Shown: positions 1 to 64,000 of the stretch, one piece after another | How the letters are laid out: the number at the start of each line of letters is the position of its first letter | How positions within the stretch are numbered: the first letter of the stretch is position 1 | Assembly (NCBI GenBank): GCA_003994795.1 | Contig: AP018269.1 | Location: forward strand, 5,581,254-5,645,253 | Length of the DNA stretch: 64,000 nt | Reading direction: 5' to 3' | Source of the DNA: Cylindrospermum sp. NIES-4074 | Lineage (GTDB): Bacteria; Cyanobacteriota; Cyanobacteriia; Cyanobacteriales; Nostocaceae | The notes under the pieces: generated by a model | Told to the model about the DNA's origin: nothing | Seen by the model: only the letters and a program-made list of their open reading frames with translations | Database searches by the model: none | Program-made: the position numbers and the translations under genes

Positions 1-2
1 TC

Positions 3-224
3 CAATTACAAAACGGAGAGTGGCATCAAGAATACAAATTCGTAGCTGATAGACATAATGACGAATACACTACCAATGGTAATGGTTCCTCGGTTGCTAT
101 TACTAGTTGGGGAGTGGCTTTGCTTGGGTCATACAATACTTGGTACAGGACTGACGATTCGACCTATGGGGCTAAAGGTGTGCATTACTACTATGGCTCT
201 GTCTACGTTATTGGTCAGAGATAG
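3..224 (+). CDS. C-terminal part of an unknown protein (truncated by window start)
   Basis: An open frame enters from the left edge and runs 73 codons to TAG at 222-224. The peptide is rich in Tyr, Gly, Asn, Ser and Thr (for example SWGVALLGSYNTWYRTDD and GVHYYYGSVYVIG), as in beta-rich surface or secreted domains. I do not recognise the family. The start lies outside the window. A different frame over the same bases (58-249) begins with ATG but gives an implausible composition, so I chose this frame. A possible terminator hairpin follows at about 281-310. Confidence 0.5.
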   Translation, partial: QLQNGEWHQEYKFVADRHNDEYTTNGNGSSVAITSWGVALLGSYNTWYRTDDSTYGAKGVHYYYGSVYVIGQR

Positions 225-536
225 CAGTTGTTCTTGTCAAAAAGCCTAACCTAATAGGGTCAGAACTAACTACGAAGTGAAGCAATCCCCGAACATAAGG
301 GAATTGCTTCTCTTGGAGAAAGCTCAAGAGAAGCAATAAGGGAAAGTTGCGTCATTTCCGGTTAAATACCTGAATTTAACTGAATTATTGATGGAAAAAT
401 TCAGGAGAGAATTCCTTTGCTTTCGGAAAGTTCGAGAGCGATCGCAATAAAGGGAAATACATCCCCATGAGAGCCACTGATAGGCTGACAAAGTTTAGTT
501 TATAGTCCAACAAAAATTTTCAACTTAGGAGAAAAC
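225..536. other. Intergenic stretch with hairpin and a short direct repeat
   Basis: No gene is supported here. Positions 231-260 match 1373-1402, downstream of the next gene, at about 26 of 30 bases. A GAAGCAATCCC / GGGAATTGCTTC inverted repeat at about 281-310 could end transcription of the upstream gene, although no strong T tract follows. An AGGAGA ribosome-binding sequence at about 527 precedes the lectin gene. Confidence 0.4.
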
Positions 537-1280
537 ATGAGTACACCTAGCTATTTCTTAATCAAAAGCAAGCAGAATGGTCTAGTATTAGATATTGCTG
601 GGGGCAATCCCGCACCAGGAACACAAATCATCTTGTACAAAGCGACCAGTCAACCGAATCAACAATGGACAATTAATGAGCAGGGGGTAATAGTCAGTAA
701 GCTCAATGGTTTTGCACTTGATGGTATAGAGCCTTACAACGTGGTTGTTGCTAATCCAGTCACTGATACAGCTACTCAGCAATGGGTGATTACAGACGAG
801 GGTAAGATTCAAAATAAGAGTAATAACTTTGTTCTAGAGATTTATAACGGCAGTAATAACTTATTTACTCCGGTTATTCTTAGTACACCGAGAGCTCCAA
901 TCGAAGGTATTGGGACTGATCCCAGACAGGCTTGGGAACTTGTGCCTGTAAAAGAGGAAGTTCCACCACTAAAAATTGCCGCTGGAAGAACCGAACCGGG
1001 TGCAACAAATTGGCAGGCATATGGCACTTTTGGTATTTATGTGGATATTGATACTAGTGCTGCTGGGTTCACCAAAGTTCCTGTGTACGTAACATCAATT
1101 GGTGGTCCTGGTGGTAATCATTGGGGAACCACTGGAGCTAGTTCTGTCTACGATGTTACTCCCAAAAGCTTTCGTATATTCATCAGGTGGGACAAAGATT
1201 ATAAAGATGAGATCCTTACCCCAGAAGTAGCGAATGGTTATAAATGGCACATAAATTGGATTGGCACTGAACTGCCTTAA
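537..1280 (+). CDS. Ricin-type beta-trefoil lectin with a conserved C-terminal domain
   Basis: A 247-residue protein. Residues about 1-140 form a ricin B-like (RICIN/CBM13) sugar-binding trefoil with the repeated Q-x-W signatures QQWTI, QQWVI and QAWEL and the LDIAGG and LDGIE turns. Residues about 150-247 form a second domain with the pattern [33 protein letters not shown] and FRIFIRW, which I know only as a recurrent domain without a firm name. No signal peptide is visible. The start has a good SD (TAGGAGAAAAC) just upstream. Its likely role is carbohydrate binding. It stands alone on its strand. Confidence 0.8.
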
Positions 1281-1746
1281 AGCAGAAGAGAATCCCTCAA
1301 CATCTAATTGCCGACTATACCCTAATAGTTCTTGTGGTTAAGGGAAAAAACACCCATTCAAAATCAGGGTTTTTCTTGTCAACAAGCCTGACTTCATAGG
1401 GTTATTGAATATTGCAAGCCAATAAACACGGCTTGGTAAGAAAAACTGAGTTTATATTTTAGTATTCTTGCCAAGTCTGTTACTACCTCAACCTGTTTTC
1501 AATCAGAGACTGCCATTCTCAAAAATCCCAAGTTTTGTCGGCAAACCCTGACTGTGCGACTGGTGGAATTGGGGACGCTTGTATTGGGTACTGGGTAAAT
1601 CTTTTTACAGGATTTGGGCAGGGTTTGAATAAGAGTCCATTATCCTCCCAGCGATGCACTGAGCTTGTCGAGGTGTCCCCAGTTCAAAAAATACTGTTTA
1701 TAGTTGTGTTGAAATATTTAAAAATACTCATTTATTCATAACTTCA
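1281..1746. other. Intergenic region, no supported gene
   Basis: It contains the second copy of the 30-bp direct repeat (1373-1402) and a sequence around 1640-1680 resembling short dispersed cyanobacterial repeats. The only open frame (1535-1741) is built from that repeat and a low-complexity tail, so it is not annotated as a gene. Confidence 0.4.
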
Positions 1747-3297
1747 ATGCTATCAATTTACTTATTTGCACTATGTTTTGGTTTATTTAGCGTATTAACC
1801 TATAATCCAAACTCCTATGTAGTAAATCAATCAAAAAAACTTCCCCAGCAGCAACTTAACAACATTGCCACTGCGACACCAGGATCGCAAATAGACAATC
1901 AATCAATAGTTACAGCAGAAGTTAATCTCAGCAATGGCAATCATTACCAATCTACAAATTATCAGGAGTTATCTCTAGTAGGCTCTCCATCATTTGTTGG
2001 TAAAAATGGCAAGAAAATACACATCAACGAATACACCGAAAATTCTTCCAGGATACTTGCTGCACCTGCTCAAATGGTTTGTTCAGTGCCGTTGGCTTCT
2101 GAAAGCAAGCCTCTATCCACTAGCATTGTGACAAGTTTAGCCACTGAAGAAACTGTAGAAAATCTGCAATTGGAAACAGATATCAAGACTGTTGAAAAGC
2201 AGTTGATGTATGACAAGAAAATTATTGATAAAGCAGTATGCGAATCCCAGTTAGCAATTGTTGAAAAAATTCAAGGGTTTATCGAAACGAAAACTCAAAT
2301 GTTCGGTTCTTATCAACCCTTGTATGATATGTTAGTCGATTACCCATTCCGCAATGGCAAAATGCTCCGACCAACTATGTGTATTAGTGTTGCAAGAGCC
2401 GTAGGAGGAATGGGACATGATGCTTTGATATCAGCAACTGCGCTGGAACTTTATCACAATGCTTTTCTGATTCATGATGATATTCAAGATGGTTCAGAAG
2501 CTCGACGGGGTAAGGAAACTTTACACCAATTAATTGGAATTCCCCGTGCCATTAATGTCGGTGATGCAACAAACGTTTTAGCAGTTGGTTTATTGTTAGA
2601 AAATTTATCTGTTGTTGGAGTTGGTAAAGCTTTAAATATTTTGCATGAAATCGAGTTTATGGCGCAGCAATCTGTCGAAGGGCAAGCGATGGAATTAGAT
2701 TGGGTAGCCAAGAATTCTTCCAATCTAACAGATCAAGATTACTTTAAGATGTGCGTCAAAAAAACTTGCTGGTATACCTTTATGAGTCCCTGCCGAATTG
2801 GTTTAATTTTGGGATATCCGTCTGCAAATACCAAGGATTTGGTTGAACCTTTAGCAGGTCTAACTCGATTTGGTATGCTCTTGGGAATTGCCTTTCAGAT
2901 ACAAGATGATTTGTTGAACTTACAAGGTGAACTGAAAAATTATGGCAAAGAAATTGGTGGAGATATTTATGAAGGTAAACGTACATTAATGTTAAATCAT
3001 GTATTAGCTCATAGTCAAAAATCTGACAAAATACTAGAAATACTAGCTTTACCCCGCGAACAAAAAACACCGCAACAATTAAATTTTGTTCTGGAGCAGA
3101 TGCTGCATTGCGGTAGTATAGAACATGGTTGGAAAATAGCACATTCGTTTGCCAATCAAGCAGCAGAACTTTTTGAATCACTAGATTTTATTCAAAGTGA
3201 AACTCCATTACGTTCAGAAGAAAGATGGAAATGCCCGCTTCATGATCGTCGCTTTTTAAAAGAACTTATAAATTATGTAATTTATCGAAATAAATAA
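1747..3297 (+). CDS. Polyprenyl diphosphate synthase with a long N-terminal extension
   Basis: A 516-residue protein. About residues 160-500 form the trans-isoprenyl diphosphate synthase fold: GKMLRPTMC, the first Asp-rich motif DDIQD (about residues 244-248), DWV, and GGDIYEGKRTLML near the end. The second Asp-rich motif reads DDLLN (about 387-391), with Asn where the last Asp of DDxxD is usual. The first ~155 residues are an extra segment with a hydrophobic start (LFALCFGLFSVLTY) and a low-complexity Ser/Thr/Asn region; family members normally have about 300 residues. It probably makes an allylic diphosphate from IPP for the two genes that follow (45-bp gap, then a 4-bp overlap). Substrate chain length cannot be told. 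The start lacks a clear SD. Confidence 0.8.
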   Translation: MLSIYLFALCFGLFSVLTYNPNSYVVNQSKKLPQQQLNNIATATPGSQIDNQSIVTAEVNLSNGNHYQSTNYQELSLVGSPSFVGKNGKKIHINEYTENSSRILAAPAQMVCSVPLASESKPLSTSIVTSLATEETVENLQLETDIKTVEKQLMYDKKIIDKAVCESQLAIVEKIQGFIETKTQMFGSYQPLYDMLVDYPFRNGKMLRPTMCISVARAVGGMGHDALISATALELYHNAFLIHDDIQDGSEARRGKETLHQLIGIPRAINVGDATNVLAVGLLLENLSVVGVGKALNILHEIEFMAQQSVEGQAMELDWVAKNSSNLTDQDYFKMCVKKTCWYTFMSPCRIGLILGYPSANTKDLVEPLAGLTRFGMLLGIAFQIQDDLLNLQGELKNYGKEIGGDIYEGKRTLMLNHVLAHSQKSDKILEILALPREQKTPQQLNFVLEQMLHCGSIEHGWKIAHSFANQAAELFESLDFIQSETPLRSEERWKCPLHDRRFLKELINYVIYRNK

Positions 3298-3341
3298 GTA
3301 ATTTTGTAGTATAGATATGCAAACAATTCGTAGTTTTGAAA

Positions 3342-4901
3342 ATGAATAAAAATTGCGGGATTTTGTCGGAGATTTCCCAGGTGAAAGTAAAAGTAAAACC
3401 AGGAACAAACTTAATATTAAAGTTGTTAATTCATAGCCAAATTACTGAAAGCTGGTTGTTTCGTGCCGCCATAGATGATTGGGTGGTGGATGATAGCCAA
3501 ATCATCACTATGGCTAGTTACATTGATCCCGCTTTTGTTCACCTAACTTCAAGCAATACATTCAATCAGACAGTTACGCTGTTCATTCCCTCTCACCTAC
3601 AGCCAGGGCAATTCCTCAAGAGTTGGTTACGCTTCCCGGCACTTGCTGAAGAATCTATTCTGATAGAAGTAGAGATTTTGTCACCAGAACAGCAAGAAGA
3701 TAAACATCAAGCTGTGGAAGTCTGCTTAGAAATCACCTTACCCTTCAACTTAGAAAAAAACTCGTCAAGTTCCTTAGTTCAGGCAACAGCCGGGATTTTT
3801 GGTTTGATGTCAGGAATGATAGATTTGGAGAAGATTCCATCTCGTTGGTTAGTGGCTGAACTTCTAACTATTTTGTGTCAAACAGGAGAGGAATATATCC
3901 AAACTCAAGCAGGTTCAGAGTTATTCAATCAACTCAGAACCACGCGCTTTTTTGAAAATGGAGTCAGCATCTTTGCATCGGCTCAAATTCCTAATTGGAT
4001 TATCAATAGCCTCAGAAGTGTGAATACAATTTTAGGTGGCCAGAGTTTGCTGTCTGTTTGGCAGGAATGGCTGTTGAGTCTGGTTGGAGGTGATGTACAG
4101 AAACTAGGGGAAACTTTTGTGTCTCCTGTGTCGGCAGAAGCTATAGTCTCCAAGATAGGACGAGATGGCGATCGCTGGTTTGCTGGTATTATCTTGGGAT
4201 TAGCACACACTTCACCCCAATTTGCCACCACCTTAAGTGTTCTCGCCTCACAAGATATCTCAACCCCAACACAACAGAGTGAGTACCCGACAAAAACTCA
4301 CAGTCTACTGCCCACACTAGCAAGTCTAGATATATTTCCAGTCCGTTGGCTAGTAGTAGAACTGTTGCTGATATTATGTCAAAAAGGTGATCAGTACGCC
4401 CAAACCCAAGCAGGGAAGCAATTATTGCAGCAGTTAAGATCCACCCACTTCTTGAAGAATGGGGTTATTGCCTTCACTTCGGCTCAAGTTCCTCGTTGGT
4501 TAGCCATCAGTCATCAAGCAGCCAAAGCCTATCAAACTTCTGCTAGTCCTCAGATCAATCAAGGTGGTTTGCTGAATGTGGGAGAACAATGGTTATGGAG
4601 TTTGGTGCCAACAGACATAAATATCAGTCAACTCAAAAGTCACATCTCGATATTGGATACTGCCACAGACACTTTCGTGACATCCTTGGGTATGGATGCA
4701 GAACGTTGGTTTAGTTGCTTGACTCTGGGACTGGCGTTGGTGTCGCCAAGAATTGCCGAGACTTGGTGTGTAATTGCACAAAGCCCAGCGACAAAGCCAA
4801 GGGCCGCAAGCGTTGATGCCACAAGCCTAGTTTCTCCCCTACCGTCTGCACAAACAATAATCGACTCCGTTCTCCAACAAAAAGGATCGCTACAGCGATG
4901 A
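3342..4901 (+). CDS. Unknown protein with two tandem homologous halves, terpenoid gene set
   Basis: 519 residues from the ATG at 3342; a TTG two codons earlier is also in frame. I do not recognise the family. Residues about 160-310 and 325-490 are clearly duplicated: both contain RWLV-ELL-ILCQ-G, Y-QTQAG, QLR-T-F-NGV-FTSAQ-P-W, then W-WL-SLV, and a closing DGDRWFAGIILGLAHTSP / DAERWFSCLTLGLALVSP. The first ~120 residues are beta-rich and different (VKPGTNLILKLLI, FIPSHLQPGQFLKSWLRF). No signal peptide is obvious. It sits between a prenyl synthase and a CrtC/AttH-like gene, overlapping the latter by ATGA, which suggests a role in the same pathway. A cyclase or carrier role would be guesswork. 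Confidence 0.7.
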   Translation: MNKNCGILSEISQVKVKVKPGTNLILKLLIHSQITESWLFRAAIDDWVVDDSQIITMASYIDPAFVHLTSSNTFNQTVTLFIPSHLQPGQFLKSWLRFPALAEESILIEVEILSPEQQEDKHQAVEVCLEITLPFNLEKNSSSSLVQATAGIFGLMSGMIDLEKIPSRWLVAELLTILCQTGEEYIQTQAGSELFNQLRTTRFFENGVSIFASAQIPNWIINSLRSVNTILGGQSLLSVWQEWLLSLVGGDVQKLGETFVSPVSAEAIVSKIGRDGDRWFAGIILGLAHTSPQFATTLSVLASQDISTPTQQSEYPTKTHSLLPTLASLDIFPVRWLVVELLLILCQKGDQYAQTQAGKQLLQQLRSTHFLKNGVIAFTSAQVPRWLAISHQAAKAYQTSASPQINQGGLLNVGEQWLWSLVPTDINISQLKSHISILDTATDTFVTSLGMDAERWFSCLTLGLALVSPRIAETWCVIAQSPATKPRAASVDATSLVSPLPSAQTIIDSVLQQKGSLQR

Positions 4902-5965
4902 CCATTGACGAACAACTGTTAGCTCGTATTGAAGCCTTACGTATCCCTTTAGATGACCCCGCTTTGCCCATCGACTGGAAAGATTGGTATCATTTCCTGC
5001 TTTGGGATCGAGAGGGAAAAATACGCATACTAGTTAACATAGCGCTGGTGGGAAGACCACAAGATGGAGCGATTCAAATCAGTTTTCTGGTCAACATAGC
5101 CAGTGATCTGCTTGCTCCAGAATACCGGGTGGATCTTCCCATAGCAACCTTTGGTACTGCCTTCAGTTTGGAATGGCAACCCGACATGGTGCGCCAAAAC
5201 TCCTTACGAATTTTAGGAAACGGACTCCAGCTAGAAATTAACGGTAAGCATTCGACCCTAGAAGTGCGAGACGAAAGAATGCAATTATCGATTCGTTTTC
5301 AAGGCGAGGCACAAGCGACGCCCATATTAGTTACTGAAGATTCCCCATTTGGCAGTGGTTTCATCGGTTGGGGTTTGGTGCCAGGTTTACAGGTTATGGG
5401 AGAGTTATCTATAGGGAGACAAAACTTTAGTATTGAGCAAAATTGGTTTAGCTATCATGACCGCAACTTTGGTCGTTTTCGTTGGGGTGAAGATATTGGT
5501 TGGGAATGGTTTGTCGCTTTCGCTACTTGTAATGATGGTCGGCAAATAACCTTTGTTTTAGACCAACGTACCAACAAAGACCATTCTGTGAAAGGCTTGC
5601 CCTATATTTTTGTCTATATTAATCACCAATTAACTAAAGTTTTCGTTGGTTCTAGCTTATACATTAACTGGGAGTGGTCAGCTGCTGCTGTGACACCTGT
5701 GCGTCTCCCTGGAATTATGGCTTCGTTGTTTAGCGATCGCACCCTCAAAGTTCCTCAAGCCCTGCAAGTGGAAGCTGCTGATGAACAAGGTCGATTGCTT
5801 CTCAATGTCCGCTTTGAAACGATAGCAGAGTTAATCGTACCTGATAACCAAGACCGTCAATATACTTTTATTGAAGAAGTCACTGGCACAGTTGAAGTTA
5901 GCCTTTTTCTACAAGGACAAACTCTACAAGCAAAAGGCTTACTTTATGGAGAATACGTGCTTTGA
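4898..5965 (+). CDS. CrtC/AttH-like (lipocalin-type) protein, possible terpenoid hydratase or cyclase
   Basis: 355 residues; its ATG overlaps the upstream stop (ATGA), so translation is probably coupled. The second half carries the hallmark of the CrtC/AttH family: a YHDRNFGRFRW segment (about residues 186-196) followed by GWEWFVAFATCNDGRQITFV. Upstream, SPFGSGFIGWGLVPGLQVMGEL and FSIEQNW fit the repeated beta-barrel layout. Family members include carotenoid 1,2-hydratases (CrtC) and fungal lipocalin-like Diels-Alderases. The link to a prenyl synthase supports action on an isoprenoid, but the reaction is unknown. Confidence 0.65.
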   Translation: MTIDEQLLARIEALRIPLDDPALPIDWKDWYHFLLWDREGKIRILVNIALVGRPQDGAIQISFLVNIASDLLAPEYRVDLPIATFGTAFSLEWQPDMVRQNSLRILGNGLQLEINGKHSTLEVRDERMQLSIRFQGEAQATPILVTEDSPFGSGFIGWGLVPGLQVMGELSIGRQNFSIEQNWFSYHDRNFGRFRWGEDIGWEWFVAFATCNDGRQITFVLDQRTNKDHSVKGLPYIFVYINHQLTKVFVGSSLYINWEWSAAAVTPVRLPGIMASLFSDRTLKVPQALQVEAADEQGRLLLNVRFETIAELIVPDNQDRQYTFIEEVTGTVEVSLFLQGQTLQAKGLLYGEYVL

Positions 5966-6074
5966 AACCCACATTCGGCATCCTAACTGTCTACGTTACT
6001 TCGTAACTCGTGCGTAAGTCCTATGTGTTTATCTGTGGTTCAAATCTCATAACATTGAATGGGAGCAAAACGGT

Positions 6075-6836
6075 TCAAAATGCTCTAGCATTGAGGCGGC
6101 TGAGGAAAATATTTAGGCGATCGCTTTGGGGATTCGTCAGCACATCATAAGCTACGCCTTGTTCAGCCACCACACCTTTATCTAAAAAAATCACTCGCTG
6201 GGCAACTTCCCGCGCAAATTGCATTTCATGAGTCACAACTACCATTGTCATCCCCTCCGCTGCTAATTGCTGCATCACTTGCAGAACTTCACCAACCAGT
6301 TCTGGATCTAAGGCGCTAGTGGGTTCGTCAAATAGCATGATTTGGGGATTCATACACAAACTTCGGGCGATCGCCACTCGTTGCTTTTGTCCCCCAGAAA
6401 GTTGTTCGGGATAAGCATAGGCTTTCTCATATAACCCGACTTTTTCCAGATATAACGCCGCTAATTGGGCGCTTTCTTTTGGTGTTTTCCCCAAAACCTT
6501 ACGGGGTGCTAGGGTCATATTTTCCAGCACACTGAGATGGGGAAACAAATTGAATTGCTGAAAAACCATTCCCACTTGCGATCGCAGTTGCCGCAGTTGG
6601 GTATAGTCAACAGTAGGTCGGGACAGGTTAATGCCGTTGACAATCAAACTCCCCCCGTCTATGCTTTCTAAGCGGTTGAAACAGCGCAACAGAGTGCTTT
6701 TACCACAACCGGAAGAACCAATCACAGCGACAACTTCTCCCCGCTTGATTTCGCCGGTGATGCCTTTAAGGACTTTCAGAGAACCAAAGTTTTTTTGAAT
6801 ATTTTCAAAAATAATCGTAGGGGTGGAATTGTTCAT
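6075..6836 (-). CDS. Polar amino-acid ABC transporter ATPase (GlnQ/HisP type)
   Basis: 253 residues. Walker [10 protein letters not shown] (about 38-46), Q-loop [10 protein letters not shown], signature LSGGQKQR, Walker [13 protein letters not shown] and switch [10 protein letters not shown] are all intact. The [12 protein letters not shown] segment and short length are typical of the GlnQ/HisP/BgtA subfamily. It powers uptake by the fused binding protein/permease gene starting 269 bp away on the opposite strand; the two genes diverge from a shared intergenic region. It is cytoplasmic and membrane-associated. Confidence 0.93.
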
Positions 6837-6907
6837 GACCGGTGTTCATCTGTTCTCAATTTGATTGTAATGTTTTCACCGTAGGGGCGGGGTTTCCCCC
6901 ATTGGTA

Positions 6908-7056
6908 TCAACTTAAGCTAAAATCGGCGGTTGGAAACCGCAACTACACAGGCAAAACCCACCTGCGTGGGTTTCAAACGGCTAATTTTTCCTTAGTCCA
7001 CGGAGGTGGACTTTGTTTGTGTAGCCGCGACTTCTAGTCGCTAGGGCTTAAGTTGA
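6908..7056. repeat. MITE-like palindromic element between divergent transporter genes
   Basis: A 149-bp element bounded by a perfect 11-bp inverted repeat, TCAACTTAAGC (6908-6918) and GCTTAAGTTGA (7046-7056). The inside is also an imperfect palindrome: GCGGTTGGAAACCGC...CTACACAGGCAAA on one side is mirrored by TTTGTTTGTGTAG...GACTTCTAGTCGC on the other. It codes for nothing and resembles short dispersed palindromes common in Nostoc. It probably sits in the promoter region of one or both divergent genes. Confidence 0.6.
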
Positions 7057-7105
7057 CACGCATGGGTTTCCCCACCCCTACCAGTAATGCAAAGGCGAAA
7101 ATAAG

Positions 7106-8614
7106 ATGCTGAGATTTAGTTTTGGGCGTTGGTGTTTGGCGATCGGTTTAAGTTTTTTGTTACTATCTGGCTGTAGTGGGAATCTTAGTCAGGGGAAAAC
7201 CCTACGGGTGGCTACTGAACCAGCATTCCCACCATTTGAGTTTCAGGGAAAAGGTGGTGAGTTACAGGGGTTTTCGATTGATTTGATGAATGCTGTCGCA
7301 ACTGCTGGTGGCTTTAAAGTTGATATTCAAAGTTTACCTTTTGATGGCATTATCCCCGCATTGCAAGCCAAAACCGTAGATGCAGCCATTAGTTCTATCA
7401 CTATTACCCAAGAACGGGCGAAAACGATTTCTTTTTCCCGTCCTTATTTTAAAGCGGGATTGGCGATCGCAATTCGTGCCGATAATCAAGAGATTACTGG
7501 TTTTGACAGTCTCAAAAATAAAAAAATAGCTGTACAAATTGGCACAACAGGCGCAGAAAAAGCCAAAAGTATTCCTGGGGTGCAAATTCGCAGTTTTGAT
7601 TCTGCACCTATAGCCCTACAAGAATTACTCAATAATAATGTGGATGCGGTAATTAACGATGCACCCGTTACTTTATACGCAATTAATACAGGCAATCTCC
7701 AGGGAATTAAAGTCGTAGGGCAATTGTTGACAGAGGAGTTTTACGGAATTGCTACTTCTAAAAATTCACCTTATTTAACATTGATTAATCAAGGTTTAAC
7801 AAAGGTACTGAAAAATAGCACTTATCAACAAATTTACCAAAAATGGTTTAAATCCACAGCCCCAGAATTACCAGAACAAGCAGGAATCTCTAATCAAACT
7901 CGCTCTCGTGCCTCAGCAATTAGTGTAATTCTAGCAGCTTTTCCTACTTTATTAACAGGTGTTTTAGTAACACTACAATTAACAATCGTTTCTGTAGTCA
8001 TGGGCTTGGTTGGGGGTTCCCTAATCGGTATTATTCGCCTTTCTCCAATTCTACCTGTGCGTTGGCTAGCGCGGGCTTATGTGGATTTTTTCCGGGGAAC
8101 GCCAATGCTAGTGCAGATTTTTATGATTTATTTTGGTATCCCAGCACTTGCCCAAGAATTAGGGTTTACATTCACCTTTGATCGCTTGGTAGCTGGGGTA
8201 ATTGCCTTAAGTTTAAATAGCGCCGCCTACATTGCTGAAACTGTCCGGGCGGGAATTCAATCAATTGAACCAGGACAAGCAGAAGCTGCACAATCACTCG
8301 GTTTAAGTTCTGCACAAACAATGAGTTATGTGATTTTTCCCCAAGCTTTCCGGCGGATGATTCCACCTTTAGGAAACGAGTTTATTAGTTTGTTGAAAGA
8401 TACTAGCTTGGTAGCAGTTATTGGGGTTGAAGAAGTATTTCGCAAAGCACAATTAATTGTTGCTGAAAACTATCGCTCATTTGAACTTTATGCTGCTGTG
8501 GCTATAGTTTATTTATGCTTGACGCTGCTTTCTTCTCAAGCTTTTAGCCGTTTGGAAGTGTGGATGAATCCAGTTAAAAATCAAAAGTCAAAAATCAAAA
8601 GTCAAAATTCTTAA
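7106..8614 (+). CDS. Fused amino-acid binding lipoprotein and ABC permease
   Basis: 502 residues. Residues 1-23 are a lipoprotein signal (lipobox LLSGC). About 33-250 are a family 3 solute-binding domain (LRVATEPAFPPFEF, QGFSIDLMNAV, ITITQERAKTISFSRPYF, AVINDAPVT). About 265-490 are a HisM/GlnP-type permease with the EAA-loop motif EPGQAEAAQSLGLS and DFFRGTPMLVQ. Such binding-protein/permease fusions (BgtB type) are known for basic and polar amino-acid uptake in Anabaena. The partner ATPase is the divergent gene at 6075-6836. The specific amino acid cannot be read from the sequence. Confidence 0.92.
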   Translation: MLRFSFGRWCLAIGLSFLLLSGCSGNLSQGKTLRVATEPAFPPFEFQGKGGELQGFSIDLMNAVATAGGFKVDIQSLPFDGIIPALQAKTVDAAISSITITQERAKTISFSRPYFKAGLAIAIRADNQEITGFDSLKNKKIAVQIGTTGAEKAKSIPGVQIRSFDSAPIALQELLNNNVDAVINDAPVTLYAINTGNLQGIKVVGQLLTEEFYGIATSKNSPYLTLINQGLTKVLKNSTYQQIYQKWFKSTAPELPEQAGISNQTRSRASAISVILAAFPTLLTGVLVTLQLTIVSVVMGLVGGSLIGIIRLSPILPVRWLARAYVDFFRGTPMLVQIFMIYFGIPALAQELGFTFTFDRLVAGVIALSLNSAAYIAETVRAGIQSIEPGQAEAAQSLGLSSAQTMSYVIFPQAFRRMIPPLGNEFISLLKDTSLVAVIGVEEVFRKAQLIVAENYRSFELYAAVAIVYLCLTLLSSQAFSRLEVWMNPVKNQKSKIKSQNS

Positions 8615-8718
8615 TGCTCTCCATTATTAGATTATTGGCAAAAATATGGGTAAGGAAATTTTTAATTTCGCAAAGCCGCACCAGGATGTGTTGGGCATCC
8701 TGGGGAATGGCAGCATAC

Positions 8719-9153
8719 TTACGCGCTAAAGTGGATAAGGGCTGCGCGGATCGCGATGAACCACAAAGCGAGCGTAGCAAATAAGTAGAGATAGAAGCGA
8801 AGCATGACGAGATTAAATGTGCAATGGACAGCGCTATGCAATGCGCGAAATACAACAAACACCCATGAAGCATTCACATACACTGTATCCACCTGATTTG
8901 TGATAAAAAGGTAGAGCACAAGGGCGTAGAAAATTACCGGCATCTCGAACAGATTTTTGAGGTTATCTGATGGATTAGATACGTTTGGTGGCGAGATATG
9001 CGCCAGTGTACCAGGTACAGCAAGGTCTTGCGAGCGGATATTTTTACTTATGATGAAACTGATACGACGGATGTACATATACACCCAGACTAGAAGTGTT
9101 AGAAACACTGTGGCAAAAAAGGGACTGAAGATTGCATCTTGCGACATTTCCAT
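8719..9153 (-). CDS. MAPEG family membrane protein
   Basis: 144 residues with about four hydrophobic segments (FFATVFLTLLVWVYMYI, MPVIFYALVLYLFI, ASWVFVVFRALHSAV, FYLYLFATLALWFIAI). The block NLFEMPVIFYALVLYL followed by ASWVFVVFRALHSAVHC is the signature of the MAPEG superfamily (microsomal glutathione S-transferase and relatives). In bacteria the role is usually unknown, possibly glutathione-linked detoxification or lipid hydroperoxide reduction. Nearby genes give no pathway context. Confidence 0.82.
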   Translation of the reverse strand: MEMSQDAIFSPFFATVFLTLLVWVYMYIRRISFIISKNIRSQDLAVPGTLAHISPPNVSNPSDNLKNLFEMPVIFYALVLYLFITNQVDTVYVNASWVFVVFRALHSAVHCTFNLVMLRFYLYLFATLALWFIAIRAALIHFSA

Positions 9154-9347
9154 CTTTTAAACTTGCTCATGCTGATGGTTCGTGGACGGTAGAATACGCA
9201 TTATAAATCGCAATCAATTAGTGGGTGTGGTAGGCTGCACCTGTGAAAAGTCAATGCCTGCCTTTGACCCTAAATCGTGACGTGTTTGCTGCGAATCTCG
9301 CCAGTTTGGGCTTGATTTACGCTTAATTTTTGTCTCAGTCCCGCTAA

Positions 9348-9911
9348 TTATTTACTCGATTTCCGATACTCCCAAGGATCAACAAATTTCTTATCACTCC
9401 AAATCCCCAGCTTTTGTTGTTGTGCTTGGGCTTCGGTTTGCTGAATTATGTCTTTACTAGGACACTTATTTAAATAAGGGCGATATGCTTTAGCTAAACC
9501 TTCTCGTAATAATACTTGCTGAATAAAAGTACCATCTTTTAAGCGGACTTCAGCCACCTTCCTGCCATAGCGATCGCTATCTGTGATCGTCAAAGTTACG
9601 CGATCGCCTCCTTGTTGCACTAGTTGCTGCACCCGTGCTTGGGCTTTGGCACCCCAACCAAATTGATTCACATCTCTGACGAGTTTACTACTCTTCTCTT
9701 TATTCGTATGGGGAACTTCTGGTGCATCGACACAAGCAAAGCGCACATTGATTTTCTTGCCATTAGTGTCTTTTACTACTAAAGTGTCACCATCACTTAC
9801 CCGTTCCACAGTGTCCCCAGTAGGAGCAAATAGGCGATTGCAGCCCGTCAAGCTCACAATAAAGATAGCTGCACTTAGCCAAACCAGCACTTGCCTAATT
9901 AATTTTTCCAT
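9348..9911 (-). CDS. Secreted thermonuclease-like (SNase) lipoprotein
   Basis: 187 residues. An N-terminal lipoprotein signal ends in SLTGC (about residues 20-24). The SNase-like OB fold follows: RVSDGDTLVV, VRFACVDAPEVPH, a GAKA-R-V segment and DRYGRKVAEV (catalytic Arg/Asp/Glu region), then GLAKAYRPY. Cyanobacterial members often have this short form. It probably degrades nucleic acids at the cell surface or in the periplasm. It diverges from the thioesterase gene downstream. Confidence 0.88.
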   Translation of the reverse strand: MEKLIRQVLVWLSAAIFIVSLTGCNRLFAPTGDTVERVSDGDTLVVKDTNGKKINVRFACVDAPEVPHTNKEKSSKLVRDVNQFGWGAKAQARVQQLVQQGGDRVTLTITDSDRYGRKVAEVRLKDGTFIQQVLLREGLAKAYRPYLNKCPSKDIIQQTEAQAQQQKLGIWSDKKFVDPWEYRKSSK

Positions 9912-10001
9912 CCCAATTCACCAAACAACCTCTGAAGGATGATATTAGCAAGCGATCGCCACCAACTCTTGAAAAACAGCACCGCACTACCAAATCAACC
10001 C

Positions 10002-10427
10002 ATGCAAACATTTAAAACTATATTGCGCGTTCGCCATTATGAAATGGATACCCTTGGACACGTCAATAACGCAGTTTACCAAAACTATTTGGAACAGGCA
10101 GCTATTGAACACTCAGAACACCTGGGCGTAACTTTGGATGTTTACCGGGAATTGGGAGGAGTATTTGTGATGCGGCGGGTAGAAATTGATTATTTGCGTC
10201 CGGCTGTTGCAGGCGATACCCTAGAAATTACCACTTGGTTAAGGGAAATGCGCGGTACTCGTGCCTTTCGCCGTTATGAAATTCGCAAACAGCAACAAGA
10301 AGAATTGTTAGTCACTGCTGAGGCTTTGTGGGTTTGGGTAGATGCTAAGACAATGCGCCCCCGACCGATTCCCGGTGTAATGTTAGACAAATTTTTGCAA
10401 ATTCAACAAGCAGATATTGTCAATTGA
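10002..10427 (+). CDS. Acyl-CoA thioesterase, 4-hydroxybenzoyl-CoA thioesterase (hot-dog) family
   Basis: 141 residues from the ATG at 10002, where the family sequence begins (MQTFKTILRVRHYEMDTLGHVNNAVY). An in-frame ATG 63 bases upstream at 9939 gives an unrelated leader. The catalytic region D-x-x-G-H-V-N-N-x-x-Y and the following YLEQAAIEH are intact, as is VEIDYLRPAVAGDTLEI. Likely role: hydrolysis of acyl-CoA or acyl-ACP. First gene of a tight three-gene run: it overlaps the next frame at a TTG (10424) and lies 5 bp before that gene's ATG. Confidence 0.85.
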   Translation: MQTFKTILRVRHYEMDTLGHVNNAVYQNYLEQAAIEHSEHLGVTLDVYRELGGVFVMRRVEIDYLRPAVAGDTLEITTWLREMRGTRAFRRYEIRKQQQEELLVTAEALWVWVDAKTMRPRPIPGVMLDKFLQIQQADIVN

Positions 10428-10432
10428 AAAAA

Positions 10433-11278
10433 ATGTCAAACATCCACAAACTCATAAACCAACTAGCAGCACAAGAAAACGAATTAGCCTCAACCCATTT
10501 TCTCGCGCCTTGTGTACGTGGTGGTAAAGTGCGAACTAGAATAGCGGGCATGGTTCACACATTCACACATTCACCCCGCAACTTTGAAGGCTGGGGCTTA
10601 TTTCAGCCTATAAATCAGAAAACGGCAACTCTGGTTGCAGAACCCAGTTTGCCTCAAATTGCCGAATACCTGCAAAATCTCCAACCCCTACGCTTACGGC
10701 TTGTCCATAAACTACAAAGGCAAACCTGGCTAGCATACCCAGTGAATGAAGCTGATATGCAGCAGCGTTTTGGGAGAGTGCAACCTGTAACAGTGCATTT
10801 GACTACTGAGGGGGGAAGGTTTGAGCCGATTATCGCCCGTACTGATGGTGCTGCTTGGTGGTTTGATGAAGTTGATCGCCGTGCTGATCCTCTCATTACC
10901 GAACAACTCAAAACCCAATTCCAGCAAATTACACCGTCAGCAGCACTGCACTTTTCGGGCATGACTCCAGAAATGCGAACTGTTTATGACTTAGCAGGGC
11001 AACAAACAACGGAGTTTTCTGCACTGCAACAACAACGCCGAGATGAGATGCGCTTGCGTCAAGCTTTGCAAATGGGCGGCGGTGAATTACAAGGCTTTCG
11101 TGAGCGTTCTGACTCCTGGCTTGTAGAATGGACTACTACTGACGGTATCCGTCATACCAGTGCCATATCAAAAACTGATTTAACGGTTATCAGTGCTGGT
11201 ATTTGCCTCAGTGGTGAAGACGAAAAATTTGATTTACAATCGTTGGTTGGCGTTGTGGAAAAACGCGATGATTTCTAA
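10433..11278 (+). CDS. Conserved cyanobacterial protein of unknown function
   Basis: 281 residues from the ATG at 10433; a TTG at 10424 overlapping the previous stop is possible. No named domain recognised. It has no signal peptide or membrane segment. Notable stretches are LAPCVRGGKVRTRIAGMVHTF near the N-terminus, a central LRLRLVHKLQRQTWLAYPVNEADM, and a Gln-rich helix QQQRRDEMRLRQALQMGGGELQGF near residue 205. The shape suggests a soluble cytoplasmic protein with a helical C-terminal third. It lies between a thioesterase and a ThiF-like protein and is probably co-transcribed with both. Confidence 0.7.
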   Translation: MSNIHKLINQLAAQENELASTHFLAPCVRGGKVRTRIAGMVHTFTHSPRNFEGWGLFQPINQKTATLVAEPSLPQIAEYLQNLQPLRLRLVHKLQRQTWLAYPVNEADMQQRFGRVQPVTVHLTTEGGRFEPIIARTDGAAWWFDEVDRRADPLITEQLKTQFQQITPSAALHFSGMTPEMRTVYDLAGQQTTEFSALQQQRRDEMRLRQALQMGGGELQGFRERSDSWLVEWTTTDGIRHTSAISKTDLTVISAGICLSGEDEKFDLQSLVGVVEKRDDF

Positions 11279-11307
11279 ATTTTTAATTTTCAATTTTTAA
11301 TTTTTTG

Positions 11308-11946
11308 ATGTCTATCTTTTTGCATGAACAATTGCACCGCACACCCGCACTGATCAACAAGCTTCGAGATTTTCCTGTTACCGTTTGTGGTGCAGGTGCT
11401 TTGGGTGCAAATATCACTGAAAATCTGGCCCGTTCTGGCTTTGGTAAGTTGCGGGTAATCGATCGCGATCGCATCGAAGAACGCAACCTCTCCACTCAAC
11501 CTTACTACCGTTCTGATATTGGCGCCTACAAAGCCAAAATTCTCACCAATAGCCTTTACCGTGCTCTGGGCACCACTATAGACGGGCGCACTCAAGAATT
11601 AACCCCAGCTAATGCCAAGCAATTGTTAGATGGTAGTGCCCTAGTGTTGGATACCTTTGACAATAGCACTAGCCGTCAAGCTGTGTTTGATGCCTGCACC
11701 GGTTCTCAAATACCTTGCCTCCATGTGGGTTTAAACTCTGATTATGGCGAAGTTATCTGGAACCCAATTTATCGTGTACCGTCAGATGCCAATGATGATG
11801 TCTGCGACTATCCCCTGGCACGCAATTTAGTTATTTTGGTAGTAGCTATAGCTTGTGAAGTCGTCGTCAGCTTTGTCTCTTCTGGCAATCAGTCTAGCTT
11901 CACTGTCACATTGGCTGATTTTGCAGTCAAGCCTTTTAGTGTGTAA
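11308..11946 (+). CDS. ThiF/MoeB/HesA-like E1-type adenylating protein
   Basis: 212 residues from the ATG at 11308. The nucleotide-binding Rossmann motif is clear (VCGAGALGANITENLARSGFGKLRVIDRDRIEERNLSTQPYY), followed by GAYKA and the LVLDTFDNSTSRQAVFDACT segment. It is shorter than ThiF or MoeB (about 250 or more residues) and lacks the CxxC pairs that bind zinc. Candidate catalytic Cys residues are in IPCLHVG and DDVCDYP. It may adenylate a small ubiquitin-like partner or peptide, but no such partner or JAMM protease is encoded beside it. Third gene of the 10.0-11.9 kb run. Confidence 0.78.
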   Translation: MSIFLHEQLHRTPALINKLRDFPVTVCGAGALGANITENLARSGFGKLRVIDRDRIEERNLSTQPYYRSDIGAYKAKILTNSLYRALGTTIDGRTQELTPANAKQLLDGSALVLDTFDNSTSRQAVFDACTGSQIPCLHVGLNSDYGEVIWNPIYRVPSDANDDVCDYPLARNLVILVVAIACEVVVSFVSSGNQSSFTVTLADFAVKPFSV

Positions 11947-12072
11947 AGTTGATACAGAAATCAACAGTTTTTGTTAAGTAGCTACAAATTTTGGGCAAAA
12001 TATTGGAAATTTTCAGCATTAGCAACTGTAATTAAGATTATGCAAATACATCAGAGTTCTTAAGTCAAGATT

Positions 12073-12315
12073 ATGGAGCAAAATCAGGATCATCAGCGCC
12101 ACGCCGCTGCTCAAAAGTTTGAAACAGCCCTCGATCAGTTAGAGGGGATTTTACAAGAAATTCCGATTGAGGAGGAAGTCATGCCAGAATTACATCCTGC
12201 TAGGATCGGTGATGACGTATTGAGTGATGACTTGGGGCTAATTGATTTAGAAGCTTTTGAGGATGCGGTTGCTGATATCGAAAAATATTTGGAAGAAAAA
12301 ACCAAAAAGCAATAA
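12073..12315 (+). CDS. Small acidic protein of unknown function
   Basis: 80 residues, strongly acidic, mostly predicted helical (QKFETALDQLEGILQEI, LEAFEDAVADIEKYLEEKTKK) with a central Pro-containing linker. Good start context with no competing frame. I do not recognise a family; it could be a small cytoplasmic partner protein. It follows the ThiF-like gene after about 125 bp. Confidence 0.55.
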   Translation: MEQNQDHQRHAAAQKFETALDQLEGILQEIPIEEEVMPELHPARIGDDVLSDDLGLIDLEAFEDAVADIEKYLEEKTKKQ

Positions 12316-12604
12316 GCGTCAAAAGTTAAGATTTATCAGGATATCTTGGGTCTAATATCCATACCCTACGGGAACGCCAGGTACGTCCACACGTAGCTTA
12401 TGTTGCAGTCGGGGTGGAAATAAGAGTCGAGGCTACACGAACAATTTTTAATTCTTAATTTTTAATTTTTAATTGTTTATAGCAACCTTCTCGGTTGTTA
12501 GGACGATGTTGATTCCTCAAAGCCTTGAAGCAACTAGGTTTATACGGGCTAAACGCCCCGCTATCGCTAACAGCACTCAGCACTTCAGCCGAAGCATCGA
12601 GCAC

Positions 12605-13387
12605 TCAGCCATAAGTTCTTTGCCGCTGTGCTTCGTACAACATTAAAGCCGCTGCGATCGCCACATTCAAGGACTCTACACCAGGACTGAGGGGAATTTT
12701 GACTTGCTTGTCTGCGATCGCCGCTAAATCTGCCGATAAGCCAGCACCTTCGTTGCCCAGTAAAATCAAGCTGGGTTGACGCCAGTCTATTTGCCAATAA
12801 GTTAAACTCGCATTTGGCAATGTTGCTACTACCTGCATCCCCGCTTGCTGACTTTGTTGGACTATGGCTTTTAAATCTTCACTCACTGCCATCTCTAAGC
12901 GAAACCACTGTCCAGCAGACGCACGTAACACTTTTGGGTTATCTAAATCTACACTATCCCCACTCAGCCACAACCCTGATGCCCCAGCAGCAGCAGCAGT
13001 CCGAATTATTGTCCCCAAATTACCTGGATCTTGGATAGTTTCCAAAGCTAGCACTAAACCAGTAAATGGTAGTTGTGTTTGGCTATCACCTCGTTGAGCC
13101 ATTGCAATTACACCATCAGGCTGCACAGTCGTCGCCATCGCCGCTAAAACTTCTTCACTGACAATTTCTGTGCGATCGCACCGACTACAAGCTTGCTGCC
13201 ATAATTCGGGGTGGGCTATTTGCCATTGAGCAGTACAACACACCACCACCAAAGGGTAATTCACCGCACAAGCTTCTTCTAGCAGGTGCGTCCCTTCCAG
13301 TAAAAATAACTCTTGTCTGTGCCGCTCTTTGGTAGAATGCAGCTTGCGGATTTGCTTAACTAGGGGATTTTGTAAACTGGTCAACAT
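12605..13387 (-). CDS. SpoU/TrmH-family RNA 2'-O-ribose methyltransferase
   Basis: 260 residues from the ATG at 13385-13387; the frame extends 16 codons upstream, but homologues start at MLTSLQNPLVKQIRKL. The N-terminal substrate-binding domain (about 1-95) is followed by the SPOUT knot motifs: LALETIQDPGNLGTIIRTAAAAGASGLW (motif 1), LILLGNEGAGL (motif 2) and VKIPLSPGVESLNVAIAAALMLYEAQRQR (motif 3). It probably methylates 23S rRNA. The adjacent tRNA-Leu on the same strand lies 61 bp upstream of this start. Confidence 0.9.
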   Translation of the reverse strand: MLTSLQNPLVKQIRKLHSTKERHRQELFLLEGTHLLEEACAVNYPLVVVCCTAQWQIAHPELWQQACSRCDRTEIVSEEVLAAMATTVQPDGVIAMAQRGDSQTQLPFTGLVLALETIQDPGNLGTIIRTAAAAGASGLWLSGDSVDLDNPKVLRASAGQWFRLEMAVSEDLKAIVQQSQQAGMQVVATLPNASLTYWQIDWRQPSLILLGNEGAGLSADLAAIADKQVKIPLSPGVESLNVAIAAALMLYEAQRQRTYG

Positions 13388-13447
13388 TAACAGTGCTGAA
13401 TAATGAGTGAAAAATGCTGAGTTTTTGCTCGGCACTCTTCACTTGTA

Positions 13448-13529
13448 TGCGGAACCCGGGACTTGAACCCGGAAGCCTTGCGGCACTAGAACCTGAATCT
13501 AGCGCGTCTGCCAATTCCGCCAGTTCCGC
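13448..13529 (-). tRNA. tRNA-Leu (anticodon CAG)
   Basis: On the minus strand, acceptor arms GCGGAAC and GTTCCGC pair and are followed by A73; CCA is not encoded. The anticodon arm CTAGA-TTCAGGT-TCTAG gives anticodon CAG. A long variable arm (TGCCGCAAGGCTT) and T arm CCGGG-TTCAAGT-CCCGG fit a class II leucine tRNA of 82 nt. Confidence 0.95.
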
Positions 13530-13923
13530 TGGCATTTATGTCTTATCGACAATTTCTAATTATTGCGTAATAATTTCATTTTGTCAAGGCAATAGCTATA
13601 GTTGTTTCACAAGTGAGTAATCAAGTCAGGCGATCGCTAATATTTCCCCATGCCCAATAATCCCCAGAATTTAGAGAACATAGCTGTACCATCACCGAGT
13701 ATTGAGTTTTGCTGAAGCTGTAGACCGGAGTGTTCTTGTTTGTGAGAAATTATCAATGCCCAAAAAGCTTGCTAGTAAATGTATTCAGCCATCAATTCTC
13801 ACAGAACAAAAAATTTATTGCTCCAATCCATAACAGCAAAATGTAGACAAGCGGATTCTTTACTGTAGAATCAAAACCAACTTCAAACCTTTAATATTAC
13901 GTATCTTTTTTGGAGGTAGGCTT

Positions 13924-15300
13924 ATTAATTCTTCTAGCAGCTTACCAGATGCCAAGTTGTCACCGGAAGCAGACTCCTCAGTCTTGCAAATTTGGGGCGG
14001 GCATCCTTTGCGAGGTCATGTAAGAATTAGCGGGGCAAAAAATTCAGCACTTGTCATCATGGCTGGAACTTTGCTTTGTTCGGGAGATTGTCGCATCCGC
14101 AATGTTCCCTTGTTAGCGGATGTAGAGCGCATGGCTCAGGTTTTATCAGCTTTGGGTTTGCGCCTATCACGATCCGGTGACATTTTAGATGTCAATGCCA
14201 GCGAAATTACCACTTCAAAGGCTCCCTACGAACTAGTTACCCAATTGCGGGCAAGTTTCTTTGCTATTGGCCCAATTCTGGCACGATTAGGAGTGGCGCA
14301 AATGCCCTTACCAGGCGGTTGTGCCATTGGGGCTAGGCCAGTTGATTTGCACGTCCGGGGGCTGCAAGCAATGGGCGCGGAAGTACAGATTGAGCACGGT
14401 ATTTGTAATGCCTATGTTCCTGGTAGTGGTGGACGGTTAAAAGGAGCCAAGATTTACCTGGATAGCCCCAGCGTGGGCGCGACAGAAACCTTGATGATGG
14501 CAGCTACTCTCGCAGATGGCGAAACCATTATCGAAAATGCCGCACGGGAACCAGAAGTAACCGATTTGGCAAATTTCTGTAACGCGATGGGAGCGAAGAT
14601 TCAGGGTGCAGGGACGGGTACAATTACCATTGTCGGTGTTCCCAAGCTGCATTCTATCGACTACAGCATTATTCCCGATCGCATTGAAACGGGAACTTTC
14701 TTAGTCGCTGGAGCAATTACCCGCTCAGAAATTACCCTTTCACCTGTGGTTCCAGACCATTTAATCCCTGTGATTGCCAAGTTGCGAGATATTGGCGTCT
14801 CCATCATTGAGGAAGCACCAGACTGTTTACGCGTCCTACCAGCAGAAACCCTGAGAGCAACGGATATTGAAACCTTGCCTCATCCAGGTTTTCCCACGGA
14901 TATGCAAGCACCGTTTATGGCTTTGTTGACTTTGGCACAAGGTGACAGTCTGATTAACGAGTCAGTCTTTGAAAATCGCCTGCGTCATGCTTCGGAGTTA
15001 AATCGCTTGGGGGCAGATATTCGCGTTAAAGGCAATACTGCTTTTATTCGCGGAGTGCCAATGCTATCAGGCGCACCAGTCTTAGGTACAGACTTACGGG
15101 CATCAGCCGCCTTAGTTTTAGCCGGACTGGCCGCAGAAGGACAAACTACAATTCAGGGATTGAACCACCTTGATCGCGGTTACGATCGCCTCGATATGAA
15201 GTTGCAGCAATTGGGAGCTAAAATTCTGCGTGTGGGTGAAACCTCACCAGATGGAGAATTGCTTGCCAATACTACGCCCCCAGCGTCGGTTTCATTTTAG
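13924..15300 (+). CDS. murA: UDP-N-acetylglucosamine 1-carboxyvinyltransferase, probable ATT start
   Basis: First committed step of peptidoglycan synthesis: transfer of enolpyruvate from PEP to UDP-GlcNAc. The catalytic-Cys loop [15 protein letters not shown], the SGAKNSAL N-terminus and the C-terminal [17 protein letters not shown] and [17 protein letters not shown] blocks are intact. The first standard in-frame start is TTG at 13957, which has no SD and would drop residues. An in-frame ATT at 13924 lies 7 nt after a strong GGAGG (13912-13916), giving a leader beginning with Met then [17 protein letters not shown] infer initiation at ATT. Length is then 458 residues. Confidence 0.92.
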
Positions 15301-15500
15301 GTTTAGGGGATGAAAGCCGACCTCCTTCGTAGGTGGTATTTGGTTATTTAATGGCGATCGCATTTATCAGGTGCATCTTACTTTTACAAATAGCCCTCAG
15401 ACTACAAGTCATTGACTCACAAACAAAGCCCGCCTATGCGGGCTAATTTAATATTTTTCCAGCCTGAGTTAATAGGCTTTTTACGTGTAGCCGCACCTTT
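15301..15500. other. Intergenic region after murA with hairpin
   Basis: A perfect 7-bp hairpin AGCCCGC-CTAT-GCGGGCT lies at 15429-15446, followed by an AT-rich run; it may terminate murA transcription. A second weaker inverted repeat (CAGCCTGAGTTAATAGGCTTTTT) follows at about 15459-15482. No open frame is supported. Confidence 0.45.
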
Positions 15501-15608
15501 TGATACCATTTCTCTTAAAGCTTGATACATATGATTGATATTAGCCCCCCTTTTTAAGGGGGGTTGGGGGGATCTTATTTGTTTCAACCTTATGGGGAAT
15601 TGGTATCA
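15501..15608. repeat. MITE-like element with terminal inverted repeats
   Basis: A 108-bp segment begins TGATACCATTTCTC and ends GGGGAATTGGTATCA, near-perfect inverted repeats of each other. The middle holds a G/C hairpin (CCCCCC...GGGGGG, 15545-15570). It carries no gene. The layout matches short non-autonomous elements that are dispersed in Nostoc genomes. Relatives elsewhere in the genome cannot be tested from this window. Confidence 0.6.
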
Positions 15609-15682
15609 GGTGTCAGCACACAAGTCAGATGCTCCCTTTTCACCTACTTTTTCATCAGCAGGTTGGTAAGTTTCGCCATTAA

Positions 15683-15967
15683 CTAACTTACTTCGCTGGG
15701 ATTTATCGGTAAACTGTGCCGATGATTACGGATTGTATTAGCGGCTGCATCTACATTTGCTTGTACAAATGGGTTATCCAGGTGATTTGTCAAGGTTTCG
15801 AGGAGTTTTGCGGCAATTACAAAAGACTCGTTTAATGTTAAGTCTGGATGCCGTTGTTTGATTTGCTCTACAAGAGTCGTCAACTTTTCATTGACAATAG
15901 ATGCCGCGTTTTCTGTAATGAAGGTTATCATTGTGGGTATTGTGTTAATTGTTGTATTGAATTTCAA
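15683..15967 (-). CDS. Small protein of unknown function
   Basis: 94 residues, or 82 if the internal Met at residue 13 (MITFITENAASIV) is the start. Predicted mostly helical: NEKLTTLVEQIKQRHPDLTLNESFVIAAKLLETLTNHL and VQANVDAAANTIRNHRHSL. No family recognised. It sits at the edge of the small regulator island, on the opposite strand. Confidence 0.4.
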   Translation of the reverse strand: MKFNTTINTIPTMITFITENAASIVNEKLTTLVEQIKQRHPDLTLNESFVIAAKLLETLTNHLDNPFVQANVDAAANTIRNHRHSLPINPSEVS

Positions 15968-16110
15968 AAAAACACCAGCGCAGTTTTACACCAACTCCGC
16001 TGGTGTGTTACTTTCTGACGAATTTCGGCAGAAGCGTTATAGATTTTGATGGGAAAAAATCACCAGCGGTGAGTTTTAAGGTTCCTCCTTTTTGAGTTTC
16101 AATAGTTACT

Positions 16111-16183
16111 GGATATCTAGATATCCTATATTCTTAGCATTGCATATCCATATATCCTTAAAATGGATTTTCAGATATGCAAT
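16111..16183 (+). promoter_or_regulatory. Probable operator/promoter of the first RHH gene
   Basis: Upstream of the RHH gene lies a perfect 16-bp palindrome GGATATCTAGATATCC (16111-16126), then a 10-bp inverted repeat ATTGCATATC (16139-16148) / GATATGCAAT (16174-16183). Several TATCC or GGATA half-sites recur between them. Tandem short half-sites of this kind are typical operators for RHH regulators, so autoregulation is likely (inference). Confidence 0.5.
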
Positions 16184-16202
16184 AATCTAGGAACAAAACA
16201 TA

Positions 16203-16544
16203 ATGGAATCGGAAAATGGCAAGAACAGGTCGTCCCAAGTCTGGGAGAGACACGAAAGGGGTCAGCCTGAAAGTGAATCCCGAAGCGTGGGATCTCTTTC
16301 AGGAGTTGGCGGAAAGCATGAGTCTTACCAGGTCAGAGTTGGTAGAGAAGATAGCTACAAAACAAATACCTTTGTCCCAAGAGAACAGTCTGGTGAGGGA
16401 ATCACTGGGAAAATTATTGGCCAGCTAGTCGGTGAAACCGAAAAGCAGCTGGCTTACCACGAACAACAAGTTGAACTCCTGAAACGCAGGCTTGAGGAGT
16501 TAAAACAATTTTCCGAGATTACAGACAACAGTGATGGGAAGTAA
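16203..16544 (+). CDS. -1 frame reading frame overlapping RHH gene A, with coiled-coil tail
   Basis: This 113-codon frame starts at ATG 16203, 13 nt before the RHH ATG, and covers the whole RHH gene in the -1 frame without a stop. The part over the RHH gene has shadow-like composition. The part after the RHH stop is a convincing helical tail (IIGQLVGETEKQLAYHEQQ, then VELLKRRLEELKQF) that is homologous to the tail of paralogue B. Two readings are possible: the tail is joined to the RHH domain by -1 frameshifting at 16407-16413, or the frame is translated on its own from 16203, which has the better SD (AGGA at 16189-16192). Confidence 0.55.
   Translation: MESENGKNRSSQVWERHERGQPESESRSVGSLSGVGGKHESYQVRVGREDSYKTNTFVPREQSGEGITGKIIGQLVGETEKQLAYHEQQVELLKRRLEELKQFSEITDNSDGK
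16216..16428 (+). CDS. Ribbon-helix-helix DNA-binding protein A (zero frame)
   Basis: 70 residues: basic N-terminus ARTGRPKSGRDTKG, beta strand VSLKVNPEAW, then helices WDLFQELAESM and SLTRSELVEKIATKQI, matching the CopG/Arc-type RHH fold, which dimerises and inserts a two-stranded sheet into the DNA major groove. It ends LGKLLAS at TAG 16426-16428. Paralogous to the gene at 16860. It probably represses its own promoter, which carries palindromes. A -1 slip at 16407-16413 would replace the last residues with a coiled-coil tail. Confidence 0.72.
   Translation: MARTGRPKSGRDTKGVSLKVNPEAWDLFQELAESMSLTRSELVEKIATKQIPLSQENSLVRESLGKLLAS
16407..16453 (+). promoter_or_regulatory. Candidate -1 frameshift signal A: slippery heptamer plus stem-loop
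   Basis: G-GGA-AAA at 16407-16413 is in phase with the RHH codons (GGA 16408, AAA 16411) and fits X-XXY-YYZ. After a 6-nt spacer (TTATTG) comes a perfect 7-bp stem GCCAGCT (16420-16426) / AGCTGGC (16447-16453). Inside it is a second stem TCGGT-GAA-ACCGA (16429-16441). The RHH stop codon lies in the stem base. The -1 frame continues for 43 codons beyond the heptamer. Confidence 0.5.
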
Positions 16545-16546
16545 TA

Positions 16547-16576
16547 CCGTCCTACTTTTGAACCGGGGCGGTTTTT
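16547..16576 (+). terminator. Rho-independent terminator after RHH/coiled-coil A
   Basis: CCGTCC (16547-16552) pairs with GGGCGG (16566-16571), followed by TTTTT. It starts 3 bp after the end of the coiled-coil frame, which supports that frame's stop as the true end of the gene. The same structure follows paralogue B. Confidence 0.65.
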
Positions 16577-16580
16577 GCTT

Positions 16581-16670
16581 TCAGGCGATCGCATTTCCCT
16601 ACCCGTAGTTATGTGCTAAATTCATACGCTAAAAGAGTTTTAGGTTTTAATTTTCTTCTAAATATCTCCT
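16581..16670 (+). repeat. 90-bp direct repeat, copy 1
   Basis: Positions 16581-16670 match 17221-17310 at 87 of 90 bases. With the similar terminators, the repeated unit is about 124-125 bp. The downstream noncoding block is far better conserved than the protein-coding parts of the two RHH genes. Confidence 0.85.
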
Positions 16671-16763
16671 ATCTTGTTTGATCTATCGAACTGTTATCAA
16701 CACACCCTACCAAAGTGCTGAAGAAAGCAGATGGTAGGGATAAGGATCGCGAGTAGTAACATT

Positions 16764-16804
16764 CTCATTAGGATGTACGATTAAAATGCTAACATCTTAA
16801 TGAG
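16764..16804 (+). promoter_or_regulatory. Probable operator of the second RHH gene
   Basis: CTCATTAGGATGT (16764-16776) and ACATCTTAATGAG (16792-16804) form a 13-bp inverted repeat with one mismatch and a 15-nt spacer, about 43 bp before the first ATG of paralogue B. Its half-site differs from that of paralogue A, which would fit two regulators with distinct targets (inference). Confidence 0.5.
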
Positions 16805-16846
16805 TAAGTTGCAAGTAGAATCTTGCTATCCTAAATAGGAAGTTAT

Positions 16847-17185
16847 ATGGTGGGACGCAATGCCCAAGGCCAAGCATTTAGAACACGGCGAAATCAAGAA
16901 AACAATTACAGTCAGCCTGACCGAGACAAGTGTGCAGGGATTGGACGAGAAGGCGAAACACCTGGGGATAAGCAGGTCGCAGCTAATAGAACTAATTGGG
17001 AGGGACAAAATCTCCTTGGCAACGCCAGAGGCGCAATTAGTGGGGGAATTGTTGAGCGGCTGATTGCTCAGACTCGCAATCAGGTAGAAGAGTCAGAGGC
17101 TCACACCGCAAAATTGAAACAGCAGCTGCAAGAGCTAGAAGAACTATTAGAAGAGTTGACGCAAAGCTCTAATGAGTCTGAATAA
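16847..17185 (+). CDS. -1 frame reading frame overlapping RHH gene B, with coiled-coil tail
   Basis: 112 codons starting at ATG 16847, again exactly 13 nt before the RHH ATG and again in the -1 frame. AGGAAG (16837-16842) lies just upstream of this ATG. The tail beyond the RHH stop (IVERLIAQTRNQVEESEAH, KLKQQLQELEELLEELT) is a heptad-like coiled coil aligned with that of paralogue A (GKIIGQL / GGIVERL). The first half looks like a shadow of the RHH frame. Frameshift fusion or independent translation are both possible. Confidence 0.55.
   Translation: MVGRNAQGQAFRTRRNQENNYSQPDRDKCAGIGREGETPGDKQVAANRTNWEGQNLLGNARGAISGGIVERLIAQTRNQVEESEAHTAKLKQQLQELEELLEELTQSSNESE
16860..17063 (+). CDS. Ribbon-helix-helix DNA-binding protein B (zero frame)
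   Basis: 67 residues: KKTITVSLTETSVQGLDEKAKHLGISRSQLIELIGRD matches the beta-helix-helix layout of CopG-like regulators (strand ITVSL, helix 1 SVQGLDEKAKHL, helix 2 SRSQLIELI). It ends VGELLSG at TGA 17061-17063, aligning with LGKLLAS of paralogue A. Sequence identity to A is low apart from the fold pattern, so the duplication is old or the two were recruited separately. Confidence 0.72.
   Translation: MPKAKHLEHGEIKKTITVSLTETSVQGLDEKAKHLGISRSQLIELIGRDKISLATPEAQLVGELLSG
17042..17083 (+). promoter_or_regulatory. Candidate -1 frameshift signal B
   Basis: G-GGG-GAA at 17042-17048 is in phase with the RHH codons (GGG 17043, GAA 17046) and aligns exactly with the heptamer of paralogue A (LGK versus VGE). 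Re-pairing after a -1 slip would need a G-U wobble in the A site, so it is weaker than A. A perfect 7-bp stem CTGATTG (17060-17066) / CAATCAG (17077-17083) follows after 11 nt. Confidence 0.4.
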
Positions 17186-17216
17186 CCGTCCTGTCTTTGG
17201 ACTAGGGCGGTTTTTT
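17186..17216 (+). terminator. Rho-independent terminator after RHH/coiled-coil B
   Basis: CCGTCC (17186-17191) pairs with GGGCGG (17205-17210), followed by six T. It begins directly after the stop of the coiled-coil frame (17183-17185) and corresponds to the terminator at 16547. Confidence 0.65.
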
Positions 17217-17220
17217 GCAT

Positions 17221-17310
17221 TCAGGCGATCGCATTCCCCTACCCGTAGTTATGTGCTAAATTCATACACTGAAAGAGTTTTAGGTTTTAATTTTCTTCTA
17301 AATATCTCCT
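17221..17310 (+). repeat. 90-bp direct repeat, copy 2
   Basis: Matches 16581-16670 with three substitutions and no gaps, exactly 640 bp downstream. It follows the terminator of the second RHH gene, as copy 1 follows the first. Confidence 0.85.
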
Positions 17311-17454
17311 AGTTATCAGCAGGAAGCAGGAGATACACATTCGACCTTTGCTGAAAATGAATGAGAGACTTTTAGAAAACTAGCCCAAATAACTGTTTCT
17401 TCCCGATTCGGTTAAACCGGCTGGATTCTGATGGCTTATTACTAGGCGAATTGA

Positions 17455-17471
17455 CTAGGTAATTTACTTAG
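17455..17471 (+). promoter_or_regulatory. Possible operator in front of the XRE gene
   Basis: CTAGGTAATTTACTTAG is a near-perfect palindrome just before the XRE gene start (17481). A second palindrome CGGTTAAACCG is at 17409-17419. Both are reasonable binding sites for the dimeric HTH proteins encoded downstream, but this is inference from symmetry only. Confidence 0.35.
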
Positions 17472-17480
17472 TTGAAATAT

Positions 17481-17744
17481 ATGGTAAAGAGAAAACGTCA
17501 ACTCCATAATTCAGCGGAGGTAGTTGTGCCGTTAAAGGCGATACGTGAACAGCTTGGTATGACTCAAGCTGAGTTTGCTGTTGCAATTGGGATAGACCCT
17601 TCTACCGTTAGCCGCTGCGAACGAGGGATGAGTGAACCTAGCCTGACAATCCTGCAAACAAAGCGATTATGCAAGCTGGTAGAAAAGGGTTTAGATGAAC
17701 TACCCGACTATTTAGGGAAGCATCCAGAACAAACTATGAGCTAG
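17481..17744 (+). CDS. XRE-family helix-turn-helix regulator 1
   Basis: 87 residues from the ATG at 17481; a TTG at 17472 is in frame but inside the putative operator. The HTH_3 domain covers about residues 19-75: LKAIREQLGMTQAEFAVAIGIDPSTVSRCERGMSEPSLT, with the recognition helix PSTVSRCERG. It resembles phage or plasmid Cro/CI-type and antitoxin regulators. Immediately followed (21 bp) by a paralogue. Confidence 0.8.
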   Translation: MVKRKRQLHNSAEVVVPLKAIREQLGMTQAEFAVAIGIDPSTVSRCERGMSEPSLTILQTKRLCKLVEKGLDELPDYLGKHPEQTMS

Positions 17745-17765
17745 TTTTGAAATTGGCGATCGCTC

Positions 17766-18041
17766 ATGATCAAAAAAAGACAGAACAAAGACAACGAGGG
17801 TGAGTCACCCTTGAAAGCCCTTAGATCCGATTTAGATATGTCTCAAGAAGAGTTTGGGCGCTCTATTGGTACAACAGCCAGAACTATTAGTAGATGGGAA
17901 GCTGGGGATAGTGTACCTACGTTTACTATTCCCCAATTGAAAGCGCTAGATCGCCTGCTGAAATTGAAGGGTAAAACTATCCAAGATTTACCTGATGATT
18001 TTGGGCCCAGTAGTCAGATGCAAACGGCCGAATCTGACTAA
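17766..18041 (+). CDS. XRE-family helix-turn-helix regulator 2
   Basis: 91 residues. HTH domain LKALRSDLDMSQEEFGRSIGTTARTISRWEAGDSVPTFTIPQLKALDRLL, similar in layout to the preceding gene (charged N-terminus, HTH, short LPD-F tail near the C-terminus: LPDYLG versus LPDDFG). The pair arose by tandem duplication. The function is likely transcription control of the local island. A GATCGCTC stretch precedes the ATG. Confidence 0.8.
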   Translation: MIKKRQNKDNEGESPLKALRSDLDMSQEEFGRSIGTTARTISRWEAGDSVPTFTIPQLKALDRLLKLKGKTIQDLPDDFGPSSQMQTAESD

Positions 18042-18046
18042 CTAAA

Positions 18047-18148
18047 TCAACTTGCAGGTGAATCAACAACTTCCAAATCAATTAAGCGTAATTGCTCTTC
18101 AGGGGTGAGACTTTGAGCCTGCTGTAATACCTCTTGATAATTAGACAT
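18047..18148 (-). pseudogene. Truncated antitoxin-like small gene
   Basis: 33 codons: MSNYQEVLQQAQSLTPEEQ, then LRLIDLEVVDSPAS. The opening pattern (Y-x-x-x-L-x-x-A-x-x-L-x-x-x-EQLRL) is that of a common cyanobacterial antitoxin-like family that is normally about 60-80 residues and continues with a second helix; here it stops early. The start has a strong SD (GGAGAAGG three nt upstream). No toxin partner is found on the same strand. Probably a remnant, though a functional micro-protein cannot be excluded. Confidence 0.45.
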
Positions 18149-18331
18149 AAACCTTCTCCGGTGATAGTTTGTTGCCCAGGTAGAACCTGGAAACGAGATT
18201 TGAAATTTTTCTGAGTCCGCGTTCGCGTAGCGTTCCGTAGGACAGGCGGATTTCGTTCGTGTAGCCGCGAATTCCATTCGTCAGGGCTAGGAAAAATCCC
18301 GAAACCCACGACCCATTACCCACCCTACATA

Positions 18332-18348
18332 ATCGCTATACTAGCGAT
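18332..18348. promoter_or_regulatory. Short palindrome upstream of the M48 peptidase gene
   Basis: ATCGCTA-TAC-TAGCGAT is a perfect 7-bp inverted repeat ending 31 bp before the peptidase start. It may be an operator or a hairpin. Upstream (about 18215-18290) lies a patchwork of short Nostoc-type repeats. Confidence 0.3.
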
Positions 18349-18378
18349 GGGAGTCGCATTTTTTATTGCTGCCATACC

Positions 18379-19254
18379 ATGTCTTTACTCAAAAGCCCGC
18401 TAATTGGTTTAAAAGCTGACTCATTTCGCCATCCCCTAGACTTGGAAGCCACCAAAACTCTCAAGCAAATCCCAGGCTTAGATATGATGGTGCGAAATTG
18501 GCTAGGGCCAATGGCAGAGCAGGTTTTTTATGTAGAAAATATCGCTGCTAGTATTTTGGTAGGGGAAAAACAACTTCCCGATTTACACCAACTGCTGTTA
18601 GACGCTTGCAAAGTCCTCGATATTGAACCGCCCCAGTTGTACGTCCGGCAACATCCAGCCCCCAACGCTTACACCTTTGCGATGCGGGGTAAGCAGCCTT
18701 TTGTGGTGCTGCACACTTCCTTAATTGAAATTCTGACACCAGAAGAAATACAGGCAGTAATTGCCCATGAGTTGGGACATCTCAAATGCGACCACAGCGT
18801 TTACTTGACGCCTGTAAATTTATTAGTGTTAGCTGCGGCAATTTTGCCCAACGTCGGTGCTGTAGTTGCCCAAGCGATACAGGCACAACTTTTGGAATGG
18901 GTACGTTGTGCTGAGTTTACTTGCGATCGCGCCGCATTACTAGCCACCCAAAACCCTAAAGTTGTCATGTCAGTGTTAATGAAGTTGGCGGGAGGTTCCC
19001 CCACCTTAGCACCACAGCTAAATCTTGACGCCTTTATTGACCAAGCGCGTGCTTACGACGATATTAGCAAAACCGAACTGGGGGAAATGGTCAAAGCCGC
19101 CCGCACAGCCCAATTAACCCATCCAGTACCAGTTCTCCGGGCGCGAGAAATTGACCGCTGGGCTAGCTCTCAAGAGTATCAAATCTTGTTGCAAAGTCAC
19201 GGGCTTAAGTATACTGATGAAGTTGCACCCAAGGGTGGGTGGCGAAATTGGTAG
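18379..19254 (+). CDS. M48-family zinc metallopeptidase
   Basis: 291 residues. The zinc-binding HELGH (about residues 130-134, VIAHELGHLKCDH) and the downstream glutamate region EFTCDRAAL are intact, as in HtpX/Ste24-like peptidases. A hydrophobic stretch VNLLVLAAAILPNVGAVVAQAI separates them. Probably membrane-associated protein quality control. The last codons (KGGWRNW and stop) coincide in DNA with the 5' end of tRNA-Leu(CAA) found 2.7 kb downstream. Confidence 0.88.
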   Translation: MSLLKSPLIGLKADSFRHPLDLEATKTLKQIPGLDMMVRNWLGPMAEQVFYVENIAASILVGEKQLPDLHQLLLDACKVLDIEPPQLYVRQHPAPNAYTFAMRGKQPFVVLHTSLIEILTPEEIQAVIAHELGHLKCDHSVYLTPVNLLVLAAAILPNVGAVVAQAIQAQLLEWVRCAEFTCDRAALLATQNPKVVMSVLMKLAGGSPTLAPQLNLDAFIDQARAYDDISKTELGEMVKAARTAQLTHPVPVLRAREIDRWASSQEYQILLQSHGLKYTDEVAPKGGWRNW

Positions 19255-19256
19255 AC
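19221..19256 (+). repeat. Partial copy of the tRNA-Leu(CAA) 5' region
   Basis: 36 bp match 21931-21966 with three mismatches, including 12 bp upstream of the tRNA and its first 24 nt (acceptor strand, D-arm start). The copy forms the 3' end of the M48 gene. No anticodon or 3' half is present. It and the true tRNA are direct repeats flanking the oxidase gene and the insertion sequence. Confidence 0.75.
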
Positions 19257-19261
19257 CCATT

Positions 19262-20383
19262 ATGACAAGTGCATCTAATAACGGTCGTCTGCAACCCATT
19301 AATTTATTTGAGTACGAACAGCTAGCAAAAGAGCATCTGTCTAAAATGTCCCTAGATTACTACAGCAGTGGTTCTGGGGATGAAATTACTTTGCAAGATA
19401 ATCGTGCAGCCTTTGCGCGAGTTAAGCTCCGACCACGTATGCTAGTGGATGTGAGCGATCGCAATTTGACAACCGAAGTTTTAGGACAATCTCTACAACT
19501 GCCCTTGTTAATTGCCCCAATGGCTTTTCAATGTCTTGCTCATCCAGACGGAGAAATTGCCACCGCCCAAGCTGCGGCCTCAGCAGGTGTAGGCATGGTA
19601 TTGAGTACATTGTCAACCAAAAGCATTGAAGAAGTTGCAGCAGTCCGGGAAAAATTGCCAAATGCCCTACAATGGTTTCAGCTTTACATCCACAAAGACC
19701 GGGGCTTAACTCGTGCCTTAGTCGAAAGAGCTTACGCCGCAGGCTATAAAGCGCTTTGTCTCACTGTAGATGCTCCTGTCCTCGGACGGCGGGAACGAGA
19801 TCAGCGCAATGAATTTACCTTACCACCAGGTTTGCATCTGGCTAATATTACAACTCTTACAGGGCTAGATATTCCCCACGAAAAAGGAGAATCTGGATTA
19901 TTTACCTATGTTGCCCAGCAGTTAAACTCGGCAGTAACGTGGCGTGACTTAGAATGGTTGCAGTCTTTATCTCCATTACCTTTGGTACTCAAAGGGATTT
20001 TACGGGGAGACGATGCAGTACGTGCAGTTGAGTATGGAGCCAAAGCCATAGTTGTGTCCAATCATGGTGGCAGACAACTCGACGGTGCGATCGCCTCTCT
20101 AGATGCCCTACCAGAAATAATAGCAGCAGTAGATGCAAGAGCAGAAGTATTATTAGATGGCGGTATCCGCCGGGGTACAGATATTCTCAAAGCCTTAGCA
20201 CTAGGTGCAAAAGCTGTATTAATTGGGCGACCAGCTTTGTGGGGACTAGCAGTAGCAGGACAAGCAGGTGTCTCTCATCTCATCTCCCTGCTACACAATG
20301 AGTTAAATGTGGCAATGGCACTCAGCGGCTGTGCCCAGCTACAAGATATTGACTCTAGTTTAGTCAAATTCCTCTATCTCTAA
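19262..20383 (+). CDS. FMN-dependent alpha-hydroxy-acid oxidase (L-lactate/glycolate oxidase type)
   Basis: 373 residues from the ATG at 19262 (MTSASNNGRLQPINLFEYEQLAKEHL); the frame runs further upstream into the M48 gene, but homologues begin near here. FMN-binding TIM barrel: YYSSGSGDEIT, LIAPMAFQ, STLSTKSIEEVA, QLYIHKDRG, VLKGIL (flavin lysine), catalytic SNHGGRQLDG and LDGGIRRGTDILKALALGA. In N2-fixing cyanobacteria such enzymes have been shown to act as L-lactate oxidases, possibly consuming O2; specificity here is inferred. Confidence 0.88.
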   Translation: MTSASNNGRLQPINLFEYEQLAKEHLSKMSLDYYSSGSGDEITLQDNRAAFARVKLRPRMLVDVSDRNLTTEVLGQSLQLPLLIAPMAFQCLAHPDGEIATAQAAASAGVGMVLSTLSTKSIEEVAAVREKLPNALQWFQLYIHKDRGLTRALVERAYAAGYKALCLTVDAPVLGRRERDQRNEFTLPPGLHLANITTLTGLDIPHEKGESGLFTYVAQQLNSAVTWRDLEWLQSLSPLPLVLKGILRGDDAVRAVEYGAKAIVVSNHGGRQLDGAIASLDALPEIIAAVDARAEVLLDGGIRRGTDILKALALGAKAVLIGRPALWGLAVAGQAGVSHLISLLHNELNVAMALSGCAQLQDIDSSLVKFLYL

Positions 20384-20431
20384 ACTCGGCAGACACAATT
20401 AACCCAGAAAGCCTAAAAGCAAAATTCCATA

Positions 20432-21862
20432 ACTCACATCTTGCACCTGGAAATATGAATGTCAAAACCACAACTACGTGCGAGGGGAAGACATCGCTCA
20501 ATATCAAGTAAAATAAGAGACACAACTATTTGAGGAAAAAGTGATTCTCTTGCAGTTTGTGCAGCCTGACCCCAATCAGGTGGTAATGGGAACTGTGCTT
20601 CGAGATAAGTCCAGTGAGCTATGAGGTAAGCAGTTAGAGAAAGGATGAGCCAACGATACATACCAAGTAGAGTCCCCTGCCCAAAGCGGTGTAAGCCAAA
20701 ACGGTGCTTTGCGGTTTTAAACCATCCTTCTATCTGCCAACGACGTTTTCCCCACCATTTAATGGTGCTAGATTTCAGAGGTCGGGTGGACAAAACAAAG
20801 CGTTTTTCTAAAGAGCCATTGTCACGTTTGAGATAGTACCAAGAGACGGTGACAGGAAACTTTAAACCGACCAAATGTACCTGTTGCCCCTGTTGATGTA
20901 GATGTCGTAAAACTCTGCCATCAACTAATTTACGGTTAATCGCTAAACCTGTAATTGCATGATATTTAAGCTGACGTACACCGTGAAGAAATTCAGCACT
21001 ACCAAAAGCTGTATCCGCCAAAATCATCACATGGAACTGTTTAGTGAGTAATTTTGGTAAACGTTGGACTAATTTCAGCCCTAACTGCGCTTGTGAAGGA
21101 GTACCTTTACCTCTCCAGACTCGGAAACTCCAAGGAATTCGCCATCTTCCGACTACCAAATATAGCACCACTAGATGTAATCCCCTCTTTCCGTTATAAA
21201 CGGAGATTAAATGCTCAAAGTCCTGGAATTTTCCTTGTTTTTCAAGAGTTGTCAAGTCAACAATTACCTGTAAAAATGGTCTGCGTCCTTGACCAGATTC
21301 AGATAAAGTCTTTAAAACGGTCTCTAATATTTGATGACGAACAGTACGAATCAAGTCCCGTGTTGACCAAGGGTTGATATTTAAAAATCGGCTTAATGCG
21401 CTTGCTGACTTTGTTTGAGAATGTTCAGGCAAGGGATGCCCTTGTGCTTCCAAAAATAGCCCCAGCATTGTCTCTAGGTTCTCTTTTTGGTATTTCGTAG
21501 GCATCAATTCTTTGAGGTTGTATACTAAATCTTGGGCGTGGGCAAGCATTGTCTTGCTTTTTAGAATATATACTTCACGCCCTTTTTCCCATATTTTGAG
21601 CTTAATAACAGCAAACCCAGACATTTTTCCCATATTTAACGAACCGACAAGTCAGCACTCAGCACTTGCACTGTCGTAATTCACAGACAAAGCTTTGCTT
21701 CATTTCTGAATCCAGTTTTTTCAGCTTTTTACGTAAAATTACTTCTAATAGAGTTACATATATAACAAAAAATACAGTTGAATAACTTCGTTGTACACTG
21801 TCATATTCTTGTATTTATTTTTTGTTTTCTACGGGTTTATTCGGTAGGTGCAAGATGTGAGT
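20432..21862 (-). mobile_element. Insertion sequence (IS4-like) with 17-bp terminal inverted repeats
   Basis: Perfect inverted repeats ACTCACATCTTGCACCT (20432-20448) and AGGTGCAAGATGTGAGT (21846-21862) bracket one transposase gene, giving an element of 1431 bp. I see no convincing target-site duplication in the flanking bases. The right end lies 80 bp before tRNA-Leu(CAA) and the left end 48 bp after the oxidase stop. The intact reading frame suggests a recent or still active insertion. Confidence 0.85.
20434..21549 (-). CDS. DDE transposase (IS4/IS701-like)
   Basis: 371 residues from the ATG at 21547-21549 (MLAHAQDLVYNLKELMPTKYQ); the frame continues 28 codons upstream. Catalytic pattern: VIVDLTTL (first Asp), MILADTAFGSAEF (second Asp) and RRWQIEGWFKTAKHRFGLHRF (the Glu of the Y-x2-R-x3-E-x6-K-like helix). 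C-terminal membrane-like stretch LILSLTAYLIAHW is usual. Encoded inside the terminal repeats on the minus strand, so it is the mobilising gene of this IS. The stop overlaps the left repeat. Confidence 0.88.
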   Translation of the reverse strand: MLAHAQDLVYNLKELMPTKYQKENLETMLGLFLEAQGHPLPEHSQTKSASALSRFLNINPWSTRDLIRTVRHQILETVLKTLSESGQGRRPFLQVIVDLTTLEKQGKFQDFEHLISVYNGKRGLHLVVLYLVVGRWRIPWSFRVWRGKGTPSQAQLGLKLVQRLPKLLTKQFHVMILADTAFGSAEFLHGVRQLKYHAITGLAINRKLVDGRVLRHLHQQGQQVHLVGLKFPVTVSWYYLKRDNGSLEKRFVLSTRPLKSSTIKWWGKRRWQIEGWFKTAKHRFGLHRFGQGTLLGMYRWLILSLTAYLIAHWTYLEAQFPLPPDWGQAAQTARESLFPQIVVSLILLDIERCLPLARSCGFDIHISRCKM

Positions 21863-21895
21863 ACATTTGTATTGAAAATATTTTTTTATAAATCC

Positions 21896-21925
21896 TTGTT
21901 GCAAAATCACAAAATAGCGTATAAT
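21896..21925 (+). promoter_or_regulatory. Promoter of tRNA-Leu(CAA)
   Basis: TTGTTG (21896-21901), an 18-bp spacer and TATAAT (21920-21925) form a sigma-70-type promoter about 17 nt before the mature tRNA 5' end. The insertion sequence ends 33 bp upstream of it. Confidence 0.55.
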
Positions 21926-21942
21926 AGGAAAGTTACACCCAA

Positions 21943-22026
21943 GGGCGGGTGGCGAAACTGGTAGACGCACCACACTCAAAATGTGGCGACCTTGCGGTCA
22001 TAGGAGTTCGATTCTCCTCCTGCCCA
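21943..22026 (+). tRNA. tRNA-Leu (anticodon CAA)
   Basis: Acceptor GGGCGGG pairs with CCTGCCC (one G-U), followed by A73. Anticodon arm CCACA-CTCAAAA-TGTGG gives CAA. The long variable arm (CGACCTTGCGGTCA) and T arm AGGAG-TTCGATT-CTCCT mark a class II leucine tRNA, 84 nt, without encoded CCA. Confidence 0.96.
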
Positions 22027-22804
22027 CTATTCACAGCATTAATAATAGCTATATGTATCTCGTATAAGTTACTAAGCCGATCATATAAATCATGCATTTG
22101 CTGCGACGCCATCCAGCCATGAACTGTAGCTGTGTCACTTGTTGCCACCACCGTTCCCATAAGCCATTGGTGACAAGTTAAGGCTGTATGGCAGTTGTCA
22201 AGGAGATTTTACAACATAAGCTACTCGTCATTCCTTTTTCCAGAATGATTCGCTTGTAGTAAGGGCTAAAGCCCTGCTTTTATCAGGAAAGGTAGAGGGC
22301 AGCTATGCTGGAGGCTCAGTTGGAATACTGATTCCAGCACAGCTGCCCGTGACCAAAGAGAACTTCAGTTTAAAAACCCGCCGTCTATACGGCGCTGACA
22401 ATTGGATGGGGTCTGAATCCCCTTAACAATATCTAAATTTTGATTGTCAGAGAAAGAAAAATCCTTAACTGGTTTAGTAGCCTGACCTTTTTTATGAGCG
22501 ACAGAAAAAGGATAAGGATCACGATAAATCGTTTCTCAAGAAATGCGGCCAAAAGGTAAAGACAATTCATCTGCCTTACACGGATTCATTTATATCTTTA
22601 GATGTATTGACAAAATTTAGTTTTTTGGGTAATCACTATTACCATGAGCCGCAGAAATACTCCATGTCATTAATATAATATAAAGTCCGCTTCAAAATGA
22701 AGCCTGGTATAATAAATTTCGTTAGTGAGACACCCTGATATTTTCCCTTGATTGGCTTCTCATCCATTTTTGTGTATTTTGCAACCCATTAGCCTAAAAT
22801 TCAC
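22027..22804. other. Intergenic region with a large hairpin and decayed sequence
   Basis: No intact gene. At 22297-22348 a 16-bp stem (GGGCAGCTATGCTGGA / TCCAGCACAGCTGCCC, one mismatch) with a ~20-nt loop is present. It is followed by a CCGCC...GGCG inverted repeat and frames broken by stops, which look like remains of a mobile element. The region separates the tRNA from the exopolysaccharide locus. Confidence 0.4.
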
Positions 22805-23782
22805 ATGATAAGTATTGTCATGGCTGCCTACAATGCTTCAGAATATATTGCTCTAGCAATTGAGAGTATACTCAATCAAACCTTTTCAGAATTTGAATTA
22901 ATTGTTATAGATGATGGCTCTACAGACAACACAGTAAAAATTGTCGAGCACTATATTGAATTGGATCAACGAGTGCGACTAATCCAAAATAACCATACCG
23001 GAGTTTGTCATGCTCGTAACACAGGCATTCAGTCCTCAAAATATTCCTGGATTGCGATAATGGACGCTGATGATATTTCCTTACCACAGAGATTAGAAAA
23101 GCAAATTAATGCAGCCAAAGCTAACCCAGAGGTAGTTGCCTGGGGTACTTACGTCCAACATATGAGTTCTACAGGAGATATACTGAGTCTACAAAAACAA
23201 GGGCCAATTTCCCAGGAAGAATATCATAGTCTAATGAATGATGGAGAAATTCCGTTCATAATTCATCCCACAACCATGATGAAAAAGGATGTGTTCTTAA
23301 AAGTAGGAGCCTACGACTCACAATTTCCCCTAGCTCAAGATTTAGAACTGATGAGTCGAATGGCTCACCAGGGCATTATTATTGCTATTCCAGAACCTCT
23401 AGTCTGGTATCGCGTACATTCCCAAAGTGCTTCAATGCAGAAGTTCTTTTCACAGCAATTCTTTACCAGATGGATAATAGCACGTCATCAAGCTAGACTA
23501 GCAGGTACTGGGTTGCCTGAATTAAATCAATTCATAGCAGAAGAGAAAAAACAATCGATATTGCTACGTTTGGCGCAACAAATAGGTATTGTAGGACGGT
23601 TTAATTACAGAATGGCTGGATTATTGTTGGCTAATAAGCAGTATCTCCAGGGTGGATTTTATTTGTGTATGGCGATCGTCTTCCACCCTTCATACTCTCT
23701 TCCTCGCCTCTGGAAGCAGCGATTTTCCCAAGAGGCTCGTCGATATTTGCAACAGTCGCAAAATCCAGGCGAGATTCGATAG
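22805..23782 (+). CDS. Family 2 glycosyltransferase
   Basis: 325 residues. GT-A fold: VSVIM-type start (ISIVMAAYNASEYI), VIDDGSTDNT, GVCHARNTGI, and the metal-binding IMDADD. The acceptor side carries QDLELMSRMA, followed by a C-terminal helical part. It transfers an activated sugar to a growing polysaccharide unit at the cytoplasmic membrane face. First gene of the exopolysaccharide locus, separated by about 1 kb from the next. Confidence 0.88.
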   Translation: MISIVMAAYNASEYIALAIESILNQTFSEFELIVIDDGSTDNTVKIVEHYIELDQRVRLIQNNHTGVCHARNTGIQSSKYSWIAIMDADDISLPQRLEKQINAAKANPEVVAWGTYVQHMSSTGDILSLQKQGPISQEEYHSLMNDGEIPFIIHPTTMMKKDVFLKVGAYDSQFPLAQDLELMSRMAHQGIIIAIPEPLVWYRVHSQSASMQKFFSQQFFTRWIIARHQARLAGTGLPELNQFIAEEKKQSILLRLAQQIGIVGRFNYRMAGLLLANKQYLQGGFYLCMAIVFHPSYSLPRLWKQRFSQEARRYLQQSQNPGEIR

Positions 23783-24013
23783 CTTCCATTCTTGAGAAAC
23801 CCTTTAAGTTTCCTTTAATTCTGGTTTAGTCTTTTTCTGTAGCTTTTTCAGCCCAATCCGAACTCACGTTATCCTAAGTTGACAATTGGATAAACATAAG
23901 CTATATTCTGCTTTGTGTACAAAAATAAAAAACATTCGTAAAATAGCCGCAACGAAATTTTAACTTCGTAGTGTTACACCAGAAAAAACTCTAACTCAAG
24001 AGAGGAAAAAACT
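23783..24013. other. Noncoding region before the small basic ORF
   Basis: No gene is supported here. The region is AT-rich. It contains a weak TATATT-like sequence and ends in the AGAGGA ribosome-binding sequence of the small basic frame at 24014. Confidence 0.3.
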
Positions 24014-24247
24014 ATGCAACTTAAAAGATGGGAATCTCCTCGAAAAGAAGGCAGAAACGACAAAGGTAGAGGTGGTTCTGCAAGGAAGCGACAACTCAAA
24101 AAGCAAAGACAGATGTTGCGGCAAAAGCTTAAGAATAGGGAAAAACCAGATAACAATAAAAACAATAGACGGGGGGAAGAAATTTTAACCTTCCCCCTGT
24201 TTTTTCAACTTTTGTTTAAGGATACAAATCGAACAAATGTAGTCTAA
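24014..24247 (+). CDS. Small strongly basic ORF, possible micro-protein
   Basis: 77 codons with a good SD (AGAGGA, 8 nt before ATG). The first ~55 residues are extremely basic (KRWESPRKEGRNDKGRGG, ARKRQLKKQRQMLRQKLKNR), suggesting nucleic-acid binding. The frame then reads through a strong terminator hairpin (24171-24206), so the C-terminal third may be an artefact or the transcript may be mostly a noncoding RNA of about 200 nt. No family recognised. Confidence 0.35.
   Translation: MQLKRWESPRKEGRNDKGRGGSARKRQLKKQRQMLRQKLKNREKPDNNKNNRRGEEILTFPLFFQLLFKDTNRTNVV
24171..24206 (+). terminator. Strong rho-independent terminator
   Basis: GGGGGAAG (24172-24179) and CTTCCCCC (24190-24197) with a 10-nt AT loop, followed by TGTTTTTTC. 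It lies inside the 3' part of the small basic ORF and implies a transcript starting upstream of 24014. Confidence 0.75.
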
Positions 24248-24771
24248 ATAACAAATCTACAAAAATTAAGTAATATATGCAACATTATTTAAATAATCTA
24301 AAAATAAATTATTTAGTCACTAATAAATATATATAGTAATTAAAATTTAACTTTTTGCTTTCCATCTCAGGGCATAATTAATTAATTATCAAACTACCTG
24401 CCTGGGGTTTTCTTTGTTTAAGTGAATGTTGTTTTAGTATTATATGATACCAGAAAAAATTTTTTATTACTTATTGTAATAATTGCATGAATAAACTGAA
24501 AATCAATGATGAAGTAAAGATGAATTTTGCCAGCCACGGTCTAAAATCCAATGGTGAAACTACTAAACTAATGTAAAGTAACAAATTATTCCACCCTTAC
24601 TAAGGAGAATTAAAATTTACAGAGGCGGAAGTTGTATATCTTGCATTAACCTCCGATGATGAGACAAGCTTAAAAAAGGAGTTATGAGCTATTCACGCTC
24701 GCTATTTCAGGATTTCGATATGCTCTAGATAATCTATCGATTTTTTTCTTGCACACAAGGAGTCATTTATC
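24248..24771. other. AT-rich intergenic region upstream of the WecG/TagA gene
   Basis: No open frame is supported. Long AT runs (24260-24360, 24430-24480) suggest the promoter region of the exopolysaccharide genes. The ribosome-binding sequence AAGGAG at 24757-24762 serves the GTG start at 24772. Confidence 0.35.
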
Positions 24772-25566
24772 GTGGAACCTGTGTTTCTACCTACACAAAA
24801 GGTGCTTGATTTTCCTATTACTGCCTTACGCTTTGATGATCAGATACAAACGATATTGAAATGGGCGAGTACTCGTGAGAGTAAAACTGTATGCGTAGCC
24901 AATGTACACATGCTTATGGAAGCACATTGGAATCCAGAGTTCGCTAACGTCTTAAGAAATGCAGACCTAGTTACTCCTGATGGTATGCCTCTTGTTTGGA
25001 TGATGCGACAAATGGGAGTACATTACCAAGATCGTGTTGCCGGAATGGATATTTTCCTAGCATTGTGTCAATTTGCTAAAACACTAAACCTAAGTGTTTT
25101 CTTTTTAGGTTCTCAAATTGAAATTCTGTCTCAAATGAGAAAAAGGTTAGACCAGGAATTTCCTCAGTTAAAAATTGCGGCAATGGAACCACTACCCTTT
25201 CGTCCCTTGACAGAGATTGAAGATGAAGCTCTGATTCAAAAGATTAATTCTAGTGGTGCTGGTATAGTATTGGTATCCCTGGGATGTCCAAAACAAGAAA
25301 ACTGGATGGCTCAACATAAAGGTAAAATTCAGGCAGTAATGATTGGAGTGGGTGGAGTTTTCCCAGTTTATGCAGGAATTCAGAAACGCGCACCCCTTAT
25401 AGTTCGTAATCTAGGTCTGGAATGGTTGTATCGTTGGATTCAAGAACCGCGCCGACTTTGGGGTCGTTATATTAAGACGATTCCACCTTTCATTTGGTTA
25501 GCGACCAAGCAGCTACTGTCATCAAGTCGTTTTGCAGCGGTATTCCTTAACGGAAGTGGGGATTGA
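24772..25566 (+). CDS. WecG/TagA/CpsF family glycosyltransferase
   Basis: 264 residues starting at GTG, 9 nt after AAGGAG. Family signatures: VCVANVHMLMEA, ADLVTPDGMPLVWMMR, DRVAGMDIFLALCQ, FFLGSQIEI, VLVSLGCPKQENWMAQHKG, GVGGVFPVYAG and the C-terminal GLEWLYRWIQEPRRLWGRY. Known members (WecG, TagA) add N-acetylmannosamine or its uronic acid to a lipid-linked sugar as the second step of repeat-unit assembly. The initiating phosphoglycosyl transferase is not in the window. Confidence 0.93.
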   Translation: MEPVFLPTQKVLDFPITALRFDDQIQTILKWASTRESKTVCVANVHMLMEAHWNPEFANVLRNADLVTPDGMPLVWMMRQMGVHYQDRVAGMDIFLALCQFAKTLNLSVFFLGSQIEILSQMRKRLDQEFPQLKIAAMEPLPFRPLTEIEDEALIQKINSSGAGIVLVSLGCPKQENWMAQHKGKIQAVMIGVGGVFPVYAGIQKRAPLIVRNLGLEWLYRWIQEPRRLWGRYIKTIPPFIWLATKQLLSSSRFAAVFLNGSGD

Positions 25567-25804
25567 AGGATTCTGTTTGTAGTCGTTTGCAGTGAAATAG
25601 TAGAGAACGCCCTAACACATCTACTTTTGTGGATCAAAAAAGCAGTGTAACTTCTTCCCTCTTGATCTGAACACCTTTAATTGCACAGATAGGGGCATTG
25701 GGAAGTGTAATAGGTGATGTTTGTTCAGAAATAGCTCGAATAGTGATTAATGCTTTTCATACGCGAAGTAAGTCAGGTTTACTTTATATAAATTACGCAA
25801 ACTA

Positions 25805-26965
25805 ATGACGCAAAAGCACGTACGCCTATCTTGGGTTAGTCCTAGCATGGAACTAGGCTTTTACATCCAGCCTGTTCTCCGCAATCTTCAGCAGATATTG
25901 CCGGAAATGGAAGTTTTTACAGCTAAATGGGTGGGATTTGTACCAGGCTGTGAGAATGCTTTTAAAGTCAATGTAATAGGTGACAGCAGAGCAATTATTC
26001 TGAGCAAAACAACTACAGGATATCAACGTATAATCCAGCTATTATCATTAAAAATTATACCTATTCTTTTGCGGTTTAAACCGCAAGTTATATTTGTTAC
26101 AGGTTTTTCCTTATGGACTCTTCTCGTACTTATGTTAAAGCCATTAACAAGATGGCGAATCATCATCATATACAGTGGCAGCTCGCCTAACATAGATATG
26201 ACTGATTTGCCAGTTCGGACTTTCAGTAGACGTTTAATGGCTAAGTATGCTGATGCATTAGTTACAAACTCTCAGGCTGGAAAAGCATATTTTACGAGTT
26301 TCTTAAAGGTTGAAGAGGCTAAAATTTTTGCTAGGCCCTACCAAATCCCTGATAAGCAGGCACTCTTAGAATTTGGAGCGGACACGGATTTAGATTTAGC
26401 TAACATTCAACATCCAGTCTTTCTGTTTATTGGTCAGGTAACCCATCGTAAGGGTGTCAGCTTTCTCTTAGAAGCTTGTTTACTACTAGAAAATCAGGGT
26501 TGCCAGGATTATAGCCTAATTGTGATTGGTGATGGTGAGCAACGTCAAGAACTTGAAAGTTGGACTAGAGAGCATAATTTGGAAGGTAAAGTTAGGTTTG
26601 AAGGATGGGTGAACTATGGTGGATTGGGCCGATATTTTGAGAATACAGACATTTTTATATTTCCCACATTAGAAGATACTTGGGGCATGGTAGTACTGGA
26701 ATCCATGCTATTTGGTAAACCTGTAATGTGTTCTAAATATGCAGGAGTATCAGAAATGATTTTACATGGAGAAAATGGCTATATCTTTGATCCCTATGCT
26801 TCTACAGAAATAGCTAAATTTATGCAGTTTTTTATCAATAATCCAAACCAAATAATTGCTATGGGAAATAAGTCAAAAGATATGATAGCTCATTATACTC
26901 CAGAGGCAGCAGCACAGTTTTTAGCCCAGGTTCAATCTTTCGCTTTTGAAAAATCTACAAAATAA
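25805..26965 (+). CDS. GT4-type glycosyltransferase (tandem paralogue 1)
   Basis: 386 residues, GT-B fold. The C-terminal donor-binding half has FLFIGQVTHRKGVSFLLEA, VIGDGEQR, and the retaining GT4 signature EDTWGMVVLESMLFGKPVMCSKYAGVSEMI (E-x7-E pattern). Highly similar to the next gene, including SLWTLL-LMLKPL-RWRI and the final HYTPEAAAQFLAQV. Acts in repeat-unit assembly; donor sugar unknown. Confidence 0.9.
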   Translation: MTQKHVRLSWVSPSMELGFYIQPVLRNLQQILPEMEVFTAKWVGFVPGCENAFKVNVIGDSRAIILSKTTTGYQRIIQLLSLKIIPILLRFKPQVIFVTGFSLWTLLVLMLKPLTRWRIIIIYSGSSPNIDMTDLPVRTFSRRLMAKYADALVTNSQAGKAYFTSFLKVEEAKIFARPYQIPDKQALLEFGADTDLDLANIQHPVFLFIGQVTHRKGVSFLLEACLLLENQGCQDYSLIVIGDGEQRQELESWTREHNLEGKVRFEGWVNYGGLGRYFENTDIFIFPTLEDTWGMVVLESMLFGKPVMCSKYAGVSEMILHGENGYIFDPYASTEIAKFMQFFINNPNQIIAMGNKSKDMIAHYTPEAAAQFLAQVQSFAFEKSTK

Positions 26966-27204
26966 AGTATTACAGACTCTCATACCGAACCTAGTGTAGC
27001 AAAGTGAAGTATCCGAAGAGATCTTTTCCTGATCCTGTCAGAGACGGTGCACGAACAGAAAGTTTAACTTTGTCACGCACAGAATAACAACCGAGCATTT
27101 TATATTAGAGTATTCTTGGAGAACTAATTTCATCCATTCTGGATACATCTGAAGAACGGCACGATATCTAATTTCCTATATAAACCCTAAAACTGGTGTT
27201 ATGA

Positions 27205-28377
27205 GTGATGCTTGTAAATAATACAGAAAACCTACGTATAGCTTGGCTTTTTCCCTCACTAGCGGGAGGAAATTATTGGCATCCAGTTTTGTGCGAGTTC
27301 AGCAAAATATTTAAACAAACTATTGTCTATACGGGTAATTGGTCTGGCTTCTCTTCAGGATATGAAGATACCTTTAAGATTCAAGTTGTAGGTAAGACTA
27401 GCTATGTACCCACTATTCAACCGGCTCAATCACAAGAAGGATATGGTCGTGGTTTTATAAATGTATCACCACGTATTGTTACGCTTTTATATCAATTCAA
27501 GCCTCATATAATCTTTGCCAGTGGTTTCTCTCTATGGACTCTATTATCGGTATTGTTAAAACCTTTAGGCAGATGGCGAATTGTAATACTTTATGAAGGA
27601 AGCTCTCCAAATGTAGATTACCAAGATTCACCTATAAGATCCTGGGTGCGACGTGCAATTGTTAAGTCGGTAGATGCATTCATTACCAATACTAGTAGCG
27701 GAAGTAATTATCTCACCAAAATTCTTCAAGCTCAAGAAAATCAGGTTTTTAGCAGGCCATATCAAGTACCCGATTCGCAAGCTTTGTTGAAACTTATGAA
27801 AGTTTCTCAACCGAGTGATGAGATAAATCTACAGCGACCAGTATTCCTTTTTATCGGACAACTGATTCAGAGGAAAGGACTTGAATACCTCTTGAAAGCT
27901 TGCGTAATTTTACAGTCTTGGGGATACGTAAACTACACATTAATGGTGTTAGGTCAAGGTCCATTGCGAGATGAACTTGAAGTTTTTAGTAAGCAACATA
28001 ACTTGAATATTCAATGGATAGGTTGGGTAGATTACGGTTCTATAGGCGCATACTTTCAGAATGCAGATATTTTTGTACTTCCCACCTTAGAAGATACTTG
28101 GGGGATGGTTGTCATGGAATCCATGCTGTTTGGTAAACCCGTAATGTGTTCTAAATATGCAGGAGCCGCAGAAATGATCATTGATGGCGTTAATGGTTAC
28201 CTCTTTAATCCCAAAGAACCAGAGGAACTAGCTAAACTTATGAGCAGCTTCATAGATAATCCTAATTTAATTCCTTCTATGGGTAAAGAATCTCAGCGTT
28301 TGATTGCTCAACATACCCCTGTGGCAGCAGCACAGTTTCTAGCTGAAGTCACAGAACGTACTTTACAATATGAGTAG
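27205..28377 (+). CDS. GT4-type glycosyltransferase (tandem paralogue 2)
   Basis: 390 residues, close paralogue of the preceding gene: FASGFSLWTLLSVLLKPLGRWRIVILYEGSSPN, FLFIGQLIQRKGLEYLLKA, LEDTWGMVVMESMLFGKPVMCSKYAGAAEMI, and HTPVAAAQFLAEV. It differs in the acceptor half (loop LAGGNYWHPV, insertion after the first domain), which suggests a different acceptor. ATG at 27208, one codon later, is also possible. Confidence 0.9.
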   Translation: MMLVNNTENLRIAWLFPSLAGGNYWHPVLCEFSKIFKQTIVYTGNWSGFSSGYEDTFKIQVVGKTSYVPTIQPAQSQEGYGRGFINVSPRIVTLLYQFKPHIIFASGFSLWTLLSVLLKPLGRWRIVILYEGSSPNVDYQDSPIRSWVRRAIVKSVDAFITNTSSGSNYLTKILQAQENQVFSRPYQVPDSQALLKLMKVSQPSDEINLQRPVFLFIGQLIQRKGLEYLLKACVILQSWGYVNYTLMVLGQGPLRDELEVFSKQHNLNIQWIGWVDYGSIGAYFQNADIFVLPTLEDTWGMVVMESMLFGKPVMCSKYAGAAEMIIDGVNGYLFNPKEPEELAKLMSSFIDNPNLIPSMGKESQRLIAQHTPVAAAQFLAEVTERTLQYE

Positions 28378-28615
28378 TGAACTTATATTATCCTCATTTA
28401 AGTGCTGATACTAATCTAGCACTACTAATAGATGCAAACTGCATTAGTATCTATTCTGCTACCCAATATGCATAATGTTTACACAGATTGTCTAACCAAA
28501 ACTTTAAATTGGAGTAATAGAGTAAAGCAAACATAATGGGGTGTTCAATTTTATTAATATATTGAGCCAGTTTGGGCTGAATTTGTCAATTGAGCACTTC
28601 AAAAATATAAAAATA

Positions 28616-29758
28616 ATGAAAATTTTCCTCTACTTAAAACATTTTCCTCCCTATGGTGACCAACTCAATGAAGGAACAATTAAAGCTGTACATGGATTAG
28701 CTACTGGACTTGTAAACTCTGGAACTCAAGTTACGGTTTTATGTGAATCGTCTACCTCTAATGAGGAATCATATAGAACTGAATCTGGCTATGAAATTAA
28801 ATGTTTTGTGAATCTGAATGCCAGTTCTCGTTCTTTCAAAATCTCGACTGGCTTGCAACGCTATGTACGAAATTATTTGGATAACACATCCATTGTGATA
28901 CTTAATGGCATGTTTCATTCCAGCGTTTACTCCTTATCTCGCATATTGAAAAAGCATGGAGTTCCTTACATCGTTGCACCTCATGACCCCTATAGCCCTG
29001 CTATTTTTAGTAAAAATGCTTTTCCGAAATTGATATACTGGTATTTTTTAGAGCGAAATATGTTAAAGCAAGCAAAAGCTGTTCAGGTTTTAGATGCTCG
29101 ACACGGTAAATTGCTCAATCAATTAAGAGTTAATACCCCAATTTTAGCTATACCTAACGGCTTTTCCCCAAAAGATGTTTATCCAGAAATGTCGCTGGAG
29201 TGGCCGCAAGATGGCACAGCACAATTGTTTTTCTTAGGTCGTTTAGATGCCTACAACAAAGGTATAGACCTGCTGCTAGATGCATTTGCTCAAATTGCTA
29301 ACATCGAAGATACTCAACTGACTATTCAAGGTCCAGATTGGGGAGATAAAAAGAGTTTACAAGCACAAGCCACAAAACTTTCTATTACTGAAAAAGTTTC
29401 ATTTCTTCATCCTGATTATGATAAATCTCCTTCTTTAATCATCCAAAAATATGATGTTTTTTGTATTCCCTCACGTTTTGAAGGCTTCAGTTTGGCTGCA
29501 TTGGAAGCGATGCTGGCTGGACGGGTATTACTGGTTTCAGAAATAGCGGGAATAGTCCCATATGTTGAGAACAGTGGTTGCGGTGTCGTGGTTGCAGCAG
29601 AGGTGTCAGCAATTAAATTAGGCTTAATAAAGCTACTTAAACGTCGTTCAGAATGGAAAGATATGGGTTTAGCAGGAAGAAATTATGCGCTTAAGCATCT
29701 ACAGTGGGACAAAATTGCATCCACTGCTTTGAAACAGTATCAGCAATTAGTTAAGTAA
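28616..29758 (+). CDS. GT4-type glycosyltransferase
   Basis: 380 residues from ATG 28616 (MKIFLYLKHFPPYGDQLNEG); the open frame begins 25 codons earlier, but the family start is here. Donor half: FFLGRLDAYNKGIDLLLDAF, LTIQGPDWGDK, SRFEGFSLAALEAMLAGRVLLVSEIAGIVPYV. The GT4 Glu pair (EGFSLAALE) is intact. Soluble or peripheral enzyme of the exopolysaccharide locus. Confidence 0.88.
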   Translation: MKIFLYLKHFPPYGDQLNEGTIKAVHGLATGLVNSGTQVTVLCESSTSNEESYRTESGYEIKCFVNLNASSRSFKISTGLQRYVRNYLDNTSIVILNGMFHSSVYSLSRILKKHGVPYIVAPHDPYSPAIFSKNAFPKLIYWYFLERNMLKQAKAVQVLDARHGKLLNQLRVNTPILAIPNGFSPKDVYPEMSLEWPQDGTAQLFFLGRLDAYNKGIDLLLDAFAQIANIEDTQLTIQGPDWGDKKSLQAQATKLSITEKVSFLHPDYDKSPSLIIQKYDVFCIPSRFEGFSLAALEAMLAGRVLLVSEIAGIVPYVENSGCGVVVAAEVSAIKLGLIKLLKRRSEWKDMGLAGRNYALKHLQWDKIASTALKQYQQLVK

Positions 29759-29858
29759 ATTTTGAAATAGGAATAGCTAATTGTTAGTGTCTTTACTAAT
29801 CCTCATATGAAAATTTTAGTTCATTAGCTGTGTAAAGCATTATGGAAGTATTAATTCT

Positions 29859-31124
29859 ATGAAACAGTTAAAAATTCTTATCTCCGCATATGCCTGTGAA
29901 CCCGGAAAGGGTTCGGAGCCAGGAGTAGGCTGGAATGTTGTTAGGGAAGTGAGCAAGTTTCATCAAGTCTGGGTACTGACATCGAATTGTCACCGTCAAG
30001 GTATGGAAACTTATCTGGCAGACAACTCACTGCCCAATCTGCACGTTCTTTACCTAGACCCCCTCGGCTGGATATTAGACTGGAATCATGAGGGTAAGGG
30101 AACACAATGGTCTGTTCATTTTCATTACTACCTTTGGCAAATCTGGGCTTATTTTATCAGTCGCTTACTCCAAAAGCAGATTAGCCTTGATATCGTACAT
30201 CACGTGACCTATGTAAGGTATTCAAGCCCTAGCTTCGTCTCCCTACTACCAATTCCTTTCATTTGGGGTCCGGTCGGTGGTGGGGAATCTGCGCCCAAGA
30301 AGTTTTGGAAGGATTTTAGTTTGCGTGCCAAGGCTTATGAAACTGCACGATACTTGCTTCGCTCCTTAGGTGAAATTGATCCCTTCGTACATATGACTGC
30401 TAAAAGGAGTGCTGTAGTCCGAGCAACAACTGAGGATACAGCTAAACGACTCTACAGGTTGGGTGCGAATCATGTACAGATTATGCCTGAATCAGGTTTA
30501 TCAGAGGAAGACATAGCTTGTCTCGCTCAATGCAAAATACCTGATAGTAACCCTGTAAGATTTATTAGCATGGGCAGACTTTTGCACTGGAAAGGCTTTC
30601 ATTTAGGATTACGTGCTTTTGCTCAGGCTGGCTTAGCAGATGCAGAGTACTGGATTTTAGGAGATGGTCCTGAAAAGGAGCAACTTCATATCCTTACCCA
30701 AGATTTAGGAATTGCCCAACAAGTCAAGTTTTGGGGCAAACTACCCCGTGAAGAGACTTTAGGTAAGCTTGGAGAAAGCCATATTCTGATTCATCCCAGC
30801 CTACATGACTCTGGGGGATGGGTTTGTATGGAAGCGATGGCAGCCGCTCGTCCGGTAATTTGCCTGGATTTAGGAGGACCAGGGTCTCAGGTTACAGAAG
30901 AAACGGGCTTGAAAATCAAGGCATATACGCCTGAGCAAGCAGTAAGCGATCTTGCCAACGCCATGACATATTTGGCTGGTGACCCAGGACTAAGATTGCG
31001 TATGGGTCAAGCTGGGCAAAAGAGAGTGCGAGAAACTTTCAGTTGGCAAAGTAGAGGGCGGCAGTTGGTTCAACTCTACGAAGAAATTTCGACTAAGGAT
31101 AAATCCATCCAGAAATTGGGTTAG
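29859..31124 (+). CDS. GT4-type glycosyltransferase
   Basis: 421 residues: ILISAYACEPGKGSEPGVGWNVV at the N-terminus (glycine-rich loop of the GT4 subfamily), IPFIWGPVGGGE, then FISMGRLLHWKGFHLGLRAF, ILGDGPEK, HPSLHDSGGWVCMEAMAAARPVICLDLGGPG. Seven bases separate its stop from the Wzy-like gene, so the two are probably co-translated from one transcript. Confidence 0.88.
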   Translation: MKQLKILISAYACEPGKGSEPGVGWNVVREVSKFHQVWVLTSNCHRQGMETYLADNSLPNLHVLYLDPLGWILDWNHEGKGTQWSVHFHYYLWQIWAYFISRLLQKQISLDIVHHVTYVRYSSPSFVSLLPIPFIWGPVGGGESAPKKFWKDFSLRAKAYETARYLLRSLGEIDPFVHMTAKRSAVVRATTEDTAKRLYRLGANHVQIMPESGLSEEDIACLAQCKIPDSNPVRFISMGRLLHWKGFHLGLRAFAQAGLADAEYWILGDGPEKEQLHILTQDLGIAQQVKFWGKLPREETLGKLGESHILIHPSLHDSGGWVCMEAMAAARPVICLDLGGPGSQVTEETGLKIKAYTPEQAVSDLANAMTYLAGDPGLRLRMGQAGQKRVRETFSWQSRGRQLVQLYEEISTKDKSIQKLG

Positions 31125-31130
31125 AAAAGT

Positions 31131-32378
31131 ATGAATTTATCTCTAACTTTCTTGTCTGTCATGCTGATCCTGAGCGGACTGACAGATTTTATCCGCATAG
31201 TGCGTTTGGGAGCAATTACTGGTTTAGGTGTAATCACCTTGATTTCATTTTTTGGCAGTTGGTATTTGCTATTCACTCATTCCCGGCTACCCAAAGTAGT
31301 ATTAGTAGTATCTTCGTTAGTTTTATTTATTATCTCAGGCTTTCTCGATTGGTTGTGGCACTTCTCAGTATTATCTCCCGTAACTGTCATCCAGAACCTG
31401 TCAGTATATATGGGATTTGTGGGGCTACTGCTACTCAGCATAACCCAAAGTAATCGAACGTTCGACCTACCCGAATACATAAGTAAAAGTCTACCAAGAG
31501 GAATTCAGATATCGGTTTCGCTCTATGGATTAGGACTGGTCTTAGGTGGCCCTGGCTCAGGTATCATTATGGGTGCTCGCTCTTTTGCCTTATTTGCAAT
31601 AATAGGATCTGCTTGGTTCCTGGCGACATGGCGCTATCGCTTTCCTGGCAGTCTATTGTGGGCAAGTTTTACCATCCTAACTCTTGCTTTTAGCTTCTCG
31701 CGCACAGCATTGGTTATCACTTTAATGCTGTTCCCCCTATCTCAATTATCCCTCACCAGTCTCAAGGGTTTGCTGCGGATGGGTTTAACCATCACCCTGT
31801 TAATTACCGTTTGCTTTTTAGCGTTCACCTTTGTCGAACCCATACGCTCTCGCTTTACTGATGCAGGAGATAATGCCCGCGTTGGCGGAGTGCAAATTAA
31901 CACCTCTGGACGAAACCTAGCCTGGCCTGTTGCGTATACCTCTGCTATGGAATCGCCCTGGATTGGTAAGGGGCCCACTTCTGTAGGGATGGTTTTGGTA
32001 AAACGTGTTGGTTCCGAATTTGCTCACCCACATAATGACTACTTGCGAATTTTTCATGATTTTGGTCTGATAGGTTTAACATTTTGGTTACTGGGATATT
32101 GGGTATTAATCATCAAAACTTTTCAGAACTGGCAATGGGCAGACCGATATGATCAAGAAAATGCCCATATTCACCTCGCTAGTTTTCTGGCTTTGATCGC
32201 TGTGGCTTTAGGGATGATGAGTGATAATGTCGTAGTATATATATTCGTTATGGCTCCTTTAGGCATCCTGGTAGGTGCTTCCCTTGGAAGTGGAAGCCGC
32301 CGTAAAAAGGTGATTAGATCACACGACAAATTAAATGTTGTACCAGCTAGTTTAGAACAACTGACTATGAAATATTAA
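31131..32378 (+). CDS. O-antigen polymerase/ligase-like membrane protein (Wzy/WaaL family)
   Basis: 415 residues with about ten hydrophobic segments (for example VVLVVSSLVLFIISGFL, LLWASFTILTLAFSFSRTAL, LLITVCFLAFTFV). The family-typical periplasmic loop with R-G-R...W and HPHNDYLRIFHDFGLIGLTFWLLGYW near residue 300 is present (AHPHNDYLR). It would polymerise lipid-linked repeat units outside the membrane, with the flippase at 36416-37777 as partner. Confidence 0.82.
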   Translation: MNLSLTFLSVMLILSGLTDFIRIVRLGAITGLGVITLISFFGSWYLLFTHSRLPKVVLVVSSLVLFIISGFLDWLWHFSVLSPVTVIQNLSVYMGFVGLLLLSITQSNRTFDLPEYISKSLPRGIQISVSLYGLGLVLGGPGSGIIMGARSFALFAIIGSAWFLATWRYRFPGSLLWASFTILTLAFSFSRTALVITLMLFPLSQLSLTSLKGLLRMGLTITLLITVCFLAFTFVEPIRSRFTDAGDNARVGGVQINTSGRNLAWPVAYTSAMESPWIGKGPTSVGMVLVKRVGSEFAHPHNDYLRIFHDFGLIGLTFWLLGYWVLIIKTFQNWQWADRYDQENAHIHLASFLALIAVALGMMSDNVVVYIFVMAPLGILVGASLGSGSRRKKVIRSHDKLNVVPASLEQLTMKY

Positions 32379-32385
32379 GTAGAGA

Positions 32386-32586
32386 CTAAAAAAATATTCT
32401 GCCATCTTCAGTGATTGCTCTTTGTGTTCCTAATATCTTGGTTTGTGTTTTGTTTGTGCGTTCACTTCGGATAGTTATCACCGTAATCTCAGCAGCATAC
32501 TGATGGGATAGCCAGAGATTGTTGGTGTGTTGACCTTTACGAAGTTCTAGATGATTTTTCTTTACTATTGAGAGAGTTAACTTCAT
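32386..32586 (-). pseudogene. Possible transposase fragment
   Basis: On the minus strand a 66-codon frame reads LSIVKKNHLELRKGQHT, NNLWLSHQYAAEITVITI and TKILGTQRAITEDGRIFF. This is reminiscent of the part of ISAs1-like transposases around the DHGR-E-R motif, with the DHGR reading NHLE. Both ends of the transposase are missing. It fills the gap between the Wzy-like gene and the next glycosyltransferase. Assignment is weak. Confidence 0.3.
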
Positions 32587-33769
32587 GAGAGTTCTGTTAC
32601 TGCATAATCGATACCAGCTCGCAGGTGGTGAGGATGGGGTAGTACAAGCTGAGAAGTGCTTATTAGAAGCCAATGGTAATCAAGTATCTTTACTAGAAGC
32701 CAACAATGATGAAATCCAAAACACTTGGGATAAAGTGACGACTGCTGTTAGTGCAATTTACTCCCATTCAGCTAAAGAACGTGTTGGCAAAGAAATTGAC
32801 CGATTCCACCCACAGGTAATCCATGTTCATAACTTTTTTCCACTGCTCTCTCCTTCAATTTATGATGCTTGTCGAGAATATGGTCTGCCTGTAGTTCAAA
32901 CTCTTCACAACTATCGGCTTGCTTGCCCCAAAGCTATGCCCTTTCGAGATGGCAAAATCTGTGAGGAGTGCATCGGACAACCGATCCCGTGGCCTAGTGT
33001 TGTGCATGGCTGCTATCGGAACTCACGTGTACAAAGCTCGGTAGTTGCTGCCATGAATACCTGGCATCAACTGCGAGGTACTTGGCAGCAACGAGTAGAT
33101 GCTTATATTGTCTTTACTCACTTTCAAAAAGATAAAATGGTTCAAGCTGGATTACCAGCAGAAAAAATATATATCAAACCTAATTTTGTTTTTGCTCGTG
33201 ACTCTCCAGACCGATCTGTTAGTATCAGTAAATATATACTTTTTGTGGGTAGGTTATCTGAAGAAAAGGGAGTTTCAGTTTTAATTGATGCCTATATACA
33301 AAATAATATCTGCATGCCACTAAAAATTGTTGGGGATGGACCTTTACGTCGAAAAATACAGCAACAGGTTGAAGATAGTAGCGTCAATAATGTAATTGAA
33401 TTTTTAGGTTTTCAGAATAAGTCTACAGTCTTATCACTAATGTGTCAGGCACAGTTTTTAGTATTTCCTTCCATTTGGTATGAAGGCTTTCCCTTAACGA
33501 TTGTTGAGGCTTTTTCCTGTGGTCTACCTGTCTTAGCTCCCAAATTAGGTGGGATGGCGGAAATAGTAGAAAATGAAATAACTGGATTACATTTTGAACC
33601 AGGAAATGTGGCAGACCTATCTGCCAAAATAAACTGGGCAATGAATCATGCTGAATCTATGATTATTATGAGTAAAAATGCTCACTTGGTATATGAGGCT
33701 AAGTATACTCCTAAAACTAATTATCAGGAGTTGGTAAAGATTTACGAGCAAGTTATCAATAAAAAGTAA
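32585..33769 (+). CDS. GT4-type glycosyltransferase
   Basis: 394 residues starting MRVLLLHNRYQLAGGEDGVV, a loop typical of a cyanobacterial/enterobacterial capsule GT4 group. N-domain: HVHNFFPLLSPSIYDA, PVVQTLHNYRLACP and a Cys pair (KICEECIG). Donor half: ILFVGRLSEEKGVSVLIDAY, IVGDGPLRR, WYEGFPLTIVEAFSCGLPVLAPKLGGMAEIV. Acts on a lipid-linked acceptor in the cytoplasm. Confidence 0.9.
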   Translation: MRVLLLHNRYQLAGGEDGVVQAEKCLLEANGNQVSLLEANNDEIQNTWDKVTTAVSAIYSHSAKERVGKEIDRFHPQVIHVHNFFPLLSPSIYDACREYGLPVVQTLHNYRLACPKAMPFRDGKICEECIGQPIPWPSVVHGCYRNSRVQSSVVAAMNTWHQLRGTWQQRVDAYIVFTHFQKDKMVQAGLPAEKIYIKPNFVFARDSPDRSVSISKYILFVGRLSEEKGVSVLIDAYIQNNICMPLKIVGDGPLRRKIQQQVEDSSVNNVIEFLGFQNKSTVLSLMCQAQFLVFPSIWYEGFPLTIVEAFSCGLPVLAPKLGGMAEIVENEITGLHFEPGNVADLSAKINWAMNHAESMIIMSKNAHLVYEAKYTPKTNYQELVKIYEQVINKK

Positions 33770-33950
33770 TTGCTGAGGGTTTATGTACTATAAAATTTTG
33801 CATCTTTTAAATCACTCAGCTTAACTAAAAAAATATGTTGGGATTGACCTATTATATTTATATTAATTAAACATATAGTTTAGTTAGTAACTTATAGAAA
33901 CAGCATCCTGATAATTTTGAGAAACTAAAAAATCGAAGGAGATTTATCTA

Positions 33951-35060
33951 ATGTTTACAGGTAAAAACTCTCGTAAGAAATTAAATATTTTACAAATTTT
34001 TCGCGGTATTGCCGCAATTTTAGTTCTACTTGTCCACGGAAATGCTCTTTTTAAGATTAATCTAAAACAAAACTTTATATTTAATATTTTTACATTTGGT
34101 TTTGCTGGAGTTGATTTCTTCTTTGTACTCAGTGGCTTTATCATTTTTTATATTCATCAAAATGATATTGGGAAAAAATATAGGTTTAAAGATTTTATTT
34201 TTAAACGTTTTTTACGAGTTTATCCAATATACTGGGTAATTCTAATACCCAGATTATTATTTGCTGGAAAAGAGATCAATTTTCTGATATGTCTCAGTTC
34301 TTTTACTCTATTTCCCTATCCTAGCCCTCCGATAGTTAATGTTAGTTGGACATTAAGCTATGAAATCTTTTTCTACTTAATTTTCAGTCTGTTTATCCTA
34401 AATGGCTTCAAGTATTTAAGTCCATTAATTATTACTTGGATAAGCTTAATATGTATTTATTGGTCGTTGCATTCAGTTAATATATTAACTATTCCTCTAG
34501 ACAATATATTGCTACAATTTATTTTTAGTGGGCATCATTTGGAATTTGTTTTCGGCTGTTTAGCTGCTTACATATTGAACAAATATAGAGTTAGGCAAGG
34601 AACATTAATTTTAACTTTAGGGATAGTTTTATTTTTAATATCCGCTATATTTAATGTCTATCTATTAAAAACAATAGCCAACCCTCATTCAATAGATATA
34701 AACATCTCAGAACATGTGGTGCCAATGAATAGGTTTCCCTTTTTCTATTATGGAATTCCTTCAATGTTAATTATTATCGGTGCTGTAGCTTTAGATTTAA
34801 ATAAAGAAATTAGAGTTCCCAATATCCTCATATACTTGGGTGATGCGTCCTATTCTATATATCTAGTGCATGCTTCTGTGATAAATATTTCAACCAATTT
34901 GATTGCTAAAATGCATTTAGAACAAATGTTTCAAAGTGATATATCCAAAATTGCTATTTTACTAATTGCCTTGATTGCAGGATGCATTTTTCATTCTTAT
35001 ATTGAACAACCCTTACTTACAACCCTTAGAAAAAATATATTCCTTTCTAAAAATAACTAA
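33951..35060 (+). CDS. Acyltransferase 3 family membrane protein
   Basis: 369 residues with about ten hydrophobic helices. N-terminal motif ILQIFRGIAAILVLLVHGNALF (catalytic His region), then GVDFFFVLSGFIIFY, LRVYPIYWV and NVSWTLSYEIFFYL; the C-terminus has SYSIYLVHA. These enzymes O-acetylate exopolysaccharides or lipids across the membrane. GC content is lower than that of its neighbours, hinting at recent gain (inference). SD GAAGGAG precedes the ATG. Confidence 0.92.
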   Translation: MFTGKNSRKKLNILQIFRGIAAILVLLVHGNALFKINLKQNFIFNIFTFGFAGVDFFFVLSGFIIFYIHQNDIGKKYRFKDFIFKRFLRVYPIYWVILIPRLLFAGKEINFLICLSSFTLFPYPSPPIVNVSWTLSYEIFFYLIFSLFILNGFKYLSPLIITWISLICIYWSLHSVNILTIPLDNILLQFIFSGHHLEFVFGCLAAYILNKYRVRQGTLILTLGIVLFLISAIFNVYLLKTIANPHSIDINISEHVVPMNRFPFFYYGIPSMLIIIGAVALDLNKEIRVPNILIYLGDASYSIYLVHASVINISTNLIAKMHLEQMFQSDISKIAILLIALIAGCIFHSYIEQPLLTTLRKNIFLSKNN

Positions 35061-35165
35061 TAAATTTTAACAAAGGAATGCAAAGATATGCACTTTATGA
35101 ACTGTGTAACTATTTAGTCCTCTGAAAGATTTCTATCATACATTAACTTCAAAATGACTCAAACT

Positions 35166-36419
35166 TTATGTAGACAACATAATAGCATTAAAAATTTGTT
35201 TGGAAAACTCTTCACTGGAGTTTTGTTGAACTAGTTTTTGCATTTTCTCGATACTAGTCAACTCTTGTTGGGGAATATCGAGAACTTTCTGCATATTCTT
35301 AGCAATAGCTTCTGGAGATGTTGAATCCAATATCAATCCTAACTGATATTCAAGTGCAAGCTTGCCAATCAACCCATAGTCTGAAGCTAAAACTGGCTTT
35401 TGTGCAGCAGCTGCATGTAATATGATGCCACTCATACCTACATGCTTTTGGTAAAGTACTAATATAAAATCTGAAATTTGAAAGTAGCACGGAACCAGTT
35501 CAAATGAAACAAACTCATCACGAATAATTATTTGGATTGGTAGGCTTTGAGATATTTCTGATAAACGTTCAGTAATTTTTATTTTATCTGAAGAGGCAAT
35601 TTTTCCAATCAAAAGCAAACATATTTGCTTACAAGCTTCCACAGGTAACAATTTAATAGCATCTAAGAGTGGATAGATACCCTTGCGACCATCTATCGCT
35701 CCGAAGAGTAAAAAAACTTGTCTATTGCTCTCAACTTGCAGTTCTGATTTGATCTGTTGACATTTAGCAGCATCAACCTGAAAATCCTCAATCGGATCAG
35801 CTAAGGGAAGAAATTTCACCCTGTTACTAAGTTTATTAAGATACTTTACAGCAAAAGAGTCTAGACAGTAGAGTGTTTTCAATTGAGAATTTTGCAGGGC
35901 ACTAATAAGTAAAAATTTACGTACCCATTGCTCAAGCGTATCTTTCCAATTAGGGGCGTAATTCGGAAAGGTTTTGTAATGGAATGTAGGTCGGAAATAA
36001 ATCCCTGAAAATGGGCATGGTGCCTTTTCTCCAAGTACTAAAGGTAGTTGAAAAGTGTCAAAATATAAGAGCACAGAATGACTTGCCTGTAGGTGTTTAG
36101 AGTATTTACAGAAAAGATGCCATTCTCGAAAAACTCTCTGCTTTGAGTTCGGCAGCTTTTTCCAACTAGTGTATTCATCCTCAGTAATTGGCACAAATTG
36201 AACGTTTTTATCGTTTGCATTTAACGCCAGATCAACAACTTCGGCGTTAACATTAATAAACTGCGGTGCTACGACGATATATAGGCTGCCTGGTAGTTGC
36301 GTGTGATTCCAATATTCAATTAGATGTCGAATATAGCTGGGATGATGTCCATCTATAGAAAGGTCAAATAGCATTATTTTGTGACCTTTTGTTATGTTTG
36401 AATTTAGATTAAGCTTCAT
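35166..36419 (-). CDS. Glycosyltransferase (GT-B, GT4-like)
   Basis: 417 residues. N-terminal MLFDLSIDGHHPSYIRHLIEYW (substrate-binding loop with HH), C-terminal donor half LFGAIDGRKGIYPLLDAIKLL, LLLIGKIAS, LVLYQKHVGMSGIILHAAAAQKPVLASDYGLIG. The GT4 Glu pair is not strongly conserved, so catalytic status is less certain than for its neighbours. Its start overlaps the stop of the flippase gene by 4 bp, so the two are translationally coupled on the minus strand. Confidence 0.75.
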   Translation of the reverse strand: MKLNLNSNITKGHKIMLFDLSIDGHHPSYIRHLIEYWNHTQLPGSLYIVVAPQFINVNAEVVDLALNANDKNVQFVPITEDEYTSWKKLPNSKQRVFREWHLFCKYSKHLQASHSVLLYFDTFQLPLVLGEKAPCPFSGIYFRPTFHYKTFPNYAPNWKDTLEQWVRKFLLISALQNSQLKTLYCLDSFAVKYLNKLSNRVKFLPLADPIEDFQVDAAKCQQIKSELQVESNRQVFLLFGAIDGRKGIYPLLDAIKLLPVEACKQICLLLIGKIASSDKIKITERLSEISQSLPIQIIIRDEFVSFELVPCYFQISDFILVLYQKHVGMSGIILHAAAAQKPVLASDYGLIGKLALEYQLGLILDSTSPEAIAKNMQKVLDIPQQELTSIEKMQKLVQQNSSEEFSKQIFNAIMLST

Positions 36420-37777
36420 AGTTTAAATCGCGATAATATATATAGTTTAAATTTTGATAATAGAGAAATTGATAGTAATAAAAGTTCTGCTGGATGTAAC
36501 CAAGATATCCACTGTTTTACAGGGATATGTAGGCGTTTCATACCAAAAAATATGAAAAGAAGACTAGCTGCGTATCCTATATTGCCTACAATAGCTCCTG
36601 GTAAATTCCATAAATTTGCTCCAATGAATATCAAAAGCAGCGCTAATGTGCCAGATATGATATTAATCACCATAGATATATTGGCTGCACCTGACCCTAA
36701 TAGTATGAAGTAGCCAACTGCATTAACAGAGTACAGCGAATAAACAACTGTTGCAGCACGGAATGCCAGTGCATATTCATCAGTAGCAGCTTTTCCAAAC
36801 AGGATATTGATTAAAATAGGTGTGAGGATGAATAGTGATCCCCCCAATCCCAATACAAATACTACATTAACCTGAAATGCTCGCTTGATTTGTAGTTCTA
36901 GCTCTGTACGACTACCTTCTAATAGCCCACTCAGCTGGGGTAATAAAGGTTGTATAGCCCCTGCTGAAAAAGAATTGATTTGGATTGTAACACTAGTAAT
37001 TGCAGCATACACACCCAGTAACTTAGGATCAAGTGTACTACCGATGATCACGCGATCGCCCTGTTGGAATAAGGCAGTACCAAGTGATGTCAACCATGTA
37101 GCGGCACTGTAGCGGACGATTTCCAATCCTCTACTATTACTCCATCTAAATTGCGGCTTAAGCTTATGAACCCGTGACCATGCAACCAAGACATGTATAG
37201 ACAATAAGACTATGTTTGTGAGAACTTGCCACTGCATCAGTGCTAAGGTTCGTCCCCCTAACAAAGCTATTGCTATCATTCCCAGATTAGTCAAGCTAAC
37301 CTGAAAAAGGTTGATAAGATTTATCAAGCCATAGCACTGATAGGCTTGCTCTATACCCACCATCACTTGTTGCATTAATTTAGCCCAAAGGACTATTGCA
37401 CCTAACTCTAGGGCTGGTAAGGCTGACACACCATGATGTAATGCCAAGTCTGGAAAAAGCTGAATCATGTCAGGTGAACCCTTCCATAAAATCAGTGCAG
37501 CTAAACTTGCCAATGACAGCATTGCTACGGTTATTACCGTTAATGTTTGAGAAATTCCTTCAGTATCATTTTTAGCTATATCCCGCGATAGAAATACTGT
37601 AGTTGATACAGTTAGCCCTGCCTCTGCTAATCCCACAACCCCAATTACAGTTGAGACAAGTGTCCACACACCATACTCTTCAATACCAATTATACGTATC
37701 AATGCAGGAATAGTCAGGAATGTGAGTCCAGCACGGAGAATGCCACCCACAATATTATATAAGCCGTTTTTCAGCAT
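36416..37777 (-). CDS. Wzx-type polysaccharide flippase (MOP/MATE-like)
   Basis: 453 residues with about 12-14 membrane segments: GLYNIVGGILRAGLTFLTIPALIRIIG, GVWTLVSTVIGVVGLAEAG, ALELGAIVLWAKL, VFVLGLGGSLFILTPILINILFG, ISGTLALLLIFIGANL and others. The start matches the family pattern of a helix plus R-I-x-G-x-x-E-Y-G-V-W. It flips lipid-linked repeat units to the periplasm. First gene of a two-gene minus-strand operon. Confidence 0.9.
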   Translation of the reverse strand: MLKNGLYNIVGGILRAGLTFLTIPALIRIIGIEEYGVWTLVSTVIGVVGLAEAGLTVSTTVFLSRDIAKNDTEGISQTLTVITVAMLSLASLAALILWKGSPDMIQLFPDLALHHGVSALPALELGAIVLWAKLMQQVMVGIEQAYQCYGLINLINLFQVSLTNLGMIAIALLGGRTLALMQWQVLTNIVLLSIHVLVAWSRVHKLKPQFRWSNSRGLEIVRYSAATWLTSLGTALFQQGDRVIIGSTLDPKLLGVYAAITSVTIQINSFSAGAIQPLLPQLSGLLEGSRTELELQIKRAFQVNVVFVLGLGGSLFILTPILINILFGKAATDEYALAFRAATVVYSLYSVNAVGYFILLGSGAANISMVINIISGTLALLLIFIGANLWNLPGAIVGNIGYAASLLFIFFGMKRLHIPVKQWISWLHPAELLLLSISLLSKFKLYILSRFKL

Positions 37778-37924
37778 TTAGTACTCATTGTTAATAGCTA
37801 TAGAGTGGTCAACAATAATTCTATAGAGTAGTAAAAATTTAATCTAAACAAGGAACTGGATTTCCCCTTTTGTCACACTCTTTTATCTGTTTTGAAAGTG
37901 TAAACTAGGTTTTTTTCCTATATT

Positions 37925-39358
37925 CTACATTGGATCAAGTGTTTGGATTGCACCGATGTTTACTGCACGACTGCCACTTTTAGGCATATAGTATGGTGAA
38001 GGCAAACTACCTGAAAATGTCAACTTTGGATCAAAAATGATTGCACCAGATCCCATTGGTTTGACGTTAAAGAAAAGGTTGTTATCTAAACCAACTGATG
38101 CTCCAAATAAGTTGTTAAGTTTCCCAACTGAATTATAGAAAATGTTATTCCGAATTTGCTGGTTGGCAGCTTCTCCTTTCGCAAAATAGAAAAGTGGATC
38201 TTTATAGTTAGCAATATATACCGTGTTGTTAATGAATTTGAAGTTTTCCACTTTGTTGTGAAAATTAACAAGCAAAGCCGGACTCTTTGTGTTTTCAAAG
38301 ATATTGTGGTGAACGTTCAGATTCTTATACTTGTTTCCAAACATAGCAAGAGGATAATAACCACCACGAATATAATTATGGTCAAACTCAATATTGTCGC
38401 TAGCTACTTCGCACGCATAGAAGGGGTTATTGGGCCCATACCAGAGATTATTATGTACTCGGATGCCAGTTGACTTAATATTTGGAGGGGAAGATAAAGA
38501 CACAGTACTGTTAAAGTTAGAATTATAAATTTTGCAATTATAACAGTTGTGATGCCAAAGTTCTAAAGCCATTTGTGGAGTCCAACCATTTGCCCAAGCA
38601 TTCCATTGATCGACTTTAATATCTAAGTTATAAAATCTAACGTTTCTTAAAACACCAGCTTTGCCAGCCGAAGGTCTATTTTTTGGCCAAGCATCACTGA
38701 TTGTGCCAATTCCTTGTCCGCCACGCTTTCTGGTGTCAATGTTCAGGTTATGGAAATCAAAATTTGTTAGATTCCCCAAATCAATAGCATGAGATTGCTT
38801 GCCACCTCCACCTGGGATACGTTTGTTATAGGAACTGTCTGTAATAGTAGTATTGTATATTTGCCCATTAGAAACCCTTTGAATATTGATGGCTGTTTTA
38901 GTGTAGGCATTGAATACCAAATCGTGAATCAGTAATCTACTGCTATCTCTAATATACATGCCTAATTCATAGGCATAATTTTTGCCATTAAATGTAATGC
39001 CACTAATACTGAGGTTTCTGACTCCAACAAGCCAAATTTCCCCTTTGATGGTAGTTGCGTCAATTCCTGCACCAACAAGGTTTACTCCAGAAGGTACTGA
39101 AACCTTGCCGCCTAAATCGAAAGTCCCACGTCCGACTCGAATAGTATTTCCCTGGTCAGGAGGAACAGACGCTAAAGCTTTATTTACGGTACGCCAGGGG
39201 GAGGCTTGTGTACCCTGACCTTGATCAGAGCCTTTAATGTCTACGTAGTAGTCAGCAGCAAGAACGGGCGCAAAGCACCCGCTCAGGAGAAATGTTAGGG
39301 GTAATATCCCTAAAATAGAGGTATTCTTTCCTTTACAATTCCTCGTTCCTGTTGTCAT
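37925..39358 (-). CDS. Right-handed beta-helix (pectin-lyase-like) lipoprotein
   Basis: 477 residues. Lipoprotein signal with lipobox LLSGC (about residues 22-28). DYYVDIKGSDQGQGTQASPWRTVNKAL is the usual cap, followed by repeats of parallel beta-helix coils (VRNLSISGITFNG, LLIHDLVFNA, GQIYNTTITDSS, LRNVRFYNLDI, KIYNSNF). Such proteins bind, cleave or modify exported polysaccharide. Divergent in orientation from the kinase gene and separated from it by tRNA-Gln. Confidence 0.85.
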   Translation of the reverse strand: MTTGTRNCKGKNTSILGILPLTFLLSGCFAPVLAADYYVDIKGSDQGQGTQASPWRTVNKALASVPPDQGNTIRVGRGTFDLGGKVSVPSGVNLVGAGIDATTIKGEIWLVGVRNLSISGITFNGKNYAYELGMYIRDSSRLLIHDLVFNAYTKTAINIQRVSNGQIYNTTITDSSYNKRIPGGGGKQSHAIDLGNLTNFDFHNLNIDTRKRGGQGIGTISDAWPKNRPSAGKAGVLRNVRFYNLDIKVDQWNAWANGWTPQMALELWHHNCYNCKIYNSNFNSTVSLSSPPNIKSTGIRVHNNLWYGPNNPFYACEVASDNIEFDHNYIRGGYYPLAMFGNKYKNLNVHHNIFENTKSPALLVNFHNKVENFKFINNTVYIANYKDPLFYFAKGEAANQQIRNNIFYNSVGKLNNLFGASVGLDNNLFFNVKPMGSGAIIFDPKLTFSGSLPSPYYMPKSGSRAVNIGAIQTLDPM

Positions 39359-39557
39359 GTTGTGACCAATCCCGTTTTTACACTGAGGGCTATCAACAGC
39401 TGACTTATCGGGGCTGGATGTCAGTATACTACGAAAGTAAAATGAGCGATCGCTTATTAGTTTCAGTATAACCTCATTAAACCTTGATCTAGACCCAGAG
39501 AGTTATGGGATAATTACAGGCTGGCTATAGTCCAGGGCAAATAATCTCTAAAAGTAC

Positions 39558-39588
39558 TTGACATTACCCCAGGGTCAACTGCTATATT
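39558..39588 (+). promoter_or_regulatory. Probable promoter of tRNA-Gln
   Basis: TTGACA at 39558-39563 and TATATT at 39583-39588, 19 bp apart, end 17 nt before the mature tRNA. The spacing is slightly long for sigma-70, but both hexamers are close to consensus. Confidence 0.45.
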
Positions 39589-39605
39589 ATCTGAAGTTGA
39601 TTCTT

Positions 39606-39677
39606 TGGGGCGTAGCCAAGTGGTAAGGCAGCGGGTTTTGGTCCCGCCATCCCTAGGTTCGAATCCTAGCGCCCCAG
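39606..39677 (+). tRNA. tRNA-Gln (anticodon UUG)
   Basis: Acceptor TGGGGCG pairs with CGCCCCA, followed by G73. Anticodon arm GCGGG-TTTTGGT-CCCGC gives TTG. T arm CTAGG-TTCGAAT-CCTAG. 72 nt, CCA not encoded. Confidence 0.96.
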
Positions 39678-40261
39678 TTTAATAGATCGAAGGGTAAGTA
39701 AAGCAGCTTGACCTTCAGTACTTTTTTAGCAAATACCCAAAGAAGGCTCACACTGTATCTCGAAGATCACAATGCTGGGGTGAATTTCGGGCGGTGAAGA
39801 AAGTACGTCTGACTGATTCAAACCGTAAGTTTGACGGTGAGAAGGGTGGTTTATAGCCTAGCTCTGGCGAGTCTACAAGCGACGTAATCAGCAATTACTG
39901 TTAAAATGGTGCAAGTGGTTCACGGTATATAATAAGCACCAATGGCTTTGATGTAAGGCGTAAATGAGCCAGTCAATTTATACTGCCTAATGTTACTCTG
40001 ATTAAAGTGTTTCACTCCTAATAAGCCCAGACTTTAAATACTGTAACCAGCTCGATAAGTTTATCAGATAACTGTTTATCAACACTCAAGCAACTCTTGA
40101 GACATTTTGAATTATTTTATTGGTTAATTAAAGAATTGAGCCATTTATCCAAGGTTTGGTAAAAGACAAAGGAATTATGGAGCAATCTGACTAAGTATGT
40201 CAGGATGGAATGGAGTTATTGACCTACATAAATATCTTAGACAACTGAATTTATAACCGTC
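39678..40261. other. Intergenic region between tRNA-Gln and the kinase gene
   Basis: 584 bp without a supported gene. AT-rich towards the kinase start. I find no strong SD before ATG 40262 beyond a weak AACCGTC context, and no clear hairpin. Short stop-broken frames at 39700-39900 give no recognisable protein. Confidence 0.35.
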
Positions 40262-42466
40262 ATGCAAAAGTCACATAAATATCCTCAGACCTCATTACAA
40301 GCCAATTCTACCCAGTTAAATATTGATGAAGATGAGTTAAATCTAGCTCAAATTGGAGCCACTCTGCGCCGCCGATTTTTGTTAATTGCTGGGATAACAT
40401 CTCTAGTAGCAACAGCCGCAGTCTTGAAGACAGAAACAGAGGCTCCTGTTTATCAAGGTACGTTCGAGATTTTAACCAAGCCTGTAACTGGTGAAAATAA
40501 GGCCATAGCCAATCTTCCCCAAATAATCAATTCCCAAGACGAAGTAACATCTTCTGAATCAGTCAAGGAAGTTGATACAACTATCAAAGTATTACGCAGT
40601 CATCGAGTCCTAGATCCTATTGTTGAAAAGCTTCAAGCTTTATATCCGAATATTAGTTACGAAGAAATTTTTCGGCATTTAACTATTGAATCCAAGCAGT
40701 CAAATATTTTAGAAATTGGGTACATTCATCCAGATAAAAAACAAGTTACTGAGGTTTTAAAGTTACTTTCTAATGCTTATCTGAACTATAGTTTAGCAGA
40801 TCGTCAGGCAGATGTAGCTCAGGCAATTGACTTTGTTAATAGACAAAGAAAACCACTAGAACAACGGGTTAAGCTCTGGCAAAATAAACTGCGAGACCTA
40901 CGAGTAGACAATAACCTAATTGACCCAGGACTAAAAGCTCAAGCAGTGTCTAGTCAGATTGCTAATTTTGAACAACAACGAATTGAGAGTCGGGTGCAGC
41001 TAAATCAAATGATAGCTAAGTATGAGGGATTACAGAGGGAATTAGCACAGCAGCTAGGCGAAAGATCTGGTAATTCTCTGCTGAGTGAAAATGGTCGCTA
41101 CCAAAAAATATTGGATCTGCTCCAGTCGGTGGAGGTGGAAATTCAACAGCAGTCTGCCATATTTACGAATGATAATCCAAAAATGGTGACTTTAAAGCAA
41201 AAGAAAGCCAATTTATTGCCTTTGCTGGCTCAAGAAGAGGAGCGGGTGCAAAAGGAGTTTAAAAGCCGCATTCAGGAATTATTAGCGCGTGATAAGTCCT
41301 TGGATGAACAGATAAGAGGTCTCAATAAGGAAGTAAGAAATTTAGCAAACATTAGCCGGAGCTATAATGACGTTCTCCGGGAATTACAAATTGCTACAGA
41401 TGCCTTAAATCAATTTACGACTAAACAACAATCGTTACAGATAGAGAAAGCGCAGAAGCAGCAACCTTGGCAGTTACTTGATCCTAAACTAGCTCTAGTT
41501 AATAATCCTGAAGCAGTCTCAGGTAGTGGCAAAAAGATGTTACCGATTGGGGCGATTATAGGTTTGGTATTGGGTGTAGGTGCAGCTTTAGTTGTGGATA
41601 AACTTAGCAATATTTTTTACTCTTCTCAAGAACTGAAAGATGCTACTAGAGTGCCACTATTAGGGATAGTACCTTTAAGAAAAGACCTTGGAGGAGTGAC
41701 GCAAGATAATCTAGCTAGAGGATTGCAACAAACAGGTCGCACCTCCTTTTTTGAAGTGTTTCGCTCTCTCTATACCAATATTCTGCTTTTGGGTTCAGAT
41801 ACTCCAATTCGCTCTCTTGTTATTAGTTCGGTGGGACAGGGAGATGGGAAGTCTACTGTTGCTATACAGCTAGCACAAGCGGCAGCCGCAATGGGACAAC
41901 GAGTGCTATTGGTGGATGCCAACCTACGTGCTCCCTGCCTCCACAATCGAGTAGGACTAATGAACATTCAGGGATTGACCGATGTCATTTCCCAAGATTT
42001 AGATTGGAACAATGTGATTGAGCGATCGCCTTTAGAAGAAAACCTGTTTGTGATGAGTGCAGGGCCAATTCCACCAGACTCAGTGAGGTTGCTTGCATCT
42101 CAAAAAATGCAGGATTTGATGGTCAACTTGCAAACTACTTTTGATTTAGTGATTTACGACACGCCCCCTCTGCTGGGATTTGCGGACGCTTACCTGCTAG
42201 CGGCTAATACCAATGGTATAGTATTAGTGGCTGGTTTGGGTAAGCTAAAACGTACTGAGCTACACCAAACATTGGAAGAAATTCAAATATCTGGCACTCC
42301 TATTTTAGGGATGATCGCTAATAAGTCCAAAGATGCTATGCCTGCTTCTTATAACTACTATCAGCAGTATTATCAGCAGAACATGAAGCCTGAAAGAATT
42401 GAAGAAGAGGCAGAAACTGAGAATACAGATTCTGTACTAAATTCTTCTTTGAAGAAGCTTAAATAA
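40262..42466 (+). CDS. Wzc-type polysaccharide co-polymerase/BY-kinase with Tyr-rich tail
   Basis: 734 residues. N-terminal Wzz domain with two membrane helices (FLLIAGITSLVATAAV and IGAIIGLVLGVGAALVV), a long periplasmic coiled coil between them, then a kinase domain: Walker A VGQGDGKST (about 524-532), Walker A' VLLVDANLRAP, Walker B DLVIYDTPP. The C-terminus has a Tyr cluster (SYNYYQQYYQQ, about residues 695-706), the usual autophosphorylation site. It controls chain length and export of the exopolysaccharide. Confidence 0.93.
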   Translation: MQKSHKYPQTSLQANSTQLNIDEDELNLAQIGATLRRRFLLIAGITSLVATAAVLKTETEAPVYQGTFEILTKPVTGENKAIANLPQIINSQDEVTSSESVKEVDTTIKVLRSHRVLDPIVEKLQALYPNISYEEIFRHLTIESKQSNILEIGYIHPDKKQVTEVLKLLSNAYLNYSLADRQADVAQAIDFVNRQRKPLEQRVKLWQNKLRDLRVDNNLIDPGLKAQAVSSQIANFEQQRIESRVQLNQMIAKYEGLQRELAQQLGERSGNSLLSENGRYQKILDLLQSVEVEIQQQSAIFTNDNPKMVTLKQKKANLLPLLAQEEERVQKEFKSRIQELLARDKSLDEQIRGLNKEVRNLANISRSYNDVLRELQIATDALNQFTTKQQSLQIEKAQKQQPWQLLDPKLALVNNPEAVSGSGKKMLPIGAIIGLVLGVGAALVVDKLSNIFYSSQELKDATRVPLLGIVPLRKDLGGVTQDNLARGLQQTGRTSFFEVFRSLYTNILLLGSDTPIRSLVISSVGQGDGKSTVAIQLAQAAAAMGQRVLLVDANLRAPCLHNRVGLMNIQGLTDVISQDLDWNNVIERSPLEENLFVMSAGPIPPDSVRLLASQKMQDLMVNLQTTFDLVIYDTPPLLGFADAYLLAANTNGIVLVAGLGKLKRTELHQTLEEIQISGTPILGMIANKSKDAMPASYNYYQQYYQQNMKPERIEEEAETENTDSVLNSSLKKLK

Positions 42467-42615
42467 GCTGAAGAATATCAAATATAACTAAAGCAATTTC
42501 ATGACCAAATCGGCAGTAAAGCCCTACTTGCCAACGGTTGAAAGCAGGATAATCTCAACAATGGAGGAGATAATTCCTGCCAGATTAATTCTCCATATTC
42601 GGCAGAGAGAGAATA

Positions 42616-43095
42616 TTATTTCTCAGGTGATTTAAGAGCCTGATCCAAAACTTGCCGAGCCTGTTCTGCTTTCGATCGGGCTTCTTGATAACGTAGATTA
42701 GCTTGAGCAAAATTTTTGAGAACTTTAAAACCTTCCTTGAGGCGGGAAATTTCTTCTTCGGTTACTGACTGATCTGAAAATAGAACATCAACCGCCTTGC
42801 GAATTTCTAATGCTTCAGTGCGGGACTCCTGAACTTTTAGCTTCAGTGTGGCTAGGTTGCTCAGAACTTGGACGGCTTGTGTAATGGTATCTTCACCGCT
42901 AGCTGTATCAGTGGTTGGTTCTTTAACTTCAATTAATTGTTGAGGGCCAAATCCTTCTTCTAGTTCCGTGGGTAGCTTATCTGCATCCATTAGTTCCATC
43001 AGCTGATCCATTGCTTTTTCACGGGCTTTGGCTGAGTCTTTACCAGGAACAGTGAGGATAATTTCTGGACTTTGAGCGAGAGTGTATTGAACCAT
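42616..43095 (-). CDS. Conserved cyanobacterial protein of unknown function
   Basis: 159 residues from the ATG at 43093-43095 (MVQYTLAQSPEIILTVPGKDSAK); the frame opens 10 codons earlier. Mostly helical and charged: AREKAMDQLMELMDADKL, QAVQVLSNLATLKLKVQ, EEISRLKEGFKVLKNFAQANLRYQEARSKAEQARQVLDQALK. No signal or membrane segment. It converges with the kinase gene. Function unknown; the layout suggests a soluble coiled-coil partner protein. Confidence 0.65.
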   Translation of the reverse strand: MVQYTLAQSPEIILTVPGKDSAKAREKAMDQLMELMDADKLPTELEEGFGPQQLIEVKEPTTDTASGEDTITQAVQVLSNLATLKLKVQESRTEALEIRKAVDVLFSDQSVTEEEISRLKEGFKVLKNFAQANLRYQEARSKAEQARQVLDQALKSPEK

Positions 43096-43386
43096 ATTTA
43101 GGCAGAAAATTTGCTGGTTAACCAAGCCTGGGATAATAATTATAACATTAATTGTGGCGTGCCATTGAATTTTATCTGACCTGTCTATAGAAGTACTGTG
43201 ATGATTAACGCTATCGTTATCTAAGTCAGCTTAATTTTAGCGATCGCCTATATCCAAAAATAGCTATAAATCTAACTTATCCCTCCATCACCAGCAACAG
43301 TCTGTAATATTGAACTTAGACAGTTGTCCAAAATCAAACTTTATACTTAAGAAAGGAAAAGTGAAATTCAACAGGAGAGGAGAGCA

Positions 43387-44679
43387 ATGACTCCCAATCC
43401 CACCATTATGCGATCTGTGGAAAAACTGGGCTACCGAGTCACCGTTGGTGATGTGGCCACCCAGGCAGGATTGAATGTAGCTGAGGCTAATCAAGGGTTA
43501 TTAGCCCTGGCATCTGATGCTGGTGGACATTTGCAAGTAGCAGAAACTGGTGATATTGTCTACCAATTCCCGCAAAATTTTCGGACAATTTTACGTAATA
43601 AATACTTGCAGTTGCGGTTGCAAGAATGGTGGAAAAAAATCTGGGGGGTGCTATTTTACCTAATTCGCATTTCTTTTGGAATTTTTCTAATTCTTTCCAT
43701 TGCCATTATCACAATAACCATCATCATCATCATCACAGCTGCTAACTCAGATCGTGACGGCGATAATAGAAGTAGTAATTCTAGGGGTGGTGGCTTCTTC
43801 TTTTTTCCAGATTTATTCTGGTATTTTAGCCCCAACTATCGCACTCAACAGCAAGAACGGCAGCGAGAAGGGCGTCAAGAAAGCGAACTGAATTTCTTCG
43901 AGGCAGTGTTTTCATTTTTGTTTGGTGATGGTAATCCTAACACCAACTTAGATGAACGCCGATGGCAAGAAATTGGGACTGTGATTCGGAATAACGGTGG
44001 TGCAGTGGTAGCAGAACAAATTGCTCCTTATTTGGATGATATTGGTGAGAAATATCAACAAGAGTATGAAGACTATATGCTGCCTGTGCTGATAAGATTT
44101 AACGGGCAACCCACGGTAAGTCCTGAAGGACAGATTGTATATTATTTTCCAGAGTTGCAGGTGAGTGCAACTAAAAAGCGCCGTCAGTCAATATCAAAGT
44201 ACCTAGAAGAATTGCCCTGGCGTTTTAGTGCAGCAAGTTCAGGACAAATAATGTTGAGTGCTGGCTTGGGTGTACTCAATTTTGTTGGGGCATTGGTACT
44301 GTTAAATTTGTTGAAAGGTGGTACAGTCGCTGCTCAATTGGGTGGATTTGTAGCATTTGTGCAAGGGATTTATTGGCTACTTTTGGCTTATGGAACAGGT
44401 TTTTTAGGTATACCCTTAGTGCGTTATTTCTGGATTCAGTGGCAAAATGGCAAAATTGCCACCCGCAACAATAAACGCCTTAAGCGAGCAAGGCTTTTAG
44501 AAAATGCGGATACTTCTTTGCAGCAGAAGATTGACTACGCTCGTCAGTTTTCAGGAGAGAAAGTTATTGGAACTAAAGATTTAGCTTACTCCACCGAAAC
44601 TGATTTACTAGAACAGGAAGTTGAACGTTCTGCACAAATAGACGCTGAATGGCAACGACGGTTGAATGAGTCAGAATAA
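43387..44679 (+). CDS. Conserved cyanobacterial membrane protein
   Basis: 430 residues. N-terminal winged-helix-like domain (IMRSVEKLGYRVTVGDVATQAGLNVAEANQGLLALA), one strong membrane helix (IISF-type IFLILSIAIITITIIIIITAA, about 95-120), a low-complexity Gly/Phe and Arg/Gln linker, a central domain (GTVIRNNGGAVVAEQIAPYL) and two further hydrophobic segments near residues 300 and 330. The family occurs in cyanobacteria and, as far as I recall, in plastid-bearing plants. Biochemical role unknown. SD AGGAGAG before the ATG. Confidence 0.7.
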   Translation: MTPNPTIMRSVEKLGYRVTVGDVATQAGLNVAEANQGLLALASDAGGHLQVAETGDIVYQFPQNFRTILRNKYLQLRLQEWWKKIWGVLFYLIRISFGIFLILSIAIITITIIIIITAANSDRDGDNRSSNSRGGGFFFFPDLFWYFSPNYRTQQQERQREGRQESELNFFEAVFSFLFGDGNPNTNLDERRWQEIGTVIRNNGGAVVAEQIAPYLDDIGEKYQQEYEDYMLPVLIRFNGQPTVSPEGQIVYYFPELQVSATKKRRQSISKYLEELPWRFSAASSGQIMLSAGLGVLNFVGALVLLNLLKGGTVAAQLGGFVAFVQGIYWLLLAYGTGFLGIPLVRYFWIQWQNGKIATRNNKRLKRARLLENADTSLQQKIDYARQFSGEKVIGTKDLAYSTETDLLEQEVERSAQIDAEWQRRLNESE

Positions 44680-44810
44680 TAGACTTCTGGCAAAAGTCTT
44701 AATTGAAGTCACGAGTGTGCGGCTTGCAGAAATCAAAAAAGGTGGGCATTGCCCACCCTACTAAAAACTATGAGGTTTGATTCTGGATTTTAAATTTCCC
44801 AATGGGGTGA

Positions 44811-45956
44811 CTACTTAGCCTGAATTGGGGTTAGAGCTACACCTTTGTAATAATGCCCCAAAATTTGCAGGTGGCTGGCTCCTTTCTGAGCCAGATTGTG
44901 AGCGCCCCATTGACTCATACCTAAACTATGGCCATAGCCTAGCCCTTGCAATACAAAACTACCATTTGCTCCCTTACTGACGGTGAAGCGGGTACTTTTA
45001 AGCCTTAGTGCAGTCCGCACCTCCTCGCCCCGTAAGACTTTAGTACCCCTGTTACCAATAATTTTCAAAGATTTAACACTACGGTAAGGTGAGTAAGCTT
45101 CTGGAATCATTTGTGTCACATTGCCCACCCCAGAAATTCTGGCGCTAACTTCCCCTGGGGTGAAAGTTTTTACCCAATTGCACTCGCTGATATTTTGATC
45201 GTAGTCTTGCACAGCACGCAAATAAGGCAGAGTATTTCCCCAAACATCTTCCACGTTTTCGGTGTGTCCGCCAGAACAAGCATGAAAGACTGAGAGAATA
45301 ATTCTATTGTTGTAAGTTAGTACCTTTCCTGATGTGGCATCAACTGCGGCGTAGGTATTGCGAGATTCACTGTTGACGCCTTTGTAAATTTGCCAGCGGT
45401 CGGGGGTATCGCCTAAATCATAAACGGGATTATTACGCTGTTTTTCGCGTTCGTAGAGGGCATAGGTACGGGCAGCGATCGCCTGAGCTTTGAGGGCTTC
45501 TAGGGGCCAACTGGCGTCCATTTCGCCACCAATGACACTGTAAAGATATTCTTCCAGATCAACCCAATTAACGGCAGTTAAGCCTTTGTCGGTGGGAACA
45601 ACGAGAATTCTACCTCGAAACCAGCGATCGCCAATATAAACAAATCCCTTACCTGTCGGCTCAATCCAAAATAAACCAGACTGCCACCGATCTAAAGCTA
45701 CTCCACCGGGTACCGCTTGGGCAGAAAATGCACTCATTGCCGGCAATTGTCCGAGAGTACGACCGGCACTATCTTTGACTGTTGCAGTCGTAGAAGCGCC
45801 AACTTTCACCTGATTGACTCCTCTTTCAATAGCCACGCGCAGGATTACAGATGCTTGAGCAGGAGCAACCAAGGCAATCCACAAGAGCATACCTAGCCAC
45901 CAATGGCGTCCTTTAATTTGGGAAAATAAAGCGCCTAAAAACAGTTGGAATTTCAT
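44811..45956 (-). CDS. SpoIID/LytB-domain secreted protein
   Basis: 381 residues. An N-terminal signal segment (LGMLLWIALVAPAQA) is followed by the SpoIID domain: VPTDKGLTAVNWVDLEEYLYSVIGGEMDASWPLEALKAQAIAARTYALY, SGGHTENVEDVWGN, and the closing GLGYGHSLGMSQWGAHNLAQKG. SpoIID proteins are lytic transglycosylase-like peptidoglycan enzymes; cyanobacterial copies probably remodel the septum or cell wall. Catalytic Glu candidate in EYLYSVIGGEM. Confidence 0.88.
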   Translation of the reverse strand: MKFQLFLGALFSQIKGRHWWLGMLLWIALVAPAQASVILRVAIERGVNQVKVGASTTATVKDSAGRTLGQLPAMSAFSAQAVPGGVALDRWQSGLFWIEPTGKGFVYIGDRWFRGRILVVPTDKGLTAVNWVDLEEYLYSVIGGEMDASWPLEALKAQAIAARTYALYEREKQRNNPVYDLGDTPDRWQIYKGVNSESRNTYAAVDATSGKVLTYNNRIILSVFHACSGGHTENVEDVWGNTLPYLRAVQDYDQNISECNWVKTFTPGEVSARISGVGNVTQMIPEAYSPYRSVKSLKIIGNRGTKVLRGEEVRTALRLKSTRFTVSKGANGSFVLQGLGYGHSLGMSQWGAHNLAQKGASHLQILGHYYKGVALTPIQAK

Positions 45957-46210
45957 GTTGATCGTCTAATCACGTTAGTATCTGTTTGACGGTTTATAGC
46001 GTCTACCACTTAAGTAAGACAGTTTTTCAACCCAGGAGGTTGCCACCTCCTACTAATTATGCATTTGGCTCCACCTTTGGTGTGAAAAACTGATTATTCA
46101 TTATTTATGGCATAAAGCATTTGCTGCTGAATTCAAGTAAATTGCTCAATAACCATGCCACTATAGAGAAAAGAGCGTCAAATTGAGCAAGAGGAAGGCT
46201 AAAAAACGCT

Positions 46211-47170
46211 GTGCAGATAACATTCTTAGGGACGAGTTCCGGTGTACCCACGCGATCGCGCAATGTTTCTAGCGTCGCCCTGAGATTACCCCAAAGGGCA
46301 GAACTGTGGTTATTTGACTGTGGCGAAGGCACCCAGCATCAACTTTTGCGGAGTGACCTGAAAAGCAGTCAACTCTCCCGAATTTTTATCACCCACATGC
46401 ACGGCGACCACATCTTTGGCTTGATGGGACTTCTTGCTAGTTGTGGCTTGGCTGGTAATGTGGAACGAATTGATATCTACGGCCCATCGGGATTAAATGA
46501 ATACCTGCAAGCCGCCTTACGTTACTCCCATACACACTTTTCTTACCCTGTCAAGGTTCATGCTGTCCGTCCAGGGGTAGTTTACGAAGATGATGAGTTC
46601 ACTGTTAGCTGTGGTTTATTGCATCACCGCATTACAGCTTTTGGCTACCGCATAGAAGAAAAAGACCGAACAGGACGCTTTGAAGTGGAAAAAGCCAAAG
46701 CATTGCAAATTCCTGCCGGTCGCATTTACGGGCAACTCAAACGTGGTGAAACTGTTACCCTTGATGATGGGCGAGTGATTAATGGCAGCGAATTGTGTGG
46801 CCCTACAGAAATTGGCCGTAAAATTGCTTATTGTACAGACACAGTTTACTGTGACGGCGCAGTGCAATTGGCACAAGATGCGGATGTGTTAATCCACGAA
46901 GCGACCTTTGCCCATCAAGATGCAGACATGGCTTTTCAACGGTTACATTCTACAACCACAATGGCGGCACAAACAGCTTTAGCGGCTGGGGCACATCGGC
47001 TAATTATGACTCATTTTAGTCCCCGTTACGCTCCTGGTAATCCTATAGAGTTGAAGGATCTACTACAGGAAGCCCGTGCTATTTTCCCCCGCACAGATAT
47101 GGCTCATGATTTTATGGTTTATGACGTACCCAGGCGGCGGGAAGTTGAGTTAACGAAAGTAGGCGTGTAA
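46211..47170 (+). CDS. rnz: Ribonuclease Z (tRNA 3' processing endonuclease)
   Basis: 319 residues. The metallo-beta-lactamase signature THMHGDHIFGL (H-x-H-x-D-H) follows the phosphodiesterase-family start ITFLGTSSGVPTRSRNVSS. Further ligands: HHRITAFGY, CTDTVYCDGAVQLAQDADVLIHEATF and HLIMTHFSPRY. It cuts tRNA precursors on the 3' side of the discriminator base; this fits the three tRNA genes seen here, none of which encodes CCA. Confidence 0.94.
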   Translation: MQITFLGTSSGVPTRSRNVSSVALRLPQRAELWLFDCGEGTQHQLLRSDLKSSQLSRIFITHMHGDHIFGLMGLLASCGLAGNVERIDIYGPSGLNEYLQAALRYSHTHFSYPVKVHAVRPGVVYEDDEFTVSCGLLHHRITAFGYRIEEKDRTGRFEVEKAKALQIPAGRIYGQLKRGETVTLDDGRVINGSELCGPTEIGRKIAYCTDTVYCDGAVQLAQDADVLIHEATFAHQDADMAFQRLHSTTTMAAQTALAAGAHRLIMTHFSPRYAPGNPIELKDLLQEARAIFPRTDMAHDFMVYDVPRRREVELTKVGV

Positions 47171-48250
47171 ATTGTAGGGGCAATAGTTTCTCTTGCCTCT
47201 TCTTAACTAGCAAGTTACGTTATTAGACAAGAGTGCAAAACTCAATCTCTCTACCTGAAAATACAGTTAAACACGGTCAAATTATCTACATAAATCCCGT
47301 GTTAATCTGTGGTTTCTGATGTTAAATGAAGATTTTTGCAAGCATTTTATTATATCAAGTTCGGCTAATTACTGGTGATAACTTTGGTCTAGTTGCTAAT
47401 TGCTTTTCCCAATTACCAATTATATCATGTCCGGCTAAATACTTATAATTAAATGTAGGTTGGGGAGCCAGTGCGTTGGGGAGACAGCGCCGTGGGCGGG
47501 TTTCCCGACTTGTTCGCGTAGCGTCTCGTAGAGAGGCGACTGTCGTCGGCTCTGCCGACTTAAAGCAACTGGCGTTTGAGGGACGAACGCGAACAGCGTG
47601 CCGGAGGCATAACCCAACACAACCTGTCTGAATGTTGGGTTCTCACACGGTAAGCCCAACCTACTAATAAAAGTTTTATGCTAACTAATTATCCGGACTT
47701 GATATTACCAATTACCACCCCAAACAGATATGATAAGTGTTCAACCAGACATGATATTATCTGGTTTTTAGAGTAAAACCCCCGCCAGAAAAAGTTTTCA
47801 CTTCGTGACACTATGCGAACAAGTTTGAATGCAGAATTTTGAATAGTTTAAAATATTATATTTAATTTTACTAATAACCATTAGTCAGGTTTTTGATGTA
47901 TTTATTTTATATAGTTAAATAAACTACATTTTTCTAAAAATTTAGCCGCATATTTAAAGTCTTTATCTTTTATTTTTTAAATATTTAAATTTCTTCCTAG
48001 TGACTCCACTATATAAAAATTAGATATTTTACAAAAATTTATTATTTTTATGCTGATCAGCAAGATGTATGAATGAATTGATAAGCATGAAACCGCTACC
48101 TAGCAAAAAGATATGTGAGGTAGCTCTGCCATAAATGAAAGCATACTTATTGAGTATTTGCTAGGAATAATTGAACACAAGCACACCTCAAAAAAGCTTT
48201 CACATAATGAGCTTCCAAATATAGTGTTTTAATATTAGAGGAATTTGATA
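47171..48250. other. Long intergenic region with dispersed short repeats
   Basis: About 1.1 kb without a supported gene. Positions 47452-47650 are a patchwork of Nostoc-type short repeats (GCGTAGCGTCTCGTAGAGAGGC, GCCGGAGGC and palindromic neighbours). TTATATCA-GT-CGGCTAA sequences recur at about 47349 and 47421. The section 47850-48180 is very AT-rich and may hold the promoter of the second kinase gene. Confidence 0.4.
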
Positions 48251-50464
48251 GTGGTTAAAACTGGTCTGAATCCAAAACAAGTAGTTACTGCTTCTACACA
48301 AAGCGCGGTTAATCTCAGACAACTATCTACAATTCTATTTCACCGACGCTTTTTGATTTTGGGTGTTTCCTGCGTAGTCATGTCAGTTACAAGCCTTTTG
48401 GCTGTGGTTACTAAACCGAACTACCAAAGCTACATGCAGATACTAGTTAGTTCTAACTTGGATAAAGGAATAAATCCAAATAATCTCCAAAAAAAAGCAA
48501 ACGGCGAATCAACTGAATATGAATTTTTAAATATTAACAATACTGCTCAGATGAAATTAATGCTGAGTTCTAGGCTAATCCAAAAAGCTGTAGATTTGCT
48601 TCGTTCTAATTATCCAAATGTTACCTTAGAAGATATTAAGGGTAAAAAGGATATTGGTAAACAAGCATCTTTGGAAGTAACCCCAATAGAAGGAACAGCA
48701 GAAGTTAATCAGGGTTATAGTCAAGTTTTTGAAGTTTCTTTCAAAGACCGCGACCCGGTGAAAGCTAAAAGAGTGCTGCAAGCTCTACAGAAAGTTTATC
48801 AAGATTACAACATAGAACAACGCCAGCAGCGTCTGAATCAAGGATTAGCTTTCGTTAACAATCGCCTACCTAAAATTCAAAAAGAGGTAAAAGAATCTGA
48901 GAAAAAGCTGGAACAGTTTCGCCAGAAATATAATTTAGTTGATCCGCAAGTACAAAGTAAAATTCTGCTGCAATCTCTTGCTGAGATTCAACAACAGCGA
49001 CAAACTACTCGCGCACAGCTTCAAGAAGTACAAATTCGCTACAATAATATACAGCAAAAAATTGCCTCATCATCCCAAAACCCTCTAATTTTCTCTGCTT
49101 TGAGTCAGTCAAGCCGCTACCAAGCACTAGTGAATGAGATTCAAAAGACGGAAATAGCCTTGGCTAAAGAGCAATTGCGATATACAGACGACTACCCAAC
49201 AGTAAAAAAACTGAAACAGCAACGCCAAAGTCAACTGGTGCTATTAGAGCAAGAGATAAATGACAAGACTACCAGCAGCGCTACAAAATCACTCTTGAAT
49301 CAAGAACAGATGGTAGGAGTTGACCCCCAGTTAGTGAGCGAGTTAAATCAGTTGCAGACGACTGCTATGGGAATTATTACCAATGATAACAATCTAGCTC
49401 AGTCAGAACAGCGAGTGCGATCGCAACTTAGCACATACCCCAGCTTAATAGCAGAGTACAACCGTCTGCTGCCAGAGGTACAAGCTCATCGTCAAACACT
49501 TGAACAATTGCTGCAAGCGCAACAGTCTCTGGGAATGAAAATTGCTCAAGGAGGGTTTGATTGGCAAGTGTTGGAAGAGCCGGATTTAGGCATCTATATG
49601 GGCAATAGTAGATTATTGCTGTTATTTGGGGGAATGCTACTTGGGCCAATATTAGGTGTTTCCGCAGCCCTCATTTGGGAACTGTTTAATGATGCCATCT
49701 TTTCTGCACAAGATTTGCAAAAGTTAACTAACCTGCGGTTATTGGGGTCAGTGCCAAAATTAGGGCCCAGTGGTACTAACAAGCAGTTCAAGAGTCTGTC
49801 TTTAAAAGGCTGGCGAACCCAAGCTTCCTCAATGCTAGAAGCTAGCCCTGGTTTGCCTGTCCATGAAACCTTGGATATGATCTACCAAAACATTCAAATA
49901 TTAAAATATCCCTTCCCCTGCAAATCGCTGATGTTGACTTCAGCACTACCTGGAGAAGGTAAGACAACCTTAGCGCTGGGACTTGGCGCTAGTGCCGCCC
50001 ATATGCATCGACGGGTACTAGTGATTGATGCTAACCTACGTTATCCCAAGCTGCACAAAATACTAGACCTCTCTAATGACTGGGGGCTGTCTCTATTATT
50101 GGTGGATGAGACAAATACCAACTTTTATGATTACATTCAGCCTATTCACCCCTTCATTGATATTTTGACGGCTGGCCCTACACCAGAAGATGCGGTGAAT
50201 TTGCTGAGTTCTGGGCGGATGAAAGAGTTGATCGAGTTGTTTGAGCAAACCTATGACCTAGTGCTGATAGATGCTCCGGCTATTTTTGGTACAGTCGATG
50301 CCAGGATTGTGGCATCCTTCTGTAATGGGATTGTCATGGTGGGGCGTATTGGGCAAATATCCCCCAATGAACTGGTTCAAGCCACAGAAATTTTACACAA
50401 GTTGAATTTAATTGGCATTATTGCTAATCAGGTGAGAAATTATCCCAAAGCCTTGCCATCCTAG
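48251..50464 (+). CDS. Second Wzc-type protein/BY-kinase without a Tyr tail
   Basis: 737 residues from GTG 48251, 8 nt after AGAGGA; a TTG at 48245 is too close to that SD. Wzz domain with membrane helices FLILGVSCVVMSVTSLLAV and LLLLFGGMLLGPILGVSAALIW, a long coiled-coil stalk, Walker A ALPGEGKTT (about 564-572), A' VLVIDANLR, Walker B DLVLIDAPA. The C-terminus ends VRNYPKALPS and has no Tyr cluster, so it may be a regulator or co-polymerase rather than an autophosphorylated kinase. It lies 5.8 kb from the first copy. Confidence 0.9.
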   Translation: MVKTGLNPKQVVTASTQSAVNLRQLSTILFHRRFLILGVSCVVMSVTSLLAVVTKPNYQSYMQILVSSNLDKGINPNNLQKKANGESTEYEFLNINNTAQMKLMLSSRLIQKAVDLLRSNYPNVTLEDIKGKKDIGKQASLEVTPIEGTAEVNQGYSQVFEVSFKDRDPVKAKRVLQALQKVYQDYNIEQRQQRLNQGLAFVNNRLPKIQKEVKESEKKLEQFRQKYNLVDPQVQSKILLQSLAEIQQQRQTTRAQLQEVQIRYNNIQQKIASSSQNPLIFSALSQSSRYQALVNEIQKTEIALAKEQLRYTDDYPTVKKLKQQRQSQLVLLEQEINDKTTSSATKSLLNQEQMVGVDPQLVSELNQLQTTAMGIITNDNNLAQSEQRVRSQLSTYPSLIAEYNRLLPEVQAHRQTLEQLLQAQQSLGMKIAQGGFDWQVLEEPDLGIYMGNSRLLLLFGGMLLGPILGVSAALIWELFNDAIFSAQDLQKLTNLRLLGSVPKLGPSGTNKQFKSLSLKGWRTQASSMLEASPGLPVHETLDMIYQNIQILKYPFPCKSLMLTSALPGEGKTTLALGLGASAAHMHRRVLVIDANLRYPKLHKILDLSNDWGLSLLLVDETNTNFYDYIQPIHPFIDILTAGPTPEDAVNLLSSGRMKELIELFEQTYDLVLIDAPAIFGTVDARIVASFCNGIVMVGRIGQISPNELVQATEILHKLNLIGIIANQVRNYPKALPS

Positions 50465-50508
50465 ATGAGAAACAAGGATTTGCTATTTTTCCTCAAATCA
50501 ACTTAATT

Positions 50509-50928
50509 TTAGTGTCGATTCTCAATCAACCGATCGCGAATTGTTATTAGTTGCTCTGAGGTGCTAACTGGACTTCTCGGCGATGGTAATTCGGTATTAG
50601 GCCAGTTGGGTAAGTTATTACAGGGACAGAACAAAGCTGGCATCCCCAAGTTTCGCATGGGTACTGGCATATTACAGCGTCCGCAAGGTAACATGTCCCA
50701 TGCTGGTGTCAGCAGTTCGTTAATAGTTTCTATAGTGCCCTCTAGGTAACAGTCACCAGTTTCGGGTGAGATAATCTCTAGCCAGCACTTTTCAAATTCC
50801 TGGCTATAGCGATCGCCTACTATTACTGGTTGGGGCAAAAAGTTTGCCTTACCATCGACTGCTATCACGCTCTTCCCTAACTGAAACCAGTAGGCAAGAT
50901 ATTTTTTAACTTCTTGTTTAGTTGCCAT
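50509..50928 (-). CDS. Conserved cyanobacterial zinc-ribbon-like protein
   Basis: 139 residues. A Cys cluster C-G-R-C (MLPCGRCNMPVP) followed by FCPCNNLP suggests a zinc ribbon in the last third. The first half has QEVKKYLAYWFQLGKSVI and a beta-rich segment (VIVGDRYSQEFEKCWLEII). Function unknown. Convergent with the kinase gene. Confidence 0.6.
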   Translation of the reverse strand: MATKQEVKKYLAYWFQLGKSVIAVDGKANFLPQPVIVGDRYSQEFEKCWLEIISPETGDCYLEGTIETINELLTPAWDMLPCGRCNMPVPMRNLGMPALFCPCNNLPNWPNTELPSPRSPVSTSEQLITIRDRLIENRH

Positions 50929-50983
50929 ACCATAATTCTAGATTTAGTTGCAAAGTTTTGCCTGGAGAAACTTTAATTTTTAA

Positions 50984-51532
50984 TTAAGATTTTGGTGCTG
51001 GTAACGGCGAACCAAGTACGCTGAGATTCAAAACATGACCGCCAGTGACTAAATAAACCGCTTCGCAGATTGTGCCTAAGTGGCGCACCAATGAACCCAG
51101 GCGATCGCGAAATGTCCGACCAATGGGGTAGGCAGGCACCACACCCCAACCCGTTTCTTCAGCTACAAATAGCATATCAGCAGCCACCAACTGCACCGTT
51201 TCTAATAACTCTGCCTGGGTATTTTCCCAAATTTGGTCGTCTTGTTCTAGAAGATTAGCTACCCAAGTACCTAAAGAATCAACCAACAGGCAGGCGTTGG
51301 GCTTGGCATCAGCCAGCATGGCGGACAGTTCCACAGGTACAGATAATGTTACCCAATTTTGAGGACGGCGTTTTTGGTGTTTGTAAATGCGTTGTTGCCA
51401 TTCCTGATCATCTGGATTTTCTCTAGCTGTGGCCACGTAAACAACTAGTTTCCCTGACTGCATCGCTAAAGTTTCTGCCCATTCACTTTTACCTGATCGT
51501 GCTGGCCCTGTCACCAAAATGACTTTGCTCAT
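50984..51532 (-). CDS. cobU: Bifunctional adenosylcobinamide kinase / guanylyltransferase
   Basis: 182 residues. P-loop GPARSGKSEWAE (about 8-19), VVYVATARENPDDQEWQQRI, HQKRRPQNW, CLLVDSLGTWVANLL and VAEETGWGVVPAYPIGRTFRDRLG are all CobU/CobP landmarks. It phosphorylates adenosylcobinamide and attaches GMP in cobalamin nucleotide-loop assembly. No cobalamin riboswitch was identified upstream. The gene is isolated from other cob genes here. Confidence 0.93.
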   Translation of the reverse strand: MSKVILVTGPARSGKSEWAETLAMQSGKLVVYVATARENPDDQEWQQRIYKHQKRRPQNWVTLSVPVELSAMLADAKPNACLLVDSLGTWVANLLEQDDQIWENTQAELLETVQLVAADMLFVAEETGWGVVPAYPIGRTFRDRLGSLVRHLGTICEAVYLVTGGHVLNLSVLGSPLPAPKS

Positions 51533-51713
51533 ATTTTCTTGACCTCAAGGTACTCCTGTTTGCAACCTTGCTGTGAGAATTTATAATATTAGTTTCCCAT
51601 AAGGCATTGCTCCCGCTATAGAATCAGGGAAAGTTTCTCAATATTTGCCCTCTTAACAACCCCACTCTGAATTATTCAATATCGTCAGGGCCAGTAAACT
51701 TCAGGTTATTTTT

Positions 51714-52505
51714 ATGAAAGCAGGCTTAAAACGCATTGAGGCAACTCTACATGATTTAGGGACTCGTGACAGTAACCTGTCCACAGAAGTGAGTGATTCG
51801 ACAAAGCGATCGTTCTCTTTTAGAATTAGTATCGGCGCTAACGAATCCATCGGCAGTGGGCAGATTACATCTGAGGAAGAAATAACGACAGTTGACGTAA
51901 CTGAAAACTGTCCATCAGAACAAAATTTATTTCCCCAGCATGAGTCTGTGCAGACCTTTCCCGCACAAGATGGTAGCAAAACGCCAAGCCTACCCAAGTT
52001 TAAAACTCCTAGCTTCAGTAGTCATCGCCACGGAGCAAATCCGGCATTGGCAATGAATCTATTGCAAGAAATACAGGAAACAGTCGCTGGTTGGCAAACA
52101 GAACTGCAAAAAATTCTCCAGCAAATTCAAGATGTTTACATAGAAGGCCCAATTGTAAATGGCTGGTTAGAATCAAGCCCCCAAGAACCAGAACAGGGAG
52201 GAACAGCAACACTGAGACATGGGGAAGTTGAACGCCTGATAAACTACGTAGAAGAAATTTGCGAGGCTGGAGCAAAAGTATCTTATCAATCACCCCGCGC
52301 CGGCTACCACCTTTGTGGTTTGGATGCTGCTGGTAAAGTGTGGTCGCGTCCATGCCCACCAGATCAGATTCCCACGGTGAGTATGGCGATCGCGCGTTAC
52401 CAAAAGTTACGCCAACTCTTGGGGCGCAAGCAATACCTAGAAACTCGACTCAGCCAGCTAGCGGAAAGTTTGGTGGTTTTGCATAGTCACATCCAACAAA
52501 CATAA
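51714..52505 (+). CDS. Conserved cyanobacterial protein of unknown function
   Basis: 263 residues. The first ~105 residues are low-complexity and probably disordered (Ser/Thr/Glu-rich). The rest is mostly helical: NLLQEIQETVAGWQTELQKILQQIQDVY, EVERLINYVEEICEAGAKVSY, a short beta motif GYHLCGLDAAGKVWSRPCP, and RYQKLRQLLGRKQYLETRLSQLAESL. No signal peptide. It precedes the GT operon on the same strand by 114 bp but is not obviously part of it. Confidence 0.65.
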   Translation: MKAGLKRIEATLHDLGTRDSNLSTEVSDSTKRSFSFRISIGANESIGSGQITSEEEITTVDVTENCPSEQNLFPQHESVQTFPAQDGSKTPSLPKFKTPSFSSHRHGANPALAMNLLQEIQETVAGWQTELQKILQQIQDVYIEGPIVNGWLESSPQEPEQGGTATLRHGEVERLINYVEEICEAGAKVSYQSPRAGYHLCGLDAAGKVWSRPCPPDQIPTVSMAIARYQKLRQLLGRKQYLETRLSQLAESLVVLHSHIQQT

Positions 52506-52619
52506 AGTTTTCCTTGTTTATTTCCGAAAAACCTCGGTTGGTAGGTCGGGAATTTTTTGTTTAGATGAATAAGCAACAGGCGACTGTTGGATTGGATATG
52601 TCATTTAAAAGCCACAATT

Positions 52620-53552
52620 ATGCCAGATACCCAAATCTCTGCTATTATCTGTACTCACAATCGAGATGTCTATCTAGGTGCGGCGATTGATAGCCTTTTA
52701 GAGCAGGATTTCACTGCTGACTTTGAAGTTGTGGTGGTAGATAATGGGTCTGGCGATCGCACCCGTGAAGTTGTAGAACAAAGAGCCACTGACCCTCGTC
52801 TCAAGTATATCTTTGAACCCACAATTGGTTTATCGGTGGCCCGCAATACTGGTGCCAGAGTCGCTAGTAGTGACATTCTTGCTTATTTGGATGATGATGC
52901 CGTAGCTAGCCCCCAGTGGCTACAAGTTTTGTATTCTGCCTATCAAAATAATTCAAAACTGGCGATCGCTGGGGGCAAAGTCACTCTATTATGGCCCCAA
53001 GGAATCCAACCACCACGGTGGTTGTCTCCCGGATTAGCCAGCAATTTAGGGGCATACGACTTGGGGGACAGCATGATCTACATTGAGCAGCCAGGTTCCA
53101 CCCCCAGAGGCTTAAACTACTCCCTACGCCGCAGTTTCCTGTCAGAAATTGGAGGTTTTGATCCCAAGCTTGGGCGAGTGGGCAAAAACTTATTATCTAA
53201 TGAAGAACTGCAAATGACCGAATTTGCCCTACAGCGTGGTTGGCAAGTAGCTTATCTTCCCGCAGCTCTAGTCGCTCACAACGTCGCCCCAGAACGCCTC
53301 AAACGTTCCTGGTTTTTAAATCGAGGTTGGTGGCAAGGTATCAGTGAATGCTATCGGGAACAACTCGCTGGTAAAGCTGGTGTCGCTCAGTTGCAACGAG
53401 GCAGTGAAAGATTTTTGCGTGGTTTGTATAAATCATTGCAATATTTTTCTGACCCAGCAGAACGCTTTGATAAATTTGTTTATGCCTATGGTCAAATTGG
53501 TTACTTAAATGCCGCTATTCAAGGGCTTTTATCTACAGCAAATAAGAAATAA
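52620..53552 (+). CDS. Family 2 glycosyltransferase
   Basis: 310 residues from ATG 52620 (MPDTQISAIICTHNRDVYL); an ATG 33 bp upstream is less likely. GT-A signatures VVVDNGSGDRTREVV, GLSVARNTG and AYLDDDA are intact. The acceptor side shows GLNYSLRRSFLSEIGGFDP and NEELQMTEFALQRG. A C-terminal helical region ends near YLNAAIQGLL. First gene of a tight operon (15 bp, then 5 bp). Confidence 0.9.
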   Translation: MPDTQISAIICTHNRDVYLGAAIDSLLEQDFTADFEVVVVDNGSGDRTREVVEQRATDPRLKYIFEPTIGLSVARNTGARVASSDILAYLDDDAVASPQWLQVLYSAYQNNSKLAIAGGKVTLLWPQGIQPPRWLSPGLASNLGAYDLGDSMIYIEQPGSTPRGLNYSLRRSFLSEIGGFDPKLGRVGKNLLSNEELQMTEFALQRGWQVAYLPAALVAHNVAPERLKRSWFLNRGWWQGISECYREQLAGKAGVAQLQRGSERFLRGLYKSLQYFSDPAERFDKFVYAYGQIGYLNAAIQGLLSTANKK

Positions 53553-53567
53553 GAAATAACAAGTTAT

Positions 53568-54509
53568 ATGTCATCTAAAATATCGGTTTCCGTACTCATT
53601 CCCGCAAAAAACGAAGAATTAAACTTGCCAGCCTGCCTCACTAGCCTCCAGAGGGCAGATGAAGTTTTTCTGGTCGATTCTCAAAGTAGCGACAAGAGTG
53701 TCGAAATTGCTGAGAGTTATGGTGCAAATGTGGTGCAGTTCGATTTTAACGGTCGCTGGCCAAAAAAGAAAAATTGGTCACTCGATAATCTCCCTTTCCG
53801 TAACGAATGGGTGCTAATTGTAGACTGTGATGAGCGCATCACTCCAGAACTTTGGGAAGAAATCGAGCAAGTAATTAAGAATGAAGAATATACTGGTTAC
53901 TATCTTAACCGCCGTGTGTTTTTCTTAGGAAAATGGATTCGCCACGGTGGTAAATATCCTGATTGGAATTTACGTTTATTTAAACATCAAAAAGGGCGCT
54001 ACGAAAATCTTAATACCGAAGATATTCCCAACACGGGTGACAATGAAGTTCATGAACACGTCATCTTACAGGGGAAAGTTGGGTATCTCAAACATGATAT
54101 GCTCCACGAAGACTTCCGCGACCTTTATCACTGGTTAGAAAGGCATAATCGCTATTCTAACTGGGAAGCTCGTGTTTATTTGAATTTGCTCACAGGTAAA
54201 GATGAAAACGGCACCATTGGCGCCAATTTATTTGGTGATGCAGTGCAACGCAAGCGGTTTTTAAAAAAAGTATGGGTACGCTTGCCATTTAAACCACTAT
54301 TGCGGTTTATTCTGTTCTACATTATTCAGCGGGGTTTTTTGGATGGTACAGCTGGATATGTCTATGGACGTCTGTTGAGTCAATATGAATATCAAATTGG
54401 GGTGAAACTTTACGAATTACGCAGCTGTGGCGGTCAGCTAAATACGGCAACCGATCCTAACGCTGTTTCATCATCCCTGACTCAGGAAATTGGGCAGACA
54501 GCAACTTAG
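53568..54509 (+). CDS. Family 2 glycosyltransferase (WaaE/KdtX-like)
   Basis: 313 residues. VSVLIPAKNEELNLPACLTSL, VFLVDSQSSDKSVEIAESYGANVV, GRWPKKKNWSL and LIVDCDERITPELW (DxD-like metal site) match the WaaE-type GT2 group. The central YYLNRRVFFLGKWIRHGG and DWNLRLFKHQKG segments support this. The C-terminal helices (LRFILFYIIQRGFLDG) are typical membrane-associating parts. Donor unknown. Confidence 0.9.
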   Translation: MSSKISVSVLIPAKNEELNLPACLTSLQRADEVFLVDSQSSDKSVEIAESYGANVVQFDFNGRWPKKKNWSLDNLPFRNEWVLIVDCDERITPELWEEIEQVIKNEEYTGYYLNRRVFFLGKWIRHGGKYPDWNLRLFKHQKGRYENLNTEDIPNTGDNEVHEHVILQGKVGYLKHDMLHEDFRDLYHWLERHNRYSNWEARVYLNLLTGKDENGTIGANLFGDAVQRKRFLKKVWVRLPFKPLLRFILFYIIQRGFLDGTAGYVYGRLLSQYEYQIGVKLYELRSCGGQLNTATDPNAVSSSLTQEIGQTAT

Positions 54510-54514
54510 AAAAC

Positions 54515-55117
54515 ATGACAAATGACAAGTTGAATGCCAGTAAAGAAGTACCAGTGGTGGACGCAGAACCTTTTGTAGATTTACGCAAGTATGATCAATC
54601 TTGGTTTGATCGGGGGCGTCCAAGCTGGTATGTTTTGTTATGGTGGTTGGTGCAAGCGATCGCATTTCCCCTCACTCCTCAACCCCTCAACATTCTGCGT
54701 TGTGCCCTACTCAGGCTATTCGGTGCTCAGATTGGTAAAGGCGTATTGATTCGACCCACCGCCCGCTTCACTTACCCTTGGAAAGTCAGTATTGGCGACT
54801 ACAGTTGGATTGGAGATGATGTAGTTTTATACAGCCTAGATCAGATTAATATTGGTACACACTGCATAATTTCTCAACAAAGTTACCTGTGTACTGGTAG
54901 CCATGATATCCAAGACCCTGCTTTTGGTTTGAAAACAGCGGGGATCACTGTTGGTAATGGGGCATGGGTGGCAGCATATTGTTTTGTGGGAGCAGGGGTG
55001 CAAATTGGAGCCAACGCTGTAATTGGCGCTCGTAGTAGTGTGATTACACACATGCCATCAGGGCAAGTTTGTTGGGGAAACCCCTGCCGTCCCCAGTATC
55101 CCAGAACTAGAAAATAG
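54515..55117 (+). CDS. WcaF-like O-acetyltransferase (hexapeptide repeat)
   Basis: 200 residues. Left-handed beta-helix repeats GAQIGKGVLIRPTARFTYPWKVSIGDYSWIGDDV, IGTHCIISQQSYLCTGSHD and GNGAWVAAYCFVGAGVQIGANAVIGARSSVI. N-terminal VDLRKYDQSWFDRGRPSWYVLLWWLVQ resembles the WcaF group that acetylates colanic acid-type polysaccharides. Third gene of the 52.6-55.1 kb operon, 5 bp after the GT2. Confidence 0.88.
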   Translation: MTNDKLNASKEVPVVDAEPFVDLRKYDQSWFDRGRPSWYVLLWWLVQAIAFPLTPQPLNILRCALLRLFGAQIGKGVLIRPTARFTYPWKVSIGDYSWIGDDVVLYSLDQINIGTHCIISQQSYLCTGSHDIQDPAFGLKTAGITVGNGAWVAAYCFVGAGVQIGANAVIGARSSVITHMPSGQVCWGNPCRPQYPRTRK

Positions 55118-55160
55118 TTGTTAGGGGAAGAATCGCGCTATCTTCCCCTGATTTTCTGGT

Positions 55161-56039
55161 TTAAGGTTTTCCTGAGACAATTGGTGCTGCCGCCACGGTA
55201 TTAAATTGTGGGAAGTTTGCCAAAAAATTCTGCCACTCTGTCTGAATAGCCACATTTTGAGGATTTTTTTGGCGTATTTCTGCTAGTGTTGCCAGTGCCT
55301 CATACCATATCCCATTTTGAGCATAGATAGCAAACTTCTGTAGAGGTGTTGCTGTTTGTAGCTTTTGGGTATCTGCCTGATTGAGATTGACTCGTTGAAT
55401 CACCCCTTCAACATAAGTTGGGGGTGATTGTTGTTTTTGGTCACAGCTAACCTTTAAATACCAACGGTACTGTTCACCCACTGCTAACCGAGGAGCATCA
55501 TTAGGTAGAGAAACGCGGATTAATCCAGACTGCTGAGGTAAAGTTATCTCTTTTTGGTAGATAGTTTTCCGTTTAAGATTTTGCAGCTCAAATTCAGTCG
55601 AGTAGCCAGAATCTTTGGTGTATGGCATATAGAACAACCAAGTTGGGTGTTCGAGTGTTGTCAGTCCCCAGACATTCGTTAACTTAACAGTCGTTACCGA
55701 GTCAATTTTCTCAGTAAATGGCGATAGAGTGGTGAGTGCAGGTTTAATATCTGGGCAAACAGTCTGTTTATTTCCACGGCTAGCTCCCCCAAGGACACGG
55801 CCCCCAGGAGGCGGGCCTGGAGGAGGTGGAGGTGCATTAAAACGTGTAGTTTGGGCAACAGCCGTTTTGTTACTCAAAGGCTTACTGAGTGAGTGTCCAG
55901 AGGCTGGTAGGGCTGGTTTCGCTAGTACTGGGGTGAGGCTACCCAGCAAGCTGGTACAACTAAAAGCTAGTGCGAAAAATAGTTTCATCGGTTGTGGACT
56001 TGACTTCATAAAAACCTTAAGTATGTAAACTTGAAGCAT
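55161..56039 (-). CDS. DUF928 secreted protein
   Basis: 292 residues, or 285 if Met at residue 11 (MKSSPQPMKLFFALAFSC) is used. Signal peptide (LFFALAFSCTSLLGSLTPVLA) followed by a Pro/Gly-rich stretch (PPPPPGPPPGGRVLGGASRG) and the DUF928 core: CPDIKPALTTLSPF, TWLFYMPY, GLIRVSLPNDAPRLAVGEQYRWYL. Function unknown. Families of this kind recur near CHAT/CHASE2 genes in cyanobacteria, as here. Confidence 0.85.
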   Translation of the reverse strand: MLQVYILKVFMKSSPQPMKLFFALAFSCTSLLGSLTPVLAKPALPASGHSLSKPLSNKTAVAQTTRFNAPPPPPGPPPGGRVLGGASRGNKQTVCPDIKPALTTLSPFTEKIDSVTTVKLTNVWGLTTLEHPTWLFYMPYTKDSGYSTEFELQNLKRKTIYQKEITLPQQSGLIRVSLPNDAPRLAVGEQYRWYLKVSCDQKQQSPPTYVEGVIQRVNLNQADTQKLQTATPLQKFAIYAQNGIWYEALATLAEIRQKNPQNVAIQTEWQNFLANFPQFNTVAAAPIVSGKP

Positions 56040-56127
56040 TTATTAATACTGTGGAATATGACGCAGACGCTGGAAACTCGCAAGATAAAAGTTAAAAAAT
56101 AAATTCTAGTGAATGCGATAAAGTATT

Positions 56128-58452
56128 TTAGTTATCAATTTTACTTAATTTTAAATTTTGTATTGTTATCAAGCCCACTGTCGCCACCAAAGACAAAGCA
56201 GAGGGCACAAAAGGCACCCAAGTCCCCCAGATTAACAGACCAAAGCAGAGTAAATACAGCACTCCAGAAGTCACACCAACTGCCAAAGTCAATACGGGGA
56301 ACGAACGCGATCGCCAAACAAGCACTACCCCCACCAAAGACCAGCCCCAAATCCAAGCCACCTCAACCCAAGGTGACCAAACCCGCAGCAGTGAACGTCC
56401 ATCTAGGACAGCACTGAGAATTTGGCTGATCATATGTGCGTGTACCATTACTCCAGGCATTTTATTACCTATGACACTTCCGTAGGGCGTAGACCAGCTA
56501 TCTCGCGCATCTTCCTTGACAGTCACACCGATTAGCACAATTCGGTCTTTAAGACTATTGCTAGGGCTGACCGGAGTAGATAAAAATTGTGTGAGCGTTA
56601 CTTGTTCAGCTACCTGTTTGGAAGCACGGTAGTTAAGTAAAATTTGTCCATTGGCATCAATTTGATAGCCGCCAAGGCGAGACTTCAGAGATGGAAAAAC
56701 CGTCTTTCCCAGCTGTAAATTACCTTGGGTAGTATAGGTTGGTCTAATGCCTAATGAATCCAGATAGCGGAATGCCAATTGTGTACTAAAGGCATAGGAG
56801 GCAGGACACAATGATGCAGCCTCTTGGTTCATGTATAGGAGATGGCGACGCATCACGTCATCACGATCATGAATAAAGTCGCTAAATCCCAAATTTTCTC
56901 TGGGTATTTCTGGCGGTGGCGTATTGCCTTTAATATTTTCTGTGGCATCACTTCCCTTGCAGATCCCTATCAAGTTTTGAGTCTGTCGGAGACGCTGGAT
57001 TAAATCTTGTTGTTCTGCTGAAAAATCGCGGTAGATATCTAAACCAACTGCCTTTGGTTGATACACTTCCAACTTCGCCAATAATTTGTTGAGGGATTTG
57101 TCAGAGAGGGAAGTTCCTTTCAAAGACTCGCCATTTCGGCGTTGAGTGGCCAAATCTTCTTCGTCAATTGTCACCACTAGTAAGCGCGGATCAACTCCTT
57201 CATTGGGGCGCGATCGCATCATCTGATCATAAGCTTTGAGTTCCCCACTTTGCAGTAGTCCCAGAAATCTCACTCCACAAACTAAGGTAGTTATCATCAG
57301 ACTGGAGAGCAAAGCCGCCTTAAGGGGACGGATGGGGGGCTTTGGTGGCGGTGGTGGTACTGGAATATTCTTGATACCCCATAGCTCTTCCCAAGTAGGT
57401 GGTATCTGCGCCGGATTTTGGCAAATCACTGGTAGCCAAGTTGCACAAGGAAATTTATCCTCAAGCCCTTGCAACTGCTCCCGCGCGTGCCGCACCGCCT
57501 GGTATAAAGTTTCACCACCAGCAAAGCCTTGAAGAAAATACTTTAAGAACTCCTGAGCCACTTGATCTGGCACAGGTTCGCGCATCACAATGATCTGGGG
57601 AATTTGCAAATCGGCTAGTTCTCGCGCCAGTCCCAACCCATCACAAGAGTTGAAAATTGCTAGCTGCAAGCCACGTTCAATGGCTTTTCTGAGGGCGTAC
57701 CTTAACTCGCTAATCGTCAGGCTATCGGTTTGATTCAGGTATATCCGCCCAGTTTCACCATTTCCCTGGCTGGAACTATGTCCCGCAAAAAACAAAATAT
57801 CCCAGTTTTTTCCCCAGAGATGGTTAGTCAGGTCTTGACGCTTTGGTTCTACTACAAACTTAACATCTGCATGATTACACTGTTGCAGTAAAGCTTGGTC
57901 AGCTTGAGTGTTAATCCCTTGACTATCGCCCACAATTGCCAAAATATTGACTGATGGGTTTGGGGTACGTGGCTTGTGAATGCGATCGTAGCTTGGTGAC
58001 GACAAGGCAACTTCTGCCTTGGGGTATCGTTGTAGTAAGTCCCAGAGATGCCAAGGTAATCGTTGCAATTGGTTATTTTCCGTTTGCACTATTACCCGAA
58101 TTTCTTCTGTAGGCGATAATCGTTCCAGCCATCTCTCTCGCAAGGGGCGAAACTCTTCTGCAAGCAGCCAGTGGTTGATTTGCTTGCGTAACATCCGGGC
58201 AGTATCTTCGCAATCTTGTGTTATTGAGAAATTTGTTATTTGCTTATTGTCAGCGTATAAGCGATAACCATTGCCCAATCGTCGATAACAAGACTGCCAG
58301 TCGCCATAGCACAGCGGCATTTCCGGTGATGGAGGTAGCTTCCCCAATATTTCTGTTGAGGGATGCTCGCGTTCTTCGCCAATCTGGAGGGTAACAGCAA
58401 ACCCCTGCTCAAAACTACCCTCTCCGAATTTCAGAACCACTAACTTACCCAT
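56128..58452 (-). CDS. CHAT caspase-like domain fused to a CHASE2 sensor
   Basis: 774 residues. CHAT domain at about 120-360 with the catalytic pair: His in FFAGHSSS (about 225) and Cys in FNSCDGLG (about 270). A Pro-rich linker (PVPPPPPKPPIRP) leads to a membrane helix (ALLSSLMITTLVCGVRFLGLL, about 380-400), an extracytoplasmic CHASE2 domain (DPRLLVVTIDEEDL, KAVGLDIYRDF, LGGYQIDANGQILLNYR) and further hydrophobic helices at the C-terminus. The protease domain is cytoplasmic, the sensor faces outward. No kinase or cyclase output is present. Confidence 0.88.
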   Translation of the reverse strand: MGKLVVLKFGEGSFEQGFAVTLQIGEEREHPSTEILGKLPPSPEMPLCYGDWQSCYRRLGNGYRLYADNKQITNFSITQDCEDTARMLRKQINHWLLAEEFRPLRERWLERLSPTEEIRVIVQTENNQLQRLPWHLWDLLQRYPKAEVALSSPSYDRIHKPRTPNPSVNILAIVGDSQGINTQADQALLQQCNHADVKFVVEPKRQDLTNHLWGKNWDILFFAGHSSSQGNGETGRIYLNQTDSLTISELRYALRKAIERGLQLAIFNSCDGLGLARELADLQIPQIIVMREPVPDQVAQEFLKYFLQGFAGGETLYQAVRHAREQLQGLEDKFPCATWLPVICQNPAQIPPTWEELWGIKNIPVPPPPPKPPIRPLKAALLSSLMITTLVCGVRFLGLLQSGELKAYDQMMRSRPNEGVDPRLLVVTIDEEDLATQRRNGESLKGTSLSDKSLNKLLAKLEVYQPKAVGLDIYRDFSAEQQDLIQRLRQTQNLIGICKGSDATENIKGNTPPPEIPRENLGFSDFIHDRDDVMRRHLLYMNQEAASLCPASYAFSTQLAFRYLDSLGIRPTYTTQGNLQLGKTVFPSLKSRLGGYQIDANGQILLNYRASKQVAEQVTLTQFLSTPVSPSNSLKDRIVLIGVTVKEDARDSWSTPYGSVIGNKMPGVMVHAHMISQILSAVLDGRSLLRVWSPWVEVAWIWGWSLVGVVLVWRSRSFPVLTLAVGVTSGVLYLLCFGLLIWGTWVPFVPSALSLVATVGLITIQNLKLSKIDN

Positions 58453-58529
58453 GACTCAGTTATTGCGTCTTCAACTTTTTCAGACTGGTAACTACTAACT
58501 ACCGACAGAGCTACGGAAATCTGCTAGTT

Positions 58530-59531
58530 TTAAATTATAAAATGTTCTAAGATACTAACATCATTTAATGCTACCTTGACGCTAAACTGTTCCTTAGATT
58601 CACCTCTAAAATCTAACTGCATATAGTCATCTGATTTTCTAGCTTGAGATTCCAGAAATAATGCTCCAGATCCATCTAAGACGGCAAACTGGACTCCTTG
58701 TGGTATGTATTTTTGCTCACCTGTGGGTACTAACCTGAGTACAATACCAGCTTGTTGGTTAACTTCAGGGGTGATTTCCACAATCAACAATAGAGGCTGG
58801 CTAGGGAAATTCATTCCCAACCTAATTACTTTTGCCATTGTGGTAGGTGCTGACTGTTGTGAGGCATTTCGTTCAATAGTATCTGCACTGCGATTACGAA
58901 AGGCATAAGCTGGTCTGAGTTCCGAGTCATTCCATAAGGAGTCAATAGTTTGCCAGCCCGCTTCAAATATACCAGCAAACCACTGACTTAAATTCGCCAA
59001 TTGCTTCTGTGTTCTTGGATTGTCTACAGTGACAACACTCTTAACAAAACTCAGTTGTCCAAAGTGTTCGATTAAGGCTTCAAGGGGTTGCAGTTGACTT
59101 AAAGGCAGTTCTTCTGTGGCAACACTAGGAACAAAACCCATCAGTCTTGCTTCTTGGAGGGATTCATCAATTTGGACTACAACATAGCCCACTCGTTCTT
59201 CCCAAGTTTCTGGGGGAACGGAACATATCTCCTGATGCAGAGGTATAGGGCGGCACTCTAGACGACCCACTGAAGGCACTTCTAGGTCAGCTACATCAGC
59301 ACAGTAGCGCATAACGCGGTTCCAACTGTCACTGACTTCAAGATTAGTAGGAATGTCCATCATCTGCAAATAATCATTCACCACCCATACAGCTAGCGTG
59401 TTGAGCCTGACTTGCTCTGCTTTTTCAGGATTTGGCTGCTGGTTGGCAAACTCCTGGGCAGTTTTACTAGCTTTTTGGGTAATGGGCAATGTTAAAGCGA
59501 AATTGTCTAGCTGATAGGTGGTGTTAGTCAT
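58530..59531 (-). CDS. DUF1822 protein
   Basis: 333 residues. The DUF1822 pattern covers the N-terminal half: a helical start with SKTAQEFANQQPNPEKAEQVRLNTLAVWVVNDYLQMMDIPT, RYCADVADLEVPSVGRLECRPI and WEERVGYVVVQIDESLQEARLMGFV. The C-terminal part is beta-rich (IRLGMNFPSQPLLLIVEITPEV, GEQKYIPQGVQFAVLD). No enzyme motif. It lies between two CHAT genes on the same strand (77 bp and 166 bp gaps) and may be a substrate, adaptor or sensor of the CHAT proteins (inference). Confidence 0.87.
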   Translation of the reverse strand: MTNTTYQLDNFALTLPITQKASKTAQEFANQQPNPEKAEQVRLNTLAVWVVNDYLQMMDIPTNLEVSDSWNRVMRYCADVADLEVPSVGRLECRPIPLHQEICSVPPETWEERVGYVVVQIDESLQEARLMGFVPSVATEELPLSQLQPLEALIEHFGQLSFVKSVVTVDNPRTQKQLANLSQWFAGIFEAGWQTIDSLWNDSELRPAYAFRNRSADTIERNASQQSAPTTMAKVIRLGMNFPSQPLLLIVEITPEVNQQAGIVLRLVPTGEQKYIPQGVQFAVLDGSGALFLESQARKSDDYMQLDFRGESKEQFSVKVALNDVSILEHFII

Positions 59532-59697
59532 AATTCAGTGCCGAGTCATCAATGCTGCTATGTATATATCGCGTGCATTAACTAAATTTATGCCAAAAAA
59601 TTAGTTTATGAATACTGGTCAATAACTCTAAGGAAAAAAAGTTAAAAGTGATTAGTGCTAAATCCTCGTCTATGAGATTGGGGGATTGGCTCAATAA

Positions 59698-62415
59698 TTA
59701 TAGCCAGTTGCCAATTAATACATAGGCAGCCCAAAAGCCTGGTGCATTGTAGTTAGGATGTTGCAGTAGTTTTAGCTGGGCACGACGTAGAGCTTCGGCT
59801 TTGGTGATCTTGCCGCTTGTGAGTTCTCGATAGAATTCACCAACAAATAACGCCGTCGATTCATCATCAATCTGCCACAGGGATGCTACGGTACTGCGTG
59901 CTCCTGCTCTGACTGCTGCCCCGGCCATACCGAGTGTGGCCCGGTTATCTCCCGCTGCTGTTTGGCAGGCACTCAACACTAATAGTTCTATTCTGGTTTG
60001 ATTTTGACTGCCTAAAAGAATATCAAAATCCTTGACTTTGATGGGGCTATCGGCGGCCAAAATAAAGGTGTTCTCAGCACGGGAACTAAACTCACCGTGA
60101 GTTGCTAAATGTACAACGTTGAATTGAGTGGCATCAATTTGGCGCTGTAGTGCCGCACGGGTGAATTTATCGTCTAATAAACTGGTTGTGGCTACTCCGG
60201 CTTGGGCAATAAGTTTGAATTCAGATTTGATGGCAGGTAAGGGTGAAAAGTTGGAAAATTCTGGTGGGGGCTGAGTTAAACCAGCAGTTAAGGCTGTTAG
60301 CTGTTGTTGCACCAACGGTTTAGGATTGAGGAGTTGTAGCCCCACGCTCAAGGCGATCGCATATCTCTCGACTAAAAATTGCTTACCATCATAGAGAGAT
60401 GCCATTGGTAAATTGCGTAATTCCCCATCTAGCACAAACACTAAAGTCTTCACCCCACTGGCTTGTAACTCTGACTCAATAGGTTGAATTAGCCAGTTAT
60501 AAACGGTTTGTGACTGAATTTCCACGGCTGAAATAGCAGTGGGATTAACAATGTCTCTTCGCAGTTGTAATAGTGTTTTTTCTACATCTACTTGGGGAAT
60601 TTTGGTACTGTAATGCCGCAGAGGTTTGTTGGGAATTTTCACAATTACTTGGAGTTCTTGAGGCAAAATAATGGGATAAAAGATGGCGGCAGTGGGATTA
60701 TCTCTGTCTACCACTTGATCAAGTGCCACTTTTTTACCTTGTATGCAAGCTTCCTGGAAGAAGTTGTCTAATTCTGCAAGTTGCAGGGCTTCAATTCGCT
60801 CTCTGGCTTTTTCTAACGTTTTTGTGTCCAGTATCCCTTGTTGGGATTGCAGTAGTAACTGTACTGACTGGCGATAGATGGGTTCCACACTATCCCGGAA
60901 ATTAAATTGCACATCTGGATTGACTGCTACCAAGTCACTGCGGAGCGACTGGAGGGTTTCTACAGCCGCATCATATGCTGAGATTGCTCCTTTGATATCT
61001 TTTTTTAACCACAGCAATCTGCCTAACTGCCACTCCAACCGATAGGTAATGTCTGAGGCATTACTAGATTGAGCGAGAAATAATCCTTTCTCGGTGAGGT
61101 TTTGCGCCTCTGACAACTGTCCAGTCTGCTCGTACAAACTGCCCAGACTTTCCAGGGCATAAGCTTCTGCCCGCTTGTCACCCAAGCTACGCGATTCCTG
61201 GATGGCTTTGGCAAGTAATCGTGCGGAGTCCTGTGTACTTAGTTTTGAGTGAGAACCTGTATTTACCTCTAGCAACTCAGCATTCATAATTTTTACCAGA
61301 CTTTGGGCAAAGTTAATCTGGGCATAGACGGCTGCACGGCTGAGAGGAAGTTGATCTATTTGAGATTTAATCAATGGTAATAAAGATTGAGCAGCTACCA
61401 AATTTTGTGACTCGCTCTTTTTTGTTTCGGTCTTTTGTGGTTCGATCAATAAGCTAAGATGGTTAAGCTGTGCTTGGACTTTTGTCAAGGGTGAGGAAGA
61501 TGCTACAACTGTTTGTTGATAGTATTGGATGGCATTCTCTTGTTGGTGTAGTGTCCGCGCATAGTTCCCCAAGCTGAAAAGACTGGCGCTAATTTCCGCA
61601 GATGATTGTAGGCGTCGAGCAATTGCTAGACTTTCTTCTAGTGCCTGGCGGGACTTTTCTAACTCGCCCACTACCAAAAGGGAATCACCGAGCGATCGCC
61701 ACCCTACTGCCTTAGTAATAGAATCTGGTTGAGATTGTAATAGTTTTTGTACTTGTTTTAATTTTTCTACTGCACGTCTGTAAAATCCCTGAGTTCGCCA
61801 TGCCTGTGCTTGATTGATTTGCGATCGCACAATACCGCTTTTATTTGCCGCTTGTTGATAAATCTCTTCTGTCTGCTGCCATGTTGCTAAAGCTGCTTCT
61901 GGCTTCCCCGTTGCCAGTTGCAGACGACCTTGGATTTCTAATGATTTGGCAAATACTTGCAAACTTTGTCCTTTACCCTGTCCTCTGAGCAAATTTAAGC
62001 TATCTGTAATTGCCTGCTGCGCCTCACTCCATGCACCAAGTTGTTGGTAAGCTAGGGAAAGATTACTCAATGTAGCAGCTAGTGCGAGAGTATCTCCCTG
62101 CTGTTGGGATTTCTGGACTCCCTGTTGTAACACTTGCACTGCCTCAGCAAACCTCCCAGAATCGTATAAAAATTTACCCTCTTGTAGTGGAGAAGCCGCT
62201 ACTGCCACAGGAGTTGGAGAACTAATATTGTTGATTGCCAGTTGGTACGAGGTATTAATTTCTGGCACTTTTGCCAGCACAGGCGAACCAAGAATGCAAA
62301 GCATTGTCATTAAAAAATACAAAGGCAGACGTAAAAAGTAAAAATTTTTGTTTTTTGCCTTTTGCCTTTTAACTTTTACAGAATAAGGGACACAAAGCCT
62401 AGTTGCTTTATTCAT
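59698..62415 (-). CDS. TPR-CHAT caspase-like protein
   Basis: 905 residues. A weakly hydrophobic N-terminal segment (LYFLMTMLCILGSPVLA) may be a signal or anchor. About 80-520 are tetratricopeptide-like repeats (FLYDSGRFAEAVQVLQQG, LSNLSLAYQQLGAWSEAQQAI, WRSLGDSLLVVGELEKSRQAL and others). The CHAT domain fills about 620-905 with catalytic His in VHLATHGEF (about 773) and Cys in LVLSACQTAAG (about 817). Resembles secreted or membrane-linked cyanobacterial CHAT proteins. Expressed with or next to DUF1822. Confidence 0.93.
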   Translation of the reverse strand: MNKATRLCVPYSVKVKRQKAKNKNFYFLRLPLYFLMTMLCILGSPVLAKVPEINTSYQLAINNISSPTPVAVAASPLQEGKFLYDSGRFAEAVQVLQQGVQKSQQQGDTLALAATLSNLSLAYQQLGAWSEAQQAITDSLNLLRGQGKGQSLQVFAKSLEIQGRLQLATGKPEAALATWQQTEEIYQQAANKSGIVRSQINQAQAWRTQGFYRRAVEKLKQVQKLLQSQPDSITKAVGWRSLGDSLLVVGELEKSRQALEESLAIARRLQSSAEISASLFSLGNYARTLHQQENAIQYYQQTVVASSSPLTKVQAQLNHLSLLIEPQKTETKKSESQNLVAAQSLLPLIKSQIDQLPLSRAAVYAQINFAQSLVKIMNAELLEVNTGSHSKLSTQDSARLLAKAIQESRSLGDKRAEAYALESLGSLYEQTGQLSEAQNLTEKGLFLAQSSNASDITYRLEWQLGRLLWLKKDIKGAISAYDAAVETLQSLRSDLVAVNPDVQFNFRDSVEPIYRQSVQLLLQSQQGILDTKTLEKARERIEALQLAELDNFFQEACIQGKKVALDQVVDRDNPTAAIFYPIILPQELQVIVKIPNKPLRHYSTKIPQVDVEKTLLQLRRDIVNPTAISAVEIQSQTVYNWLIQPIESELQASGVKTLVFVLDGELRNLPMASLYDGKQFLVERYAIALSVGLQLLNPKPLVQQQLTALTAGLTQPPPEFSNFSPLPAIKSEFKLIAQAGVATTSLLDDKFTRAALQRQIDATQFNVVHLATHGEFSSRAENTFILAADSPIKVKDFDILLGSQNQTRIELLVLSACQTAAGDNRATLGMAGAAVRAGARSTVASLWQIDDESTALFVGEFYRELTSGKITKAEALRRAQLKLLQHPNYNAPGFWAAYVLIGNWL

Positions 62416-62661
62416 GAGGATCGCCAGAGTTAGATGACAACCAGGAGAAAGTAAGATTAACAGTATACGAGAGTTAGTTTAGCTGCATTGTGGTTACAGT
62501 GTGGGACTGCACAACAAGCGTTGCCGTTACAGACTCAATTAAGTATAACTCCATAGTCAATATCACATGACTAGCACCCCAAGGACTTATGGGAAGGTCA
62601 TCCTTCATCCGCAAGGAGCAAACTGCGATGTTTCTACTCTTTAGCGATCGCTCACCTGAAT

Positions 62662-62695
62662 CAAAAAACCTAGCCTGACGGTCTTACAGGCTAAG
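62662..62695 (-). terminator. Terminator of the sigma-factor gene (minus strand)
   Basis: On the minus strand TTAGCCTG...CAGGCTA forms a 7-bp stem, followed by GGTTTTTTG. It lies just downstream of the sigma-like gene and upstream of the TPR-CHAT gene, so the two are probably separate transcripts. Confidence 0.65.
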
Positions 62696-62714
62696 TAACT
62701 ATCAAAAACTATCT

Positions 62715-63353
62715 TTATAACAACCCTTCTGTTTCAGCATATTTACGTAGACGAGGTAGACACTGACGCTGATAAAAACTGCTTAAAGTCGGAATTGACA
62801 GCCCTAATTCCTCAGACAATTCTCTCCAGCTTACTTCTGGAGGTAGGCGTTTGAGAATTAACAGCTGACAATTGACATCTGGACGCCCTTTAATACAAAT
62901 GCGGCGTAGTTCTCCGTCTGAGTCTGTTTTAGCCCAGTTCTCTAAGTCTTCCAGAATTGGAGGAGATTGAGGGTTAGCTGGCAGATTATCTACAGGGTCA
63001 ATGATGTCCTTACCATCATTGATTGGTCTGGGAGACACTGTTATTGATTGTTCTCGGTTCTGTTTGAGATAAAAGTCTAGTAGCCTGTGTTTGAGGTAAG
63101 AATTTAGCCAAGTGACAACACTACCAGAAGTAGCATCGTAGGTTTGACCTGTTAGACCTTCACAAATATTGCGACAGAAATACAACCAAGTTTGTTGTAG
63201 TGCATCTTGATAGTAGGGGGTACTTTCCCTCCACAGTTTCCTAGAAGTCAAGCGAATGATTTGCGTGAGCAGCTTTTGACGCTGATGGCTTCCAGGTCGG
63301 TGTCCGCAGGCTTCGGCAACTAAGCAGCGTAGCTGTTCATCGAATTCAACCAT
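62715..63353 (-). CDS. Sigma-70-family-like transcription factor
   Basis: 212 residues. Region 2-like part YYQDALQQTWLYFCRNI and VVTWLNSYLKHRLLDFYLKQNRE (about 45-115), a Pro-rich linker, then region 4-like helix-turn-helix PPEVSWRELSEELGLSIPTLSSFYQRQCLPRLRKY. It lacks regions 1 and 3, like an ECF or specialised sigma. Adjacent to the CHAT/DUF1822 genes, it is a candidate for their transcription control, but its own terminator separates it. Confidence 0.82.
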   Translation of the reverse strand: MVEFDEQLRCLVAEACGHRPGSHQRQKLLTQIIRLTSRKLWRESTPYYQDALQQTWLYFCRNICEGLTGQTYDATSGSVVTWLNSYLKHRLLDFYLKQNREQSITVSPRPINDGKDIIDPVDNLPANPQSPPILEDLENWAKTDSDGELRRICIKGRPDVNCQLLILKRLPPEVSWRELSEELGLSIPTLSSFYQRQCLPRLRKYAETEGLL

Positions 63354-63800
63354 AGCAATCTTGGCGAAAAAGGCAAGAATATCTTAGTCTTATGTATAAG
63401 AATGTTTGTTCCCAGGGCTATTTCATTCTTTCAAAGCCTACAATAATTTTTAAGTATTTACTCTAAGTAGGCGGAGTTCGTCTTTGTAGCTGGGCTTGTG
63501 TGTTGGGGAGACACTCCCTTGCCTCTCTTTACCACAATTATACCCTTCCGGGGAAGCAAGAGGAGAAGCAAGTAGCGTCTGGTTTCCCTCGTGGTCGCAA
63601 CTGCCCTGTGGCTTCTAGTCGTTTGGGATAAGAGAATGAAACAGCCCTGTGTTTGTTACTTAGTTGTTAAGAATTAGTCTTGGTCACTATCTCCTAATAT
63701 TATTTAGTCATATTCCCATCAAAAAATTTTTATACAAATCAGGGGAGAACACAACCAGGAAGTGGGAATTATTAAGGTATAAATATGTCCCCCCATCTAG
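63354..63800. other. Intergenic region with short Nostoc-type repeats
   Basis: No gene is supported. Positions 63465-63630 contain repeat fragments (GTAGCGTCTGG, CTTCTAGTCG, GGGAAGCAAGAGG) similar to those at 7020-7045 and 47.5 kb. The stretch upstream of the sigma gene start is AT-rich. Confidence 0.35.
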
Positions 63801-64000
63801 CTATAATCCCAGCCAAGCCAATAAATTGTCCCACCAGGAATTTGTGACATTACCTAGAGTCAACTTCATTTTTTGGCGAATATCTTGAATTTTCCAGTTG
63901 GTTAGCTTGGCAAGAGTCTGCGCTTCTTGTTCAAAACGCCCTGGTAAAGACCGCTTGTATTCTCTGCCAGCTTGACACTTAAGTGAACCTGTGAAGGGAT
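63801..64000 (-). CDS. C-terminal part of an unknown protein (truncated by window end)
   Basis: A minus-strand frame enters from the right edge and runs 65 codons to TAG (63801-63803): PFTGSLKCQAGREYKRSLPG and RFEQEAQTLAKLTNWKIQD, ending WDNLLAWLGL. It is basic and amphipathic, with a Trp-rich end. No family recognised. It is favoured over other frames, which carry stops. Confidence 0.45.
   Translation of the reverse strand, partial: PFTGSLKCQAGREYKRSLPGRFEQEAQTLAKLTNWKIQDIRQKMKLTLGNVTNSWWDNLLAWLGL

What the first reader, a model, noticed from the sequence alone, without database searches (positions are those of the whole stretch)
16216..16544. Probable programmed -1 frameshift in a small RHH regulator gene
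Seen: an RHH frame (16216-16428) ends LGKLLAS-stop, while a coiled-coil frame continues in the -1 register to 16544 and then directly meets a terminator. In phase with the RHH codons lies G-GGA-AAA (16407-16413). A 6-nt spacer and a 7-bp perfect stem (16420-16426 / 16447-16453) with an inner 5-bp stem follow. Known: X-XXY-YYZ heptamers with a structure 5-9 nt downstream drive -1 frameshifting (for example dnaX). Inferred: two products, a short RHH repressor and an RHH with a coiled-coil oligomerisation tail, made in a fixed ratio.
Basis: partly seen in the sequence, partly recalled or inferred. Interest (0 to 1): 0.8.

Follow-up and report, generated by a model that had tools for sequence, protein, structure and literature searches.

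The report
Two-frame regulator gene with frameshift
A very small cyanobacterial DNA-binding regulator gene appears to be read in two overlapping frames that share one coiled-coil end, probably joined by a programmed slip of the ribosome, and the same layout recurs in more than a hundred relatives.

Summary
The RHH frame (A, 16216-16428) ends just after G_GGA_AAA (16407-16413); a coiled-coil frame (B, -1) runs on to 16544, with a stem 6 nt downstream. It is not a lone oddity: a paralog beside it (16847-17185) has the same layout, as do 157 filtered genes (these two included) from about 90 cyanobacterial genomes. With genes aligned on the coil alone, the B codon at the site is GGG in 144 of 150. 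A stem is supported in about half the family. A smaller related group uses A_AAA_AAG.

Frame B is stop-free across the RHH region in 156 of 160 genes (8.8% expected). It has its own ATG/GTG, mostly 13 nt before the RHH ATG, in 147 of 157 (other frames 17 and 27). Yet its N-terminal half shows no amino-acid constraint.

Best explanation: one ~340-bp gene makes three proteins: RHH alone, RHH-coil by -1 frameshifting, and an RHH-less coil protein started upstream. In 16 of 20 chosen loci, relatives lie near integrase, helicase or an uncharacterised gene, so a CopG-like control role in integrative elements is inferred. Nothing is shown by experiment; my literature searches found no report of it.

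The parts
16158..16186 (+). promoter-like site TTAAAA-17-AATAAT (TG before the second hexamer) of gene 1; start of transcription inferred near 16193
   Evidence: consensus scan, (3 such sites found in the region, 3.4 expected, so weak alone); family peak of TANAAT at -31 to -34 of the RHH ATG
16203..16544 (+). gene 1 frame B ORF (113 aa): own ATG 16203, unconstrained N-terminal half, helical tail (coiled coil) from the slip site on
   Evidence: B start 147 of 157 and B open 156 of 160 in the family; AlphaFold helix 66-110
16216..16428 (+). gene 1 frame A ORF: ribbon-helix-helix protein, 70 aa
   Evidence: (RHH_1 E 0.0093, below its cut-off)
16395..16400 (+). SD-like GAGGGA upstream of the slip site
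   Evidence: sequence; family enrichment
16407..16413 (+). slippery heptamer G_GGA_AAA
16420..16453 (+). stem-loop: 16420-16426 with 16447-16453, inner 16429-16433 with 16437-16441
   Evidence: covariation in A5; synonymous-shuffle control
16560..16574 (+). terminator-like hairpin and T-run after the frame B stop of gene 1
16847..17185 (+). gene 2 (paralog) frame B ORF, 112 aa, ATG 13 nt before the RHH ATG
16860..17063 (+). gene 2 frame A ORF: ribbon-helix-helix protein, 67 aa
   Evidence: Pfam RHH_1 3.1e-5, 24.2 bits, cut-off 20.5
17042..17048 (+). gene 2 slip site G_GGG_GAA
17060..17083 (+). gene 2 possible 8-bp stem CTGATTGC / GCAATCAG (11 nt after the heptamer)
   Evidence: read by eye from the row of alignment A5; RNAfold of the single sequence prefers another fold
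17191..17210 (+). terminator-like hairpin after the frame B stop of gene 2

Best explanation
The locus is a compact gene read in two frames. Ribosomes start at ATG2 (16216) and make a CopG-like RHH protein that stops at 16428. A fraction slips -1 at G_GGA_AAA, helped by the downstream stem and probably by the SD-like GAGGGA, and makes an RHH protein with a long helical (coiled-coil) tail. Other ribosomes start 13 nt earlier at ATG1 (16203), in the tail's own frame, and make a protein with an unstructured, sequence-unconstrained N-terminal half and the same coil. Shown by comparison: layout, slip site, change of conserved frame, B start, B openness. Inferred: that all three proteins are made, that the shared coil mixes them in oligomers (RHH-less chains diluting DNA-binding ones), and that relatives act as control proteins of integrative elements, as CopG does for plasmids.
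For: (1) 206 distinct RHH matches in the loci then held (one protein gave three); 171 have the -1 tail: 160 G-type, 11 with A_AAA_AAG or a near variant. (2) In 70 representatives under 60% identical, A is conserved at L(-1) 0.77 (B 0.13) and G(0) 0.89, and B after the site (G 0.97, L+3 0.46, L+6 0.92); B in the 16 codons before it is 0.06-0.13 save one column of 0.30. (3) Aligned on the coil HMM, independent of any slip-site rule, the B codon at the site is GGG in 144 of 150 genes located from near the model's start (116 of 121 outside the loci used for the model); GGG is 19 of 128 Gly codons in the rest of the coil. (4) Seven sites with a broken G run (GGAAAAG 4, GGCAAAG 2, ACGAAAG 1) have A_AAG, not the equally allowed A_AAA; A_AAG is the best tetramer in E. 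coli (PMC4066793, passages). (5) Stem in 81 of 157 sequences: cells changed on both sides 45 vs 19.2 shuffled, 0 of 500; folding beyond synonymous shuffles in 75 of 157. (6) SD-like 66 of 157 vs 44.7 +/- 5.4. (7) B open 156 of 160 vs 8.8%, 68 of 70 representatives; B start 147 of 157 vs 17 and 27. (8) B model: residues 1-60 pLDDT 44-49, helix 66-110, 91-95 at 71-100.
Against: No expression data. G_GGG_GAA (50 of 171 sites) is not an X_XXZ_ZZN heptamer, and G_GG.A_AA.C (6 of 171) is of low efficiency in E. coli. Earlier E. coli work cited in PMC4066793 called G_GG.A_AA.A inefficient, though that study's own rule (V_VV.A_AA.R) puts it among the better ones. RNAalifold predicts no consensus stem. 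Two of the five covariation measures for A5 are not above shuffles (171 and 94 of 500). In the other half of the family pairing is not above shuffles (59.9% vs 59.5%; both-side changes 16 vs 7.3, but a slid control scores higher on covariation), and folding is barely above shuffles in its main group of 61. The 14 linker codons before L(-2) are variable in A too (0.08-0.17, one 0.30). RHH_1 is below its Pfam cut-off for gene 1, the AlphaFold model of A is weak (pLDDT 67) and no PDB fold match is significant. Why B must be open while its N-half is unconstrained is not explained by any test.
Confidence: 0.68

Rival explanations
1. Two nested genes only: A (RHH) and B (coil) are translated from their own starts and never joined; the constant G_GGR_RAN comes from both frames being coding there.
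For: B has its own conserved start and is open throughout. A little over half of the site's presence is expected from the amino acids L-G-K/E alone (84.6 of 160 after synonymous shuffling).
Against: B is at background before the site and conserved after it, while A is conserved at L(-1) and G, so the two pieces look like one protein. The site exceeds every shuffle (151 vs at most 97). The B N-half shows no constraint. In the A_AAA_AAG subfamily B is closed upstream (0 of 11 open), and the -1 ORF of L264 has no ATG/GTG/TTG in its first 17 codons, yet the tail persists.
Confidence: 0.17
2. Frameshift only: the fusion is made by -1 slippage, and ATG1 with open frame B is a regulatory decoy (competition for initiation, or translation cover for the tail mRNA) whose protein does nothing.
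For: B N-half has no amino-acid constraint. In the A_AAA_AAG subfamily a start-stop (ATGTAA/GTGTAA) stands shortly before the RHH start in 8 of 11.
Against: A decoy need not be stop-free over the 60-odd codons up to the coil, yet 156 of 160 are.
Confidence: 0.1
3. Transcriptional slippage on the G/A run puts extra bases into some mRNAs.
For: G5A2 and G3A4 runs at most sites.
Against: Runs are short, and GGCAAAG, ACGAAAG and GGAAAAG replace them in 7 members; an RNA stem downstream is not expected to matter. That bacterial polymerase needs longer runs is recalled, not tested.
Confidence: 0.02
4. Internal initiation in frame B near the slip site, with the G-run acting as a Shine-Dalgarno sequence.
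For: G-rich motifs probably gave such background in E. coli reporters (PMC4066793 passage).
Against: No ATG/GTG/TTG lies in frame B at the usual distance in gene 1; the codon after the slip varies (ATC 59, ATG 24, ATT 20, GTC 12, ATA 10, GTT 8, ACA 6, GTG 5 among the commonest of 157).
Confidence: 0.02
5. Chance layout or a decayed gene.
For: None found in the window; one degenerate copy exists elsewhere (L189).
Against: 157 filtered genes, 70 of them under 60% identical in the stretch compared, share it.
Confidence: 0.01

Closest known systems
Bacterial -1 programmed frameshift cassettes (dnaX; IS1/IS3 orfA-orfB)
   Same: In-phase slippery site, downstream stem, SD-like element upstream in part, 0-frame stop soon after; in IS elements too the short product binds DNA (dnaX and IS product roles recalled). 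G_GG.A_AA.A.C and .G occur among IS1/IS3 motifs (PMC4066793 passage).
   Different: Host is a free-standing RHH regulator; the added part is only a coil; most sites are G_GGA_AAA or the non-canonical G_GGG_GAA; the -1 frame is also open over the whole upstream gene with its own start.
Thermus rnpA-rpmH nested overlap with adjacent start codons
   Same: Two starts in different frames a few nt apart; one protein nested inside the other. [quoted passage not shown] coli examples pqiA, tamA and narQ.
   Different: Starts are 1 nt apart there and mostly 13 nt apart here; here the two frames are probably also joined by frameshifting and share a C-terminal domain.
CopG, RHH copy-number repressor
   Same: Nearest solved structure by sequence profile (1b01, E 4e-5); relatives here often lie near helicase and integrase genes.
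   Different: CopG is 45 aa, with no coil, no second frame and no frameshift (recalled).
csoS2 frameshift in alpha-carboxysomes
   Same: A -1 frameshift gene of CO2-fixing bacteria including cyanobacteria (a passage of PMC5009743 on 50% efficient -1 frameshifting; that the gene is csoS2 is recalled, in line with the listing).
   Different: Unrelated large scaffold protein; no second start or nested frame that I know of.

Membership tests
-1 programmed ribosomal frameshift gene | upstream frame conserved to the slip site, downstream frame conserved after it | tested here: met
   70 representatives (linker codons before the site variable in both frames)
-1 programmed ribosomal frameshift gene | in-phase X_XXZ_ZZN heptamer | tested here: met
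   window gene 1 G_GGA_AAA; gene 2 has G_GGG_GAA, not canonical
-1 programmed ribosomal frameshift gene | stimulatory structure 5-9 nt downstream | tested here: met
   gene 1, 6 nt; family support in the 81 of A5, not in the 44 of the other 76 tested
-1 programmed ribosomal frameshift gene | frameshifted product made in cells | not testable with these tools
   needs reporter or mass spectrometry
Ribbon-helix-helix (CopG/Arc) proteins | RHH_1 domain above Pfam cut-off | tested here: inconclusive
   gene 2 met (24.2 vs 20.5 bits); gene 1 not (16.3); RHH_1 in 12 of 29 members at E 0.001
Ribbon-helix-helix (CopG/Arc) proteins | strand plus two helices, dimer | tested here: inconclusive
   helices 22-34 and 39-47 (and 55-63), no strand, in a weak monomer model; best Foldseek hits include Arc, CopG and NikA but none significant
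Nested overlapping genes with neighbouring starts (Thermus rnpA-rpmH type) | second start close by in another frame, ORF open through the first gene | tested here: met
Nested overlapping genes with neighbouring starts (Thermus rnpA-rpmH type) | both proteins expressed | not testable with these tools
   no expression data at hand
IS element transposase gene pair | transposase domain in the second frame | tested here: not met
   none among the families listed for frame B of the two window genes or for 29 fused relatives

The most novel reading that the evidence does not exclude
A widespread family of mobile-element control genes makes three proteins from about 340 bp: two start codons, mostly 13 nt apart, open two frames, and a -1 frameshift joins the DNA-binding frame to a coil that the other frame also makes on its own. 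The gene would set the ratio of DNA-binding to non-binding subunits by start-codon choice and ribosomal slippage together.
Probability: 0.5. Interest if true: 0.87.

Novelty: new variant of a known kind. Interest (0 to 1): 0.78.

Why it matters
Confirmed bacterial frameshift genes outside IS elements, phages, dnaX, prfB and a few others are rare (recalled), and shared-start nested frames rarer still (PMC9841429, passages). A family with 157 filtered members would give a large natural data set on which slip sites and stimulators work outside E. coli. It would also show how a very small regulator can make a mixture of subunits from one gene, and it adds a likely control protein for integrative elements of Nostoc-type cyanobacteria. 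A gene finder that allows one frame per stretch would list only one of the overlapping frames (inference; annotation of these genes was not examined).

Tried and rejected
Chance or pseudogene: rejected by the family. Transposase pair: no such domain listed. Re-initiation at an AUN codon after the slip: the codon there varies and L005 has CTT. Amino-acid selection on the B N-half: not found; fourfold sites over the RHH region differ at least as often as in the coil for pairs of 40% identity or more (151 of 157 sequences). Consensus RNA fold: none by RNAalifold. Stem in the second group: pairing not above shuffles (44 of 76 sequences given). Viral contigs: no relative in one scan with gene 1 frame A. 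Plasmids: no match for two queries, three weak RHH matches for a third. Phages: one cyanophage, in two records, by one query. Selection on the coil of the A_AAA_AAG subfamily: too few sequences, no clear third-position excess. PDB fold search of A: nothing significant.

Rows dropped: 35 of 206 RHH matches (no short A tail with a -1 extension, or no start). Three of 160 G-type genes (L043, not credible; L049 and L130, slip site misassigned by the rule) before most later counts. Six more of 157. Thirty-two of 76 in alignment A6. The slip site was picked by rule (last in-phase G_GGN before AA/GA, else a codon ending in A before AAG/AAA), so the tally and the '150 of 157 GGG' follow partly from the rule. 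I therefore repeated the count with genes aligned on the coil model only, and report that instead.

Full report
What is there. Frame A (16216-16428) encodes a 70-aa protein with weak RHH matches; its -1 frame B is open from 16203 to 16544. G_GGA_AAA is at 16407-16413, in phase. A 7-bp stem begins 6 nt later with a 5-bp inner stem. A terminator-like hairpin follows the B stop. About 300 nt downstream lies a paralog with the same layout: A 16860-17063 (RHH_1 above its Pfam cut-off), B 16847-17185, slip site GGGGGAA at 17042-17048.

The family. Fused A-B proteins used as queries found matches in 14 of 100 (gene 1) and 40 of 100 (gene 2) related genomes. In one search a script found 40 candidate genes with the layout in those loci (39 after leaving out one spurious hit in L057). 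Alignment searches gave matches in 72 of 386 genomes of the phylum and in 76 and 152 of 217 of the family; those counts include RHH genes without the layout. In the loci then held an HMM of the RHH part gave 206 distinct matches. Of these, 171 have a short A tail and a -1 frame open for at least 30 codons past the A stop: 160 of G-type and 11 with A_AAA_AAG or a near variant. Four lie in the window's own genome: the two here, L002 and L003. Named hosts include Nostoc, Tolypothrix, Dendronalium, Iningainema, Plectonema and Calothrix. One scan of viral contigs with gene 1 frame A found no relative.

The slip site. In 171 genes the rule-picked sites are GGGAAAA 72, GGGGGAA 50, GGGGGAG 11, AAAAAAG 10, GGGAAAC 6, GGAAAAG 4, GGGGAAA 4, GGGGAAG 4, GGGAAAG 3, GGCAAAG 2 and five singles, three of which are rule errors or not credible. 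Because the rule asks for such a motif, I checked it in two other ways. First, an in-phase G_GGN_[A/G]AN lies in the last 12 codons of A in 151 of 160 G-type genes, in 1 and 1 of 160 in two other stretches of A, and in 84.6 +/- 5.4 (largest 97) after synonymous shuffling of the same proteins. Second, with frame B aligned to the coil model only (located in 156 of 160; 150 from near the model's start), the codon at the site is GGG in 144 of 150, and in 116 of 121 outside the loci used to build the model; GGG is 19 of 128 Gly codons in the rest of the coil. In 70 representatives under 60% identical, A identity is 0.77 at the Leu before the site and 0.89 at the Gly. B is 0.06-0.13 in the 16 codons before it (one column 0.30, mirroring a Glu of A), then 0.97 at the Gly, 0.46 at +3 and 0.92 at the Leu at +6. 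The linker between the RHH core and the site is variable in A too (0.08-0.17 with one column of 0.30). The A stop comes 0-9 codons after the site in 157 of 157. Seven sites with a broken G run have A_AAG. Passages of PMC4066793 name A_AA.G as the best tetramer and X_XX.A_AA.G as the best heptamers in E. coli, put V_VV.A_AA.R (which takes in G_GG.A_AA.A) among the efficient motifs although earlier work is quoted as finding G_GG.A_AA.A inefficient, rate G_GG.A_AA.C low, and list all three among motifs of IS elements. G_GGG_GAA is not of the X_XXZ_ZZN kind; I infer that slippage there rests on the P-site GGG.

Stimulators. 81 of 157 members can be aligned with a stem at columns 14-23/38-47 of A5, 6 nt after the heptamer. 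72.6% of cells pair (66.1% after shuffling; slid controls 18.8-48.1%) and 45 cells changed on both sides (19.2 shuffled, 0 of 500 as high); the numbers of pairs with such a change and of pair types are not above shuffles (171 and 94 of 500). Mean folding energies in the two groups with the QLI-type motif (45 and 30 sequences) are -14.0 and -13.5 against -9.6 and -9.05 for synonymous shuffles; in the largest other group (61) -9.9 against -9.1. In 44 of the other 76 sequences a different stem, read from one member, pairs in 59.9% against 59.5% of cells, with 16 against 7.3 both-side changes (3 of 500) but a slid control higher on covariation: not decided. RNAalifold finds nothing common. SD-like four-mers starting 9-18 nt before the heptamer occur in 66 of 157 against 44.7 +/- 5.4 (largest of 50 shuffles 58), and in 11 of 11 A_AAA_AAG genes against 7.2.

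Frame B has its own start. Over the RHH region frame B has no stop in 156 of 160 G-type genes. Synonymous shuffling with family codon usage predicts 8.8%; the +1 frame, with none open, behaves as expected. Among the 157, three are not open (L042, L240, L223), and 68 of 70 representatives are. Upstream, an ATG or GTG in open frame B lies within 31 nt of the RHH ATG in 147 of 157 genes, against 17 and 27 in the other frames; in the 70 representatives 66 against 6 and 11. ATG or GTG stands at -13 in 92 of 157. TANAAT peaks at -31 to -34 and SD-like purines at -22 to -26. The purine stretch is at Shine-Dalgarno distance from the B start and too far from the RHH start, but by the -10 position it may lie at or before the transcription start, so its role is open. 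Yet the N-half of B is not under detectable amino-acid selection. Fourfold sites over the RHH region differ as often as, or more often than, in the coil for pairs at 40% identity or more, and about as often below. In close pairs differences peak at A third positions in the RHH region (523, 274, 1392) and at B third positions in the coil (533, 292, 1117). AlphaFold gives residues 1-60 of B pLDDT 44-49 and one helix 66-110 (91-95 at 71-100, lower at its end), the slip-site Gly being residue 69.

A_AAA_AAG subfamily. Eleven genes have ATA/GTA AAA AAG (one ATC AAA AAG), a GGAGG upstream of it and hairpins after it. Frame B is closed upstream (0 of 11 open, mean 5.4 stops; 2.2% open expected). In 8 of 11 a start-stop ATGTAA or GTGTAA stands shortly before the RHH start. 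Here frameshifting is the simplest way to make the tail: in L264 the -1 ORF has no ATG/GTG/TTG in its first 17 codons. Evidence that this coil is selected is weak for lack of sequences.

Surroundings and role. I chose 20 loci, not at random, and fetched 14-19 kb each. Seven hold a phage-type integrase relative, seven a DnaB_N/AAA_25 helicase relative, and seven a relative of a protein without Pfam or PHROG match ('HESF'). At least one of these is present in 16 of 20, and in a seventeenth (L281) a small divergent gene only; none in L270, L277, L284, nor in the window. The nearest solved relative by profile is CopG (E 4e-5), a plasmid copy-number repressor (role recalled). I infer a control role in integrative elements; the window pair, followed by two XRE-type HTH genes, may be a detached copy.

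How it most likely works. A is made from ATG2. A fraction slips -1 to give RHH-coil. B, from ATG1, gives the coil without RHH. Mixed oligomers through the coil would let start choice and slippage set the number of DNA-binding heads. Layout, slip site, B start and openness are shown by comparison; products, efficiency, oligomers and targets are inferred.

What is known. Full-text searches for ribbon-helix-helix or CopG with frameshift terms gave no paper, nor did programmed frameshift with copy number, repressor and integrative; two broader searches listed nothing on such genes (titles and abstract starts seen). Papers with programmed ribosomal frameshifting and cyanobacteria number 46; of the 20 listed, 18 are on carboxysomes or CO2 concentration. 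Nine hold 'programmed frameshift' and cyanobacteria (listing only). The words CopG and ribbon(-helix) do not occur in the main text held of PMC3711429 and PMC5009743 (of the second, 300,000 of 475,107 characters). Passages of PMC9841429 name Thermus rnpA-rpmH as the only earlier bacterial ambiguous start site. Supplementary tables of the frameshift surveys were not open to me, so an unnamed cluster there cannot be excluded.

Noticed in passing
16555-16671 and 17195-17311: The stretches from the terminators on are 117-nt direct repeats, 91% identical, 640 nt apart: tandem duplication of the whole gene unit, or homogenised 3' ends.
   Followed up: partly
17472-17744 and 17766-18041: Two small XRE-type HTH genes follow the two RHH genes (Pfam HTH_3).
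   Followed up: no
L253, L254, L255, L260, L262, L263, L264, L265, upstream of the RHH start: A start-stop pair ATGTAA or GTGTAA stands before the RHH start of the A_AAA_AAG subfamily in these 8 of 11; possible re-initiation device.
   Followed up: partly
L046, L050, L059, L060, L061 (open frames listed at 1206-1907 aa): A related RHH domain stands at the N-terminus of very long proteins that look like PAS-type sensors (label recalled).
   Followed up: no
L189 and L190 (same genome): A copy in which an indel seems to have put part of the RHH and the B frame into one ORF (L189 read; the second place in that genome has the same E-value, score and span).
   Followed up: no
L033, 1113-1704 nt after the RHH ATG, and relatives: A protein without Pfam or PHROG match ('HESF') lies in 49 of 160 held flanks; candidate replication protein by position only.
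   Followed up: partly
20434-21633, - strand: ORF that looks like a DDE transposase (from recall of such sequences; no search run).
   Followed up: no
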